DNA from: Deltaproteobacteria bacterium RIFCSPLOWO2_12_FULL_60_19
GTDB lineage: Bacteria > Desulfobacterota > Binatia > UBA9968
Direction: 5' to 3'
DNA: 48,141 nucleotides
Assembly: GCA_001798595.1 (NCBI GenBank)
Contig: MGSS01000107.1
Span: 16,356 to 64,496 of the forward strand
In this document: one piece after another, positions 1-48,141 of the stretch
Layout of the letters: each line of letters opens with the position of its first letter
How positions within the stretch are numbered: position 1 is the stretch's first letter
Translations under genes and position numbers: made by a program
Notes under the pieces: model-generated
Database searches by the model: none
Seen by the model: only the letters and a program-made list of their open reading frames with translations
What the model was told of the DNA's origin: nothing

Positions 1-402
1 GAACCCGCTGATGCCGTACTTCTTGCCCTTGAGTTGTTCGAGCTTGGTGATTTCCGGGCGGGCAAAGACAATCTGATCGTACTTCGTCTCCACGGCCGCG
101 ACCAGCACCAGGTTGTAGCCGGATAAATTGGCCTGCACGACCGTGCCGATGTTCACGATGGGCGGGTCTCCCGCGGCCAGCGCCATCGTGGCCACCTGCC
201 CGCCTCGAAGAAAGATCGGCTCCACCTCCAGGCCGTACTTCTTGAACAGCCCCATCTCCCTGGCGACCCAGACGTTGCTCTGCCGGAAGCTGAGGGAGGG
301 GTAGCCGATCCTGATCCTTTTCAGTTCTTGGCCGTTCGCTCCTCCTACCGTGAAAAGCTGAACGAGCGCCGCGAAAATCACGATTCTGGAAACAAGCTTC
401 AT
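1..402 (-). CDS. NitT/TauT-type ABC substrate-binding protein, C-terminus cut by window edge
   Basis: This is the first 134 codons of a periplasmic binding protein; the frame is open to base 1. It starts at ATG (402-400) after an AGGTGA ribosome site. Residues 1-24 form a signal peptide. The mature part begins with an IRIGYPSLSFRQSNVWVA-type segment, followed by GLFKKYGLEVEPIFLRGG, the usual opening of NitT/TauT/SsuA-like proteins. A later ITKLEQLKGKKYGISG stretch is the conserved domain-1 segment. It lies 35 bp downstream of another binding protein of the same family and at the end of a permease-permease-ATPase cluster, so it is probably the last operon gene. The ligand cannot be inferred. 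Confidence 0.85.
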   Translation of the reverse strand, partial: MKLVSRIVIFAALVQLFTVGGANGQELKRIRIGYPSLSFRQSNVWVAREMGLFKKYGLEVEPIFLRGGQVATMALAAGDPPIVNIGTVVQANLSGYNLVLVAAVETKYDQIVFARPEITKLEQLKGKKYGISGF

Positions 403-437
403 GAGTCACCTCTTTGTCAGTGTTGTTCTGCGCCGCG

Positions 438-1454
438 TTACTTCCATCCCAGTTGTTTCTTCGCCTCGTCTACCAGCGTGGTGTCGACATAGTGGAGATA
501 TGAAGGAGCTTTCTTGCCTTCGTATCTCCCCGCCTTTTCCCTCAGGTCGAAGGTCTTTTCAATCGCCTGTTTATTGACCGCGCCGTCGACGGGGAAGGGC
601 TTGAATTCTTCTATCATGAAACGGTAATCCGCCTCAGCGGCTTCTCGCGGGCTCTTTAAAATCTTCATATAAATGGCCAGCGTCTCTTCCTTGTTTTTGG
701 GTTCATAGAGCCACCGGGTCGCCTCGGCCATGCCCTTTATAAAGCCGACTACCTGGGCGCGGTTGGACTTGATGTAGTCCTCATTGCCGAACTGAACCAC
801 AAACTGAATCGGCCCTAGATGTTCGTGAAACGTCGTGAGCTTGGTGAAGCCCTCCTGCCGCGCTCTCAGATTGAACGGCGGGCCCATGAAGGTGACCTGC
901 ACCGATCCTCCCTTGAGCGCCGCGTAGCGATCGGGAGAGGTCCCAACGACCAGGAGCTTGTAATCCTTCTCGCTCAACTTATACGCCTTCTCGAAGACCT
1001 CTCTCAGCATCAACGTCGTTCCACCGGTCAGCGAGTCGACGCCGACGGTCTTGCCTTTGAGGTCCGCCCCGGACTTGATCTCCGGCCGGGCCACGACGTC
1101 GTAGGGGATTCTTTCCATCGCCCCGGAGATGATCTTGACCTTGGCGCCTTTCTCCATCGCATCGATCACGTAGTCCGGATTGATCCGCCCGATCGGAATC
1201 GTGTTGCTGAGGACGGCCCGGGTCGTGTTGGTGCCGCCGCGCACGATGATCTCTTCCAGATAGATTCCGTGTTTTTGAAAGAACCGTTTCTCTTCGCCCA
1301 CAAAGAGCGGCCAGCTGGACGCGGTCCGGCCGCTTTGAACGAAGCGGACGGTGGGCAGGCCGGCCTCGCCGGCTTCGACAGAAGAAGGCGAGAGGCAATA
1401 GGCGAGAGGCAATAGGAAGAGAAAAAACAAGATCCTTACTTTTTGTGCGCGCAT
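438..1454 (-). CDS. NitT/TauT-type ABC transporter substrate-binding protein
   Basis: A 338-residue periplasmic binding protein for an importer of the nitrate/taurine/sulfonate class. The signal peptide is about residues 1-29, and the mature protein has the family segments VRFVQSGRTASSWPLFVGE, FFQKHGIYLEEIIVRGG and SGADLKGKTVGVDSLTGG. Start is ATG after a GGGAGG site. It follows the ATPase gene by 55 bp and precedes a second, truncated binding protein. Oddly, the hydrophobic core of the signal peptide (LLPLAYCLSPSS) is encoded by a low-complexity string built of GGCGAGAGGCAATA units (1384-1415), a repeat type found elsewhere in the window outside genes. The ligand is unknown; organic anions or aromatic acids are possible for this class. 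Confidence 0.88.
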   Translation of the reverse strand: MRAQKVRILFFLFLLPLAYCLSPSSVEAGEAGLPTVRFVQSGRTASSWPLFVGEEKRFFQKHGIYLEEIIVRGGTNTTRAVLSNTIPIGRINPDYVIDAMEKGAKVKIISGAMERIPYDVVARPEIKSGADLKGKTVGVDSLTGGTTLMLREVFEKAYKLSEKDYKLLVVGTSPDRYAALKGGSVQVTFMGPPFNLRARQEGFTKLTTFHEHLGPIQFVVQFGNEDYIKSNRAQVVGFIKGMAEATRWLYEPKNKEETLAIYMKILKSPREAAEADYRFMIEEFKPFPVDGAVNKQAIEKTFDLREKAGRYEGKKAPSYLHYVDTTLVDEAKKQLGWK

Positions 1455-1509
1455 AAAACCTCCCTTAACATTACTCCAACACTCCAGTACTCTATCGCTC
1501 CATTTTTCA

Positions 1510-2307
1510 CTACAGCCTGGCGAATCCGCCGGCAGCCTTAACCTCTTCCTCGATCTGCTTCCAGACCACGTTCTCCAGCTCCACGAAGCGATGGTCCGAC
1601 TTTATATCGAGACTTCTCGGGCGCGCAAGCGGGACTGGGAATTCGGACCGCACCCGTCCCGGCCGGTGGCTGAAGACGATCACGCGGTCCGAGAGCAGAA
1701 TCGCCTCCGAAATCATGTGCGTGATGAAAATAACCGTTTTTTTCGTTTGCCACCAGATGCGCAACAATTCGAGCTGCATGAAGGTGCGCGTCTGCGCGTC
1801 CAGGGCGGCGAAGGGTTCGTCCATCAACAGAATTCTCGGGTTTACCGCCAGGGCGCGCGCCAGGTTGATGCGCTGCTGCATTCCGCCGGAGAGCTGATGA
1901 GGGTAATGGTTCTCGAAGCCGGAAAGCCCGACGAGATTCAAGTAATGGCGCGCGGCCTCTTCCGCCTCCTTGGCGGACTTCCGTCCTTCCAGGCCCAGCA
2001 GGACGTTTTTCAAGCTCGTGCGCCACGGCAGCAGCGAGGCCCCCTGGAACACAAAGCCCATGACAAGATCGTTATCGGCGCCGGTCAGCTCCTTCCCGTC
2101 GAGGAAGATCTGCCCCGACGAGGGCGGCATGAGGCCGTTGACGACGCGGAGCAGGGTCGTTTTTCCACAGCCGCTCGGCCCGACGATGCTGACGAATTCC
2201 CCCTCTTTGACGCTCAGGTTGACGTTGTTGAAAATGACGAACGGCTCTTGACCGCCGACGGGGACTTGTTTCGTAAGATTTCTGAGTTCGAGCACGGGTC
2301 CGGCCAT
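1510..2307 (-). CDS. ABC transporter ATPase, NitT/TauT/SsuB family
   Basis: A 265-residue cytoplasmic ATPase that would drive the importer encoded around it. Walker A GPSGCGKTT is at 43-51, the Q-loop is around VFQGASLLPW (87-95), the signature LSGGMQQR is at 139-146, Walker B ILLMDEPFAALD at 159-170, and the H-loop is in FITHMISEA. Length is normal for TauB/SsuB/NrtD proteins and there is no extra C-terminal domain. Its ATG lies 3 bp after the stop of the upstream permease, so translation is probably coupled. Family assignment is firm; the transported substrate is not known. Confidence 0.95.
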   Translation of the reverse strand: MAGPVLELRNLTKQVPVGGQEPFVIFNNVNLSVKEGEFVSIVGPSGCGKTTLLRVVNGLMPPSSGQIFLDGKELTGADNDLVMGFVFQGASLLPWRTSLKNVLLGLEGRKSAKEAEEAARHYLNLVGLSGFENHYPHQLSGGMQQRINLARALAVNPRILLMDEPFAALDAQTRTFMQLELLRIWWQTKKTVIFITHMISEAILLSDRVIVFSHRPGRVRSEFPVPLARPRSLDIKSDHRFVELENVVWKQIEEEVKAAGGFARL

Positions 2308-2310
2308 AAG

Positions 2311-3093
2311 CTATTTTACCAAAAGCTCCTTTCTCCAGGGGCTGGCCAGGTCTTCGATGACTCTCAGTAGTTGAAAGCCGAGAATGCCGAGGATGGCGAA
2401 GACCGCCACGCCGACGAACAAAATGGGCAGGTTCAGCGTCTGCCCGGCAAAGAAGATCAGGTAGCCCAAGCCCTCCGTCGCGCCGAACCACTCGGCTATG
2501 GCGACTCCGGTGAGCCCGCGGCCCACGGCGAGCCTCAGTCCGGCCAGGATGAAGGGAACCGAGGCGGGCAGGAGAATTTTCATGAACAAGCTGCCGCGCG
2601 ACAGCCGGAAAGAACGGCCCACCTCCACGAATTCCCGGCTCACCACCCGCATGCCGTAGAAAGAGTTGATGAGAATAGGGAAGACGCAGCCCAGGAAGAC
2701 GATGATGACTTTCGCCGCGAGATCGATGCCCAACCAGAGCAGGATGACGGGGGCGAAGGCGATGCGCGGGGTCGTGTAAAGCGCGGTCATCCAGGGATTG
2801 ACGTAATCTCTCACGGCCGGACTGAGCGCCATCAGAAAGCCGATCGGCACCCCGACCACGGTGGCGAGGACCATCCCCTGAAGGAAAATCCAGGAGCTGG
2901 CGTAGAGGTGCGGGTAGAGATCGGCCGTGACGAACAGCATCTCATAGGCTTTGGCGATCACCACCAGGGGGGAAACCAGCAGCGTCGCGTCGTTGACGAC
3001 GTGGGTTGCGAGCGCGTGCCACAGGACGAGGCCGCTAAAGATCGAGATAGGCTTCAGCATGGTCCAGGCGATGTTCTTATAAGAGGCCTGCAT
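2311..3093 (-). CDS. ABC transporter permease, NitT/TauT/SsuC family
   Basis: An inner-membrane permease with about six hydrophobic helices. It has the cytoplasmic EAA-type loop EVGRSFRLSRGSLFMKILLP, characteristic of binding-protein-dependent permeases. The frame extends upstream to a TTG at 3126, but those first 11 codons come from an AT-rich low-complexity string between the genes. I prefer ATG 3093 (260 residues); ATG 3060 (249 residues) is also possible, and neither has a clear Shine-Dalgarno. It is the second permease of the cluster, 86 bp after the first, and touches the ATPase gene. Two different permeases fit a heterodimeric channel. Confidence 0.9.
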   Translation of the reverse strand: MQASYKNIAWTMLKPISIFSGLVLWHALATHVVNDATLLVSPLVVIAKAYEMLFVTADLYPHLYASSWIFLQGMVLATVVGVPIGFLMALSPAVRDYVNPWMTALYTTPRIAFAPVILLWLGIDLAAKVIIVFLGCVFPILINSFYGMRVVSREFVEVGRSFRLSRGSLFMKILLPASVPFILAGLRLAVGRGLTGVAIAEWFGATEGLGYLIFFAGQTLNLPILFVGVAVFAILGILGFQLLRVIEDLASPWRKELLVK

Positions 3094-3179
3094 TGCAAAA
3101 TGCAAAGTGCAAATTGAAAAATGCAAAATTACGGAAGAATTTGACTTTTACAATTTTCATTTTGAATTCTCAGTTTGAC
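3094..3179. repeat. AT-rich low-complexity string between permease genes
   Basis: Composed of degenerate 7-10 nt units such as AAAATGCAAAGTGCAAATTG and AATTTTCATTTTGAATTC. The composition is quite unlike the GC-rich genes on both sides. The same kind of string recurs at 16568-16618, 37991-38059 and 39541-39575, always at gene borders. No promoter or terminator can be assigned inside it. Confidence 0.6.
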
Positions 3180-3941
3180 CTACCACTCAGCCGTTTCGCG
3201 CCAGGGGGCGAGCTTCTGTTCCGCCTTTTTGATCAGCGTGAAGCTTCCCATCCCCATCCCCGCGAGGAGAAGCACCGTCACAAAGAGCTTGGGGCTGTCC
3301 CAGGTTTCCGACGCGTCTCGCAGGAGATAGCCCAAACCGGCGTTGGCGGCCATCAGCTCCGCGACGATCACTCCAAGCATCGCCCGGCCGACTCCCAGCC
3401 GCATTCCCGTGACGATGTAGGGGAGCGCCGCCGGGAGGCGGATCTTAAAGGTGTTTTGCCGGGGATTGAGACGCAGCGACTTGGAGAGTTCCAGCCAGGT
3501 GGGATCGATGTTTTTGATTCCCGCCGCGGTATTCAACATGATGGCGACAGCGGTGATCTTGAACACCACGATCACCTTCGAAACCATGCCGATGCCGAAC
3601 CAGATGATGATGAAAGGCACGAAGGCCACGACGGGAATGGAGTAAAGCGTTGCGATCCACGGATCCATCACGTCGTCGAACCATTTATACCGGCCCATGA
3701 AGTAGCCGAAGAGGATGCCGACGACGCAGGCCGTGCTGAAGCCGCAGACGAACTCGAAGAGGGTGGCGAGGAGATGCTTGTTGAGCTGGCCGGTCGCGCC
3801 CAGCTCCCATAGCGTGCGGAGGACGCTGCTCGGCGGCGGAATGAGAAGCTCGTTCTCGAGCAGCAGGCGCGTCAAAATCTCCCACAGCGCAAGCCCGGCG
3901 AAAATCGAGACCAGACCGCGGCGGAGCTCTTTGCTAAGCAA
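3180..3941 (-). CDS. ABC transporter permease, NitT/TauT/SsuC family
   Basis: A 253-residue inner-membrane permease, first of the two in this cluster. Hydrophobic helices include GLALWEILTRLLL near residues 15-27, TACVVGILFGYFMG and LFVTVLLLAGMGMGSF. The cytoplasmic EAA-like loop is around LELSKSLRLNPRQNTFKIRLPAALPYI. Start is TTG at 3941, preceded by AGAGGTGA about 7 nt upstream. It begins 19 bp after the stop of the large TPR protein, so transporter and envelope proteins may be cotranscribed. The two permeases differ clearly, so this is not a recent duplication. Confidence 0.9.
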   Translation of the reverse strand: MLSKELRRGLVSIFAGLALWEILTRLLLENELLIPPPSSVLRTLWELGATGQLNKHLLATLFEFVCGFSTACVVGILFGYFMGRYKWFDDVMDPWIATLYSIPVVAFVPFIIIWFGIGMVSKVIVVFKITAVAIMLNTAAGIKNIDPTWLELSKSLRLNPRQNTFKIRLPAALPYIVTGMRLGVGRAMLGVIVAELMAANAGLGYLLRDASETWDSPKLFVTVLLLAGMGMGSFTLIKKAEQKLAPWRETAEW

Positions 3942-3960
3942 GCGAGGTCACCTCTCTCCG

Positions 3961-6477
3961 CTAGCGGTAGAGTTCCGGGTCTTCACCCTTGTCTCTGGAA
4001 AGGTGAATTTTGGGGGAGAGAGAAAATCTTCCGGGGCGCCCCTGCACCATAAAATCCACGGGGATGAAGCCCTTGAGCAGCGGGATGGGGAGTTGTACTC
4101 CGCCGAACGGGCTCCTTTCATCGGTGCCGAACATGAACTTGTCCCCCCACAGCCCGGCCGGAAGTCCTCCGCTCAGATTGACGCCGCTCGCCGAGATGCT
4201 GCCCTGAATGGGCGGAAGTTTGTTTCTGAGAGTGGGGTCTCTCTCGGTCTCGGTCATGAGTTGATGGTCGAGGATCTTCGGGTAGGCGGTTGTGGAGGCG
4301 CCGGCCTCGCGCACTAGAGTGAATGTGGTCTCATCGGTCCCCTTGTCCGCCGGCTTTTTTGCCAGTTGGCCGCCGACGATCGACGACGGCAGGTTCTTGA
4401 TTCCTCCCTGACTCCCCTTCGTCCTCGTATCGGCGCTCGCCATCGCCAGGTCATAGTTGCGCGATCTCAGAGCCATCTGAAAACGCTCGCTCGTTTGCGG
4501 GGCCATGGGATAAGTTTGGCTGCGGACTCCCCACGCAGTCTGGAGATGGAGCAAAATCTCATTCTGACCGAGCAGGCTGATCCCTCGGTCCGCCAGTTCC
4601 ATGTTGGTCAAGTTACCGTCGAAGAGCGAAGGCTTGAGCCTGAGCCCTTGAGGGCCGACGAGCTCCGGGTTCTCCATTAGAAACTGCTTGCTCATGCGCA
4701 GCCCCTGATTTTCGATCTTGGTCAGACGGGCGAGCCGCTGCGTCGCCTCTTTGGCCGCTTCGCTCTCCGGATATTCGTCCAGGATCGCCTTCAAGTACAG
4801 CTCCTGCGCGCTTCGATCGCCGCTTTTAGCCGCCGTCTGAAGCAGACTCTTCGCCGCTTTGTCCTTCAGATCGGCGATCTTTTTCTCCGAGGCCCGGCCG
4901 GACAGCTGATGGTACTCGATCGCCTTCTCGTACATCTCCTTGTCGGCGTAGGCGTCGGCCAGCACGCTGTAAACCTCCGTGGCGCTCTCCGATTCCGGGT
5001 GGCTGCGGATGTATTCCACGCCGCGATCGATTACCGTCTCGTAAGAGATCGGATTGTTGGTGAGAACCTGAAACAGGTTGGTGCCGACAATGATCATGTT
5101 CGCCGCCGCGATCGAAGGGCCGGCGGCCGGACCGCCGGTGACGAGCGGCCCCGTGGCCATCATCAGATTTTTTCTGAGAAAGTCGTCTCCCAAGAGGACG
5201 TATTTCACGGTTTTGAGCCGATGGTCCGTGCGCGCCTGTTGGAAAGATCCCAGCAGGTTGTACTCCGCGCTGGAGAGCAGCGCCTCGGCCCGGCTTCTTT
5301 CATGCGGGGCGTTGGCGGCGCGCGCGACTTGGCGAAGGATCTGCTTGGCCTCCTCATGTTGACCTTTGATATCGAGCGCAACGGCCTCCGCGTCGCGGGC
5401 CGATGCCGCCAGCGGGCCTTTCTGGCTGGCCTCAGCCAGCGCGCGGGCGCGGGCTTCGATCTGCTCGGCGTCCCTCAGCGCCAGCGCGTCGAGCAAATCC
5501 TTGACCTCCGGCGGCTCCGGCGCGCTCGCGCCTTGGGCCGCGGGCGGAACGACCGTCAACGCGCGCTGCGTCTTCTCCTCCCGTTGCTGCAAGCGATTGC
5601 TCAGCTGTTCGGCGCCGCTCTCGGCCTCGCGCGAAGAGGGATCGGTCAGGGAAGCCGACTCGTAATGAAACGCCGCCTTGGTCCACTCTTTGTTGTCGAC
5701 CGCCTCGTCGGCTTTTTCCACCTGCTTTTGCGCCAGGGCGCGCCGCTTCTTTTTTTCCAGCGCGTCGATCTGTTTTCGGATTTCCGGATTCTTGGGGTCG
5801 TCGGGGTAGCGCTTGAGATGCTCTTGGAGCAGGGCGAGGGCCCTTCTCTCTTCGCTGGGCATGTCGGAGGAGCCTAAGGCCATCAGCTGCTGCACCGCGG
5901 TGTCGGCGGCGGCGCCTGCGTAGTTGCCCGCCAGCACGCTCATCAGGTCGACGGAGCTGAGCACGCGGTTGACCACGCTGCCCCAACGGTTCGTCGCGCT
6001 GGTTTTGAGGAGATCGTTGGCCCGGGTCAGCTCGTCATTCTTGATTCTCGATTCCACGATCTGCCGGTGGCCGGGCGCGAGGGAGAAGGAGAGGGCGTTG
6101 CGTTGCGCCTCCAGATAGGCCTCCCGGTCGCGGATCGTGTTGCTTTGGAGATCGAGAACGTATCCCGTGAGACCCGTGGAAGCGCCGCGCTCTTTTTTCA
6201 GTTGGGCGTCCCGCTCGGCAAAGAAGCGGACGTGGCCGGCCAGCTCTTCGTCTTTGCGAGTCAGGGCGTCGATCATCGCGGCGCGCGCCCGTTTATCGAC
6301 GTCGTCGGGAAAAAACTGCGGGGCGGGAGGCGGCTGGTCGAACGGATCGTATTCGGGCAAGGGATTGAGAATTTTTTCCAGCGGCTCCGCGGCGTCCTGC
6401 GCGGCGGCGCCCGCAGCCGGGCCGAGGCATGCGGTCAACAACAGAAACAGTAGCGGTAGTTTGCGCCTGCCGGTCAC
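3961..6477 (-). CDS. Large TPR-type exported or lipoprotein, function unknown
   Basis: 838 residues. The N-terminus is a signal sequence with a possible lipobox (LTAC, about residues 14-17). Residues 80-560 are strongly alpha-helical with repeated Ala/Leu/Glu patterns resembling tetratricopeptide or Sel1-like repeats, for example around EVYSVLADAYADKEMYEKAI and ELYLKAILDEYPESEAA. The last 200 residues are Gly/Pro-rich and probably beta. Start is GTG at 6477, sharing GTGA with the stop of the upstream lipoprotein, so the two are translationally coupled. I do not recognise the family. A scaffold or assembly role in the envelope is a reasonable guess only. The ABC importer follows 19 bp downstream. 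Confidence 0.8.
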   Translation of the reverse strand: MTGRRKLPLLFLLLTACLGPAAGAAAQDAAEPLEKILNPLPEYDPFDQPPPAPQFFPDDVDKRARAAMIDALTRKDEELAGHVRFFAERDAQLKKERGASTGLTGYVLDLQSNTIRDREAYLEAQRNALSFSLAPGHRQIVESRIKNDELTRANDLLKTSATNRWGSVVNRVLSSVDLMSVLAGNYAGAAADTAVQQLMALGSSDMPSEERRALALLQEHLKRYPDDPKNPEIRKQIDALEKKKRRALAQKQVEKADEAVDNKEWTKAAFHYESASLTDPSSREAESGAEQLSNRLQQREEKTQRALTVVPPAAQGASAPEPPEVKDLLDALALRDAEQIEARARALAEASQKGPLAASARDAEAVALDIKGQHEEAKQILRQVARAANAPHERSRAEALLSSAEYNLLGSFQQARTDHRLKTVKYVLLGDDFLRKNLMMATGPLVTGGPAAGPSIAAANMIIVGTNLFQVLTNNPISYETVIDRGVEYIRSHPESESATEVYSVLADAYADKEMYEKAIEYHQLSGRASEKKIADLKDKAAKSLLQTAAKSGDRSAQELYLKAILDEYPESEAAKEATQRLARLTKIENQGLRMSKQFLMENPELVGPQGLRLKPSLFDGNLTNMELADRGISLLGQNEILLHLQTAWGVRSQTYPMAPQTSERFQMALRSRNYDLAMASADTRTKGSQGGIKNLPSSIVGGQLAKKPADKGTDETTFTLVREAGASTTAYPKILDHQLMTETERDPTLRNKLPPIQGSISASGVNLSGGLPAGLWGDKFMFGTDERSPFGGVQLPIPLLKGFIPVDFMVQGRPGRFSLSPKIHLSRDKGEDPELYR

Positions 6478-7430
6478 CGGCTAAGCCTCCTCATCTTTTC
6501 GCTCAGCCCCCGCAGCCCCTCGATCTTTCCCTGGGCCTCGATTTTCTCTACGATCCCGTCTACCTGCGCAACCTCCGTATAGAGCCTTAGCGCGGACTTT
6601 GCAAGTTGCTCGAAAACGCCCAGGTCGAACGACAACCCTTCGGGGTCGTTCTGCGCCGCGTACTCCCGCGCCAGGACGACGTAGAAATCGCCGAAGTCCA
6701 AGAGGTAGCGGTAGTAGTTCTTGCTCTGGCGGTGTTTGGTGACGAGCTGGCTGTAACCCAGGATGCCGAGCTGGTTGCCCTCCCGCAAGCGGTAGCGGTT
6801 GAACTCGACGAACATGACCTTGGCGCGGTCGATTCTCTCCTCCTCGACGCGCGCCAGGTATTCATACGGCGTCCCCTGGTATTTGCGGATCAGCGCGTTC
6901 CAGGCCTCGACCCGGTCGTCGAGCGCCTTGATGTATTCAAAGGGGTCCTGAGCAGAGACCGGCTGGTCGAGGATCTGTTTGAAGGTTTCCAGCGCTTCGA
7001 CGTTCTTGGCCGCCTGCGCTCCCAGCTGCCCGTCCAGGCCGGCGACCTTGCGGTAGTGGGCGAGGGCCTGATCGTAGTCTCTCAGCCTCTCATAGGCGGT
7101 CGCTTTGCTGAACCCGACGATATCAGGAAACTGCCGGGGATTTTTTTTCTCGTAATCTTCGAGGCGGATCAGCGTCGCCTTCATCACGTTCACGCCGGTC
7201 ACGTCTTTGGCGATGGGAAAGCGGTAAAGGTCGTCGCGCGACGCGCGTTGGAAGTCCTTCACGATGTCCATCAGATTGGCGGCGGGGACATACTGGGGCT
7301 CGGAGGTGATGCGGGTGGAGCAAGCGCTAAGAACCAGCCCCGCCAGGAGCGCCGCGCAAATTTTAGATTTTAGATTTTTCCGCCGGAGGCGGATCAGCCT
7401 CTGGCTGAGGATTTTAATTTTCGATTTCAA
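6474..7430 (-). CDS. TPR-containing outer-membrane-type lipoprotein
   Basis: 318 residues with a basic N-region, a hydrophobic stretch AALLAGLVLSAC and a lipobox Cys at about 37, so a lipoprotein is predicted. The rest is helical; AYERLRDYDQALAHYRKVA looks like a TPR unit. Start is taken as TTG 7430; no ATG lies before the lipobox in this frame. The lysine-rich N-region KSKIKIL...NLKSKI is encoded by strings of AAAATCTAAAATTT type, again repeat-like. The stop overlaps the next gene by 4 nt (GTGA). The 196 bp upstream is a divergent region shared with the membrane protein at 7627. Function is unknown; with the 838-residue partner it could form an envelope complex. Confidence 0.78.
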   Translation of the reverse strand: MKSKIKILSQRLIRLRRKNLKSKICAALLAGLVLSACSTRITSEPQYVPAANLMDIVKDFQRASRDDLYRFPIAKDVTGVNVMKATLIRLEDYEKKNPRQFPDIVGFSKATAYERLRDYDQALAHYRKVAGLDGQLGAQAAKNVEALETFKQILDQPVSAQDPFEYIKALDDRVEAWNALIRKYQGTPYEYLARVEEERIDRAKVMFVEFNRYRLREGNQLGILGYSQLVTKHRQSKNYYRYLLDFGDFYVVLAREYAAQNDPEGLSFDLGVFEQLAKSALRLYTEVAQVDGIVEKIEAQGKIEGLRGLSEKMRRLSR

Positions 7431-7626
7431 GACGTTTTCTTCTTACCTCGGGAGGTTTGCTTGACCGCGCGGGGTCTCGATGCAGCCGGACATAACGTCG
7501 CGAACTCCCGGCGCGCCCGATTCAAGGCGATTTTTTCCGAAGTCTCGGGGTAAGTCAAGCGAAGAGATAGTCCGGAAGAAATTCTTCTTGTATTACCGGG
7601 CGCGGTGATGATAAAAAACACATCTT

Positions 7627-8454
7627 ATGAACATGCTCCGATTCAAGGCAAGCCCGGTTCAGTACGGGCTCATGCTCCTCGGCCTGCTTCTGCTCGCTCC
7701 CGCCGCCGGGTTTGTGTCGCAGCAACCCTGGGCGCTCAGTCTCTGGCCCTGGCCGGAGCGCCAGTTGACCTATGTCTTTCTCGGGTCCATCGTTGCGGCC
7801 GTGGCCGCCGGCCTCGGCCGGGTCGGCTTTGCCGCCGAATGGGGCGGGCTGGCGGCCGGAGCGCTGGACCTTTTTATCACCGCGAGCGGCGCAGCCTATT
7901 TTTTATTTCAAATGCCCGCTCAAAAGAACCAGCCGGACGTTCAGCTCCATGCGTGGGCGGCTCTTTCGATCGGGCTCATCGGCGCGCTGCTCTTCGTTTG
8001 GGCCCAGCGCCAGCCCGAGAGCGATCCGTCTCCGACCCCGCCTCCCGTCCTTATCTCCTACGGCGTCTTCGTCGTCCTCTTGTCTTTCGCCGGCATGGCG
8101 CTCATCATGAGAGAGTCGGGCATCCTGCCCTGGCGCTTGCGCGCGGCATTTTCTTCCGTGTTGCTGGGTTGGATTTTTATCGGTAATGCGTTCTACTTTC
8201 TCTATGCGTTGATATTTCCCCACTGGCGCAACGCGCGCGCGCAACTGTGGAGCCTATTGGCTTTCGTCATGGTAATGTTCCCGTTTTATGTGGCGTACGT
8301 GGTGGAGGTGTTCTCCGCTCCACGGGCGCGCAGGCTGAGTCTGGCGATCTCGCTCGTGGCGATGATCTATAGCGCCGCCCTGGCCGCGTGCTATTTATGG
8401 CCGTCTCGCTCCGCGCCTCCGCCGGGCGAAGGGGCGGATGCCTCGCCGGGATGA
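7627..8454 (+). CDS. Polytopic membrane protein of unknown function
   Basis: 275 residues with about eight hydrophobic segments, the first at residues 13-31 (YGLMLLGLLLLAPAAGF) and the last near 240-258. The C-terminal tail is short and Pro/Gly-rich. No catalytic or transport motif is recognisable, so I assign no function. ATG 7627 is preceded by AT-rich sequence without a good ribosome site. It is divergent from the TPR lipoprotein and ends 13 bp from the convergent cupin gene. Confidence 0.75.
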   Translation: MNMLRFKASPVQYGLMLLGLLLLAPAAGFVSQQPWALSLWPWPERQLTYVFLGSIVAAVAAGLGRVGFAAEWGGLAAGALDLFITASGAAYFLFQMPAQKNQPDVQLHAWAALSIGLIGALLFVWAQRQPESDPSPTPPPVLISYGVFVVLLSFAGMALIMRESGILPWRLRAAFSSVLLGWIFIGNAFYFLYALIFPHWRNARAQLWSLLAFVMVMFPFYVAYVVEVFSAPRARRLSLAISLVAMIYSAALAACYLWPSRSAPPPGEGADASPG

Positions 8455-8467
8455 CTCGCCCGCGCCC

Positions 8468-8806
8468 CTATCCTGTTTTAATCAGCGAGTAGAAGAGCAC
8501 CAGATCGCTGTTTTTGCCGGCGGCGAAATCGTGCGGCGCGCCCCTCGGAATATGGCAGATCGTTCCCCTGCTGAGCGAAATCCTGCGGCCATCGATCCTG
8601 AGCCGCCCGCGGCCTTTCAGCACCTGGCAGAGCACGTCCTTGTCCCGATGTTTGATCTGTTTCGCATCGCCCTGTTTTCTCGGACTGAACGAGATCAGGC
8701 CGGCGCTCAGCCTCGGCCCATCCACCAGGCTCGTGTAGCGGATTTCCTCGTTGAGCTTTTTGAGGCGCTTGACTGCCTGCTGGATCGTGACAACCTTCAT
8801 TTCCAT
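8468..8806 (-). CDS. Small single-domain cupin protein
   Basis: 112 residues. Residues 40-105 form a cupin barrel: KHRDKDVLCQVLKGRGRLRIDG corresponds to cupin motif 1, and GTICHIPRGAPHDFAAG to motif 2 with its His. The motif-1 acidic position is D rather than E and only one clear His is present there, so metal binding is uncertain. The N-terminal 35 residues are helical. Such proteins are often sensors or isomerase/dioxygenase-like enzymes; no substrate can be suggested. The gene stands alone between a convergent membrane protein and a repeat. Confidence 0.75.
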   Translation of the reverse strand: MEMKVVTIQQAVKRLKKLNEEIRYTSLVDGPRLSAGLISFSPRKQGDAKQIKHRDKDVLCQVLKGRGRLRIDGRRISLSRGTICHIPRGAPHDFAAGKNSDLVLFYSLIKTG

Positions 8807-8825
8807 CCTGGGCGGGCATGAGGGG

Positions 8826-8887
8826 GTAGGGCGACCGGCCAGTCGCCCCTACTGTTGCCTTTGGCCTTACGCCTCTCGCCTGCTTAT
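8826..8887. repeat. Short palindrome plus CCTCTCGCC-type string
   Basis: 8826-8852 is an imperfect palindrome: GTAGG-GCGAC opposed by GTCGC-CCCTAC. It resembles the GTAGGGGC...GCCCCTAC element at 20391-20452. It is followed by GCCTTACGCCTCTCGCC, the same low-complexity type as at 1384-1415 and 43532-43616. The string runs into the last codons of the DHH gene. Confidence 0.6.
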
Positions 8888-9924
8888 TCTCTGATCGCTT
8901 CGAAGATCTCCCGGATGTGCTTCTCCGCTTCGCGTTTCGGCACGCGGCAGGAGCCGACGACGTGGTGGCCGCCGCCGCCGTGTTTTTCCATCAGCGCCCC
9001 GACGTTCACTTTGGAGGTCGTGTTGAAGATATTGTAGCCGACGGAGATCGCCGTGGCATTCGCACGCTGGGAATCGTCGCCGATCTTGAGCGAGATGTTG
9101 CTCCCCGGGAAGAGCGTGTAGAGCAAAAAGCGGTTCCCGTCAGGCAGATCTTTGACGCCGCGCAGATCGGTCACGATCACGTTGCCCCGTAGGGCGGTGC
9201 GCGCGAGCAGGATCTTTTTAAGTTTTTCCTGATCGTCCAGGATCTGGCGGCACCGTCTTGCAATCTCTGGGTCGGCGAGCGTCTGCTCCAACGAAGCCTC
9301 GCGCAGGAGCTCGATCAGCTTCATCCAGTAAGGCTCGTCCTCCGGCCGTTTCCCGTCGATGGTCATCGAGATCAGCACGTAGCCTTGCGGGTTGAGAACG
9401 TCTTCCCGGGTGAGCAGCGCGGCGTCGATCTTGTCCGTCTCCTCCAGCAGGAACTTGATCCGGTCCGAATTTAACACATCGGGTGTCGGGTGTCGGGTGT
9501 CGGGTGTCGGGTTTTGGGGAGGGGAACTCGCAACTCGAGACTCATGATTCGCCACCGAAGTGTAGTACTCGTAGACAACCCGCGCGGCGCTTGGGGCGAT
9601 GCGAAAGCCGCCCTTGCCGGGAACAATTACCGGGAATTGGGAATTGGGAGTTGGGGGTTGGGAACCCGGAACCCGGAACCCGGAACCCGGCACTCTTATG
9701 TGTTTTTCCCATGCGGGCGCGTTGGTGATGTGGTGGTCGAACCACAGCGTGCAGTTCGGATGGTAGGGAAGATTGGCGATGATATCGCCGGGGTGAATAT
9801 CGACCATGCCGTCCTGCATGAATTTCGGCTCGACGAAGAGAAAAGAATCGACGGCATCCTCCATCAGCGTGACGAGCGCGCCGCAGACCACTCCGTCGAA
9901 ATCCGCCCGCGTGACCAGTCTCAT
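8884..9924 (-). CDS. DHH-family phosphoesterase with two repeat-derived inserts
   Basis: 346 residues. Motif I is RADFDGVVCGAL (6-17), the DHH motif is D63-H64-H65, and the C-terminal DHHA1 nucleotide-binding signature GGGGHHVVG is at 316-324. This fits an exopolyphosphatase or oligonucleotide/nucleotide phosphodiesterase-like hydrolase; the exact substrate is open. Two low-complexity segments interrupt the family fold: about residues 77-99 (Pro/Gly/Ser-rich, VPGSGFRVPGSQPP) and 127-150 (SSPPQNPTPDTRHPTPD). The DNA there (9628-9696 and 9475-9546) is tandem GGGAATT / GGAACCC and GGGTGTC units in frame. The DNA shows insertion; whether the protein stays active is inference. It shares ATGA with the stop of alanine dehydrogenase. 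Confidence 0.85.
   Translation of the reverse strand: MRLVTRADFDGVVCGALVTLMEDAVDSFLFVEPKFMQDGMVDIHPGDIIANLPYHPNCTLWFDHHITNAPAWEKHIRVPGSGFRVPGSQPPTPNSQFPVIVPGKGGFRIAPSAARVVYEYYTSVANHESRVASSPPQNPTPDTRHPTPDVLNSDRIKFLLEETDKIDAALLTREDVLNPQGYVLISMTIDGKRPEDEPYWMKLIELLREASLEQTLADPEIARRCRQILDDQEKLKKILLARTALRGNVIVTDLRGVKDLPDGNRFLLYTLFPGSNISLKIGDDSQRANATAISVGYNIFNTTSKVNVGALMEKHGGGGHHVVGSCRVPKREAEKHIREIFEAIRE
9475..9546. repeat. GGGTGTC tandem string inside the DHH gene
   Basis: Four tandem GGGTGTC heptamers are followed by degenerate GGGTTTTGGGG and AACTCGCAACTCGAGACTC units. The stretch is in frame with the DHH gene and adds about 24 residues after residue 126. Confidence 0.85.
9628..9696. repeat. GGGAATT / GGAACCC tandem string inside the DHH gene
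   Basis: Units run GGGAATT, GGGAATT, GGGAGTT, GGGGGTT, then four GGAACCC units: a gradually drifting heptamer array. It is in frame and adds about 23 residues just after the DHH motif region. Confidence 0.85.
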
Positions 9925-11039
9925 CGGCCGACGACCTCCTCGAGCGGCGTCGCCGCGAGACCGAAGGCCGCCGCGACGCCTTCGTGCGTGATTTTTCCGT
10001 CGTGAGTATTCAGCCCCTTGGCGAGCGCGCGATTGTCTTTAAATGCCCACGGGAATCCTTTGTCCGCGATTTCCAGGCCGTAGGAGAGCGTTGCGTTGGT
10101 CAGCGCGTAGGTCGAAGTGTACGGGACGATGGCGGGCATGTTGGTGACGCAGTAATGGACGACGTCTTCTTCCACGAAAATCGGGTGGTGGTGCGTCGTG
10201 GGGCGAGAGGTCTCGGCGCACCCGCCCTGATCTATGGCGATATCGACGATGGCCGCGCCGGGCTTCATGATCCGCACCAGAGAACGGGGGATCAGCTTCG
10301 GCGCCTTGGCCCCGGGAATCAGCACCGAGCCGATCACCAGGTCAGCGTCGACGACCTCTTCTTCGACGTTAGCGCGGTTCGACATGAGCGTCGTCACGTG
10401 GCCGCCCAGGATATCGTGGATGTAGCGGAGCTTCGACGGATTGACGTCGAGCACGCTGACGTAAGCGCCCATACCCGCGGCCACCTGGCAGGCGGCGGAG
10501 CCTGCCGCGCCCGCGCCGAGAACGACCACTTTTCCCGGACGCACGCCCGATGCGCCGCCGAGCAGGATTCCCCGGCCGCCGTTTTCCGCCTGGAGGCACC
10601 AGGCGCCCACCTGTAGCGACAGGCGGCCGGCGATCTCGCTCATCGGGATGAGCAATGGCAAAGAGCCGTCGTCGAGTTGGATCGTCTCGTAAGCGACCGA
10701 CGTGACTTTCTTCTTGCAGAGGAGTTTGGTCAATTCTTCGCTCGCGGCGAGATGGAAGTACGTGAAAACAATGAGACCGCTACGCAGATAGTCGAACTCC
10801 GACGGCTGCGGCTCTTTGACTTTCATTATGAGGTCCGCGCCGCGCCAGATCTCCTCGGCGGATTCTAAAACTTGCGCGCCGGAGGCCTCGTAAGCCCGGT
10901 CGAGGATTCCGCTCGCCGTCCCCGCGCCTTTTTGCACCAGCACCTTGTGGCCGTGGGAGATAAACGCCGAGACGCCGGTCGTGGTGATCGCGACGCGCTT
11001 TTCCTCTTCTTTGATCTCTTTCGGAACGCCGATAATCAT
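9921..11039 (-). CDS. ald: Alanine dehydrogenase
   Basis: 372 residues. It catalyses NAD-dependent L-alanine to pyruvate plus ammonia, or the reverse. The N-terminal signature is GVPKEIKEEEKRVAI. The catalytic Lys is in MKVKEPQPSEF (about 75) and the His in FTYFHLAA (about 96). The Rossmann motif is VLGAGAAGSAACQVAAGMGA (about 174-193), and VDIAIDQGG carries the conserved Asp. Length and motifs are standard. The downstream DHH gene overlaps by 4 nt, so they are cotranscribed. In this window it may connect amino-nitrogen compounds to pyruvate. Confidence 0.95.
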   Translation of the reverse strand: MIIGVPKEIKEEEKRVAITTTGVSAFISHGHKVLVQKGAGTASGILDRAYEASGAQVLESAEEIWRGADLIMKVKEPQPSEFDYLRSGLIVFTYFHLAASEELTKLLCKKKVTSVAYETIQLDDGSLPLLIPMSEIAGRLSLQVGAWCLQAENGGRGILLGGASGVRPGKVVVLGAGAAGSAACQVAAGMGAYVSVLDVNPSKLRYIHDILGGHVTTLMSNRANVEEEVVDADLVIGSVLIPGAKAPKLIPRSLVRIMKPGAAIVDIAIDQGGCAETSRPTTHHHPIFVEEDVVHYCVTNMPAIVPYTSTYALTNATLSYGLEIADKGFPWAFKDNRALAKGLNTHDGKITHEGVAAAFGLAATPLEEVVGR

Positions 11040-11092
11040 GGCTGATTCGGTAGTCTAATCTACAGGGCGGGTTATGTCCACAATCGAGACAA

Positions 11093-11128
11093 TCTGACCG
11101 TCTTATTTTTATTTTATCGGCGGTCAGA
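11093..11128. other. Perfect 8-bp inverted repeat with AT-rich loop
   Basis: TCTGACCG (11093-11100) and CGGTCAGA (11121-11128) are exact complements around a 20-nt AT-rich loop. It sits directly after the stop of the DUF423 gene. It could be a weak terminator or an operator for ald; there is no U-tract following the stem. Confidence 0.45.
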
Positions 11129-11494
11129 TCAGCGCCAGACTGCCCAGGCGAGCAGAATCCAGCCGAGAAGGAATGCGAGGCCGCCGATGGGGGTAATCAT
11201 TCCGAGCCAGCGCAGGCCGGTCACGCTCAAAAGGTAAAGGGTGCCGGAGAAGACGATCGTGCCGGCGATAAACAGCCAGCCGGCGGCGGTGACGGCCGTT
11301 CCGGGCCGGCGGCTCGACGCCCACGCGACGGCGAGCAGCGCGAGCGCGTGATACATATGATAGCGCGCGCCGACCTCGAAGATGGCGAACATCTCCGGCT
11401 CCAGCTTGCCCTTTAACCCGTGCGCCGCAAAAGCGCCCAGCGCGACGGCGAGAAAAGCGGAGATCGATCCGGCGGCGAAAAAGAAACGGTCCAT
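11129..11494 (-). CDS. DUF423 (YgdD-like) small membrane protein
   Basis: 121 residues with four hydrophobic helices. The family hallmark ALGAFAAHGLKGKL near residues 18-31 and ARYHMYHALALL at 43-54 identify DUF423, widespread small inner-membrane proteins of unknown function. ATG 11494 is the start. The gene lies in the same direction as ald, 88 bp upstream of it. Confidence 0.9.
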   Translation of the reverse strand: MDRFFFAAGSISAFLAVALGAFAAHGLKGKLEPEMFAIFEVGARYHMYHALALLAVAWASSRRPGTAVTAAGWLFIAGTIVFSGTLYLLSVTGLRWLGMITPIGGLAFLLGWILLAWAVWR

Positions 11495-11519
11495 GATTAG
11501 CTTTCAATTGCGAGAGTTT

Positions 11520-11936
11520 CTATTGGACGAAAAGGACGGAAACGCGCAGTTCCCGAGTGAGCAGCTCGAAGTCAGCAACGTCGGCCGTCACCACGGTGGC
11601 TCCGTGGCGGCGAGCTGTTAGCGCAATCAAAGCGTCGTTTTGGAAGTCTCGCCGCTTCCCCGTTTCCCACCCTTTTTTATCTCCGATCTTGCGGATGATT
11701 CCTCCCGCTTGCCACCAATCTTCGGCCGTAGGCTCCCAGCGGGTCGGCGCTATCCGAGATAGATTTGACACCAACTGTTCGGCATCGGGAGTGTGGGCTC
11801 CTCGGCGCAGTTCCGACAACACCACTGCCGACTGGCGAACGATGTAGGCTTGCCGGACTGTTTCCAGCGCTTCGCCGTAGTATCCTCGCTCCCAGTGGTC
11901 GATATAGATGTTGGTGTCCAGGATCGCGAAGCGCAT
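11520..11936 (-). CDS. PIN-domain toxin, VapC type
   Basis: 138 residues. The PIN nuclease fold starts with LDTNIYIDHW (first catalytic Asp at 7). A conserved Glu is in VLSELRRG, an Asp in FQNDALIALTARRHG, and a further Asp in VTADVADFELL. Proteins of this class cut RNA, often initiator tRNA or rRNA loops. It starts 1 nt after the stop of a 65-residue upstream gene, the usual antitoxin-toxin layout. The tRNA-FMet-type substrate is only an analogy. Confidence 0.88.
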   Translation of the reverse strand: MRFAILDTNIYIDHWERGYYGEALETVRQAYIVRQSAVVLSELRRGAHTPDAEQLVSNLSRIAPTRWEPTAEDWWQAGGIIRKIGDKKGWETGKRRDFQNDALIALTARRHGATVVTADVADFELLTRELRVSVLFVQ

Positions 11937-11937
11937 G

Positions 11938-12135
11938 CTAGGACCTTTGGAGACTCCCCGGCTTAAGAGTGCGGCGGCTCTTCTTCATGAATTCCCAAAA
12001 CTCTCCCATCTCCGCAATTCTCTCGACCGACAAACGGATGACCTCGGCCCCGGTTTTCACGCCAAGCGCCTTCTTAGCTCGCCGCAGCGTGCTTTCGTCC
12101 ACAAAGAAAGACTTCCTCTTCAGTTTGGCGCGCAT
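11938..12135 (-). CDS. Putative VapB-type antitoxin
   Basis: 65 residues from ATG 12135; the frame is open further upstream, but that part carries no protein-like sequence. The sequence is basic at the N-terminus (MRAKLKRKSFFVDESTLRRA) with a ribbon-helix-helix or AbrB-like pattern, then a helix with VIRLSVERIAEMGEF. It ends in KKSRRTLKPGS. The stop is 1 nt before the PIN toxin start. It would neutralise the toxin and bind its own promoter. Family is judged from size, charge and position. Confidence 0.75.
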   Translation of the reverse strand: MRAKLKRKSFFVDESTLRRAKKALGVKTGAEVIRLSVERIAEMGEFWEFMKKSRRTLKPGSLQRS

Positions 12136-12514
12136 AGAATTGCGACCTCCGCCGATGACGTGCTCTAACGAGCATACATCGTAGTTCAAACAGGCATACT
12201 GTGCAAGGCTCGCAAAGGTTGACACAGTTAACCGCGTAGTGAAAGAATCTAGCTGCTTGGCGGGCGTGCATCGAACGGAGGCCGTATGGCTGTCTTGGAG
12301 AATGTGGTTGTGCCGAAGAATTCCGGCAAAGCGTTTATCGTGAAGAAAGGACAAAAATTGCGCGTGGCGGGGGGTGCGCCGGCAGTGCGGAGAGAAATAC
12401 TTCGGTCTCCCGTGTGAGGCTGCAGGGCCGATTCTGAGTCCATAGGGTCCCAGACAGTCAGCCGATCGAAGACGAGCTCCCTAAGTTCCTGCTCGTCCGG
12501 GTCCACATAATAGA
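12136..12514. other. Gene-free stretch holding a duplicated DUF1989 promoter and 5-prime end
   Basis: 379 bp. The left part is upstream of the antitoxin. 12219-12371 repeats the promoter and first 29 codons of the gene at 13637. 12372-12514 reads on the minus strand as SAVVYYVDPDEQELRELV in one frame, without a convincing start; this may be a remnant of a lost gene. GC is lower than in the flanks. Nothing else is recognised. Confidence 0.6.
12286..12371 (+). pseudogene. 5-prime fragment of a DUF1989 gene
   Basis: ATG 12286 opens MAVLENVVVPKNSGKAFIVK and continues to LRVAG, identical in protein to the start of the DUF1989 gene 1.35 kb downstream. Similarity also covers the upstream GGAGG site and a TTGACA-containing promoter. 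After codon 29 the match stops abruptly and the frame has no family sequence. It is a partial duplication or a remnant of a deleted paralogue. Confidence 0.85.
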
Positions 12515-12973
12515 CTACCGCCGACTGTCCGCAAACTCTCTATCCCAATACAGGATGGTGATCTCCAACGCCGCCTCTCTTGCGTCGTTCTCGCTCGTCT
12601 GTTGGCGCCAATTCGTGGTGACGTGGGTGGGATCGATGCCTTTCCCGACAAGATAGTTCCTGACTAGAGCAGCGACGCTCTCAGGAGGAGACTGGCTGCG
12701 CTGACCGAGCTTGGCCCCGGAGGTGTAGGCTCTTAGGTCAACACTGTTGTCCAGGTTCTCGCTGAGAAAGAGGACCAAGCGATCCAATATCTTTGCTCCG
12801 TCCGGCTTTATCTGGGTTTGATTAAGGTCGAAAAGTGCGTCGTCAAGGACAAAGGTCCTCGGAGTCTGGACCAACTCGCTTGGAGAGGCTGCCCAGAGCC
12901 AGCCCGACTCTATCCAGGCTACAATGAAGGCAATCAGCCACACGGTTCTTATGGGTTGCGCGTTTTTAGTCAT
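12515..12973 (-). CDS. OmpA-like-domain periplasmic protein, degenerate
   Basis: 152 residues. A signal sequence (about 1-28) is followed by an OmpA C-terminal-type domain: LFDLNQTQIKPDGAKILDRL opens it, and a helix with SVAALVRNYLVGKGIDPTHV follows. The usual peptidoglycan-binding TD..G and N..LS..RA motifs are replaced (AYTSGAK and SQSPPESVAAL), so diaminopimelate binding is doubtful. Start is ATG 12973 after AGAGGAAG. There is no clear operon partner; it sits between remnants and a small acidic gene. Confidence 0.7.
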   Translation of the reverse strand: MTKNAQPIRTVWLIAFIVAWIESGWLWAASPSELVQTPRTFVLDDALFDLNQTQIKPDGAKILDRLVLFLSENLDNSVDLRAYTSGAKLGQRSQSPPESVAALVRNYLVGKGIDPTHVTTNWRQQTSENDAREAALEITILYWDREFADSRR

Positions 12974-13125
12974 CTCCGTCTTCCTCTGTTGCCTTTCATC
13001 CCTCTGGTTTCCAGATCCAGCCTAATACTCAGACCGTTGCCGTCTCAGCCGCCCGATCTCTCCACGTTGGTGCTCTTCCTCCTGCTCATCGGCGCCTCTC
13101 TTGACCTTGCAGTCAGTGCCGCCTT

Positions 13126-13299
13126 CTAGAAATCGCTGGAAATCAGTCCCGAGTTGTAGAAAAGATCGATGAGCATATAGGAGACCAGTTTGTTGGCCTC
13201 CTTTTCGTCCTCCACGAATGAAAGGGCCTCTTCGGTTAGCGCCGCGATCAACTCACCCACAGCGGTTTGGGTGATTATCTTTTCTTGTTTCGCTTCCAT
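13126..13299 (-). CDS. Small acidic protein, 57 residues, unknown
   Basis: Reads MEAKQEKIITQTAVGELIAA and continues through LTEEALSFVEDEKEANKLV to a hydrophobic end SYMLIDLFYNSGLISSDF, then TAG. The sequence looks coding: amphipathic helices, no low-complexity content and a sensible start and stop. The ribosome site is weak. It lies 152 bp upstream of the OmpA-like gene in the same direction. No family is recognised; a regulator or antitoxin-like helper is possible. Confidence 0.5.
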   Translation of the reverse strand: MEAKQEKIITQTAVGELIAALTEEALSFVEDEKEANKLVSYMLIDLFYNSGLISSDF

Positions 13300-13636
13300 C
13301 TTTATGAATCCCGGACACTTTCTCCTTCTTTGGAGCGCCTAAAGGCACTTGGAGAAGTTTTAGAGCAACGGCCATGCCAGCCTAGAAATATCAATCAGAT
13401 CACATAGTTATAAGACGCTTGCCAGCTGGAGGTAGACAAAAAGTATTATGGGTGGGGAAAATTTACTCGTTTGGACGGGGGGCCGGCGAGGTGCTTGCCG
13501 GGTTGTCAAGCTAATATGTATCCTTTATTTCAAATTGGATTGCGTGGCGCTCAAGTCGAATGCGCGGACGTTGACAGCGCTCGCAGCATCATGGACAATC
13601 TTTCCGCTTGGCAGGCGTGAATCGAGGGGAGGCTGT
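13300..13636. other. AT-richer divergent intergenic region
   Basis: 337 bp between the small acidic gene (minus) and the DUF1989 gene (plus). The right end carries a promoter-like TTGACA. The middle is AT-rich compared with the flanking genes. Nothing else is seen. Confidence 0.5.
13571..13599 (+). promoter_or_regulatory. Candidate sigma-70-type promoter of the DUF1989 gene
   Basis: TTGACA (13571-13576), 17-nt spacer, GACAAT (13594-13599). The same arrangement is preserved in the duplicated copy (TTGACA at 12219, AAGAAT at 12243), which supports its being functional. Confidence 0.55.
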
Positions 13637-14275
13637 ATGGCTGTCTTGGAGAATGTGGTTGTGCCGAAAAATTCCGGCAAAGCGTTTATCGTGAAAAAAG
13701 GCCAAAAATTACGCGTGGCCGGAAGAACGGTGGTCGATTTCGTCGCGTTCAATCTGCACAACCTGAGAGAAAGATTCGATCAGGCGCGGACCAAGACCAA
13801 TCAGGTCAAAATATTTATCAGCGCGGGCGACCAGCTGATCTCGAAGCTCAACAATCCGCTGCTCACGATCGTCGAGGATACGTTCAAAGAGGGCAGCCAC
13901 GATTTACAGAAGGGGATGTGCAGCAAAACGAGATTCGAGCTGGTGGCCAAAGGATTGGCGCAGAGAAAGTTCGCGGAAGGAGTCGATATGAACCCGCAGA
14001 GGCCGGAAGACATTCCCGATCACGGCTGCTGGGAGAATTTGAGCGAAGCGTTAAAACCCTGGAATATCCCGCCGGAAGATATCCCCAGCCCGTTCAACAT
14101 TTTTCAGACCATGCGCATCGATCCCGACACGGGCGCGATGTTCGACACGATGATTCGCCCGGAAACCGAAGCCCACGTTGACTTTCGAGCGGAGATGGAC
14201 TGCCTGGTCGGCGTGAGCGCCTGTCCCCAGTCGGGAAGGGGAGAGCCGGTCCGGGTGGAGATATTCGACGGCTAA
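13637..14275 (+). CDS. DUF1989 / urea-carboxylase-associated family protein
   Basis: 212 residues from ATG 13637, preceded by GGGGAGG; longer in-frame starts lack a ribosome site. Family blocks: VVDFVAFNLHNLRERFDQAR (31-50), HDLQKGMCS, PDHGCWENL, PSPFNIFQTM and LVGVSACPQ. Members are soluble and often found beside urea carboxylase or amino-acid/purine catabolic genes; biochemistry is poorly known. The conserved Cys residues in GMCS and HGCWENL may bind metal. A second, more distant paralogue lies at 16629-17258. An N-terminal fragment copy lies at 12286. Confidence 0.9.
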   Translation: MAVLENVVVPKNSGKAFIVKKGQKLRVAGRTVVDFVAFNLHNLRERFDQARTKTNQVKIFISAGDQLISKLNNPLLTIVEDTFKEGSHDLQKGMCSKTRFELVAKGLAQRKFAEGVDMNPQRPEDIPDHGCWENLSEALKPWNIPPEDIPSPFNIFQTMRIDPDTGAMFDTMIRPETEAHVDFRAEMDCLVGVSACPQSGRGEPVRVEIFDG

Positions 14276-14291
14276 CATCGCGCAAAAAACA

Positions 14292-15059
14292 GTGATGGCA
14301 GTCAGAATCATACGTAAAGCGTGGCCGCTTCTCGGCGCGCTGGCGGCGCTCTCATCCTGCATCGCATCGGCCCCGCCGGTCCGGGTGCGAGTGGCCTATC
14401 AACGGCCTGCGGTCGAGCTCTATGCGTTCGAGCATTTTAATTCCAGCGACGGGAAGCCATGTCCTCGGCTTGAGGCGGGCGCGGGGGCGCCCGAGCTGGC
14501 CGCCGTGCCGATCGTCTCGGTGCAGTCTCCGCCGGAGCGGCTGTCCGAGAAGTTTCACGAGGCGATCATGGAGGCCGAGGCGCGCTACGAGAAAAAGGAA
14601 TTTAAGCAGGCGGTGGAGTTGCTGGAGCCGGTCTATCGGGCGGAGCCCGGGAATCGCTTTGTCATAGAGACCTACGCCAGAAATCTCTTTCGGCTGGGCG
14701 ACTACCGCCGCAGCATGGAGCTTTACAGCGGCCTGGTCAAAGGGTTGGACGAAAAAAAGAGTTGCCGGGCCAAGCTCCTCATCGACCCGTGGTTCATGGA
14801 TGCCTATTGGAAAAAAGGGCTCATGCACCTGGCTCTGCGGGAATGGCGACCGGCGGCGTTCGAGATCAGCCGGGCCTATAACAACCTGAACCACCCTGTC
14901 CTCGTCGACCAAGCTCTCAGCTACCTGACCGCGGCGTTCTTCAATCTCGGCGACCACGATGTGGCCTGGTACTACTCCCAACAGGCCCTGCGGCACAATC
15001 CTAAGAACCAGTACGTGCTGAAATACATCGAAGCGATGAATCTCGGCGTAAAGAAGTAA
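14292..15059 (+). CDS. TPR-containing lipoprotein
   Basis: 255 residues. The signal sequence LLGALAALSSC has a lipobox Cys near residue 23. Residues 85-250 hold tetratricopeptide-like helices: EAEARYEKKEFKQAVELLEP, NLFRLGDYRRSMELYSGLV and AFFNLGDHDVAWYYSQQAL. Start is GTG 14292 or the adjacent ATG 14295. It follows the DUF1989 gene by 16 bp, so cotranscription is likely. It is probably an outer-membrane scaffold; no specific role is known. Confidence 0.8.
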   Translation: MMAVRIIRKAWPLLGALAALSSCIASAPPVRVRVAYQRPAVELYAFEHFNSSDGKPCPRLEAGAGAPELAAVPIVSVQSPPERLSEKFHEAIMEAEARYEKKEFKQAVELLEPVYRAEPGNRFVIETYARNLFRLGDYRRSMELYSGLVKGLDEKKSCRAKLLIDPWFMDAYWKKGLMHLALREWRPAAFEISRAYNNLNHPVLVDQALSYLTAAFFNLGDHDVAWYYSQQALRHNPKNQYVLKYIEAMNLGVKK

Positions 15060-15061
15060 GC

Positions 15062-15251
15062 GGGCGGTTGAAAGAGGGCCATCTACCGTCAGCCCGCCCG
15101 GAAATCTCTCTCCGGGCCGACGCGATACGTCGATGTTACGCTGCGGCTAATAAATGAGAGTAGCTGGGAGGTACGATTGATGCTCCTCGTCCCACGCATC
15201 GGCCCTCCGAGAGACCCCCGGGCGGGCGGTAGTGATGGTTAAGGCTGGAGT
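15062..15251 (+). repeat. Palindromic element A, copy 1
   Basis: Core 15083-15233 with imperfect terminal arms of about 38 bp: CTACCGTCAGCCCGCCCGG...CTCTCTCCGGGCCGACGCG opposed by CGCATCGGCCCTCCGAGAG...CGGGCGGGCGGTAG. The interior has conserved GCGATACGTCGATGTTACGC and CGTCCCACGCAT blocks. It lies between convergent genes. Related copies are at 21384 and 44640, and a fragment at 36949. Confidence 0.85.
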
Positions 15252-15285
15252 ACCGACGCGATGGAGTACTGCGTTTAAAACCCAT

Positions 15286-15336
15286 TGCTCCAATGGTCCA
15301 ATGATCTATTGCTCCATTCCTCCATTTCCCCTTCAT
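15286..15336. repeat. CTCCATT-type low-complexity string
   Basis: Degenerate units such as CCATTGCTCC, CCAATGGTCC, CTATTGCTCC and ATTCCTCCATTTCC. A similar string lies at 1472-1507. It abuts the stop of the double-VOC gene. Confidence 0.6.
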
Positions 15337-16559
15337 CCCCACGGACCCAGAAACGGCTCTCCGTTGTACGTGTCGGACATCGGCTCAACCGTCTCCGGCC
15401 AGTCGCCATTCGTGACGGCGCGGCGTGACTCTTTGGGCCGGGGCTTTCCGTCCCATCCGACCTGCTCCATATAATAGTAAAGCTTGACGCAGTGGCCGTC
15501 GGGGTCGAGGAAGTGCGCCGCGTAGTCGATGCCGGGGTAGAGATCCGGCGGCACGGCGCTGGTCGCGCGCACGCCGTGTGAGGAGAGAAAGCGTACGGCG
15601 TCGCGGAGCTGCTGATAGTTGGCGAGTTGAAGCCCGAGCGACATCGAGGTGGAGTGCGAGCTTAAGCCGAGCAGCTCGCGCAGTGCGAGGGGATAGAGCG
15701 CGAGCGAGTGATGCTCGGTATTCTGGCGGAGAAAGAGGCAGCGGTGGCCGCGCCAGCGGACCTCTTCGGTAAGCAGAAAGCCGAGCTTCTCTCGGTAAAA
15801 CGTCTCCGCCGCTTCCAGGTCGCGGACAAAAAGCTCCACGGGGCCGAGGCGCGTGATCTTGAAAGGACGGGGCAAGAGAACTCCGTCCACGTCGTAGGTC
15901 GCGGGGAGCTGCTCGATGTAACGGTAGCCGGAAGTGGGATCGACGCCGCGCTTGAGCGCGTCCTGGACTTCGTCGCACTCCGAGATCTGCGGCAGCTCCG
16001 GCGGCTTGTCGAACTCGCGGTCGTACATCGCCTTGGGCTTGCTGTGGCCGTTCCAGCCGATCTGCTCGATCCCGTAATACAGTTCGTTCAGATGGTCGTC
16101 GGGATCGAACAGGTAGGTGTGCCAGTTGGAGCCGGGCATATCGCGCCCCGAGCGCTGGAGTTTGACGCCTTGCTCGTTGAACCATCGAATCGCGTTCCCG
16201 ACCTCGCGCAGGCTGCCCACCTGCCAGGTGATCTGGTTGATCGTCACCCCGGGAGCGTCATGCCGTCCCAGCGCCTCGCGCACCCGTTTGTTGAACAGGA
16301 CCAGCGCGTGGTGGTCGCCGCCGTAGCGCGTAAAGTAGCCTCGCGGATCGCCCGTGCCGGAGAGTTGGCCGGGTTTCGTCGCGCGCGCCGAGTAGTCGAG
16401 AACGTCCGAGATGCGAAAGCCCAGCAGATCGGTGTAGAACCGGATGCCGTCGTCTATGTTGACGAGGTTGAAGCCGAAGTGGCCGAGCCGCCGAATCTTA
16501 AACGGCCGATCGAGCAGCACTCCGCCGACGTTATATTTCGTTTTCTCCGAGGCTTTCAT
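15333..16559 (-). CDS. Double-VOC-domain protein (extradiol dioxygenase-like)
   Basis: 408 residues. Two vicinal-oxygen-chelate domains: about 20-175, with RLGHFGFNLVNIDDGIRFYT and DPDDHLNELYYGIEQIGW, and about 230-375, with RLGPVELFVRDLEAAETFYR and DPDGHCVKLYYYMEQVGW. Each domain is followed by the same WxGxxxPK-like tail, so the protein arose by internal duplication. Metal ligands are incomplete: the N-domain keeps the first His and last Glu, while the C-domain has Pro and Lys there. A classical Fe(II) extradiol site is therefore not evident. Start ATG 16559 after GAGGGTGACCC. It is downstream of a DUF1989 gene in the same direction. Confidence 0.82.
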   Translation of the reverse strand: MKASEKTKYNVGGVLLDRPFKIRRLGHFGFNLVNIDDGIRFYTDLLGFRISDVLDYSARATKPGQLSGTGDPRGYFTRYGGDHHALVLFNKRVREALGRHDAPGVTINQITWQVGSLREVGNAIRWFNEQGVKLQRSGRDMPGSNWHTYLFDPDDHLNELYYGIEQIGWNGHSKPKAMYDREFDKPPELPQISECDEVQDALKRGVDPTSGYRYIEQLPATYDVDGVLLPRPFKITRLGPVELFVRDLEAAETFYREKLGFLLTEEVRWRGHRCLFLRQNTEHHSLALYPLALRELLGLSSHSTSMSLGLQLANYQQLRDAVRFLSSHGVRATSAVPPDLYPGIDYAAHFLDPDGHCVKLYYYMEQVGWDGKPRPKESRRAVTNGDWPETVEPMSDTYNGEPFLGPWG

Positions 16560-16567
16560 GGGTCACC

Positions 16568-16618
16568 CTCAACGAAAATTTTGAATTTTCAAAATTCAAA
16601 ACTCAAAATTCAACATTA
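16568..16618. repeat. AT-rich low-complexity string
   Basis: Alternating AATTTTGAATTTTC, AAAATTCAAAAC and TCAAAATTCAACATT units between the DUF1989 and VOC genes. Same type as at 3094-3179 and 37991-38059. Confidence 0.65.
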
Positions 16619-16628
16619 ACCTCTTAAA

Positions 16629-17258
16629 TTACGGCTCGTAAATCGAGAGATCGACCGGCTTGCCGCCGACCGGCATGTCGGGGCAGGCGCTGAGCGCGAC
16701 GAGCAGGTCCATCTCCGCCCGGAACTCCACGTAACTTCCCGGCTTCGCCCTGACCGTCGTGTGCTCCATCTTGCCGGTCTTTCCGTCGATGATCATGTGT
16801 TGATTCAAGTTAAACGGGCTCGGAATATCTTCCGGAGCGATGCCATAGGGCTCCAGAGCGCGCGCGAGGTTTTCGTAACAGCCGTGGTCGGGAACCTCTT
16901 CCTCCTTGTAGTCCCTATGATAGTACTCCCGCAACCTTCCCTCTTTTTTGGCGAGCTGGAAGCGGTAGCCGCTGCACATCCCTTTTTGCAGGTCGTGCGT
17001 CCCCTCGCGGTTGGTGTTCTCGACGATCGTCATCATGTGCTGGTTGTTGCGGCCCATCAGCTTGTCGCCTGTCGTGATGAAAATCTTGCCGTTGTAAACT
17101 TTGGTCCGCGCCTGGTCGAAGCGCTCTTTGAGATTTTGCAGCCGGAAGCAGACGAAATCGACCGTCGTGGTCGCGGCGATCCGAAGCAGCTGTCCCTGCT
17201 TCATCTCTCCCGCCCATCCCGTATTGTAAGGCAGGTGTTTTTCCAGCACTTTCTTCAT
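16629..17258 (-). CDS. DUF1989 / urea-carboxylase-associated family protein, second copy
   Basis: 209 residues. It matches the family blocks of the gene at 13637: VDFVCFRLQNLKERFDQART, THDLQKGMCSGYRF, VPDHGCYENLARAL, PEDIPSPFNL and LLVALSACPD. ATG 17258 follows AAGGAGACCGGCG. The two paralogues differ widely in sequence, so they are old duplicates or separate acquisitions and likely have different substrates. It leads a two-gene unit with the double-VOC protein, 69 bp apart across a low-complexity string. Confidence 0.9.
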   Translation of the reverse strand: MKKVLEKHLPYNTGWAGEMKQGQLLRIAATTTVDFVCFRLQNLKERFDQARTKVYNGKIFITTGDKLMGRNNQHMMTIVENTNREGTHDLQKGMCSGYRFQLAKKEGRLREYYHRDYKEEEVPDHGCYENLARALEPYGIAPEDIPSPFNLNQHMIIDGKTGKMEHTTVRAKPGSYVEFRAEMDLLVALSACPDMPVGGKPVDLSIYEP

Positions 17259-17381
17259 CGCCGGTCTCCTTTCTTCATCGAACCGTAAAGTCCCTCATTC
17301 ATATCGGACTTTGAGCCGGTTTGAAACATCCGCCCCGTTGTGTCATTAATCAGCTCGAATTCATTCGTAAGGAGGCCTTTT

Positions 17382-17687
17382 ATGACCAGGCTATTCGGAA
17401 TCCTTTCGGTTCTGGCGCTGTTTGTCATGCTAGGCTCCGGCTGCACGGCTCTCACCGGAGAGACGCTGGGGCAGAATATCGACGACACCAACCTGACGGC
17501 GACCGTGAAAGCCAAGCTCGTCGCCGACAAGGCGTCGAACCTCACGCGGGTGGAGGTCAACACGACCAGAGGGGTGGTTCACCTGACGGGCGTCGTGGAC
17601 AATGCCGCGCAGCGGGCGCGGGCCGAGCAGATAGCCTCGCAGGTCGGCGGCGTCAAGAGCGTAGTCAACAACCTTCAGACACGCTAG
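17382..17687 (+). CDS. BON-domain lipoprotein
   Basis: 101 residues from ATG 17382, with AAGGAGG 7 nt upstream. The signal sequence ends in a lipobox, MLGSGC (Cys about 21). Residues 38-100 are a BON domain (LTATVKAKLVADKASNLTRV, VHLTGVVDNAAQRARAEQIA, GVKSVVNNLQ), which occurs in OsmY-like periplasmic proteins thought to touch membranes. It is a single gene, probably an envelope stress or maintenance protein. Confidence 0.9.
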   Translation: MTRLFGILSVLALFVMLGSGCTALTGETLGQNIDDTNLTATVKAKLVADKASNLTRVEVNTTRGVVHLTGVVDNAAQRARAEQIASQVGGVKSVVNNLQTR

Positions 17688-17822
17688 CAGGCTGGTGAAA
17701 AACCTTCCGTTCACCCTTCGACGGGCTCAGGGCGAACGGAAGAAGGGCTGAAAACACTGAAGATTTTCCGTTCGTGCTGAGCTGGTCGAAGCACGAGAAT
17801 CACTTTTTCAGCAACCTGCCAG
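17687..17822. repeat. Palindromic repeat with TTCGAC...CTCAGGGCGAACGG core
   Basis: Outer arms: GCAGGCTGGTGAAAAA opposed by TTTTTCAGCAACCTGCC. Inside are two hairpins: CCGTTC...GAACGG around CCCTTCGACGGGCTCAGGG, and TCGTGCT...AGCACGA. The CCTTCGAC..GCTCAGGGCG motif recurs at 34176-34213. It begins at the last base of the BON stop codon and may act as terminator for that gene. Confidence 0.75.
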
Positions 17823-17868
17823 GGCGCTCATCGAAGCATCCAGGCCCTTCAATGGAAGGAGAATAGCC

Positions 17869-18951
17869 ATGAGGCAGACCGCCGTTGCTTTCTTTCGTTT
17901 TTTCCCGATCTTCAGCCTCGTAATTCTCAGCGCCTCCGGCTTTGCCGCCGAAGCTCCCTTTTACAAGGGTAAGACGCTCACCATCCTCATTAACTATGCC
18001 GCGGGCGGCCCCACCGACATTGAAGGCCGGCTCATCGGCCGTCATCTGGCAAAGCATATTCCCGGCGAGCCGCTGGTCGTGGTCAACAACATGGCGGGCG
18101 CCGGCGGCGTCGTCGGCAACAACTACCTCGGAGAGGTGGCCAAGCCGGACGGCCTGACGATGGGCTTCTTCACCAGCCAGTTTTTCAATCTCTTGACCGC
18201 CGATCCGACATTGCGAGTCGATCTCGGCAAGTTCGTCTACATCGCGAGCATCGAAGGAGTCGCCGTCGCCTATGCCCGCAAGGACCTGCCGCCGGGATTA
18301 AAAGAGCCGCGCGACATCGTAAAAGCGCAGGGTCTCAGGGCGGGCGGGCTCAGCGTCAATAGCTCCAAGGATGTCCGCTTTCGCTTGCAGCTCGACCTCC
18401 TGGGCGTTCCGCATCAGTATGTCACCGGCTATAACTCCAATTCTGTCGCTCGGCTGGCCGTGGAGCGCAACGAGATCCAATTCTTCACCGAGGGGATGCC
18501 GGCCTATCGCTCGGTCATCGAGCCGAACATGGTTAAGAACGGCGTGGTGATCCCGCTCTATCATGATGAGCTGGTGACCGCCGACGGAGAAGTTCTGTCC
18601 AGCACCGAGGCGCCCGATCTGCTCACCTTCGCCCAACTCTATCAGCAGATCAACGGCCGGCTTCCGTCCGGGCCGCGCTGGGAGGCGTTGAAGGTCGTCA
18701 ACATGGGCCAAATCATGCAGCGCGTCGCGCTGCTCCCGCCCGGATCGCCGCCCGCGGCGGTCGATGCTCTTAAACAGGCCTTTACGTCGCTGCTCAAGGA
18801 CCAGGAGTTTGCCGCAGAGTTCAAAAAAGCCACCCGCTCCGATCCGCGATACAGAATCGGCATGGACGGCGCAAAGCTGGCGGCCAGGCTCGTCCAGGCG
18901 CCGGCCGAAGTAAAGAACCTGATTCGACAGTACACGGAGCCGAAGAAGTAA
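17869..18951 (+). CDS. Tricarboxylate-type (TctC/Bug) substrate-binding protein
   Basis: 360 residues. Signal peptide 1-27, then FYKGKTLTILINYAAGGPTDIEGRLI, the Bug-family opening (G-x-x-D-x-x-A/R), with HIPGEPLVVVNNMAGAGGVVG following. It would bind a carboxylate or similar ligand in the periplasm for a tripartite tricarboxylate transporter. No TctA or TctB gene is within this window, so it is an orphan, as is common for Bug proteins. Start ATG with GGAAGGAGAATAGCC before it. Confidence 0.88.
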   Translation: MRQTAVAFFRFFPIFSLVILSASGFAAEAPFYKGKTLTILINYAAGGPTDIEGRLIGRHLAKHIPGEPLVVVNNMAGAGGVVGNNYLGEVAKPDGLTMGFFTSQFFNLLTADPTLRVDLGKFVYIASIEGVAVAYARKDLPPGLKEPRDIVKAQGLRAGGLSVNSSKDVRFRLQLDLLGVPHQYVTGYNSNSVARLAVERNEIQFFTEGMPAYRSVIEPNMVKNGVVIPLYHDELVTADGEVLSSTEAPDLLTFAQLYQQINGRLPSGPRWEALKVVNMGQIMQRVALLPPGSPPAAVDALKQAFTSLLKDQEFAAEFKKATRSDPRYRIGMDGAKLAARLVQAPAEVKNLIRQYTEPKK

Positions 18952-19040
18952 GAGAGGTCGGCTTTCAGATCGCCCGTTCGCCATTCTGCGGCGCAGGGTC
19001 GCAGTCATCCCGGCGGCCCAGGCCAATGATTTTTTTCCAT

Positions 19041-19084
19041 TTGACAACGAACCTATGTTCCAATAGGTACTGCCACTAGGCAGT
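19041..19084 (+). promoter_or_regulatory. Promoter-like TTGACA followed by two small palindromes
   Basis: A perfect -35 TTGACA lies at 19041-19046; the -10 region is weak. CCTAT...ATAGG (19052-19067) and the perfect ACTGCC-acta-GGCAGT (19069-19084) lie just downstream. The latter would sit near the transcription start, as an operator or leader hairpin for the 55-residue peptide and bicupin genes. Confidence 0.45.
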
Positions 19085-19097
19085 CAGGGAATGTGAT

Positions 19098-19265
19098 ATG
19101 GCTCATAGATTTAATATAGTCTGTGCCTTGGCCGCGATTGTGCTCGCCGCCGGCTCGGCGCCGGCCCAGGAGCGAATCACTTTTCTCTACCCCAGTCCGG
19201 CCGGCAATTTCTTCGATATCTCCGAACACGGGTTTCAGAACGTCAAACCGCTCAAAGGCAAATAA
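19098..19265 (+). CDS. Short secreted protein or truncated binding-protein remnant
   Basis: 55 residues from ATG 19098 to TAA. Residues 1-23 are a clear signal peptide (FNIVCALAAIVLAAGSAPAQ). The mature part is only about 32 residues, ERITFLYPSPAGNFFDIS then EHGFQNVKPLKGK. The mature start resembles the first strand of NitT/TauT-type binding proteins, so a deleted binding-protein gene is one reading. An intact small periplasmic protein is the other. It ends 24 bp before the bicupin start and shares its promoter region. Confidence 0.55.
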   Translation: MAHRFNIVCALAAIVLAAGSAPAQERITFLYPSPAGNFFDISEHGFQNVKPLKGK

Positions 19266-19289
19266 CACCGGCATCAGGAGGGTCAGCGA

Positions 19290-20372
19290 ATGGAAGCGCA
19301 AAGTTCGGCAGCCTACGAGAGAATGGACAGCACGGCGGAGCGGATGGACACGCCCTACGATCAGTGGGCTGCGTCTCAGGGAATCGACGTGGTCAAGGGC
19401 TTCGGCGTCGAGAATGTTTACGAAGTGCCGCTTAAGTGGTGGGAGCGGATGGGCGGCTACGGTGTTATTATCAACCTTGAAGGGACCGCCTATCTCGACG
19501 ACGCCTACGTTTGCAGTATCCCGGCGGGCAAGGGGCTCCGGCCGCAGCGCCACCTCTTCGAAGAGCTGGTCTATATTCTCGAAGGCCGCGGCGCGACGAC
19601 GGTGTGGCAGGAGAACGGGCCGAGGCAGAGCTTTGAGTGGCAGAAGGGGAGTCTTTTCGCCATCCCGTTGAACGCGTCGTACCAGCACTTCAACGGCCAG
19701 GGCGACCGCGAGGCGCGTATCATCTCCGTGACCACTGCGCCGCTGGTCTTTAACCTGTTCCACAGCGAAGATTTCATCATGAACAATCCCTATGCATTCT
19801 CCGACCGCTTCAACGGCCAGGAAGGCTACTTCGCCGGCCGCGGGAGGCTCTACAAAGACCGCGTGCTGGAAACCAACTTCGTCGCCGATGCGGTCAACAT
19901 CGAGCCGATCGCCTGGCACGAGCGCGGCAAAGGCAACCGCACGATCTTCTTCGAGCTGGCGCAGTGCACGATGGGAGCGCACGTCTCCGAGTTTCCCATC
20001 GGTTTCTACAAAAAGGCGCACCGCCACGGGCCGGGGGCGCACGTCATGATCCTCACGGGACAGGGCTATTCGTTCATGTGGCCGGAAGGAACGGAAAGAA
20101 TGCGATTCGACTGGAAACCGGGCTCGCTCGTGGTTCCGCCGGAAGACTGGTTTCACCAGCACTTCAACTCGGGCAGCCAGCCGGCGCGCTACCTCGCGCT
20201 CAAAATGCTCAGCCGCCGCTACAAGCTGGCGCCGGGCAAGATCAAGTCCGACGTCTCGATAAAAAAAGGCGGCCAGCAGATCGAATACGAGGACGAGGAC
20301 CCCGACATCCGGCGCATTTTCGAAGCGTCGTGCGCCAAGGCGGGCGCGACGGTGATGATGCCGCCGAGATGA
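19290..20372 (+). CDS. Bicupin protein, possible gentisate-type dioxygenase
   Basis: 360 residues from ATG 19290 after AGGAGGG. Two cupin domains: about 70-150 (LRPQRHLFEELVYILEGRG; GSLFAIPLNASYQHFNG) and about 235-320 (YKKAHRHGPGAHVMILTGQG; GSLVVPPEDWFHQHFNSG). The C-terminal cupin keeps HxH and the distal His, so it is the likely metal site. In the N-terminal one the first His is Gln. Architecture and length fit gentisate or 1-hydroxy-2-naphthoate dioxygenase-like ring-cleavage enzymes, but the substrate is inference. It stands next to a VOC gene of possible related function. Confidence 0.8.
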   Translation: MEAQSSAAYERMDSTAERMDTPYDQWAASQGIDVVKGFGVENVYEVPLKWWERMGGYGVIINLEGTAYLDDAYVCSIPAGKGLRPQRHLFEELVYILEGRGATTVWQENGPRQSFEWQKGSLFAIPLNASYQHFNGQGDREARIISVTTAPLVFNLFHSEDFIMNNPYAFSDRFNGQEGYFAGRGRLYKDRVLETNFVADAVNIEPIAWHERGKGNRTIFFELAQCTMGAHVSEFPIGFYKKAHRHGPGAHVMILTGQGYSFMWPEGTERMRFDWKPGSLVVPPEDWFHQHFNSGSQPARYLALKMLSRRYKLAPGKIKSDVSIKKGGQQIEYEDEDPDIRRIFEASCAKAGATVMMPPR

Positions 20373-20390
20373 GGCTAGGGGCGCGCCCTC

Positions 20391-20452
20391 TGTAGGGGCG
20401 ACCCCCCTGTGGTCGCCCGAAAACCGGGCAGGCACGGGGGCCTGCCCCTACA
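20391..20452. repeat. Cloverleaf-like repeat with three perfect stems
   Basis: Outer stem TGTAGGGGC (20391-20399) / GCCCCTACA (20444-20452). Inner stem 1 is GGGCGACC (20396-20403) / GGTCGCCC (20411-20418), and inner stem 2 is GGGCAGGC (20426-20433) / GCCTGCCC (20440-20447). The stems overlap slightly at their bases. It lies between the bicupin and VOC genes. A degenerate relative is at 8826-8852. Confidence 0.85.
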
Positions 20453-20543
20453 ATGACTGCCGAATCACAGGCTTCTTTGACAGCATTCTCGCTTTCCTTT
20501 AAAAACTTTGGTTGATTCAACTAAGGGCGGAAGGGGGATTCCG

Positions 20544-21380
20544 ATGCTCAAACCGATAGGACTCAGCCACGGCCACTACGAGTGCCGCTCTCTGGCCGAG
20601 ACGCTGCCGATTTTTACCGAGATCTTGGCCCTCGAGGTGCGCGAGCGCACCAACGGGCAGGCGGTTCTCAAGCATCCCAATACGGATTGGCTGCTGGTCG
20701 TTCACGAGGGCGGACCCGACGCGCGTAACAAGCCGCACAACAACCACTACGGCTTCCGCGTCGCGCACCACGAAGAGATCGAGGGGGCGTGGAAATATCT
20801 CGAAGCGAACAAACAAAAGTACGGCATCAAAATGGTCACCAAGCCCCACGAGGCCCACTTCGCCTATTCCGTTTACTTCAAGGAGCCCGGAGGCAACGAC
20901 CTGGAGATCGAATACTACAATCCGCGAGCCGCCGAGCACGGCCGCGCGATCGCCGCGCCGCACTGGAAAACGACGCTCGTAGAAGAGCGCTTTCCGGGGC
21001 GCGGCTACGTTCCGCAAGCGATGACGCACGGCACGCTGCAGTGCGACGAAAAGGCGCCGAGCGACAAGTTCTACGAGCAGGTGTTAGGACTCAAGATCGT
21101 GGGCGGCGGGCGGCAGTCGAGCTACATCAGGCACCCGTCCACTCCCTGGTACATCGTCGTGCTGCCGGGAAGACAGCGCGAACATCTTGCGCCCGTAAAC
21201 CGCTTTACTTTAAAAGTGGCGACGGCGGATGAAGTCGAACAGGCCCATCGCGAGTTCAAATCCAACGGGGCCAACCTCGGAATCACGGAGGTCTGGGATC
21301 TGGAGCAAAAGAACGGCCAGATCTCTTTTATCTTCAGCGATCTCGACCGCAACTGGTGGGAAGTAACGGCGACCGTGTGA
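20544..21380 (+). CDS. Two-domain VOC protein (extradiol dioxygenase-like)
   Basis: 278 residues from ATG 20544 (GGAAGGGGG upstream); an earlier TTG in frame is less likely. The N-terminal domain, about 1-128, carries a possible complete metal triad: His 9 or 11 (GLSHGHYECRS), His 68 (NNHYGFRV) and Glu 121 (GNDLEIEYY). The C-terminal domain, about 158-278, has His 162 and Glu 273, but Arg 220 at the second His position. In classical two-domain extradiol dioxygenases the C-terminal domain is the active one, so this is reversed. It would cleave or isomerise a dihydroxy-aromatic or related compound; the substrate is unknown. Confidence 0.82.
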   Translation: MLKPIGLSHGHYECRSLAETLPIFTEILALEVRERTNGQAVLKHPNTDWLLVVHEGGPDARNKPHNNHYGFRVAHHEEIEGAWKYLEANKQKYGIKMVTKPHEAHFAYSVYFKEPGGNDLEIEYYNPRAAEHGRAIAAPHWKTTLVEERFPGRGYVPQAMTHGTLQCDEKAPSDKFYEQVLGLKIVGGGRQSSYIRHPSTPWYIVVLPGRQREHLAPVNRFTLKVATADEVEQAHREFKSNGANLGITEVWDLEQKNGQISFIFSDLDRNWWEVTATV

Positions 21381-21778
21381 CGACAGGCCGCTGAAAAAGG
21401 CCTACCTACCGTCCACCCGCCCGGAAATCTCTCTCCGGGCCGATGCGATACGTCGATGTTGCGCTGCCCCTACGATGTCTGAGTTGCCCCGTAGTACGAT
21501 TGGCACTTCGCGTCCCACGCATAGGCCCTGCGAGAGACTCCCAGGCGGGTGGGGGACGATAGTTTCGTTTGACCTGCCTCGCTCGACATACGCGCTCTCG
21601 AACACAAGCCACAAGCCGCTCGCGGGGTTGCGAGCTGCGGAAAAACTTCCCGCAGGCCGCTCAAAAAGGTCCCAGATACAAGGCGCGCGAAGGTCCGCGA
21701 GCGGAGGCGTACTTTTTAGTACGTTGACGCGAAGCGGGCCGAGCGCAACGCCGTAGATGGGCCTTTTTCAGCGGCCTG
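21381..21778. other. Gene-free convergent region filled with two repeat families
   Basis: 398 bp between convergent stops. Element A copy 2 fills 21384-21562, and element B fills 21652-21779. Between them, 21616-21640 forms a small hairpin CCGCTCGC...GCGAGCTGCGG. No coding sequence is seen. It probably terminates transcription from both sides. Confidence 0.7.
21384..21562 (+). repeat. Palindromic element A, copy 2
   Basis: It begins CAGGCCGCTGAAAAAGGC, then core 21406-21562 with arms CTACCGTCCACCCGCCCGG and CCCAGGCGGGTGGGGGACGA. Relative to copies 1 and 3, the arm G-C pair at GCCCGCC/GGCGGGC is A-T here (ACCCGCC/GGCGGGT), a compensatory change. Interior blocks GCGATACGTCGATGTTGCGC and CGTCCCACGCAT are kept. 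Confidence 0.85.
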
Positions 21779-21779
21779 C
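21652..21779. repeat. Palindromic element B, 128 bp
   Basis: Outer arms GCAGGCCGCTCAAAAAGG and CCTTTTTCAGCGGCCTGC. The interior has nested complementary runs, with CGTACTTTTTAGTACG at the centre. The CAGGCCGCTGAAAAAGG end is identical to the left end of element A copies 2 and 3. Similar elements of about 120 bp are known to me from other former Deltaproteobacteria. It reaches into the stop codon of the alpha/beta hydrolase gene. Confidence 0.85.
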
Positions 21780-22870
21780 TACTCCAGCTTGCCGCGCAGC
21801 CATTTGAGGATAGTCGGAAACGTCTCCGGCGTGTTGCCCATGTGGCCGCCGGGAAAGAAGCGCGCCGCCTTCGGCTCGCCGCTCTCCAACAGAAGATAAA
21901 AATCCTCGATCGGCACCTGCTTGTCCTCTTTCCCGTTGACCAGCAGCATCGGCGCGCAGGGTTTGTCCAGCCAGCCCTGATCTTTAAGAGAAAGCGCGGG
22001 CATGGCCCGGACCAACTCCTCGAAGGTCCGTTTCCCGAACAGGTTCGCGCGCGCCTCGATCAGGTCGAACAGATAAGAGGGCGCGTTGCGCGATTTTTCC
22101 TGCCACTCCGGCTGGAAAAAATAGTGAATGCCGCCGCCCCAGTTGACCGCCGCGCGCACCCGCTCGCGGTCAACATGAGCCACCTTTGTCGCCCAGTAGC
22201 CGCCGAAGCTCGATCCCACGACGGCGATGCGGCCGGCGTCGACCTCCGGCCGGGCGCAGAAGTAGTCCAGCGCGGCGCTGTAAACCTTGTGGGCTTCAGG
22301 CGACGCGAGCATCGGGCATTCGCCCGTGCCGGGACCGTCCATGACGAAGCAGCCCCAGCCATCGCGGAGAAAGGCCTCCGCGAACGAGTGGCGCTCCTCT
22401 TTCCAGCCGTCGATGCCGCCCCAATGGAGAATCAGCGGCGCCGGCCTCTTCGCCGGCAGGCGAAGATAGCCGACGACGGCTTTGCCTTCGAACGGGATCG
22501 CCACTCGCTCCAACGGCGGATCGAAGAAGCGCGCCGCCGCCAGATACATCTCGCGCGTCTTGCGATAGGCCTCCATCTTGCCCGGCGAGCTGGGAAATGG
22601 GTGGCGGCCGATCCCGTAGTAAGTGTAAGCTTTGAGATAAGCTTGTTTGATCTTTTGCGGGTCGCCGCTTTTCTCTTCGGCCCGCGCCTTCTCCTCCCAG
22701 CGGGCGCCGAGCCTGCTCCAGGCGGCGGCCCACGGTTCCGGCTCGACGCCGTTCAACGACGCGAGCGCCTCTTCGGATTCGTTCTTGTCGGCGAGCACGA
22801 AAGGGGCGCGGTGGCCGATGCGGCTGCGAATATCCTCTTTGATCTCTTCTAGAGTTCGCGGTCTGTCCAT
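21779..22870 (-). CDS. Alpha/beta hydrolase, FrsA / dihydroxypseudooxynicotine hydrolase-like
   Basis: 363 residues. A helical N-terminal region of about 120 residues precedes the hydrolase fold, as in FrsA and in C-C bond hydrolases of pyridine and aromatic degradation. Nucleophile Ser 221 is in VGSSFGG, Asp 316 in VNGKEDKQVP, His 343 in PGGHMGN. The oxyanion segment is LHWGGIDG. Start ATG 22870 follows GGGGTGAAAGC. It precedes no further gene but is cotranscribed with the ornithine-cyclodeaminase-like gene 10 bp upstream. C-C or ester hydrolysis is inferred; the substrate is not known. Confidence 0.85.
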   Translation of the reverse strand: MDRPRTLEEIKEDIRSRIGHRAPFVLADKNESEEALASLNGVEPEPWAAAWSRLGARWEEKARAEEKSGDPQKIKQAYLKAYTYYGIGRHPFPSSPGKMEAYRKTREMYLAAARFFDPPLERVAIPFEGKAVVGYLRLPAKRPAPLILHWGGIDGWKEERHSFAEAFLRDGWGCFVMDGPGTGECPMLASPEAHKVYSAALDYFCARPEVDAGRIAVVGSSFGGYWATKVAHVDRERVRAAVNWGGGIHYFFQPEWQEKSRNAPSYLFDLIEARANLFGKRTFEELVRAMPALSLKDQGWLDKPCAPMLLVNGKEDKQVPIEDFYLLLESGEPKAARFFPGGHMGNTPETFPTILKWLRGKLE

Positions 22871-22880
22871 GCTTTCACCC

Positions 22881-23945
22881 CTACGTCGAAATATCCTGCA
22901 GAAACCACTCCGTCGGCAACTCCCGGCCCAGATGTCGTTCGCGCGCGCGCTTCAACACAAACGCTCCGGCTACCGAAAACTGGACCCCGTGCCCCTCGTT
23001 GTTGGCAAAATAGGTTTTCTGGCTGTCGTTGGTCCGCCCTTCGGCTTTTTCCGCGCAGAGATCGGCGAGCGTGATGTCGGAAGGAAGGTCCCGTTCATCC
23101 TTTCCTCCCATCGCCATCGGCGCGCCCGGCCGCTCCCGCACTATTTTTTCAGGGCGGAACTGCGGGCCGAAGCCGCGCTCGTGGACCACGGCGATGTCGA
23201 AAACTCCCAGCGGCCCTCTCCCGACCTCGCCGAAAGGCCGCGCGCTGCTCAGAAACATTCCCTCCTCGATCCATTCGCCGCGGACGAACGGCCGCGACGC
23301 ATCCGTGCAGCAGCAGACGATATCGCTCTCGGCAAAGGCGTCTTCGATCTTCTCCACCGGCCGCATCTCGACCCCAAGTTTAATCTCGTTATCGCGCGCA
23401 AAGGCCTTGCGGCTTTCGGCGCGCAAGCTGAAGACCTTGATCCGTTTGATCGGCCGGATGGCGCACATCGCTTCGGCGTGGCTGCGCGCCTGATTGCCGG
23501 CGCCGATCAGTCCTAAAACGGATGAGTCTTTCCGGCTCAGATACTTTCCCGCGACGGCGCTCGTCGCGCCGACGCGCATCACCTGAAGGTAGCCGTCGTT
23601 GAGAATGCCGTCGAGCTCTCCGGTGTGAATGTTGTAGAGCAGAGCGAGGCCGCAGTAGAGTCCGGGCTTGGAGGCCCATTTGGTCGTGCGATCGCCTTGG
23701 CCGTCGAGCCACTCGTTGACGTCGGAGCGCAGGCGAATCGCATGGTAGCCGCTCTTGATCACCGTGCCTTCGAAATTCGCGAAAACGTACGTGCGCCCTT
23801 CCCCCGTAGGGACGATGACGTTGCTGCGCCTGCGGTGCGCCGCGCGTCCAAGGCCGTGCTCGCGATAGCCGTCGTCGAGCAGATCGATGCAGTCACGCAT
23901 GTGGATAAGTTGGGCGATTTCGGCGTTGTTCAGCAACAGAGTCAT
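22881..23945 (-). CDS. Ornithine cyclodeaminase / mu-crystallin family enzyme
   Basis: 354 residues from ATG 23945 (GGGAGACC upstream); a TTG six codons earlier is possible. The NAD(P) motif is [17 protein letters not shown] (about 149-165), with [13 protein letters not shown] and VRVGATSA-type family segments. The family includes cyclodeaminases, imine reductases and amino-acid dehydrogenases, acting on amino or imino acids. The substrate loop ([12 protein letters not shown]) differs from the ornithine enzymes, so ornithine is not assured. It forms a two-gene unit with the alpha/beta hydrolase. Confidence 0.88.
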
Positions 23946-24030
23946 GGGGTGGTCTCCCGTCAAGCGTCCCGCGAAAATCCGGGCTGGGGCGAATCTACCG
24001 ACCCCGACGGCGAGTTGTCAAGGCAGGCTC

Positions 24031-24058
24031 TTTACAAAGAAAAAAATTCCTGTATAGA
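24031..24058 (+). promoter_or_regulatory. Candidate promoter of the folD-gcv operon
   Basis: TTTACA (24031-24036), 16-nt spacer, TATAGA (24053-24058), 25 bp before the folD start. No glycine-riboswitch-like leader fits into the short 5-prime region. Confidence 0.6.
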
Positions 24059-24082
24059 GTCTTTAACTCGTCGGGAGAAATC

Positions 24083-24943
24083 ATGGGAACGATCATTGAC
24101 GGCAAGGCCGTCGCGAAGGAAATTCAGAAAGAGGTCAGAGAGGAAGTCGAAGGGCTCAAGCGGCGCTGGGGCATGGTCCCCGGACTCGGCGTCGTGCTGG
24201 TCGGCGACGATCCCGCCTCGCATCTCTACGTGAAAAACAAGGAAAAGGCCTGCAAGGAAGTCGGCATCCGCTCCGAGGAGCATGTGCTTCCCGCCACCGC
24301 TTCGGAAAAAGAGCTTCTCTCCCTCATTCATAATTTAAATCGCGACAAAGAGATTCACGGCATTCTCGTCCAGCTGCCGCTGCCGGCCCATATCCGCTCG
24401 GAGAAGATCCTGGAGGCGGTGTCGCCGCACAAAGACATCGACGGCTTTCATCCGGTCAACCAGGGACTCCTGCTCTCGGGCGGCGAAGGATTTCAACCCT
24501 GCACGCCGATGGGCATCATGAAGCTGTTGGATTCGGTCGGCTGCGACCCCAAGGGAAAAAACGCCACGGTGGTGGGGCGCAGCAATATCGTCGGCAAACC
24601 GGTCGCGTTGATGCTGCTGGCGCGCCACGCGACCGTGACGATCTGCCACTCGCGCACGGCGCATCTGAAAGAGGAGGTCGGCCGCGCCGACATCCTGGTC
24701 GCGGCGATCGGCAAGGCCGGTCTCATTCGCGGCGATTGGATCAAGCCCGGCGCCGTGGTGATCGACGTCGGAGTCAACCGGCTCCCCAGCGGCAAGCTGG
24801 CGGGCGACGTGGAATTCGACAGCGCCAAGGAGCGCGCCGGATGGATCTCGCCGGTTCCCGGCGGAGTCGGGCCGATGACCATCTGCATGTTGCTCTTCAA
24901 TACGTTAAAAGCGGTGAAAGAGTCGCTCAGGCGCGAGACTTGA
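24083..24943 (+). CDS. folD: Methylenetetrahydrofolate dehydrogenase / cyclohydrolase
   Basis: 286 residues. Bifunctional enzyme converting 5,10-methylene-THF to 10-formyl-THF via methenyl-THF. Motifs: catalytic Y49-V-K-N-K53, [29 protein letters not shown], and the NADP-binding [19 protein letters not shown] follows GGGAGAAATC. It is the first gene of the operon with the glycine-cleavage genes; gcvT starts 10 bp after its stop. The methylene-THF made by GcvT is its direct substrate, so the operon order matches the pathway. Confidence 0.97.
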
Positions 24944-24953
24944 AGCGAATCGT

Positions 24954-26078
24954 GTGAAACCCGCAGCCACCTCTCAGCCCCAGCGGCTCAAACGGACTCC
25001 GCTTTACCCGGTCCATCGGCGGCTGGGAGCGAAGGTGGTGGAATTCGGCGGCTGGGAAATGCCGGTTCAGTACGGCGGTCTGATCGACGAGCATATGGCG
25101 GTCCGCACCCGGGCCGGGCTGTTCGACGTGAGCCATATGGGGGAAGTGGAAGTCCGCGGCGCGAAGGCGTTGGATCTCTGCCAGAGTCTTACCGCCAACG
25201 ACGTCTCCCGGATCAAGCAGGGGCAGGCGCAATATAATCTGTTGCTCAACGAGAACGGCGGGGTGGTCGACGATATCGTGATCTACCGCCTCGAAGCGGA
25301 CCATTTTTTCATCTGCGTGAATGCGTCCAACACGGACAAAGATTTCGAGTGGATTCGGCGGCGCGCCGGAGATCAAGCGCAGGTCGAGGATACCAGCTCC
25401 CGTTACGTCCAGCTTGCGCTCCAGGGGCCGCTGGCGGAAAAAATTCTACAGCGGTTGACGCCGCTCGGTCTTAGAGAGATCAAACCGTTTCATTTCGCCT
25501 TCGGCGAAGTCGCCGGCATCCACTGCCTGGTGGCGCGCACGGGTTATACCGGCGAGGACGGCTTTGAGCTGTATTGCGATCCCGCCGAGGGCGAGAGGCT
25601 ATGGAACGCGCTCATGGATGGAGGAAAAGAAGACGGTCTTAAGCCGGCGGGCCTCGGCGCCAGGGACACGCTTCGCCTTGAGCCGGCGTATCCGCTTTAC
25701 GGCCATGAGCTGGACGATTCCACGACGCCGCTTGAGGCGCGCCTGGAATGGGTCACGAAGTTCTCCAAGGGATCTTTTTTGGGGCGCGACGCGCTCGTTA
25801 AGCAGAAAGAGCAGGGCGTCAAGCGCCGGCTCGTGGGTTTGGAGATGACGGAACCGGGGATCGCCCGCGGCGGCTATCCGATTCTCAAACAAGGCGAGAC
25901 GATCGGCCGGGTGACGAGCGGCACAAAGTCGCCCACCTTGGGACGGGCGATCGCCATGGGTTACGTGCGGACGGAGCACTCTGAGGTTGGCAGTCCCGTC
26001 GAAGTCGAGATTCGCGGGCGGGCGGTCGGGGCGCGGGTTGTCGCGTTGCCTTTCTATCGTCGTCGGCCGGTCGGCTAA
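24954..26078 (+). CDS. gcvT: Glycine cleavage system T protein (aminomethyltransferase)
   Basis: 374 residues. Transfers the methylene group from aminomethyl-lipoyl-GcvH to tetrahydrofolate, releasing ammonia. Family signatures: [70 protein letters not shown] and [19 protein letters not shown]. The start is GTG 24954, 10 bp after folD. It stands in a continuous operon with gcvH 20 bp downstream. Confidence 0.96.
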
Positions 26079-26098
26079 AAACCACAGGGAGGAGAGTC

Positions 26099-26548
26099 AT
26101 GGAAGTTCCTGAGGGATTGAAATATTCCAAAGAGCACGAGTGGGTGCTCGTCGAGGGGAACGTCGCGATCATCGGCATTACCGAGTACGCGCAGCAAGAG
26201 CTGGGCGATATTGTCTACGTCGAGCTGCCGGAAGCAGGAGAGAAGGTGGTGAAGGACGATGCCTTCGGCGTGGTGGAGTCGGTCAAGGCCGTCTCCGATG
26301 TCTATGCGCCCGTGGGCGGAACGGTCCTCGAAGCCAACGACGCCCTGCCCGACAGTCCTGAGACCGTGAACGACGATCCGTATGGCGACGGGTGGATGAT
26401 CAAACTGGAGATGAGCGATAAGGACGACCTCAAAGATTTAATGACTGCTGAAGAATATGCCGAGTATGTCGCGCAGCAAAAGGGCGAGGACGAGGATGAG
26501 GACGACGGGGAAGAGGAGGAGGAAGAGGACGAGGACGAGAAGAAATAA
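26099..26548 (+). CDS. gcvH: Glycine cleavage system H protein with long acidic tail
   Basis: 149 residues; the normal length is about 125-130. It carries the lipoyl arm on Lys 63 in [14 protein letters not shown] and shuttles the aminomethyl group between P, T and L proteins. GGGAGGAGAGTC lies before ATG 26099. The normal fold ends near residue 128. Residues 129-149 are nearly all Asp and Glu, ending in two Lys. That acidic extension is unusual and is encoded by GAGGAC-type repeats. No other defect is seen. Confidence 0.95.
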
Positions 26549-26556
26549 GCCGCTGC

Positions 26557-27903
26557 ATGCGATACACGCCCCACACGCCATCCGATAAAGCCGAGATGCT
26601 CCGGGAGATCGGCCTGAGCGAGGTTGAGCAGCTGTTCGATCACCTGCCCGCCGCCCTTCGGGATAAGGCGCAGATCGCGCTTCCGCCGGGGCTTTCCGAA
26701 ACCGCCGTGAAGCGGCGCATGGCTGCGCTCGCCGCCAAGAACGGCACGGCTGAGGACTGGAGCCTCTTTCTCGGCGGCGGCATTTATCATCACGCCATTC
26801 CGAGCGCGGTCGATGCCGTCATCTCGCGCTCGGAGTTCGCGACCTCGTACACGCCCTATCAACCGGAAGTGAGCCAGGGCACGCTTCAGGCGATGTTCGA
26901 ATTCCAGACGCTTATCTGCCAGCTCACGGGCATGGAGGTGGCCAACGCGGGTCTCTACGACGGCGCATCGGCCGCGGCGGAGGCCGTGCTCATGGCGCGC
27001 CGCCTCCAGGAAGGGAAGCATCGGGTTTTCGTCTCGCGGGCGCTCCATCCCCAGTACCGCCAGGTCATCGCGACCTATGTCAAGAATCTCGTGGATGTCG
27101 AGTTGGTGGAGGTTCCCTTCACCGGGCGCGGCGGCATCGACCCCGAGTTTCTCGCTCGGCAAGTCGATGAGCGGGCGATGTGCGTGGTGCTGGGCTATCC
27201 CAATTTTTTCGGCGTGATCGAAGATCTCGCTCCGATCCGCGCGCTGTGCGACCGTTCCGGCGCGCTTCTGGCGACGGTGACGACGGAGCCTCTCTCGCTG
27301 GCGCTGCTGAAGCCGCCGGGGGAGTCGGGCGCCGATATCGCCGTCGGGGAAGGGCAGAGCCTCGGGGTGCCGATGGCTCTGGGCGGCCCGGGCTTCGGAT
27401 TTTTTGCCTGCCAAAAAAGATTTGTGCGGAGCATGCCGGGGCGGCTGGCGGGCCAGACCGTGGACAGCGAGGAGCGCAGGGGCTTTGTGCTGACGCTCGC
27501 GACGCGCGAGCAGCACATCCGGCGCGAGAAGGCGACGTCGAACATCTGCACCAGCCAGACCCTGTGTGTGCTCGCCTCGACGGTCTTCATGGCGATGCTC
27601 GGCAAGAGCGGCATGCGCCGCATGGCGGAGGTCAACGCGCGGCGCGCCCACCGGGCGCGCGAGCGGTTGGTCAAGGAAGCCGGACTCGCGCCGGTTTTTT
27701 CCGGCCCGTTTTTCAACGAGTTTGTCCTCAAAGCAAAGGGGCTTTCCAGGCTCCAGGAACGGTTTGCCGCGAAGAAGATCGTTCCGGGAATTCCCTTGGC
27801 CGAATTTTATCCCGAGCTTCAGGATTGCCTTCTCATTTGCGTCACCGAGATGAACGAGGAAGAGGAGATCGAACAGCTTGCAAGAACATTCGGCGAAGGC
27901 TAA
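26557..27903 (+). CDS. gcvPA: Glycine dehydrogenase (decarboxylating) subunit 1
   Basis: 448 residues. N-terminal half of the split P protein, which decarboxylates glycine with PLP and loads GcvH. Signatures: MRYTPHTPSDKAEMLREIGL, FLGGGIYHHAIPSAVDAV, YTPYQPEVSQGTLQAMFEFQ, ANAGLYDGASAAAEA and TREQHIRREKATSNICT. The start follows gcvH by 8 bp. Its end overlaps the next gene by 26 bp if that gene begins at its TTG. Two-subunit P proteins are typical of many anaerobes, Firmicutes, archaea and deep-branching lineages. Confidence 0.96.
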   Translation: MRYTPHTPSDKAEMLREIGLSEVEQLFDHLPAALRDKAQIALPPGLSETAVKRRMAALAAKNGTAEDWSLFLGGGIYHHAIPSAVDAVISRSEFATSYTPYQPEVSQGTLQAMFEFQTLICQLTGMEVANAGLYDGASAAAEAVLMARRLQEGKHRVFVSRALHPQYRQVIATYVKNLVDVELVEVPFTGRGGIDPEFLARQVDERAMCVVLGYPNFFGVIEDLAPIRALCDRSGALLATVTTEPLSLALLKPPGESGADIAVGEGQSLGVPMALGGPGFGFFACQKRFVRSMPGRLAGQTVDSEERRGFVLTLATREQHIRREKATSNICTSQTLCVLASTVFMAMLGKSGMRRMAEVNARRAHRARERLVKEAGLAPVFSGPFFNEFVLKAKGLSRLQERFAAKKIVPGIPLAEFYPELQDCLLICVTEMNEEEEIEQLARTFGEG

Positions 27904-29350
27904 GGCTCCCGCCACTGTCCCTTTAATGTTCGAGAGCGGCTCGCCCGGCAGGACCGGCTTTTTCTGGCCCGAAGAGGCGGGCCCGACCGGGCTGCCTCAA
28001 GAGCTGCTCCGCGACGAGATTCCCGGCTTCCCGGAGCTTGGGGAGCTGGAGGTGCTGCGCCATTTTACGCGCCTCTCCCATCTCAACTTCGGCATCGAGA
28101 GCCAGTTCTACCCGCTCGGCTCCTGCACCATGAAATATAATCCCAAGGTCAACGAGGCGGTGGCGCGCCTGCCCGGTTTTTCGCTGATCCATCCGCTGGC
28201 GCCGCCGGCGCTCCTGCAAGGCGCGTTCGAGCTTTTGTTCGGGCTCGAGACGGCGCTGGCCGAGATCGCCGGCATGGATGCCGTCACGCTGCAGCCGGCC
28301 GCTGGCGCGCAGGGCGAGCTGGCCGGGCTGATGCTCGTGCGCGCCTATCTTTCGGAGAAAGGAAACCCGCGCCGGAAAATCATCGTTCCCGACACGGCTC
28401 ACGGGACCAACCCGGCCAGCTCGACGCTCTGCGGCTACGATGTCGTGCAGATCAGGTCGAACGATCAGGGAATGGTCGCGCCGTCGGCGGTGGCGAAGGT
28501 CATGGATGAAAGCGTCGCCGCGCTGATGCTCACCAATCCCAACACGCTCGGCATCTTTGAAAAAAATATCAACGCGATCGCCGATGTTGTCCATAGCAAG
28601 GGAGGACTGGTCTATCTCGACGGCGCGAACATGAACGCCCTGATGGGCATCGCCAAACCGGGCCATATGGGGGTGGACGTGCTCCATATCAACCTTCACA
28701 AAACCTGCTCGACGCCCCACGGGGGCGGCGGGCCTGGCGCCGGGCCGGTAGGCGTTAAAAACCTGCTCCGCGACTATTTACCGGTCCCGCGAATCATGAA
28801 AAGCGGGAATGGGTATGAGCTGCGCGAAGATTTCTCCAAAGCGATCGGCCGGGTGCGCTCCTTCTTCGGCAACTTCGGCGTGCTGGTGCGGGCGTACGCG
28901 TACATCATCTCGCTGGGTTCCGATGGGCTGGCGGAAACGAGCCGGATGGCGCTGCTCAACGCCAACTATATACGGAGGAAGCTGGAAAGTGTTTTTCAAA
29001 TCGCCTACCCCGAGCGTTGCATGCACGAGTGCGTCTTCACGGACCGGTTGCAGCAAAAGCGCCACGTCAGCACCCTCGACATCGCCAAGCGGCTGCTCGA
29101 CTACGGATTTCATCCTCCGACGATTTACTTTCCACTCGTCGTGTCCGGCGCGCTCATGATCGAGCCGACGGAAACGGAGAGCCGCGAGACCCTCGACGCT
29201 TTCATCGACGCCATGACCTCGATCGCGCGAGAGGCCGAGGAAAATCCGGACCTGCTCAAAACCGCGCCGCACTCCACGCCCGTCCGGCGGCTCGACGAGG
29301 CAAGAGCCGCCAGAAAACCGGTGCTCCGTTGGGAGCCCAAGCGGGACTAA
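27878..29350 (+). CDS. gcvPB: Glycine dehydrogenase (decarboxylating) subunit 2
   Basis: 490 residues. C-terminal half of the split P protein. PLP-binding Lys 275 is in INLHKTCSTPHGGGGPG. Other signatures: FYPLGSCTMKYNPKVNE, PAAGAQGELAGLMLVRAY and TAHGTNPASS. The start is TTG 27878, with AGAGGAG upstream and a 26-nt overlap with gcvPA. ATG 27926 is an alternative, 22 bp after the gcvPA stop. The lipoamide dehydrogenase (L protein) gene is not in this operon. Confidence 0.96.
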   Translation: MQEHSAKAKAPATVPLMFESGSPGRTGFFWPEEAGPTGLPQELLRDEIPGFPELGELEVLRHFTRLSHLNFGIESQFYPLGSCTMKYNPKVNEAVARLPGFSLIHPLAPPALLQGAFELLFGLETALAEIAGMDAVTLQPAAGAQGELAGLMLVRAYLSEKGNPRRKIIVPDTAHGTNPASSTLCGYDVVQIRSNDQGMVAPSAVAKVMDESVAALMLTNPNTLGIFEKNINAIADVVHSKGGLVYLDGANMNALMGIAKPGHMGVDVLHINLHKTCSTPHGGGGPGAGPVGVKNLLRDYLPVPRIMKSGNGYELREDFSKAIGRVRSFFGNFGVLVRAYAYIISLGSDGLAETSRMALLNANYIRRKLESVFQIAYPERCMHECVFTDRLQQKRHVSTLDIAKRLLDYGFHPPTIYFPLVVSGALMIEPTETESRETLDAFIDAMTSIAREAEENPDLLKTAPHSTPVRRLDEARAARKPVLRWEPKRD

Positions 29351-29358
29351 GGGGGCTG

Positions 29359-29387
29359 TTGACCTTATGCATCGAGGGTGGTATAGC
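29359..29387 (+). promoter_or_regulatory. Candidate promoter of the LysR gene
   Basis: TTGACC (29359-29364), 17-nt spacer, TATAGC (29382-29387), 43 bp before ATG 29431. Five of six and four of six consensus matches with ideal spacing. Confidence 0.6.
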
Positions 29388-29430
29388 CTTCTTGCAATGA
29401 ATTTTTAGATCAAGAAAGGAATTGGACTTC

Positions 29431-30333
29431 ATGACTCTACACCAATTGAAAGTCTTTATGACCGTGGCGAAGATCAAAAGCTTCACCCACGCCGCGGAGA
29501 AGCTGGGCGTGCGCCAGCCTTCCGTCTCTCTGGTCATCAAAGACCTCGAGGACGATCTTCAGGTCCGGCTGTTCGAGAAGCTCGGCCACAAGATCAACCT
29601 GACGGCGGCGGGCGAGCTGCTGGTGCAGGACGCCGAGGATATTCTCTCCAAAGTCGCGGGACTCAGGGAGCGGATGGATGAGTTGAAGGGGCTTAAGAAG
29701 GGCAAGCTCGCCATCGGCGGCTCGCCGAGCTCCGCTGCCTCGTTCCTGCCTTTTGTGGTCGACAGCTTCAAGAAGCAGTTCTCCTGGGTGGACACCACTC
29801 TGAGAATCGATCGCACCGCGAATCTGGAGAAGCGGCTCCTCGATGGAGACCTGGACGTTGCGATCCTAGGCCGCACGCCGAAGTCGCCGCTGCTCGTGGG
29901 CGAGCTTTACCAGCAGGACGATATCGTCGCGATCGCGGCGCCGGACCATCCGCTGGCCAAGAAGAGCTCCGTGCCGCTGATGCGCATTGCGCGGGAGCCG
30001 ATCATCGCCGAAGAGAAGGGGAGCATGGTGCGCGACCAGCTGGAAGAGCGTTTTGCCCGCCTGGGCATTCCCTTGATGCCGAAGATGGAGCTCAGCTCCC
30101 AGATCGGCGCCCGCGACGCGCTGAAAAACGCGGTGGCGGGAGGGCTTGGCGTCGGCTTTATCACCCGCTGCCATGTCAAATCGGACGTGGAAGCGGGACG
30201 GCTGAAGATTGTCAAAGTGCCGGACTTCAAGCTCAAGCGAAACAACTATCTCGTGGTCCACAAGAGCCGGCAGAGCACGCCGATGGTCCAGGCGTTTGTT
30301 AAGATTCTAAAGCGGGAAAAAGGGCGCTGGTAG
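29431..30333 (+). CDS. LysR-family transcriptional regulator
   Basis: 300 residues from ATG 29431 (AAAGGA 10 nt upstream). The winged HTH is at residues 1-60: MTLHQLKVFMTVAKIKSFTH, then AAEKLGVRQPSVSLVIKDLE. The effector-binding domain follows, with GKLAIGGSPSSAASFLP near 92-108. It binds DNA as a tetramer and responds to a small ligand. Since it lies after gcvPB, in the same direction but with its own promoter, it could regulate one-carbon or neighbouring catabolic genes. The target cannot be told from sequence. Confidence 0.92.
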   Translation: MTLHQLKVFMTVAKIKSFTHAAEKLGVRQPSVSLVIKDLEDDLQVRLFEKLGHKINLTAAGELLVQDAEDILSKVAGLRERMDELKGLKKGKLAIGGSPSSAASFLPFVVDSFKKQFSWVDTTLRIDRTANLEKRLLDGDLDVAILGRTPKSPLLVGELYQQDDIVAIAAPDHPLAKKSSVPLMRIAREPIIAEEKGSMVRDQLEERFARLGIPLMPKMELSSQIGARDALKNAVAGGLGVGFITRCHVKSDVEAGRLKIVKVPDFKLKRNNYLVVHKSRQSTPMVQAFVKILKREKGRW

Positions 30334-30370
30334 TTCGCAGGCGATTAAGCGGATCGAGGATTTTCCCGCG

Positions 30371-31132
30371 TCAAGGGGCAACTTCATACCTCACACGCTT
30401 GTCGCTGTACACAAAGGTTGCGACAATGGGGAGCGGGCTTTTGCCGACCCGCGGAGGGATCGGCGGAAACGGCGCGGCGGCGCGTAGGGCTCGGGTCGCC
30501 TCTTTGTCCAGCACGGTATAGCCCGAAGAGCGAAGGATCCGCACATCCTCCACCTGACCGTTGCCGAGAATCGTAAATTCCACGAGCAGCGCTCCTTGCA
30601 AGCCATACTGCAACGCTACCGGAGGGTAGCTCCATTCCACTTCGACCGCCTGTTTGATAAGCGTTAAATAAGGGACATACTTCGGGTCTTTGCTGTCCAG
30701 GCGGATCGATCCTTCCCGGCCGCCGAGTTGTTCCGCAGAAAAATTATAAGCATTCGGCAAAAGATCTTTAAGCTTCGGCAGGGGGCGAGTTGGGGCCGGT
30801 TCCGTCTCTATCACCCGCGCTTTCGCGACCTCCACCCGGCTTGGGTGCTCTTCGGCCGCCACGGGCGCAGAGGGTTGTAGTCTGGGGACCTCGGTTGCCG
30901 GTGTCGCTCTCTTTGGCGTTGCCGCGGCGGTCTCGGCGGGACGCGAAGGCGCTTCCGTTCCCGCGGGGGCCGGGCGTGGCGCGCTCTCTTGCGGCGCGGG
31001 CAGCACCGTCACGGGAATCTCTTCCGGAACTCTTTCGCGCGGCGCGCGCGCAGGCCATCTGACGAGAAACATCAGATGGAATGCCAGCGAGACGAGAAGA
31101 AACGGCGTCAGCGCGTTTCGTGCTAAAGTCAC
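30371..31132 (-). CDS. TonB-family protein
   Basis: 253 residues. N-terminal membrane anchor about 8-26 (LTPFLLVSLAFHLMFLVRW), Pro/Ala/Glu-rich periplasmic spacer about 30-120, and a TonB C-terminal domain about 155-250, with VEWSYPPVALQYGLQGALLV, RSSGYTVLDKEATRALRAAA and FPPIPPRVGK. It would transmit proton-motive energy to outer-membrane receptors with ExbB/ExbD, which are not in this window. Start is GTG 31132 with a poor ribosome site. A second TonB-domain protein lies at 35941. Confidence 0.9.
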   Translation of the reverse strand: MTLARNALTPFLLVSLAFHLMFLVRWPARAPRERVPEEIPVTVLPAPQESAPRPAPAGTEAPSRPAETAAATPKRATPATEVPRLQPSAPVAAEEHPSRVEVAKARVIETEPAPTRPLPKLKDLLPNAYNFSAEQLGGREGSIRLDSKDPKYVPYLTLIKQAVEVEWSYPPVALQYGLQGALLVEFTILGNGQVEDVRILRSSGYTVLDKEATRALRAAAPFPPIPPRVGKSPLPIVATFVYSDKRVRYEVAP

Positions 31133-31197
31133 CCGAATATATTAACCTGGACTCCGCCGGCAGGGCAAGCGCCCCTGTTTTGGCCGTCGGCGCCCGG

Positions 31198-32277
31198 TTA
31201 AGCGTTCTTCATCGGGGCGCTTGCCCGGCTCAAAGAAAGCGATTCAGCCAGCTCGCAAATCGCGGCGGCGACCCGCTCGACATCGGCCCGGCTGACATCC
31301 AGGTGCGTGACCATGCGAATCTTATCTCGATCCACCGGCACGCCTAAGACGCCGCGACGGGCCGATTCGGCGAGGAACTCGGCGGAGGAGAGGCCGGTCT
31401 CCCGGACATCATAAATCACGATGTTGGTTTGGACCTTGGCGGGATTGAGGCGGATGCCCGGCATCCGCGCCAGCTCGTGCGCGAGGAGCGTGGCGTTCTC
31501 GTGGTCGATGCCCAACCGTTGCGGTCCCTTCTCCAGCGCGATCAGGCCGGCGGCGGCCAGTACGCCTGCCTGCCGCATGCCCCCGCCCAACAATTTGCGG
31601 ATGCTGCGGCAGCGCTCGATCAACGCCCCCGAGCCGACGATCATCGAGCCCACGGGCGCGCCCAGCCCCTTGCTCAGGCAAAACTGCACGGAGTCGAATT
31701 TCCCGGTCATGCCGCGGACGTGCTCATGGAGAAACGTCGCGGCGTTGAAAATCCGCGAGCCGTCGAGGTGAACGAGAAGGCCGGCCTCGTGCGCGCGCTC
31801 GCAAATTTCCTGCGCGAGCCGCGTGGGATAAACCGTGCCGCCCGCCATGTTGTGGGTATTTTCCAGGCAGACGAGAGCGGTCTGCGCGCGGGCGTACATG
31901 CGCGGGCGGATCGCCCGGCTGATCTGTTCCCAGGTCAGAATGCCGTCTTCGCCTGGGACCAGGCGCGGCAGGAGGCCGGCCACTCCGGCCATCGCCGCCA
32001 TCTCATAGCTGTAGATATGGGCGTTTTCGTCGCAAATGACCTCTTGGCCGGGCCGGGTGTGCGCTATCAGGCATACGAGATTGCCCATCGATCCGGAAGG
32101 GACGAAGAGCGCCGCTTCGCGGCCGAAAATCTCCGCGGCCCGCGCCTGGAGGCGATTGACCGTCGGGTCTTCCATGAAGACGTCGTCGCCCACTTCGGCC
32201 TCGGCCATGGCGCGGCGCATCTCCGGCGAAGGTTTGGTGACGGTGTCGCTTCTGAGATCGATGGGTGTTGCGGCCAT
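31198..32277 (-). CDS. ltaE: Low-specificity threonine aldolase
   Basis: 359 residues. PLP enzyme cleaving L-threonine (and allo-threonine) to glycine and acetaldehyde. N-terminal signature IDLRSDTVTKPSPEMRRAMA, VGDDVFMEDPTVNRLQ; LVCLENTHNMAGG; VHLDGSRIFNAA; PLP-binding Lys 203 in CLSKGLGAPVGS. Start ATG after GGAGCAACGA. It lies 22 bp downstream of the HDO-like gene. Glycine made here would feed the gcv operon. Confidence 0.94.
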   Translation of the reverse strand: MAATPIDLRSDTVTKPSPEMRRAMAEAEVGDDVFMEDPTVNRLQARAAEIFGREAALFVPSGSMGNLVCLIAHTRPGQEVICDENAHIYSYEMAAMAGVAGLLPRLVPGEDGILTWEQISRAIRPRMYARAQTALVCLENTHNMAGGTVYPTRLAQEICERAHEAGLLVHLDGSRIFNAATFLHEHVRGMTGKFDSVQFCLSKGLGAPVGSMIVGSGALIERCRSIRKLLGGGMRQAGVLAAAGLIALEKGPQRLGIDHENATLLAHELARMPGIRLNPAKVQTNIVIYDVRETGLSSAEFLAESARRGVLGVPVDRDKIRMVTHLDVSRADVERVAAAICELAESLSLSRASAPMKNA

Positions 32278-32299
32278 TCGTTGCTCCCCCGGGCGGCGC

Positions 32300-33052
32300 C
32301 TACTCCAGCCTGCCTTCGATCTCCCGCACGGTTTCCGGCGACAGGCCGGGACGGACGAAGGCGTGGTAGATCGAATCGTTTTGCAGCCACATGATATCGG
32401 CGCGGCTCCTGACCGCCGCGCGCATCTCTTCCTGCAGGCGCGGCTCCATGCAGTGTCGCCGGATCACATCGACGCAGAAGTTGCCGTGTCCCTCGTCGTG
32501 GTATTCATGTACGCGAAAAAAATCGAGCGCCCGCGACGGGATCCACCCGTAGTGGCGCTCCAAAGCTTCCCGCTCCTCTTTCATCCGCTTCGGGCCGCCG
32601 CCTTCGAACACCAGACCGGTGCCGATGGCCACGGCCCAGTGGCTCTGCTGGACGAGCTGAACGTACATTTCGAGCGCGGCGCGGATGCCGGGCAGCGGCT
32701 CGTAGCTCAACATCTCTTCGCGCGGCACGCCGACCCCCTCGCCGAAGCGCACCCACAGCTCGGCGTGGCTCGGATGCTTGCGACCGATCATGTCTTCGCC
32801 CTCTTCCTCGATCATGTTTTCGATCAGCGCCCGGCGCAGCTCCGGCACGGGGCACTTCTGGTAGCGCACGCCGAAGAAGCGGTGGATGTTGCTGAACTCG
32901 TGAAAGAGGTTACGCGCCCACCACTGAAGCTGCTCTTTGGTCAGCCTGCCCGTGAGCAGGAGCTGGCGCACCGGGTGGGGGCGCGGATGGCGCTTTTGCA
33001 GCGTCTCCTGCAAATCTGAAACCAACTTTTCGGGTGCGAGCACGCGCGCCAT
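32300..33052 (-). CDS. Heme-oxygenase-like di-metal oxidase candidate (PqqC/CADD/UndA superfamily)
   Basis: 250 residues from ATG 33052 (GGAGG 6 nt upstream); an ATG five codons earlier lacks a ribosome site. All-helical, PqqC/TENA-like fold (LTKEQLQWWARNLFHEFSNI; EEEGEDMIGRKHPSHAELW; FFRVHEYHDEGHGNFCVD). Candidate metal ligands: Glu 86 and His 93 (E-x6-H), Glu 150, His 182, Asp 186 and His 189 (H-x3-D-x2-H). This matches the six-ligand pattern, as I recall it, of heme-oxygenase-like diiron oxidases such as CADD and UndA, and not simple TenA. It sits 22 bp before threonine aldolase. Likely an O2-dependent oxidase of an amino acid, fatty acid or cofactor precursor; the substrate is unknown. 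Confidence 0.8.
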   Translation of the reverse strand: MARVLAPEKLVSDLQETLQKRHPRPHPVRQLLLTGRLTKEQLQWWARNLFHEFSNIHRFFGVRYQKCPVPELRRALIENMIEEEGEDMIGRKHPSHAELWVRFGEGVGVPREEMLSYEPLPGIRAALEMYVQLVQQSHWAVAIGTGLVFEGGGPKRMKEEREALERHYGWIPSRALDFFRVHEYHDEGHGNFCVDVIRRHCMEPRLQEEMRAAVRSRADIMWLQNDSIYHAFVRPGLSPETVREIEGRLE

Positions 33053-33107
33053 GTGAACCTCCGTCATCCGTTAAGCGCCGCCGCCGGAACCGACCGGAAC
33101 GAAAGCG

Positions 33108-34064
33108 TCAGCGCACGAACCGGTCGTCATAAAAAGCGCTGGCGGGCATCTCCCTGATTTTGGGATTGTTCTGCGACTGTTCTTCGACCGCGCCGCGCAA
33201 GGCTTCCGCCGACAGCCGCGGGATCGGCTCCAGCGCCTTGTGGGCGTAGAAATCGTAAACCTTGTCGAGGATATCCGTATCTTGAATCAACGTGTACTTG
33301 GCCAGGACCTTTTTCGTGAAGGCCTTGTCGGCCCGCACACGCTCCATGCCGGCGATGTAGGAGCGCATGAATTTTCTGAGAACACCTTCCTTGTCCTTGA
33401 TGATTTTCTTGCTGGTAGCGATCGCGGGGTTGGGGTAGGCGATGTTCAGGTCGGTGATGTTGATGATCTCTTTGAAGCCGAGTTTCTCGGCCTGCCAGTG
33501 GGTCGGCGGCGAGAGAATTCCGGCGTCGATCGCGCCGTTTTGCAGCGCCGCCATGATGTTGGGCACGCTCCCCATCTGCATGATGACGACCTCCTTGTCC
33601 GGATTGAGGCCATATTTCCGCAGCGCATACCGCACGGAGACGTCCGTCGAGCTGCCGAAACGAGTCACGCCGATCTTCTTGCCTTTGAGATCCATAACGG
33701 TGGAAACTTTCGGCGAGCCCATCAGAGAAAAGATCATCTTGCTCACGGCGACGCCGATCATCGTCAGGTCGGCCCCTTTAGCAATCGCCGCGATCACCTG
33801 TCCGCCGTTGGGAAAGCCGACGTGCACGTCGCCGCTCAGCAGGGCTTGCGTGAGCAGCGTGCCGCTGGGGATAAAGATCAACTCCGCCTTGATCTCCTCC
33901 CGGTCGAAGATTCCCCCGTCTTTGGCGACCCAGAGCGCGGCATAGTTGGCGCTGGTCGAGGAGTAGCCGACGGTCAAGGTTGTCTGGGCCGGGGCCGTGG
34001 CGGGAATCGAGGCAAAGCATGCAACGAACAGAACCCGTACAAATAACCAGAAGTTCTTATTCAC
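33108..34064 (-). CDS. NitT/TauT-type substrate-binding protein
   Basis: 318 residues from GTG 34064, with GGAGG 6 nt upstream; the frame stays open upstream only through repeat DNA. Signal peptide about 1-26. Family segments: TLTVGYSSTSANYAALWVAK, DLKGKKIGVTRFGSSTDVSV and IDAGILSPPTHW. The end ASAFYDDRFV is shared with the protein at 44845 (ESFYDDRFV), marking a subfamily. No permease is adjacent. The divergent neighbour is an orphan ABC ATPase, so the two could form part of one system with permeases encoded elsewhere. Confidence 0.88.
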   Translation of the reverse strand: MNKNFWLFVRVLFVACFASIPATAPAQTTLTVGYSSTSANYAALWVAKDGGIFDREEIKAELIFIPSGTLLTQALLSGDVHVGFPNGGQVIAAIAKGADLTMIGVAVSKMIFSLMGSPKVSTVMDLKGKKIGVTRFGSSTDVSVRYALRKYGLNPDKEVVIMQMGSVPNIMAALQNGAIDAGILSPPTHWQAEKLGFKEIINITDLNIAYPNPAIATSKKIIKDKEGVLRKFMRSYIAGMERVRADKAFTKKVLAKYTLIQDTDILDKVYDFYAHKALEPIPRLSAEALRGAVEEQSQNNPKIREMPASAFYDDRFVR

Positions 34065-34175
34065 AAAGCGCCTCCGAGAGTTCGGACGAGTCGGTGACCT
34101 CATGAGTGAGGCCCCGATACAACTGAAACCTATCGCGGAGGGCGTCGGAGAGTCAAGGCGGCTACATCCGCGCTG

Positions 34176-34251
34176 CCCTTCGACTTTGCTCAGGGCGGTG
34201 AGCCTGTCGAACCGCGCGCGGAATGCCAAATCTCAGATCTCAAATCTCAAA
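34176..34251. repeat. CCCTTCGAC..CTCAGGGCG repeat plus AAATCTC string
   Basis: 34176-34213 has CCCTTCGACTTTGCTCAGGG and GAGCCTGTCGAACCG, related to the 17687 element. 34226-34251 is a CAAATCTCAGATCTC-type degenerate string. Both lie in the divergent region between the binding protein and the ATPase. Confidence 0.6.
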
Positions 34252-34300
34252 GCCTCCGAAAGGCGCCGGGCTTGACCTATGATATGCCGCTCGACTACGA

Positions 34301-35077
34301 TTGGAGCCGATGGTTTCGGTCGCGTTGCGCCAGGTGACCAAACGCTTCGGCTCGGTTGTTGCGGTCGATCGGGCCACGCTCGACGTCAACGACGGGGAAT
34401 TGCTGGCGATCGTGGGCGAGAGCGGCTGCGGCAAGACGACGACCTTGAGGCTGATCGCCGGCCTGGAGAAGCCTGACGAGGGGGCGGTCTATATCGGCGG
34501 GGTTCCGGTCAACGACGTTCCGGTAGGCCGCAGGGGCGTGCAGATGATCTTTCAAAACTTCGCGTTGTGGCCGCACATGAGAGTCTTCGACGAGCGCCGC
34601 TACACCAACCTCACGCTGCCTTTGAAGATCCGCAAGTGGTCTAAAGAGAAGATCCGCGAATTCATCCGGCCGCTGGCTCAAAAACTGGGCATCGAGGAGC
34701 GCTTCTTCGAGCGCAAGCCGCAGGAGCTTTCCGGCGGCGAGCAACAGCGCGTGGCGCTGGGGCGCGCGATGACGACCTCGCCGCGCGTCATGCTCATGGA
34801 CGAGCCTCTCTCCAACATCGATCCGCCGAACCGGCTCAAGATGCGCGGCGAGATTCTTAAATTCCACCGCGAGAACCGGCTGACGACGCTCTACGTCACG
34901 CACAATCTGGCCGATGCGCTGGCGCTGGCGGACCGCATCGCGGTGATGCGCGCCGGGCGGTTCGAGCAGGTGGATACGGCGGAGAATCTGATGCGGCGCC
35001 CGGCGACGGACTATGTCGCGGAGTTTTTCCGGGCGTCGGAGCTTAGGCCGAGAGATATATCCGCGGCAAACTTATGA
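34301..35077 (+). CDS. Orphan ABC transporter ATPase (MalK/PotA-like, no regulatory domain)
   Basis: 258 residues, taken from TTG 34301; ATG 34310 is equally possible. Walker A GESGCGKTTT, signature LSGGEQQRVALGRA, Walker B VMLMDEPLSNID and H-loop YVTHNLADA. The nearest sequence type is the sugar/polyamine/ion CUT1 or PotA class rather than NitT/TauT, but the C-terminal regulatory domain is absent. No permease is nearby. It overlaps the next gene by 4 nt (ATGA), so the exported MBL-fold protein is made with it. That linkage is unusual. Confidence 0.9.
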   Translation: MEPMVSVALRQVTKRFGSVVAVDRATLDVNDGELLAIVGESGCGKTTTLRLIAGLEKPDEGAVYIGGVPVNDVPVGRRGVQMIFQNFALWPHMRVFDERRYTNLTLPLKIRKWSKEKIREFIRPLAQKLGIEERFFERKPQELSGGEQQRVALGRAMTTSPRVMLMDEPLSNIDPPNRLKMRGEILKFHRENRLTTLYVTHNLADALALADRIAVMRAGRFEQVDTAENLMRRPATDYVAEFFRASELRPRDISAANL

Positions 35078-35862
35078 AGTTGGCGCAATTGCTGATCGCG
35101 ACGCTGCTGATGGGCCTCTCGACTGCCGCCGGCGTCGCGGCCTCCTGCCGCGACCTGGATGTTGCGCGTCTTCGCTTCTCTCTGGCGTACGCCGCCGAGC
35201 CCGACGCGGTCATCCAATATTTCGGCCACAACTTTTTTCAGATCACGACGAGCAAAGGGACGAAGATCGTCACCGATCCGCTGGCGCCGGGGATGCATCC
35301 GACCCCCGTCGTCACTCCGCACGTCGTAACCGTGGGACGGGAGCACCCCAATCACAACTACGTTGAGTTGGCTCGCGGCAATCCAATCATCCTGCGCGGC
35401 CTGGCGCACCACGGGGCCGAGTGGAACCGCGTCAGCCTCAACGTCCGCGACGTGTTTATCTATAATCTGCCGATCTATCAGCAGGCTTACGACAGCGCGC
35501 TCAAGGGCGCGGCCTTTATGTTCGACCTCGGCGTTCTCTGCATCGTACATCTGGGAGACTTGAGCCACACGCTCACGCCCGAGCAGTTGAAGCAGATGGG
35601 CAAGGTGGACGTAGCGCTGATTCCCATCGGCGGCACCTTCACCATGCCGCCGCAGACCGCGCGCGAAGTTCTGGCGCAGCTCAAGCCCAAGATCGCCATC
35701 CCGATGCACTACCGCGACAACATGTACATCCTCCAGTCCTTCGTCCAGGGGCTTCGCACCCGCCGTCCCGAAACCGACACCCTCGTCGTCAGCAAAGCGA
35801 CCTTGCCGCAACAGACCGAGATCGTCGTGCTTCGCCCGGCGGATGGAAGGGATTACCGGTAG
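35074..35862 (+). CDS. Exported metallo-beta-lactamase-fold protein with altered ligands
   Basis: 262 residues. Signal peptide about 1-23, then a Lactamase_B_3 / UPF0173-like fold (YFGHNFFQITTSKGTKIVTD; HLGDLSHTLT; IPIGGTFTM; PMHYRDN). The signature usually read as HxHPDH is here REHPNHNY: the first His is Arg and the Asp is Asn. Later GD and MHY residues are kept. So one metal site is probably lost, and hydrolysis may be absent or different. It is translationally coupled to the orphan ATPase upstream. Periplasmic or cell-surface location is predicted. Confidence 0.82.
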   Translation: MKLAQLLIATLLMGLSTAAGVAASCRDLDVARLRFSLAYAAEPDAVIQYFGHNFFQITTSKGTKIVTDPLAPGMHPTPVVTPHVVTVGREHPNHNYVELARGNPIILRGLAHHGAEWNRVSLNVRDVFIYNLPIYQQAYDSALKGAAFMFDLGVLCIVHLGDLSHTLTPEQLKQMGKVDVALIPIGGTFTMPPQTAREVLAQLKPKIAIPMHYRDNMYILQSFVQGLRTRRPETDTLVVSKATLPQQTEIVVLRPADGRDYR

Positions 35863-35940
35863 GCGCGCCGCGATTCCGCTTTACAAGTTCCATAGCCGGT
35901 AGTAGATTCGCCGCATTTCCCGGATGGGCGCAGATTCGGA

Positions 35941-36447
35941 ATGAAAGCCGGACACATACTGCTGGCTACCGCCGTTGGGGTCGGAGTCTTTACGGGCGGG
36001 TGCGCGGCTATCGGCCTTTGGAAAACCACCAAGCCGGAAACCGCGTCGAGTCCGGCCAAGGAATCTCCGCCTACGGAACCTTCGCCCAAGGAAGCAGCGC
36101 CCAAGGAAGCAACGCGAGAAGAGCCGATCCCGCTCAGGAGGCAAGACCCAAAAGTTATCGCTTATATGACGAGCGTGAGGCGGGCGATTGACCTGCAATG
36201 GGTTTACCCTACAGCGGCGTTGCGCCAGCGCGTGGAGGGAAAGTTGACTCTGGAACTTACGATTCTGGAAAGCGGTCAGTTGGGCGAGATCCGGGTTGTC
36301 CGCTCCTCGGGCATTAGCATGCTCGACGAAGAGGCGATGCGCGCGGTCAAAGCCGCTGCCCCGTTCAAGCCAATCCCGCCCGGGATTGGCAGGGACCGTA
36401 TGACCATCGTCACAACTTTCGACTATTCCGATAATCGCCCGAAGTAA
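35941..36447 (+). CDS. TonB-C-terminal-domain lipoprotein
   Basis: 168 residues. Signal sequence with a lipobox at GVFTGGCAA (Cys about 21), so it is anchored by lipid rather than by a transmembrane helix. A Pro/Glu/Lys-rich spacer with PKEAAPKEAT-type repeats covers about 30-60. A TonB-like domain covers about 75-165: LQWVYPTAALRQRVEGKLTL, RSSGISMLDEEAMRAVKAAA, FKPIPPGIG. A lipid-anchored TonB domain cannot contact ExbBD in the usual way, so the role is unclear. It is similar in the domain to 30371-31132. Probably a single gene. Confidence 0.82.
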   Translation: MKAGHILLATAVGVGVFTGGCAAIGLWKTTKPETASSPAKESPPTEPSPKEAAPKEATREEPIPLRRQDPKVIAYMTSVRRAIDLQWVYPTAALRQRVEGKLTLELTILESGQLGEIRVVRSSGISMLDEEAMRAVKAAAPFKPIPPGIGRDRMTIVTTFDYSDNRPK

Positions 36448-36552
36448 GGATTTGCACGTTGGAGATAGAAAAGCGTTGACGAGATCCAGCGCTGGTTAGA
36501 GGGGTCTGCCATTTGGTGCAGAGAGTCGAATCTTGATTTTTAGACTTCGATC

Positions 36553-36867
36553 CTACCGCTCGCCGGATGCCTCTTTGACCAGACTCTCATGGAGTAGGGT
36601 CTTGATGTAAGTTTGGTATTTCGGGACGCCTTTGCGACGGGCGAGTTTCCGCGCAAGCTCTAGATCGGTTACGGCCAGCCGGATGCTGACTTGCTTCGTC
36701 GGGGGTTCCAGAACGCAGGGACGCTTCAAGTTTCCTCGCTGGTCTAGCGTCTCATCCAGAAAGCGGGGATCGATTTCATCTACCACGCAATCAGGGCAAA
36801 ACCACTTGGCCTGGTTGTCCCGGTACATCTCAATTCCGCATTTTCGGCATTTCTTCGGCTTCTTCAT
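36553..36867 (-). CDS. Zinc-ribbon plus CopG/BrnA-like ribbon-helix-helix protein
   Basis: 104 residues. Residues 6-29 form a zinc ribbon (CRKCG ... CPDC). After an acidic linker, residues 57-98 are a CopG-antitoxin-type ribbon-helix-helix: KQVSIRLAVTDLELARKLAR and RKGVPKYQTYIKTLLHESL. It would bind DNA and neutralise a toxin in a standard pair, but no toxin gene adjoins it on either side. A solo regulator or an orphan antitoxin is likely. The zinc ribbon is an unusual addition. Confidence 0.78.
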   Translation of the reverse strand: MKKPKKCRKCGIEMYRDNQAKWFCPDCVVDEIDPRFLDETLDQRGNLKRPCVLEPPTKQVSIRLAVTDLELARKLARRKGVPKYQTYIKTLLHESLVKEASGER

Positions 36868-36948
36868 CTTCGACTCATTATGCCCGCTATTCTACACCAT
36901 CTCAATAATCATCGGCCGTCTTTGGCGGAAAACATAGAGGGAGCAGGT

Positions 36949-36978
36949 AGGCCCGGAGAGAGATTTCCAGGCGGGTCC
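36949..36978 (-). repeat. Element A left-arm fragment, inverted
   Basis: GCCCGGAGAGAGATTTCC followed by AGGCGGG is the reverse complement of the element A left arm. The right arm and interior are missing. It lies between the zinc-ribbon gene start and the binding-protein-like gene stop. Confidence 0.7.
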
Positions 36979-36989
36979 TGATCGGCCGG

Positions 36990-37982
36990 TTATATCTTGA
37001 ATGCCTCGCGAGTGTTCGGCGCAAAGAGAGTTGCGAGATCGAGCTTTTGTTTGATCAGCCCATGTTCCAGGAGATAGCCGTGGAGCGTTTCGAGCACGCG
37101 CATGTTAGGCGCCAGGCCGTATGGCCAATACTCCTCGCCCATAAGCTGCCGGGTCTCCTCGTATTCCGCGACGGTCCACGGCAGGCTGATGCGGAGCACG
37201 TTCGAGTCGTAGAGCCGGCTGAAGCAGAGATCCTTCGCCGCGCAGAATGCCTTGTAAAGGCTTTGGGCGACCCACGGATGCTCTTCGTAAATCTTGGTTC
37301 GAATCACGACGACGTGCATGATCGGGAAAATTCCCGTCCGGCGAAAATAGTCCATCTCCACCCGCTTGTAGTCGGGGAACAGCCGCCGGACGTTAGAAGC
37401 GCCCTTGAGGAAGCATGACGGCATGCGCGGCGACATGAGCGCGTCGATCACGCCGCTCTCGAGCATGTCGTTGAGCGTTCGATCCTGCGGAATGACCTCC
37501 AGGCGGACTCCCGCAGGCGCGTCGAAGTCAACCCGGTCTTTTCTTCCCGGCTGCTCCTCGCCGCCCTGAAGCCAGTGAACTTCTTCGGGCTTCACCCCAT
37601 ACTCGTGCTGGAGCAGGCCGCGGAGCCAGACAGCGGCGGTCATCGTGTATTCCGGCACGCCGACCCGCTTGCCTCGCAGATCCTCCGGTTTTTCGATGCC
37701 GGAGGCGGTGTTGATGAAGATGCAGCGGTGGCGAAAGGTGCGCGAAGGGAAGACAGGGATCGCGACGAAGGGGCGGCGGCCCTGAGCGGCGGCGACCAGA
37801 AACGCGCCCATCGACAATTCCGCCACGTCGAACTCCTCGTAGCGGCACATGCGCCAGAAGATTTCCTCCACGGGCAGGGCCACGTAGTTGAGATCGATCC
37901 CTTCAGGCTTCACCGACCCGTCGCGCAGCGCGCGCGTCCGGTCGTAATCTTCGCAAGCGAGAGTCAGTTGAATGTCGGACAT
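36990..37982 (-). CDS. Binding-protein-like / 4,5-dihydroxyphthalate decarboxylase-like protein
   Basis: 330 residues, with no signal peptide. The fold is a type-2 periplasmic-binding-protein-like one: RALRDGSVKPEGIDLNYVAL, FDVAELSMGAFLVAAAQG, IEKPEDLRGKRVGVPEYTMT. Proteins of this kind were first described as 4,5-dihydroxyphthalate decarboxylases, but many members are of uncertain function. The absence of an export signal favours a cytosolic enzyme or sensor. It lies downstream of KDPG-type aldolase, SDR and HyuAB genes on the same strand. Confidence 0.8.
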   Translation of the reverse strand: MSDIQLTLACEDYDRTRALRDGSVKPEGIDLNYVALPVEEIFWRMCRYEEFDVAELSMGAFLVAAAQGRRPFVAIPVFPSRTFRHRCIFINTASGIEKPEDLRGKRVGVPEYTMTAAVWLRGLLQHEYGVKPEEVHWLQGGEEQPGRKDRVDFDAPAGVRLEVIPQDRTLNDMLESGVIDALMSPRMPSCFLKGASNVRRLFPDYKRVEMDYFRRTGIFPIMHVVVIRTKIYEEHPWVAQSLYKAFCAAKDLCFSRLYDSNVLRISLPWTVAEYEETRQLMGEEYWPYGLAPNMRVLETLHGYLLEHGLIKQKLDLATLFAPNTREAFKI

Positions 37983-37990
37983 GGTTCCCT

Positions 37991-38059
37991 CAAACAGGAA
38001 TTTTAAATTTTGAGTTCTGAATTATGAATTTTAATTAAGAATTCAACATTCAAAATTAA
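37991..38059. repeat. AT-rich low-complexity string
   Basis: AATTTTAAATTTTGAGTTC, GAATTATGAATTTTAATT and AATTCAACATTCAAAATT units between the aldolase and binding-protein-like genes; same type as at 3094 and 16568. Confidence 0.65.
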
Positions 38060-38706
38060 ACATTGCGCGTGGTTCGCGCCTCCTCCACCAGACCGACAAA
38101 TTTGCGCGTATATTTTGCCAGCCCGTCGGGTCCATGCTCGAGCAGGCAGGCGCGCAGAGACGCGCTGCCGAGGCAGATGCCGGTGACGCCCAACCGGACA
38201 TACTCCTGAACATTGCTCTCATCCACGCCGCCGGAGACCATGAAGCGCACGTCCGGGAACGGGCCGAGCATCTGGCGCACGAAGTGCGGACCGCCGACGC
38301 AATCGGCGGGAAAGATCTTCACCAGGTCGGCGCCGGCGCGGTTGGCGGAGACGATCTCGCTCGGCGTCGCGGCGCCGCTGATGCAAGCGATGTCGGCCCC
38401 GCGACAGATGGGGACGAGGTTCAGCTCCAGCGAAGGCGAGACGATGAAGCGCGCGCCGGCGGTGACCGCCTGGTGCGCCTGCTCGTCGGAGAGCACGGTG
38501 CCCGCGCCGACATGGAAATCGCTGCGCTTGGCAAGCTGTTCGATGACTTCAAGCGCGCCGGGGACGGTAAAAGTGATCTCGACGAACTTCACTCCGCCCT
38601 GCGCCGCGCCCTCGGCGGTTTCAAGCGCCTCCGCGGCGCTCTTCGACCGCACCACGGCGACCAGCCGGTGGCGGCGCATCTCTTCGATCAGTTCGGTCCT
38701 GCCCAT
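38056..38706 (-). CDS. KDPG/KHG-type aldolase
   Basis: 216 residues from ATG 38706; a GTG six codons earlier lies in repeat DNA. Class I aldolase of the Eda family: Schiff-base Lys in GADLVKIFPAD, Glu in FVEITFTVPGA, with HVGAGTVLSDEQ and CISGAATPSEI as family loops. It splits 2-keto-3-deoxy-6-phosphogluconate, 4-hydroxy-2-oxoglutarate or a related 2-keto acid; the exact one is unknown. No Edd gene is adjacent, which favours a catabolic aldolase over the Entner-Doudoroff role. It lies 60 bp after the SDR gene. Confidence 0.92.
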   Translation of the reverse strand: MGRTELIEEMRRHRLVAVVRSKSAAEALETAEGAAQGGVKFVEITFTVPGALEVIEQLAKRSDFHVGAGTVLSDEQAHQAVTAGARFIVSPSLELNLVPICRGADIACISGAATPSEIVSANRAGADLVKIFPADCVGGPHFVRQMLGPFPDVRFMVSGGVDESNVQEYVRLGVTGICLGSASLRACLLEHGPDGLAKYTRKFVGLVEEARTTRNV

Positions 38707-38714
38707 CGCTGCGT

Positions 38715-38763
38715 CACCTACCACTCAGCGTTTAACACTCGACACTTGACACTCAACACTCCC
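38715..38763. repeat. ACACTC/GACACTTG low-complexity string
   Basis: Degenerate units CACTCAGCGTTTAACACTC, GACACTTGACACTCAACACTC-like, between aldolase and SDR genes. Confidence 0.6.
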
Positions 38764-38765
38764 CC

Positions 38766-39533
38766 CTAGCTCAGACTCAACCCTCCGTCCACGATCAGCG
38801 TCTGCCCGGTGACAAAGTCGCCGCCGGCTGCCAGGCCGACGATGGCTGTGGCTACGTCCTCCGGCGTGGCGACACGGCCGAGCGGGATGTTCGCCGCGGA
38901 ATGCTTTACCACCTGGTCATATTCCTTGCCGTAGTGTTCTTTCATCCAGCGCGTGTCGGTGAAGGCCGGCGCCACCGCGTTGACCCGCACCTTGGGCGCG
39001 AGCGCGACCGCGAGCGCGCGGGTGAGATAGATCAACGCCGCCTTCGTCGTGCCGTAGGGCAGCGACGACATCGTCGCCGGGGCGAGAATCCCCGAGATCG
39101 AGGCGACATTGATAACCATGCCGCCGGTCTTGGCGAGCAGCGGCGCGGCGAGGCGCGTGCAGCGGAACGGGCCCTTGAGGTTCACGTCGAGGATGTCGTC
39201 CCACACGTCGTCCGTCAGCGCCTCCAGATCGTTGAGCGGCACCCATTGCGTCGTGCCGGCGTTGTTCACCAGAATATCCAGCCGCTGGAACTGGTCGTCC
39301 ACCTGCTGCATCATGCGCAGCAGTTGCCGTTCGCTTTTGACGTCGGCGCGCAGGCAAAGCGCTTCAGTGCCCATTTTTCTTACTTCCTCCGCCAGCTGAT
39401 CGACTTCCTTCTTCGCCGTGCGATAGTTGATCGCGACGCCGGCCACGCCGGCCTTGGCCAGCGCGAGGACCGTCGCCCGGCCTATCCCCGTGGCCCCGCC
39501 CGTTACCAGGGCCACTTTTCCTTTCAACTCCAT
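38766..39533 (-). CDS. Short-chain dehydrogenase/reductase (FabG-like)
   Basis: 255 residues. Classical SDR: cofactor motif VTGGATGIGRATV (about 10-22), NNAGTTQWV, catalytic Ser in NVASISGILA and Tyr/Lys in YGTTKAAL, plus the conserved C-terminal VDGGLSLS end. ATG 39533 follows GGAGGCGGG. It oxidises or reduces an alcohol/ketone with NAD(P). In this cluster it could act on a sugar acid or hydroxy acid before the KDPG-type aldolase; that is inference. Cofactor choice is not clear. Confidence 0.93.
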   Translation of the reverse strand: MELKGKVALVTGGATGIGRATVLALAKAGVAGVAINYRTAKKEVDQLAEEVRKMGTEALCLRADVKSERQLLRMMQQVDDQFQRLDILVNNAGTTQWVPLNDLEALTDDVWDDILDVNLKGPFRCTRLAAPLLAKTGGMVINVASISGILAPATMSSLPYGTTKAALIYLTRALAVALAPKVRVNAVAPAFTDTRWMKEHYGKEYDQVVKHSAANIPLGRVATPEDVATAIVGLAAGGDFVTGQTLIVDGGLSLS

Positions 39534-39540
39534 CCCGCCT

Positions 39541-39685
39541 CCATTTTGGATTTTAGATTTTTACGTTTGAAATGTTATACACAACCCGGATAAAAAATTT
39601 ATCGCGCCAAGACGCCAAGAGCGCAAAGAAAGAAAATATCTTTCCAAACTTAGCGTACTTTGCGCCTTTGCGCGAGACATCTTTT
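39541..39685. repeat. AT-rich string and GCGCAAAG inverted repeat
   Basis: 39541-39575 is GGATTTTAGATTTTTAC-type low-complexity. 39602-39628 (CGCGCCAAGACGCCAAG...) and 39650-39676 (...CTTTGCGCCTTTGCGCGA) are imperfect inverted copies, about 20 of 27 matching. The region lies between SDR and HyuB and probably separates transcripts. Confidence 0.6.
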
Positions 39686-39699
39686 CCCCGTTCCTCCTC

Positions 39700-41427
39700 T
39701 CACTCGCCGCGTCGCCGAAGGCTTGCTGTCGTTTCTTTATCAATCGTCCACTGATGGGGCAAGCGAACCAGCTCATCTTTTGTTCCGCTGAATCGGATCG
39801 CAACGCCGTAATCGCGCTGCGCGCCTTCCGGCGTCACGTAGCCTGCCACGACATCCTGGCGCACCAACTCGGGATCGCGCTCGAAGGGATCGCCGTAACC
39901 GCCGCCGCCCGGCGGATTCAGATGGACGATTTGATCTGCGCCAAGCTCGAGTTGCGCCTTGGGATTGGGCCGGAGGCCGTCTTCGAGAAAGACTTCACCC
40001 GCCATCCCCGGCTTGCCGCCGAGCAGTCCGGGCGCGGAATATCTCGTCCGATCGACGATGCAGCTCACGCTCCAGCGCCCCGGCGCGCGATTGGCAAATT
40101 CCGTCAGCTGTCCCAGGCCGCCGCGCCACGCCCCCGCGCCGCCGGAGTCCGGCCGCAGCTCGCGCCGGCGCATCACCAGCGACGAGAGGCTCTCGATCAC
40201 CTCCGCGGGCACGCCGGCGACGCCGCTGGGAAAGCCCACGGCGCTGAGACCGTCTTTGGCCGGACGCGCGCCCGTGCCTCCCACCTGAAAAATCGTCATG
40301 GTAAACGGCGGATTCTGTCCGCGCCAGACGCTCAGCCAGATCGGATCGGCGCCCGGCGCCATCAGCCGTCCCGGCAGCGCGCCGGCGAGCGCGGCGAAAA
40401 TCGCGCTCGGCACGAAGTGGCCGACCGCCTGGCGGCTCGCCACCGGCGCAGGCTCCAGCGCGTTCAAAATGCTCCCCGGAGGCGCCGTGACGCGGACCGG
40501 GCGAAAACTTCCTTCGTTATGTGGAACATCCGGATAAATCGCCGCCTTGACGGCGAAGCTCGCGTAGGCGTGCGTGTAGTTGAGAACGACGTTGATGCCG
40601 CGCGCGCTCTGGGGCGAAGAGCCGGCGAAGTCGATCGAAACCTCGTCCTCCTCGACGCGCACGCGGCAGCGGATCACGATCGGCTCCTCGAAGCCGTCGC
40701 TCCAAGTCTCGCTCAGCCACTCGCCGTCCGGCAGCTCGCGGATCTTGTCGCGCACCGCCGTTTCCGAGCGGCCGATGATCTCTTCCGCCACCGGATCGAT
40801 GCTCTCAAGGCCGAACTCCTTCATCATTTCGAGCAACGCCCGGCCACCCGCGTCGTTGCAGGCGGTTTGCGCGTAGAGATCGCCGACCACCTCGTCCGGC
40901 AGGCGGACGTTGGCGCGAACGATCTGCAAAAGAATCTCATTCGGCTTGCCGCCATCGAAGAGCTTCATGATCGGCAGGCGCAGCCCCTCCTCGTAACCCT
41001 CGCGCGCCTCGGCCGATAGAATACGGCCGCCGATATCGGCGGCGTGGCAGGTGTTGGCGAACAGCGCGACCAAGCGTCCCTCTTTGAAGATCGGCGTCGC
41101 GACCGTGATGTCGTTGATCTGCCCGGCGGTCATCCACGGGTCGTTGGTAAGAAGCACGTCGCCGGGCGCGAGCTTCTCCGGCGGGTAGGCGGCTAAAAAA
41201 TGGCGCATCGAGGTGGCCATCGCGTTGATATGGCCGGGAGTGCCGCTGATCGACTGGGCGATCATGCGGCCGCGGGTGTCGAAAACGCCGCAGGCCAAAT
41301 CCTGGCTCTCGCGCACGATCGTGCTGAAGGCCGTGCGCATCAAGGTGTCCTGCTGCTCGTTGGCGACGGAGAGCAGCCGGTTCCAGATCACTTCGAGCGT
41401 GACGGGGTCTATTGATTTATCGGCCAT
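39700..41427 (-). CDS. hyuB: Hydantoinase B / oxoprolinase-type subunit
   Basis: 575 residues. Partner of HyuA in ATP-dependent hydrolysis of hydantoins, 5-oxoproline or related amides, or in acetophenone/acetone carboxylase-like enzymes. Family opening: DPVTLEVIWNRLLSVANEQQ. Further segments include FSTIVRESQDLACGVFD, PGDVLLTNDPWMTAGQINDI, and NPPGGGGYGDPFERDPELV near the C-terminus. Its start overlaps the hyuA stop by 11 nt, with GGAGTTCGCCG upstream. Substrate choice cannot be read from sequence. Confidence 0.93.
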   Translation of the reverse strand: MADKSIDPVTLEVIWNRLLSVANEQQDTLMRTAFSTIVRESQDLACGVFDTRGRMIAQSISGTPGHINAMATSMRHFLAAYPPEKLAPGDVLLTNDPWMTAGQINDITVATPIFKEGRLVALFANTCHAADIGGRILSAEAREGYEEGLRLPIMKLFDGGKPNEILLQIVRANVRLPDEVVGDLYAQTACNDAGGRALLEMMKEFGLESIDPVAEEIIGRSETAVRDKIRELPDGEWLSETWSDGFEEPIVIRCRVRVEEDEVSIDFAGSSPQSARGINVVLNYTHAYASFAVKAAIYPDVPHNEGSFRPVRVTAPPGSILNALEPAPVASRQAVGHFVPSAIFAALAGALPGRLMAPGADPIWLSVWRGQNPPFTMTIFQVGGTGARPAKDGLSAVGFPSGVAGVPAEVIESLSSLVMRRRELRPDSGGAGAWRGGLGQLTEFANRAPGRWSVSCIVDRTRYSAPGLLGGKPGMAGEVFLEDGLRPNPKAQLELGADQIVHLNPPGGGGYGDPFERDPELVRQDVVAGYVTPEGAQRDYGVAIRFSGTKDELVRLPHQWTIDKETTASLRRRGE

Positions 41428-43525
41428 CGGCGAACTCCATGATCACATTCAAATGCTCATCCACCCGCGCCCGGCCGCGCCCGCCGATAATCAACGTCGA
41501 CTCGCGTTCTTCGACGATCGCGGGGCCGCTTAAAGTCGCTCCCGGCGCCAGCGCGTAGCGGTCGTAAACCGGCGCTTCGACATAGCCGCCGCACTCCGGG
41601 AAATAGGCGCGCCGTTTGCCCTTGAGCGGGTTATCGCGGCTGCCGTCGCCTGACGGCAAATGAAAGTCCATCCGCGGTCTCGGCCCGCTTGCGACCACGC
41701 GCCAGTTGACGACTTCGAGCGGGACATCGGGTCCTTTGCGTCCGTAGAGCGCGCGGTAAACTTCTTCGAAAGTCGCGCCGATCTTTGCAACGTCACCGTC
41801 CTTCAGCGCTCCTTCCGGCAGCGGCACGGAGACCTCATGCCCCTGGCCGACGTAGCGCATGTCGGCGGTGCGTTCGTAAGAGATCTCCGCGGGCGAGAGC
41901 CCGGAGCTTTCGAGCACGCCGCGTCCTTCGCGCGCCATCTCATCAAGCAGCGCGTTGGCGGCGGACCAGTCGAGACTATCGAGGCGGCTATAGGCGCTGC
42001 GCACGAAGTCGAAGGCGAGCGGCGCGGCGAGCAGGCCGAAGGTCGAGCCGACGCCGGCGCAGACGGGGGAGAGCAGCGCCGGAAGATGGAGTATCTCCGC
42101 GATGCGATAGGCGTGGACCGGCCCGGCGCCGCCGAAGGCATAGAGCGGCATGCGGCGCGGGTCTTTGCCGCGCTCGCCAAGATGCGCCCGCGCGGCGTTG
42201 GCCATATTTTCGTTGACGATACGATGAATTCCCCAGGCGACCTGCTCGATACTAAACCCCAAAGGCTTCGCCAGCCGCGCCAGCGCGCGGCGCGCGGCTT
42301 CAACATCGAGCTTCATTTTACCGCCGAGGAAGTAGTTAGGGTCAAGATATCCCAGCACGAGATCGGCGTCGGTGACCGTAGGATCGTCGCCGCCTCTGGC
42401 GTAACAGGCCGGTCCCGGCTCGGCGCCGGAGCTTTCCGGGCCGACTTTGAGCAATCCCAACGCGTCGACGCGCGCGATGCTGCCGCCGCCCGCGCCGATC
42501 TCGATCATGTCGATCACCGGAATCTTGACGGGAAGTCCGCTGCCGCGCCTGAAGCGATAGATGCGGTCCACCTCGAAGTCGTGCGTCTTGAGCGGCCGGC
42601 CGCCTTCCACGGCGCACAATTTGGCCGTCGTCCCGCCCATGTCGAAGGAGAGCAGGTCCGGAAAGCCGGCACGCGCGCCGAGATGGGCTGCGGCCAGCGC
42701 GCCCGCCGCGGGGCCGGATTCCAATAAACGCACGGGAAATTTGGCGGCCGTCTGGGCGGTGGCGATGCCGCCGCTCGAGAGCATGACGAAGAAGCTGCCG
42801 TTGAAGGAAAGCCGTTCGAGGCGGCGGCGAAGCTCGGCTAAGTAATTCGCCACCCGCTCCTGCACGTAGACGTTGGCGACCGTCGTGCTCGCGCGCTGGT
42901 ACTCGCGGATCTCCGCGACCACTTCGGAGCTGAGCGAGACGCGGATCTGCGGGGCGACTTCGGCGATGATCTCCGCCGCGCGGCGCTCGTGCGCCGGATT
43001 GCGGAAGCTGTTCAAGTAACAGACGGCGATGGCCGCGATGCCTTTGTCGCGTAGCTCCGCCACGAGGCGACGCACAAAAGTTTCGTCCAGCGGCTTCAGC
43101 TCGCTGCCGTCCGCCGCCATGCGCTCCGGGACGTCGAAGCGGAGATAGCGCGGCACAAGAGGCTTGGGAAAATCAAGATTCAAATCGTAAAGCTCGTAGC
43201 GATGCTCGCGGCCGATCTCGAGCGCGTCGCGAAAGCCTTCCGTCGTGAGCAGCGCCGTCGGCGCGCCCTTGCGCTCGATGATCGCGTTGGTAACGAGCGT
43301 CGTTCCATGAACGAGCGTCCCGCCTGTGGTGAGCTTAGTCGAACCGCGCTCGCTGGCGGCGAGCCGGGTTGAGCCCTCTCCCAGCGCCGGACGCAGCGCC
43401 GTCTCCACGGCCAGGCTCGGGTCGCCCGGCGTGGTGAGCGTCTTGCCGATGACGGCGCGCCCGTCCTCGGCGATCAAGAGGAGATCGGTGAAAGTTCCGC
43501 CGATGTCGATGCCGACACGATACAT
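41417..43525 (-). CDS. hyuA: Hydantoinase A / oxoprolinase-type subunit
   Basis: 702 residues from ATG 43525. ATPase-fold subunit: YRVGIDIGGTFTDLLLI at the N-terminus and SFDMGGTTAKLC near 295 are the nucleotide-binding motifs of the ASKHA fold. GTTLVTNAIIERKGAPTALL follows in the N-terminal domain. It pairs with the overlapping hyuB. No Shine-Dalgarno precedes ATG 43525: the upstream bases are a GGCGAGAGGC-type low-complexity string. A TTG nine codons earlier lies inside that string and is less likely. Confidence 0.93.
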   Translation of the reverse strand: MYRVGIDIGGTFTDLLLIAEDGRAVIGKTLTTPGDPSLAVETALRPALGEGSTRLAASERGSTKLTTGGTLVHGTTLVTNAIIERKGAPTALLTTEGFRDALEIGREHRYELYDLNLDFPKPLVPRYLRFDVPERMAADGSELKPLDETFVRRLVAELRDKGIAAIAVCYLNSFRNPAHERRAAEIIAEVAPQIRVSLSSEVVAEIREYQRASTTVANVYVQERVANYLAELRRRLERLSFNGSFFVMLSSGGIATAQTAAKFPVRLLESGPAAGALAAAHLGARAGFPDLLSFDMGGTTAKLCAVEGGRPLKTHDFEVDRIYRFRRGSGLPVKIPVIDMIEIGAGGGSIARVDALGLLKVGPESSGAEPGPACYARGGDDPTVTDADLVLGYLDPNYFLGGKMKLDVEAARRALARLAKPLGFSIEQVAWGIHRIVNENMANAARAHLGERGKDPRRMPLYAFGGAGPVHAYRIAEILHLPALLSPVCAGVGSTFGLLAAPLAFDFVRSAYSRLDSLDWSAANALLDEMAREGRGVLESSGLSPAEISYERTADMRYVGQGHEVSVPLPEGALKDGDVAKIGATFEEVYRALYGRKGPDVPLEVVNWRVVASGPRPRMDFHLPSGDGSRDNPLKGKRRAYFPECGGYVEAPVYDRYALAPGATLSGPAIVEERESTLIIGGRGRARVDEHLNVIMEFADGR

Positions 43526-43531
43526 AAAAAT

Positions 43532-43616
43532 CAGGCGAGAGGCATGAGGCAACAGGCGAGAGTTGGAAGAAACTGTCTTAACTCAAGCCTCACGCCTGTC
43601 GCCTCTCGCCTATTTC
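43532..43616. repeat. Inverted GGCGAGAGGC / GCCTCTCGCC strings
   Basis: AGGCGAGAGGCATGAGGC and CAACAGGCGAGAG on the left; CCTCACGCCTGTCGCC and TCTCGCCTATT on the right. The two halves are rough inverted copies around AACTGTCTTAACT. Same unit as at 1384-1415 and 8860-8887. They lie between the LLM gene stop and hyuA. Confidence 0.65.
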
Positions 43617-44626
43617 TGTGCGAACAACTCCAGCACGCGCTGCGTTTGGTGGTTGGCCGCCGGCCGCAATAATGGAATCTTGACGCCGGCGTCGCGGTAT
43701 TGCTGGACCCGCTTCTTCACTTCGTCGGGCGTTCCGCTCGCCGTCATCCCCTCGACGTAGGAATCGGGAATCGCCTTGATCAGTCCCTCCATGCCGCCGG
43801 CGGCGTGGGCCTTTTCGAAGATCGGAATATCTTCTTTCCTTATATACGGCTCGCCGACGCGCATCTTGGGACCGGCGATGAAGGAGATCTGCACCGGGTC
43901 GAGCTTGGTGGCGACCTCCCAGCGCATCTGGTCGAGCGCCTTCTTATGATCGTCTTCGATCGAGCAGTTGATGATCTGCGCGACTTCGAACTTCGAAAAA
44001 TCCCGGCCCGCGGCCTCGGCCGCCGTTCGGATAATCTTGAGCGCGTTGACCGTGTATTCGGGCGAGCAGACGGCATTCAAGACAACGCCGTCGGCGACCT
44101 GCCCTGCGAGCTTGAGTCCCGTCGTGCTCGTCGCCGGGGCATAGATGGGAATGAACGCGCGAGCCGGCTGCCATCCGAGGCCGACGTTGTCGAAATTAAC
44201 GTACTGCCCGTGGTAGGAGACTTTTTCTCCGCTCAGCAGCAGGCGCATCGACTCGATATATTCCTTCAAGACCTGCGCCGGCGTGGCGCTTACGTTCGGA
44301 TCGAGGGCGTGCACTCTGGCGTGGCTTTTGGTGCAGGCGCCCGGCGCGAGCGTCATGCGCCCGCCCGTCAACTCGTCCAGGCTCGCCAGCGACTGGGCCA
44401 TGACGAGCGGGCTGCGCAACCGCACGATCTGCGTCGAGCCCAGGATCAGCCGTTTCGTCGCCAGGCCGATGGCCGCGAGCGCCGTGACGGAGTCGCGCAT
44501 GATCTCGATCGTCTCGGAGAAAAAGGCCATTTCATAGCCCCGCTCCTCCGCCTGCTGCATCAAGGCGGCGATCTCTTTTACGTTCGTGAACTTCCCATAC
44601 CCTAAAGCAAAACCTACTCGTGCCAT
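43610..44626 (-). CDS. LLM-class flavin/F420-dependent oxidoreductase
   Basis: 338 residues. Luciferase-like TIM barrel of the MER type: MARVGFALGYGKFTNVKEIA; GYEMAFFSETIEIMRD; LATKRLILGSTQIVRLRSPL; LDELTGGRMTLAPGAC. Such proteins use F420 or FMN to reduce or oxidise small molecules. Start ATG after AAGGAGTAGG. It precedes HyuA in the same direction, with a repeat string between them. The cofactor and substrate are not determined. Confidence 0.9.
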   Translation of the reverse strand: MARVGFALGYGKFTNVKEIAALMQQAEERGYEMAFFSETIEIMRDSVTALAAIGLATKRLILGSTQIVRLRSPLVMAQSLASLDELTGGRMTLAPGACTKSHARVHALDPNVSATPAQVLKEYIESMRLLLSGEKVSYHGQYVNFDNVGLGWQPARAFIPIYAPATSTTGLKLAGQVADGVVLNAVCSPEYTVNALKIIRTAAEAAGRDFSKFEVAQIINCSIEDDHKKALDQMRWEVATKLDPVQISFIAGPKMRVGEPYIRKEDIPIFEKAHAAGGMEGLIKAIPDSYVEGMTASGTPDEVKKRVQQYRDAGVKIPLLRPAANHQTQRVLELFAQK

Positions 44627-44639
44627 TCCTACTCCTTGT

Positions 44640-44829
44640 CAGGCCGCTGAAAAAGGCTCATCTGTCGTCAGCCCGCCTGAGAATCTCTCTCCGGGCCGAT
44701 GCGATACGTCGTTGTTACGCTGCCTCCAAAAACTGAGAGTATCTCTGAACTACGCTTGTATCTCCTCGTCCCACGCATCGGCCCTTCGAGAGACCCCCAG
44801 GCGGGCGGTAGCGATGCTTGTAGCTGGAT
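44640..44829 (+). repeat. Palindromic element A, copy 3
   Basis: Begins CAGGCCGCTGAAAAAGGC; core 44662-44811 with arms CAGCCCGCCTGAGAATCTC and CCCAGGCGGGCGGTAG. GCCCGCCTG/CAGGCGGGC here replaces GCCCGCCCG/CGGGCGGGC of copy 1, a second compensatory change. The interior is conserved (GCGATACGTCGTTGTTACGC, CGTCCCACGCATCGGCCC). It lies between two genes of the same direction. Confidence 0.85.
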
Positions 44830-44844
44830 TTGTCCGGTCGGCGT

Positions 44845-45834
44845 TTATTTTCCCCAGAGCTGCTTGTAGAAGCCGGAGGCGTCGAGCTCTTTGACGAAGC
44901 GGTCGTCGTAGAAACTCTCGGGCTTCGCGTCTTTGGCCTTGGGGTTTCGCGGCGCCGTGAGATTCAGCACCTCCTGAATGCCTTCGCGGGTGTTGTAGGG
45001 GATTTTGTCGATATAGTCGACGGCGTACTGGTAGACCGCGTCGATCGTTCTTGCGTCGTCCGTGCGGACGTATTTTTTGATCGCGCGGCGGCTGCCTTCA
45101 GGATCGGCGTGTAGTTTGTATACCGCTTCGGAGTAGGCCTTGAGAAATCGTCGCACCAGATCCTCGTTGGCGCTGAGGAAAGCGCGGCGCGCCATAAATG
45201 CGTCGTGGGGGAAGTAGACCCCTGCCTTCCCCATGTTCATCAGTACTCTCGCGCCCGCCTCTTCGGCGCGAAGGTTCGTCGGGCTGGAAAACGGCGCGGC
45301 CACGATGGCCTTGGTGCGCAGCATCGCGGCGGCGGCGAACAGATCGCCGGTCTGGATCAGCGTCACGTCCCGAACCGGCTCCAGTCCATGTTTGCGCAAA
45401 ACGTAGCGCATCGTGAAGTCCGTGGAGGAGCCGAATCGCGTAACTCCGACGATCTTCCCGCGCAGATCCTCGATCGACTTAATCTCGGGCAGAGCCATGA
45501 TGTAAAAGGCCGGCACTCGGACGAGCGCGCCGAACATCGTCATGTCCGCGCCGGCGAGACTCGCGTCGACCGAGGCGCTGCCGGCGGCGGCGGAGATCGG
45601 CAGATCTCCTCCCAGCATCGATTGCACCATGAGCGAGCCCGAAGCGATCAGCACGAGATGCGAGTCGATGTTGTATTTGTCGAAAAGTTTCGCCTCGTGG
45701 GCGATCCAGAGTCCGGCGAAAACGCCGCTCGCGCTGGTGTATCCTATCACCAAACGGTCCTTCGCCTCGGAAAGCGTGATCCAGGAGCCCGATAGGAACA
45801 GGGCAACGGCAAGCGCGGCGATTTGTCTTTTCAT
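44845..45834 (-). CDS. NitT/TauT-type substrate-binding protein
   Basis: 329 residues from ATG 45834 after GGAGGG; upstream frame is not coding. Signal peptide about 1-24 (IAALAVALFLSGSWITLSEA). Family segments: RLVIGYTSASGVFAGLWIAH, DLRGKIVGVTRFGSSTDFTM, and KPESFYDDRFVKELDASGF at the end, shared with the protein at 33108. No transporter gene is adjacent. The divergent neighbour is an amidohydrolase, so ligand and substrate may be related; this is inference. Confidence 0.88.
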   Translation of the reverse strand: MKRQIAALAVALFLSGSWITLSEAKDRLVIGYTSASGVFAGLWIAHEAKLFDKYNIDSHLVLIASGSLMVQSMLGGDLPISAAAGSASVDASLAGADMTMFGALVRVPAFYIMALPEIKSIEDLRGKIVGVTRFGSSTDFTMRYVLRKHGLEPVRDVTLIQTGDLFAAAAMLRTKAIVAAPFSSPTNLRAEEAGARVLMNMGKAGVYFPHDAFMARRAFLSANEDLVRRFLKAYSEAVYKLHADPEGSRRAIKKYVRTDDARTIDAVYQYAVDYIDKIPYNTREGIQEVLNLTAPRNPKAKDAKPESFYDDRFVKELDASGFYKQLWGK

Positions 45835-45857
45835 GGTCTTACCCTCCGTCAGGTCAC

Positions 45858-45884
45858 AATATAATAGCAGGTCGCTACCCTCAA
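45858..45884 (-). promoter_or_regulatory. Candidate promoter of the binding-protein gene
   Basis: On the minus strand TTGAGG (45884-45879) and TATATT (45863-45858), 15-nt spacer, 24 bp before ATG 45834. A TTGACA also lies further upstream (45900-45895) without a matching -10. Confidence 0.35.
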
Positions 45885-45975
45885 AGGGAAATCCTGTCAA
45901 CTCTTGCAGGGCTTCCGTGCTCGTGCTCGGCATTCGTGCTCGTGCGGTTTTCACGAACACGAACCATGCTTCGGT

Positions 45976-46004
45976 TTGACATACAGCTTTTCACTGTGTT
46001 AGGC
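45976..46004 (+). promoter_or_regulatory. Candidate promoter of the amidohydrolase gene
   Basis: Perfect -35 TTGACA at 45976-45981; at 17-nt spacing the -10 is TTAGGC, which is weak. About 22 bp precede ATG 46026. A CGTGCTCGTGC-type string lies upstream at 45917-45950. Confidence 0.35.
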
Positions 46005-46025
46005 GCGAGGGCAGGAGGAAACACC

Positions 46026-47417
46026 ATGGGACGGATTCTCATTCAGAACGGCACGGTGATTACGATGGACCCGAAGCGGCGCGTTATCAAAAAGGGCGCG
46101 GTGGCGATCGAGAACGATAGGATTGTAGACGTAGGGCGGGCTGAGGCGCTGAAAGATTTTCAAGCCGATACCGTATTCGACGCCAGGGACCGCATCGTCA
46201 TGCCCGGTCTCATCGACGCGCACTGCCACAACGTGCAGATGCTCGCGCGCGGCCTCGGCGACGACGTCGATCTCATTGCCTGGTGCTACGACCGGATATT
46301 TCCGTACGAAACGCTGCTCACCGACGAAGCCACCTATTTGAGCGCGCTGCTCTGCTGCGTCGAGATGATCCGCACCGGCACCACCTGCGTCTGCGACCCC
46401 GGCGGCTATCGGATGGACAACGTGGGCCGGGCGCTGGCCGAGACCGGCATGCGCGGCATCATCGCCTGGGCCGGCATGGACCAGTGGAGCGACGACCGCG
46501 CTTTGCCCGACGGCATGCCCGGCAAACTCAGCACCGAAGAGACGCTCAGGGTCGAAGAAAAACTGGTCAAGGACTGGAACGGCAGGGAAGGCGGGCGGAT
46601 TCGCGCGTGCTATGGTCTCAGGGTAGAGCCTAACGTCAGCGACAATCTCTATCGCGGCATCAATCAGCTCGCCAAGCGCGACGGCGTGATGGTGGAGATG
46701 CACGCCGCGGTGAACAAAGACCAGGTGGAATGGGTGAAAAAGCGCACGGGCCACACCGTGATCGAGCATATGAACTCGCTCGGCATCCTCGGCGACCATT
46801 GGTATCTCATCCACATGGCGGTGCTGACGGATGAAGAGTTGCGCATGCTCAAAGCCAACGACTGCCGCGTCATCCACGTCCCCGGCGCGACGCTCCACGG
46901 CGCCTACGGCTCGGCTACGGTGGGGAAGTTTCCCGAGCTGATCGACATGGGGGTGACGGTGGCGCTGGGCTGCGACTCCAGCGCGGCGAACAACAGCCTC
47001 GACATGTTCCGCGCGATGTACGAGGCCGCCACCGTGCACAAAGAGGCGCGCATCGTCCCGGACCTGATCGCGCCGGAAAAGGCTCTGGAGATGGCGACGA
47101 TCGACGGCGCGCGCGCCGTGCATTGGGACAATGAGATCGGCTCGCTGGAGAAGGGGAAGAAGGCGGACGTGATCGTCGTGGAGACCAGGCGGTCCAACTG
47201 GATTCCCCTTCACGACTTCTCATTGATACCGACGCTGGTCTATTCCGGCGAGGGTGCCGACGTTGAGACCGTCATCATCGACGGCCGCGTGGTGATGGAG
47301 AAGCGCAAGATCAAGACGGTGAATGTGAAGAGCGTGCTCCGCCGCGCCCAGCGGGCGACCGAGAAGCTGGTCAAGAAGCTGCCGTACAAATTGCAGCCCA
47401 AGTGGCCGGTGGAGTAG
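46026..47417 (+). CDS. Amidohydrolase-superfamily deaminase/chlorohydrolase-like enzyme (ATZ/TRZ type)
   Basis: 463 residues from ATG 46026 (GGAGGAAACACC upstream). Metal-binding HxH is H66 and H68 in LIDAHCHN. Later His residues lie in VEMHAAV and YLIHMAV, and Asp is in ALGCDSSAANN, giving a mononuclear amidohydrolase site. Family: cytosine/guanine deaminase, s-triazine hydrolase and related, acting on N-heterocycles. N-terminal composite beta domain GRILIQNGTVITMD and C-terminal GKKADVIVVETR are typical. Substrate unknown. It is divergent from the binding protein at 44845. Confidence 0.92.
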   Translation: MGRILIQNGTVITMDPKRRVIKKGAVAIENDRIVDVGRAEALKDFQADTVFDARDRIVMPGLIDAHCHNVQMLARGLGDDVDLIAWCYDRIFPYETLLTDEATYLSALLCCVEMIRTGTTCVCDPGGYRMDNVGRALAETGMRGIIAWAGMDQWSDDRALPDGMPGKLSTEETLRVEEKLVKDWNGREGGRIRACYGLRVEPNVSDNLYRGINQLAKRDGVMVEMHAAVNKDQVEWVKKRTGHTVIEHMNSLGILGDHWYLIHMAVLTDEELRMLKANDCRVIHVPGATLHGAYGSATVGKFPELIDMGVTVALGCDSSAANNSLDMFRAMYEAATVHKEARIVPDLIAPEKALEMATIDGARAVHWDNEIGSLEKGKKADVIVVETRRSNWIPLHDFSLIPTLVYSGEGADVETVIIDGRVVMEKRKIKTVNVKSVLRRAQRATEKLVKKLPYKLQPKWPVE

Positions 47418-47559
47418 GCGTCGATGTGACAAAGGAGATCGATAGAACGGGCCTACAGTTCCGACTTGTTAACGGTTACGTCGATGTTGTTCAGAATCTC
47501 AGAGGTTTTTGTTTGTGCAGGTGTAGCGTTAAGAGCTCTGCGAACTGAAGAGATCGCCT
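47418..47559. other. Intergenic convergent region
   Basis: 142 bp between convergent stops of the amidohydrolase and the PIN toxin. No clear hairpin or gene is seen. Confidence 0.4.
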
Positions 47560-47964
47560 TCATAGCCATAAAAGTTTTACCTCGCCTTCCACCTGTTTAA
47601 ATTCCTTGTCTCCCGTTACCAGCTCGGCCTTTTTCTGTTTGGCAAGCGCTGCGGCGAAGCAGTCGGCATAAGACATCTTGCGCTCGGCCTTGAATTCGGC
47701 CGCTTGTTTCGTCAACTCTAAGTCGGCGGCAACAATTTGTATCGGTAGGGTTGAGATCAGGTGCTCGACGTGATCGGCTTGCTCACGGCCCGCCTCTCTG
47801 AGGGTGATGTAGTAAACTTCGCCCCAATTAACGACGGAGAGAAACAGGGGCTTGCCGGAGTCCCTCGCCGAGCGGAAGACTTCGATCATCGTGTCCTTGC
47901 CGGCCTCGCCTTCGATGTAGGCGATGAGACTGTAGCTATCTAAAACCCTGACGGCGGCTCTCAC
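47560..47964 (-). CDS. PIN-domain toxin, VapC type
   Basis: 134 residues from GTG 47964. Catalytic acids: Asp in VRVLDSYSLIAY (about 9), Glu in VVNWGEVYYITL, Asp in SYADCFAAALAK and Asp in ELVTGDKEFKQVE. It is a small RNase toxin of the VapC class. Its GTG overlaps the stop of the antitoxin gene by 4 nt (GTGA). The pair is distinct in sequence from the one at 11520-12135. Confidence 0.9.
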   Translation of the reverse strand: MRAAVRVLDSYSLIAYIEGEAGKDTMIEVFRSARDSGKPLFLSVVNWGEVYYITLREAGREQADHVEHLISTLPIQIVAADLELTKQAAEFKAERKMSYADCFAAALAKQKKAELVTGDKEFKQVEGEVKLLWL

Positions 47965-48141
47965 AGCTCACGCTCCTTCGCCTTCTCCTCCATGAGCGCC
48001 TTCAGGAGCTTGCCCTTTGTCCCAGCCATGCCGGCCATCTTCTGAATGTACTCGTCGGTTATCGGCTTGATGACAATCGTGTCGTCGTTTTCATACATGT
48101 AAACCTGCGTTCCCTTCTTGATGCCGAACCTGCGGCGCAGC
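47961..48141 (-). CDS. AbrB/MazE-type antitoxin, N-terminus cut by window edge
   Basis: The last 59 codons before the stop are present: LRRRFGIKKGTQVYMYENDD, then TIVIKPITDEYIQKMAGMAG, then a basic helix. RRRFGIKKGTQV with DTIVIKP is the swapped-hairpin AbrB/SpoVT fold. It would neutralise the PIN toxin, which starts within its stop codon. The start lies beyond the window. Confidence 0.85.
   Translation of the reverse strand, partial: LRRRFGIKKGTQVYMYENDDTIVIKPITDEYIQKMAGMAGTKGKLLKALMEEKAKEREL

Follow-up and report, generated by a model that had tools for sequence, protein, structure and literature searches.

A stretch of 48,141 bp (the window; G000:C107:16356-64496, from a source genome of 4.19 Mb in 162 contigs) contains palindromic segments whose two arms differ from copy to copy by matched changes. 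This raises the question of what the segments are, whether a structured RNA, a non-autonomous mobile element or some combination of the two, and of what keeps their arms paired.

Three copies of a palindromic repeat in the window

The three copies reported in a first-pass annotation at 15062-15251, 21384-21562 and 44640-44829 were recovered at those coordinates, all on the + strand, with both the paired arms and the conserved interior blocks described there; the quoted arm changes were also seen, as ACCCGCC/GGCGGGT in copy 2 and as an eighth pair which is C-G in copy 1 and T-A in copy 3. A search of the window for the 30-base block AATCTCTCTCCGGGCCGAYGCGATACGTCG gives exactly three occurrences (0 expected, 100 dinucleotide shuffles), and the RNA fold of copy 1 was calculated at -85.7 kcal/mol (z = -2.2 versus shuffles). 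The count of three holds for the window but not for the genome, in which approximately 75 copies were found, and 15062-15251 is one palindrome in its core but not throughout, as 15062-15084 and the equivalent positions of the other copies are the left end of an outer MITE.

In copy 1 this left end is decayed (GCGGGCGGTTGAAAGAGGGCCATCT; 15062-15084, +) and lies directly 3' of the TAA stop of ORF 14292-15059; the hairpin core, GCCCGCC...GGCGGGC, follows at 15092-15227 (+) and matches covariance model R1, built from alignment A2 of 41 copies from the source genome, at 15085-15238 with 178.6 bits. Copy 2 begins with the left end CAGGCCGCTGAAAAAGGCC... (21384-21407, +), 3 nt after the TGA stop of ORF 20508-21380, and its core at 21415-21550 (+; R1 match 21408-21562) carries the compensated base stem given above. 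Adjoining it on the - strand is an 'empty' outer MITE of 126 bp (21653-21778), which has both CAGGCCG ends and no core. In copy 3 the left end is at 44640-44663 (+) and the core at 44671-44806 (+; R1 match 44664-44817, 177.3 bits; arms 44671-44703 and 44774-44806), flanked by the minus-strand ORFs 43610-44626 and 44845-45960. A half copy on the - strand (36931-36975) consists of the 5' arm alone (ACCCGCCTGGAAATCTCTCTCCGGGCC...), the 3' arm having been lost.

Copy number and distribution

Model R1 identified approximately 57 strong and 18 weaker or altered copies in the source genome. When it was run against this genome and 57 relatives, matches were obtained in 11 genomes, the source genome itself and 10 relatives, of which nine belong to its family and the tenth to its order; presence is patchy across the related genera. 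A consensus pattern scan of 84,980 species genomes gave matches confined to a small group of MAGs named Deltaproteobacteria or Proteobacteria, while the same type of scan of IMG/VR viral contigs and a Blast search of a plasmid collection gave no match. There were 0 gathering matches to Rfam 15 within the window and no relevant Rfam match at E<=10 for six related loci. The first-pass annotation had not recognised the family, and none of the Rfam, plasmid or viral collections contained it; the repeat is a previously unlisted, lineage-specific, non-coding and dispersed family.

Organisation of the hairpin core

The core extends from GCCCGCC to GGCGGGC over 136-138 nt, the window copies having 136 nt, and consists, in order, of a base stem, an A-A/C-C internal loop, a TCTCTC/GAGAGA helix, a second internal loop, a GGGCCGATGCG/CGCATCGGCCC helix and a large terminal region with the conserved blocks GATGCRATAC..TGTTRCGCTG and CTCGTCCCACGCATC. 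The base stem of 7-11 bp is free in sequence and mostly paired, and other genera, which share the composite of MITE and core, have GCCGGCC/GGCCGGC in place of GCCCGCC/GGCGGGC. In the two internal loops the mismatches are fixed and the unpaired positions conserved. A mutual-information scan of the joint alignment was dominated by type-B loops (see below) and subfamilies, and gave no clear extra helix.

The tree of the copies is star-like. Over all pairs of copies the conserved blocks differ by 8.4% and the interior by 30.9%, the blocks changing 3.7 times more slowly; between mutually nearest pairs the values are 4.7% (20/427) and 10.5% (39/371), a 2.2-fold difference. The slower change of the blocks fits either constraint after insertion or long-lived active lineages.

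No sign of translation was found in the core: third positions show no excess variability and synonymous fractions are similar across all frames, so that it lacks the translated frame of the Rickettsia-type coding palindromic elements. A small peptide on the minus strand was also considered, as a frame of 36-46 amino acids is open in 35 of 38 copies. This reading was rejected because the corresponding count in column shuffles is 31, variability is no higher at third positions, and a 19-nt deletion in copies from other genera shifts the frame.

An outer MITE carries the core

The outer MITE is approximately 150 bp when empty, with terminal inverted repeats CAGGCCGNTGAAAAAGG on the left and CAGGGTGTTGAAAAA on the right, the latter as read in elements with an extended end. 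'Empty' elements of 126-128 bp, bounded by CAGGCCGNTGAAAAAGGCCCATCT and CCTTTTTGACCGGCCTG, were found in the window and in the genome, and better kept elements are longer on the right side by approximately 24 nt (AAAACAGGGTTTTTCAACACCCTG), the end of which mirrors the left end. The end CAGGCCGNTGAAAAAGGCCCATCT lies 23-24 nt upstream of the core in about half of the copies, the MITE left end being found upstream in 57 of 112. The element is short, multicopy and mostly intergenic, in addition to its terminal inverted repeats (the codon tests described above were made on the core).

Within the MITE the core occupies one fixed place in one orientation. No inverted core was found there, because the sole matches on the other side (L017 and L110) read CCTTTTTGACCGGCCTG, which is the MITE right end; in one element (L041) the core is reduced to its base hairpin. 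The constant position and orientation point to one capture event. Since the composite is common to several genera, the core would have been captured long ago, and would have spread with the MITE from then on.

Exact 4-bp direct repeats were found around three elements (TCAA/TCAA, CAAG/CAAG and TTTA/TTTA). Among 19 elements these three were joined by four in which the flanks match at 3 of 4 positions, the remainder being unmatched (P ~0.004 by re-pairing), and duplications are visible solely in the better preserved elements. Judged from these flanking sequences, a 4-bp target duplication of the outer MITE is probable. An IS630-type element with a TA duplication was the first idea and was superseded by the 4-bp duplication once the ends had been resolved. 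No clean pair of filled and empty sites with alignable flanks was found, and no boundaries could be placed at candidate empty sites because the homologous intergenic regions are too diverged.

The first-pass annotation had suggested a non-autonomous mobile element, and this suggestion is supported: the repeat is dispersed, multicopy and non-coding, and is carried by a MITE which has terminal repeats and, probably, 4-bp target duplications. On the basis of these duplications, cut-and-paste mobilisation in trans by a candidate DDE transposase is proposed, which the data support but do not prove. Among the PF01609, PF13358 and PF01797 transposase genes of the source genome none was found with matching ends, and the DDE_Tnp_1 gene at C90 likewise lacks them.

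A second short palindromic element, at 17688-17818 of the window, has related ends (CAGGCTGGTGAAAAACC...CACTTTTTCAGCAACCTG) and a different interior; several MITE families may share one transposase.

Position behind stop codons

In 23 of 45 cases in the source genome and in 11 of 23 in related genomes, a long ORF terminates with its stop codon 0-3 nt ahead of the MITE left end, compared to 0.8% of random positions; genes were called with a simple ORF rule, so the distances between MITE and gene are approximate. Two facing genes in the window show this arrangement: copy 2 follows the stop of its plus-strand ORF, and the left end of the nearby empty MITE directly adjoins the TAG which ends ORF 21779-22870 on the minus strand. 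Copies more often share the orientation of the upstream gene than oppose it (42 same and 23 opposite in the source genome, 17 same and 9 opposite in relatives). A TA-rich target such as CTAG would account for the preference for stop codons.

At a probability of roughly 70%, the core is best explained as a lineage-specific palindromic module which hitchhikes on a MITE, coming to rest in 3' untranslated regions. It is built of two modules, the hairpin core and the outer MITE that carries it at a fixed place in one orientation, and copies behind stop codons would be transcribed as 3' untranslated hairpins. These hairpins may alter the ends or the stability of mRNAs, as for ERIC and Correia elements; location and precedent make a role at mRNA 3' ends plausible.

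A different weight is given to the same position if the core is taken as a functional structured RNA or mRNA 3'-UTR element selected at each site, the MITE being merely its distributor. The + strand would be transcribed from MITE left ends which follow stop codons, the core remains intact while the MITE ends decay, and the constraint on the conserved blocks extends to the nearest-neighbour pairs. Both orientations occur relative to adjacent genes, however, the related genera are only patchily occupied, and well-kept copies are favoured by model-based searching. The pattern of arm changes, considered next, also bears on this explanation, which on the whole is judged unlikely.

Covariation and the maintenance of arm pairing

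Compensatory double changes were seen at 11 of 30 pairs in the 41 copies of A2, compared to 2.0 +/- 0.8 in shuffles and no more than 2 in slid controls. In the 7-bp base stem, 56 type-A copies from the source genome gave 9 Watson-Crick doubles, 4 wobbles and 5 mispairs, where 0.3 doubles were expected and the maximum in 5000 shuffles was 3. The pair 11-142 also varies between genera, with C-G in 57 copies and G-C in 24. Arm pairing is real and kept.

It had been claimed from the three window copies that covariation means that pairing itself is selected. The pairing and the strong covariation stand, but the claim as worded goes too far: covariation here is no proof of selection on RNA, because G-U wobbles are not favoured over A-C mismatches on the + strand and template switching can give the same pattern. 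Over all helices, modelled on the + strand, there are 31 G-U and 73 A-C cells, the opposite of the trace expected from selection on a plus-strand RNA, though this count is an indication only because inherited changes are included. It tells against the structured RNA, in favour of which is the occurrence of covarying stems together with blocks and mismatches that are conserved.

One-step double changes arise without selection when the template is switched between inverted arms (PMC8794818, PMC8604942), a process which also homogenises arms and inverts spacers (PMC8604942). The concerted arm changes could be purely mutational, replication having copied arm onto arm with pairing unselected. With this published precedent agree the excess of base-stem doubles over wobble intermediates (9 versus 4) and the type-B loop described below, which occurs in both orientations, spacer inversion being a known outcome of template switching (PMC8604942). 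A purely mutational process should, however, also have homogenised the fixed internal mismatches, and the T.C mismatch (columns 27/125) stays unpaired in all 93 copies; the type-A loop is inverted in 0 of 48, and the conserved blocks are still constrained. As a complete account this is doubtful. Since the 27/125 mismatch persists, unlike what pure arm homogenisation would leave, constraint on the core fold is likely, acting as RNA, as DNA or through mobility alone. For the hitchhiking module, template-switch homogenisation and selection on the fold may jointly maintain pairing.

Loop exchange and solo cores

In approximately 14 copies both arms are kept, but another repeat of the source genome (type-B) takes the place of the loop, and it was found in both orientations with respect to the arms; inverted type-A loops were not found (0/48). 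Arms which persist around an unrelated loop are a further point against a structured RNA selected at each site. The type-B loop is itself a separate AT-rich repeat (AGATTTGAGATCTG...), present inside hairpin cores and alone in the source genome, e.g. at L156:1668-1762.

Solo cores without a MITE were found in several genera (L113, L114, L088, L131 and L107), so the MITE is not the sole carrier. Their base stems are very different and yet paired, e.g. CTGCCTGG/CCAGGCAG in L113 and CAGGCGGGC/GCCCGCCTG in L131. A master ncRNA gene with orthologous solo copies was considered and rejected, as the solo copies adjoin unrelated genes. The solo cores of L113 (element 3609-3761) and L114 (2215-2368) are followed by a second hairpin (CCGAGGGGAGCG...CGCTCCCCGAGG), and in L113 an 8-bp repeat, TCTAGAAG, apparently lies on either side of the core and second hairpin, an arrangement that would represent a different carrier. 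Beside a solo copy in a related MAG is a TPP riboswitch (L087 1347-1463, - strand; Rfam RF00059, 79 bits).

Solo cores could also arise if the hairpin itself were mobile as single-stranded DNA via an HUH/Y1 transposase, in the manner of REP/RAYT systems, and had jumped into MITEs. A base stem that is paired though free in sequence would suit such a process, and three Y1_Tnp (RAYT-like) genes with open frames of approximately 290-340 codons are present in the source genome (L179, L180 and L181). No core copy was found at any of these three loci, however, and a link to RAYTs was accordingly rejected. REPs and BIMEs resemble the repeat as dispersed intergenic hairpins, but REPs measure 20-40 bp and carry an unpaired foot of four nucleotides, GTAG or CGTC (PMC3733652), while the core is 136-138 nt with conserved loops. 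Given also the constant orientation and position in the MITE, which point to one capture, mobility of this kind is improbable.

A broader proposal is that the core represents a structured nucleic-acid module of a new class, as RNA or extruded DNA, whose fold and two fixed mismatch loops are recognised by a cellular or transposition factor, and which is selected at dozens of sites, swaps loops and rides different small transposons; this is regarded as speculative and rather unlikely. The module hitchhiking on a MITE into 3' untranslated regions remains the preferred reading.

Relationship to known elements

By published descriptions (PMC2229807), the repeat appears to work like elements of the Correia/ERIC kind. 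The Correia (NEMIS) element of Neisseria is a short non-coding MITE with a form of ~107 bp and one of ~155 bp that contains an internal insert (PMC2229807). Smaller and larger forms, intergenic location and terminal repeats are points of likeness, as would be folding transcripts and the probable target duplication; as described, the host and ends differ, the insert there is an IHF site and not a 136-138 nt hairpin with conserved loops, and here the target duplication looks to be 4 bp and the core also occurs outside the MITE. ERIC (RU-1) and YPAL (RU-2) of the enterobacteria are intergenic, palindromic elements of ~127-168 bp that are co-transcribed with their neighbours, and orientation-dependent effects on mRNA were shown for ERIC (PMC2229807). 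Going by these descriptions the empty MITE body is also similar at ~127 bp, but the hosts are different, and here the terminal repeats do not form the long hairpin, which is an internal module in its own right. CIR elements of Caulobacter and Brucella are likewise multicopy intergenic repeats with a conserved fold and an exposed conserved motif (PMC2229807), but have two arms with a linker and GANTC sites in place of one long hairpin.

The family adds an unlisted, richly covarying repeat from an uncultured lineage, and its two-module build is unusual: a hairpin with fixed loops, a free and mostly paired base stem and an exchangeable loop, set in a mini-transposon behind stop codons. With approximately 75 copies per genome and occurrence in several genera, it forms a natural data set on whether selection or template switching lies behind compensatory changes in hairpins, a question for which individual RNA genes are poorly suited. 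A further lesson is that covariation within a repeat does not on its own provide evidence of a functional RNA.

Other repeats were noted in the window. A 126-nt direct repeat, 90% identical, is present at 12246-12371 and 13597-13722, 1351 nt apart, and short repeats of the GGCGAGAGGCAATAG type occur in direct and inverted arrangement at 1378-1415, 8848-8888 and 43526-43619.
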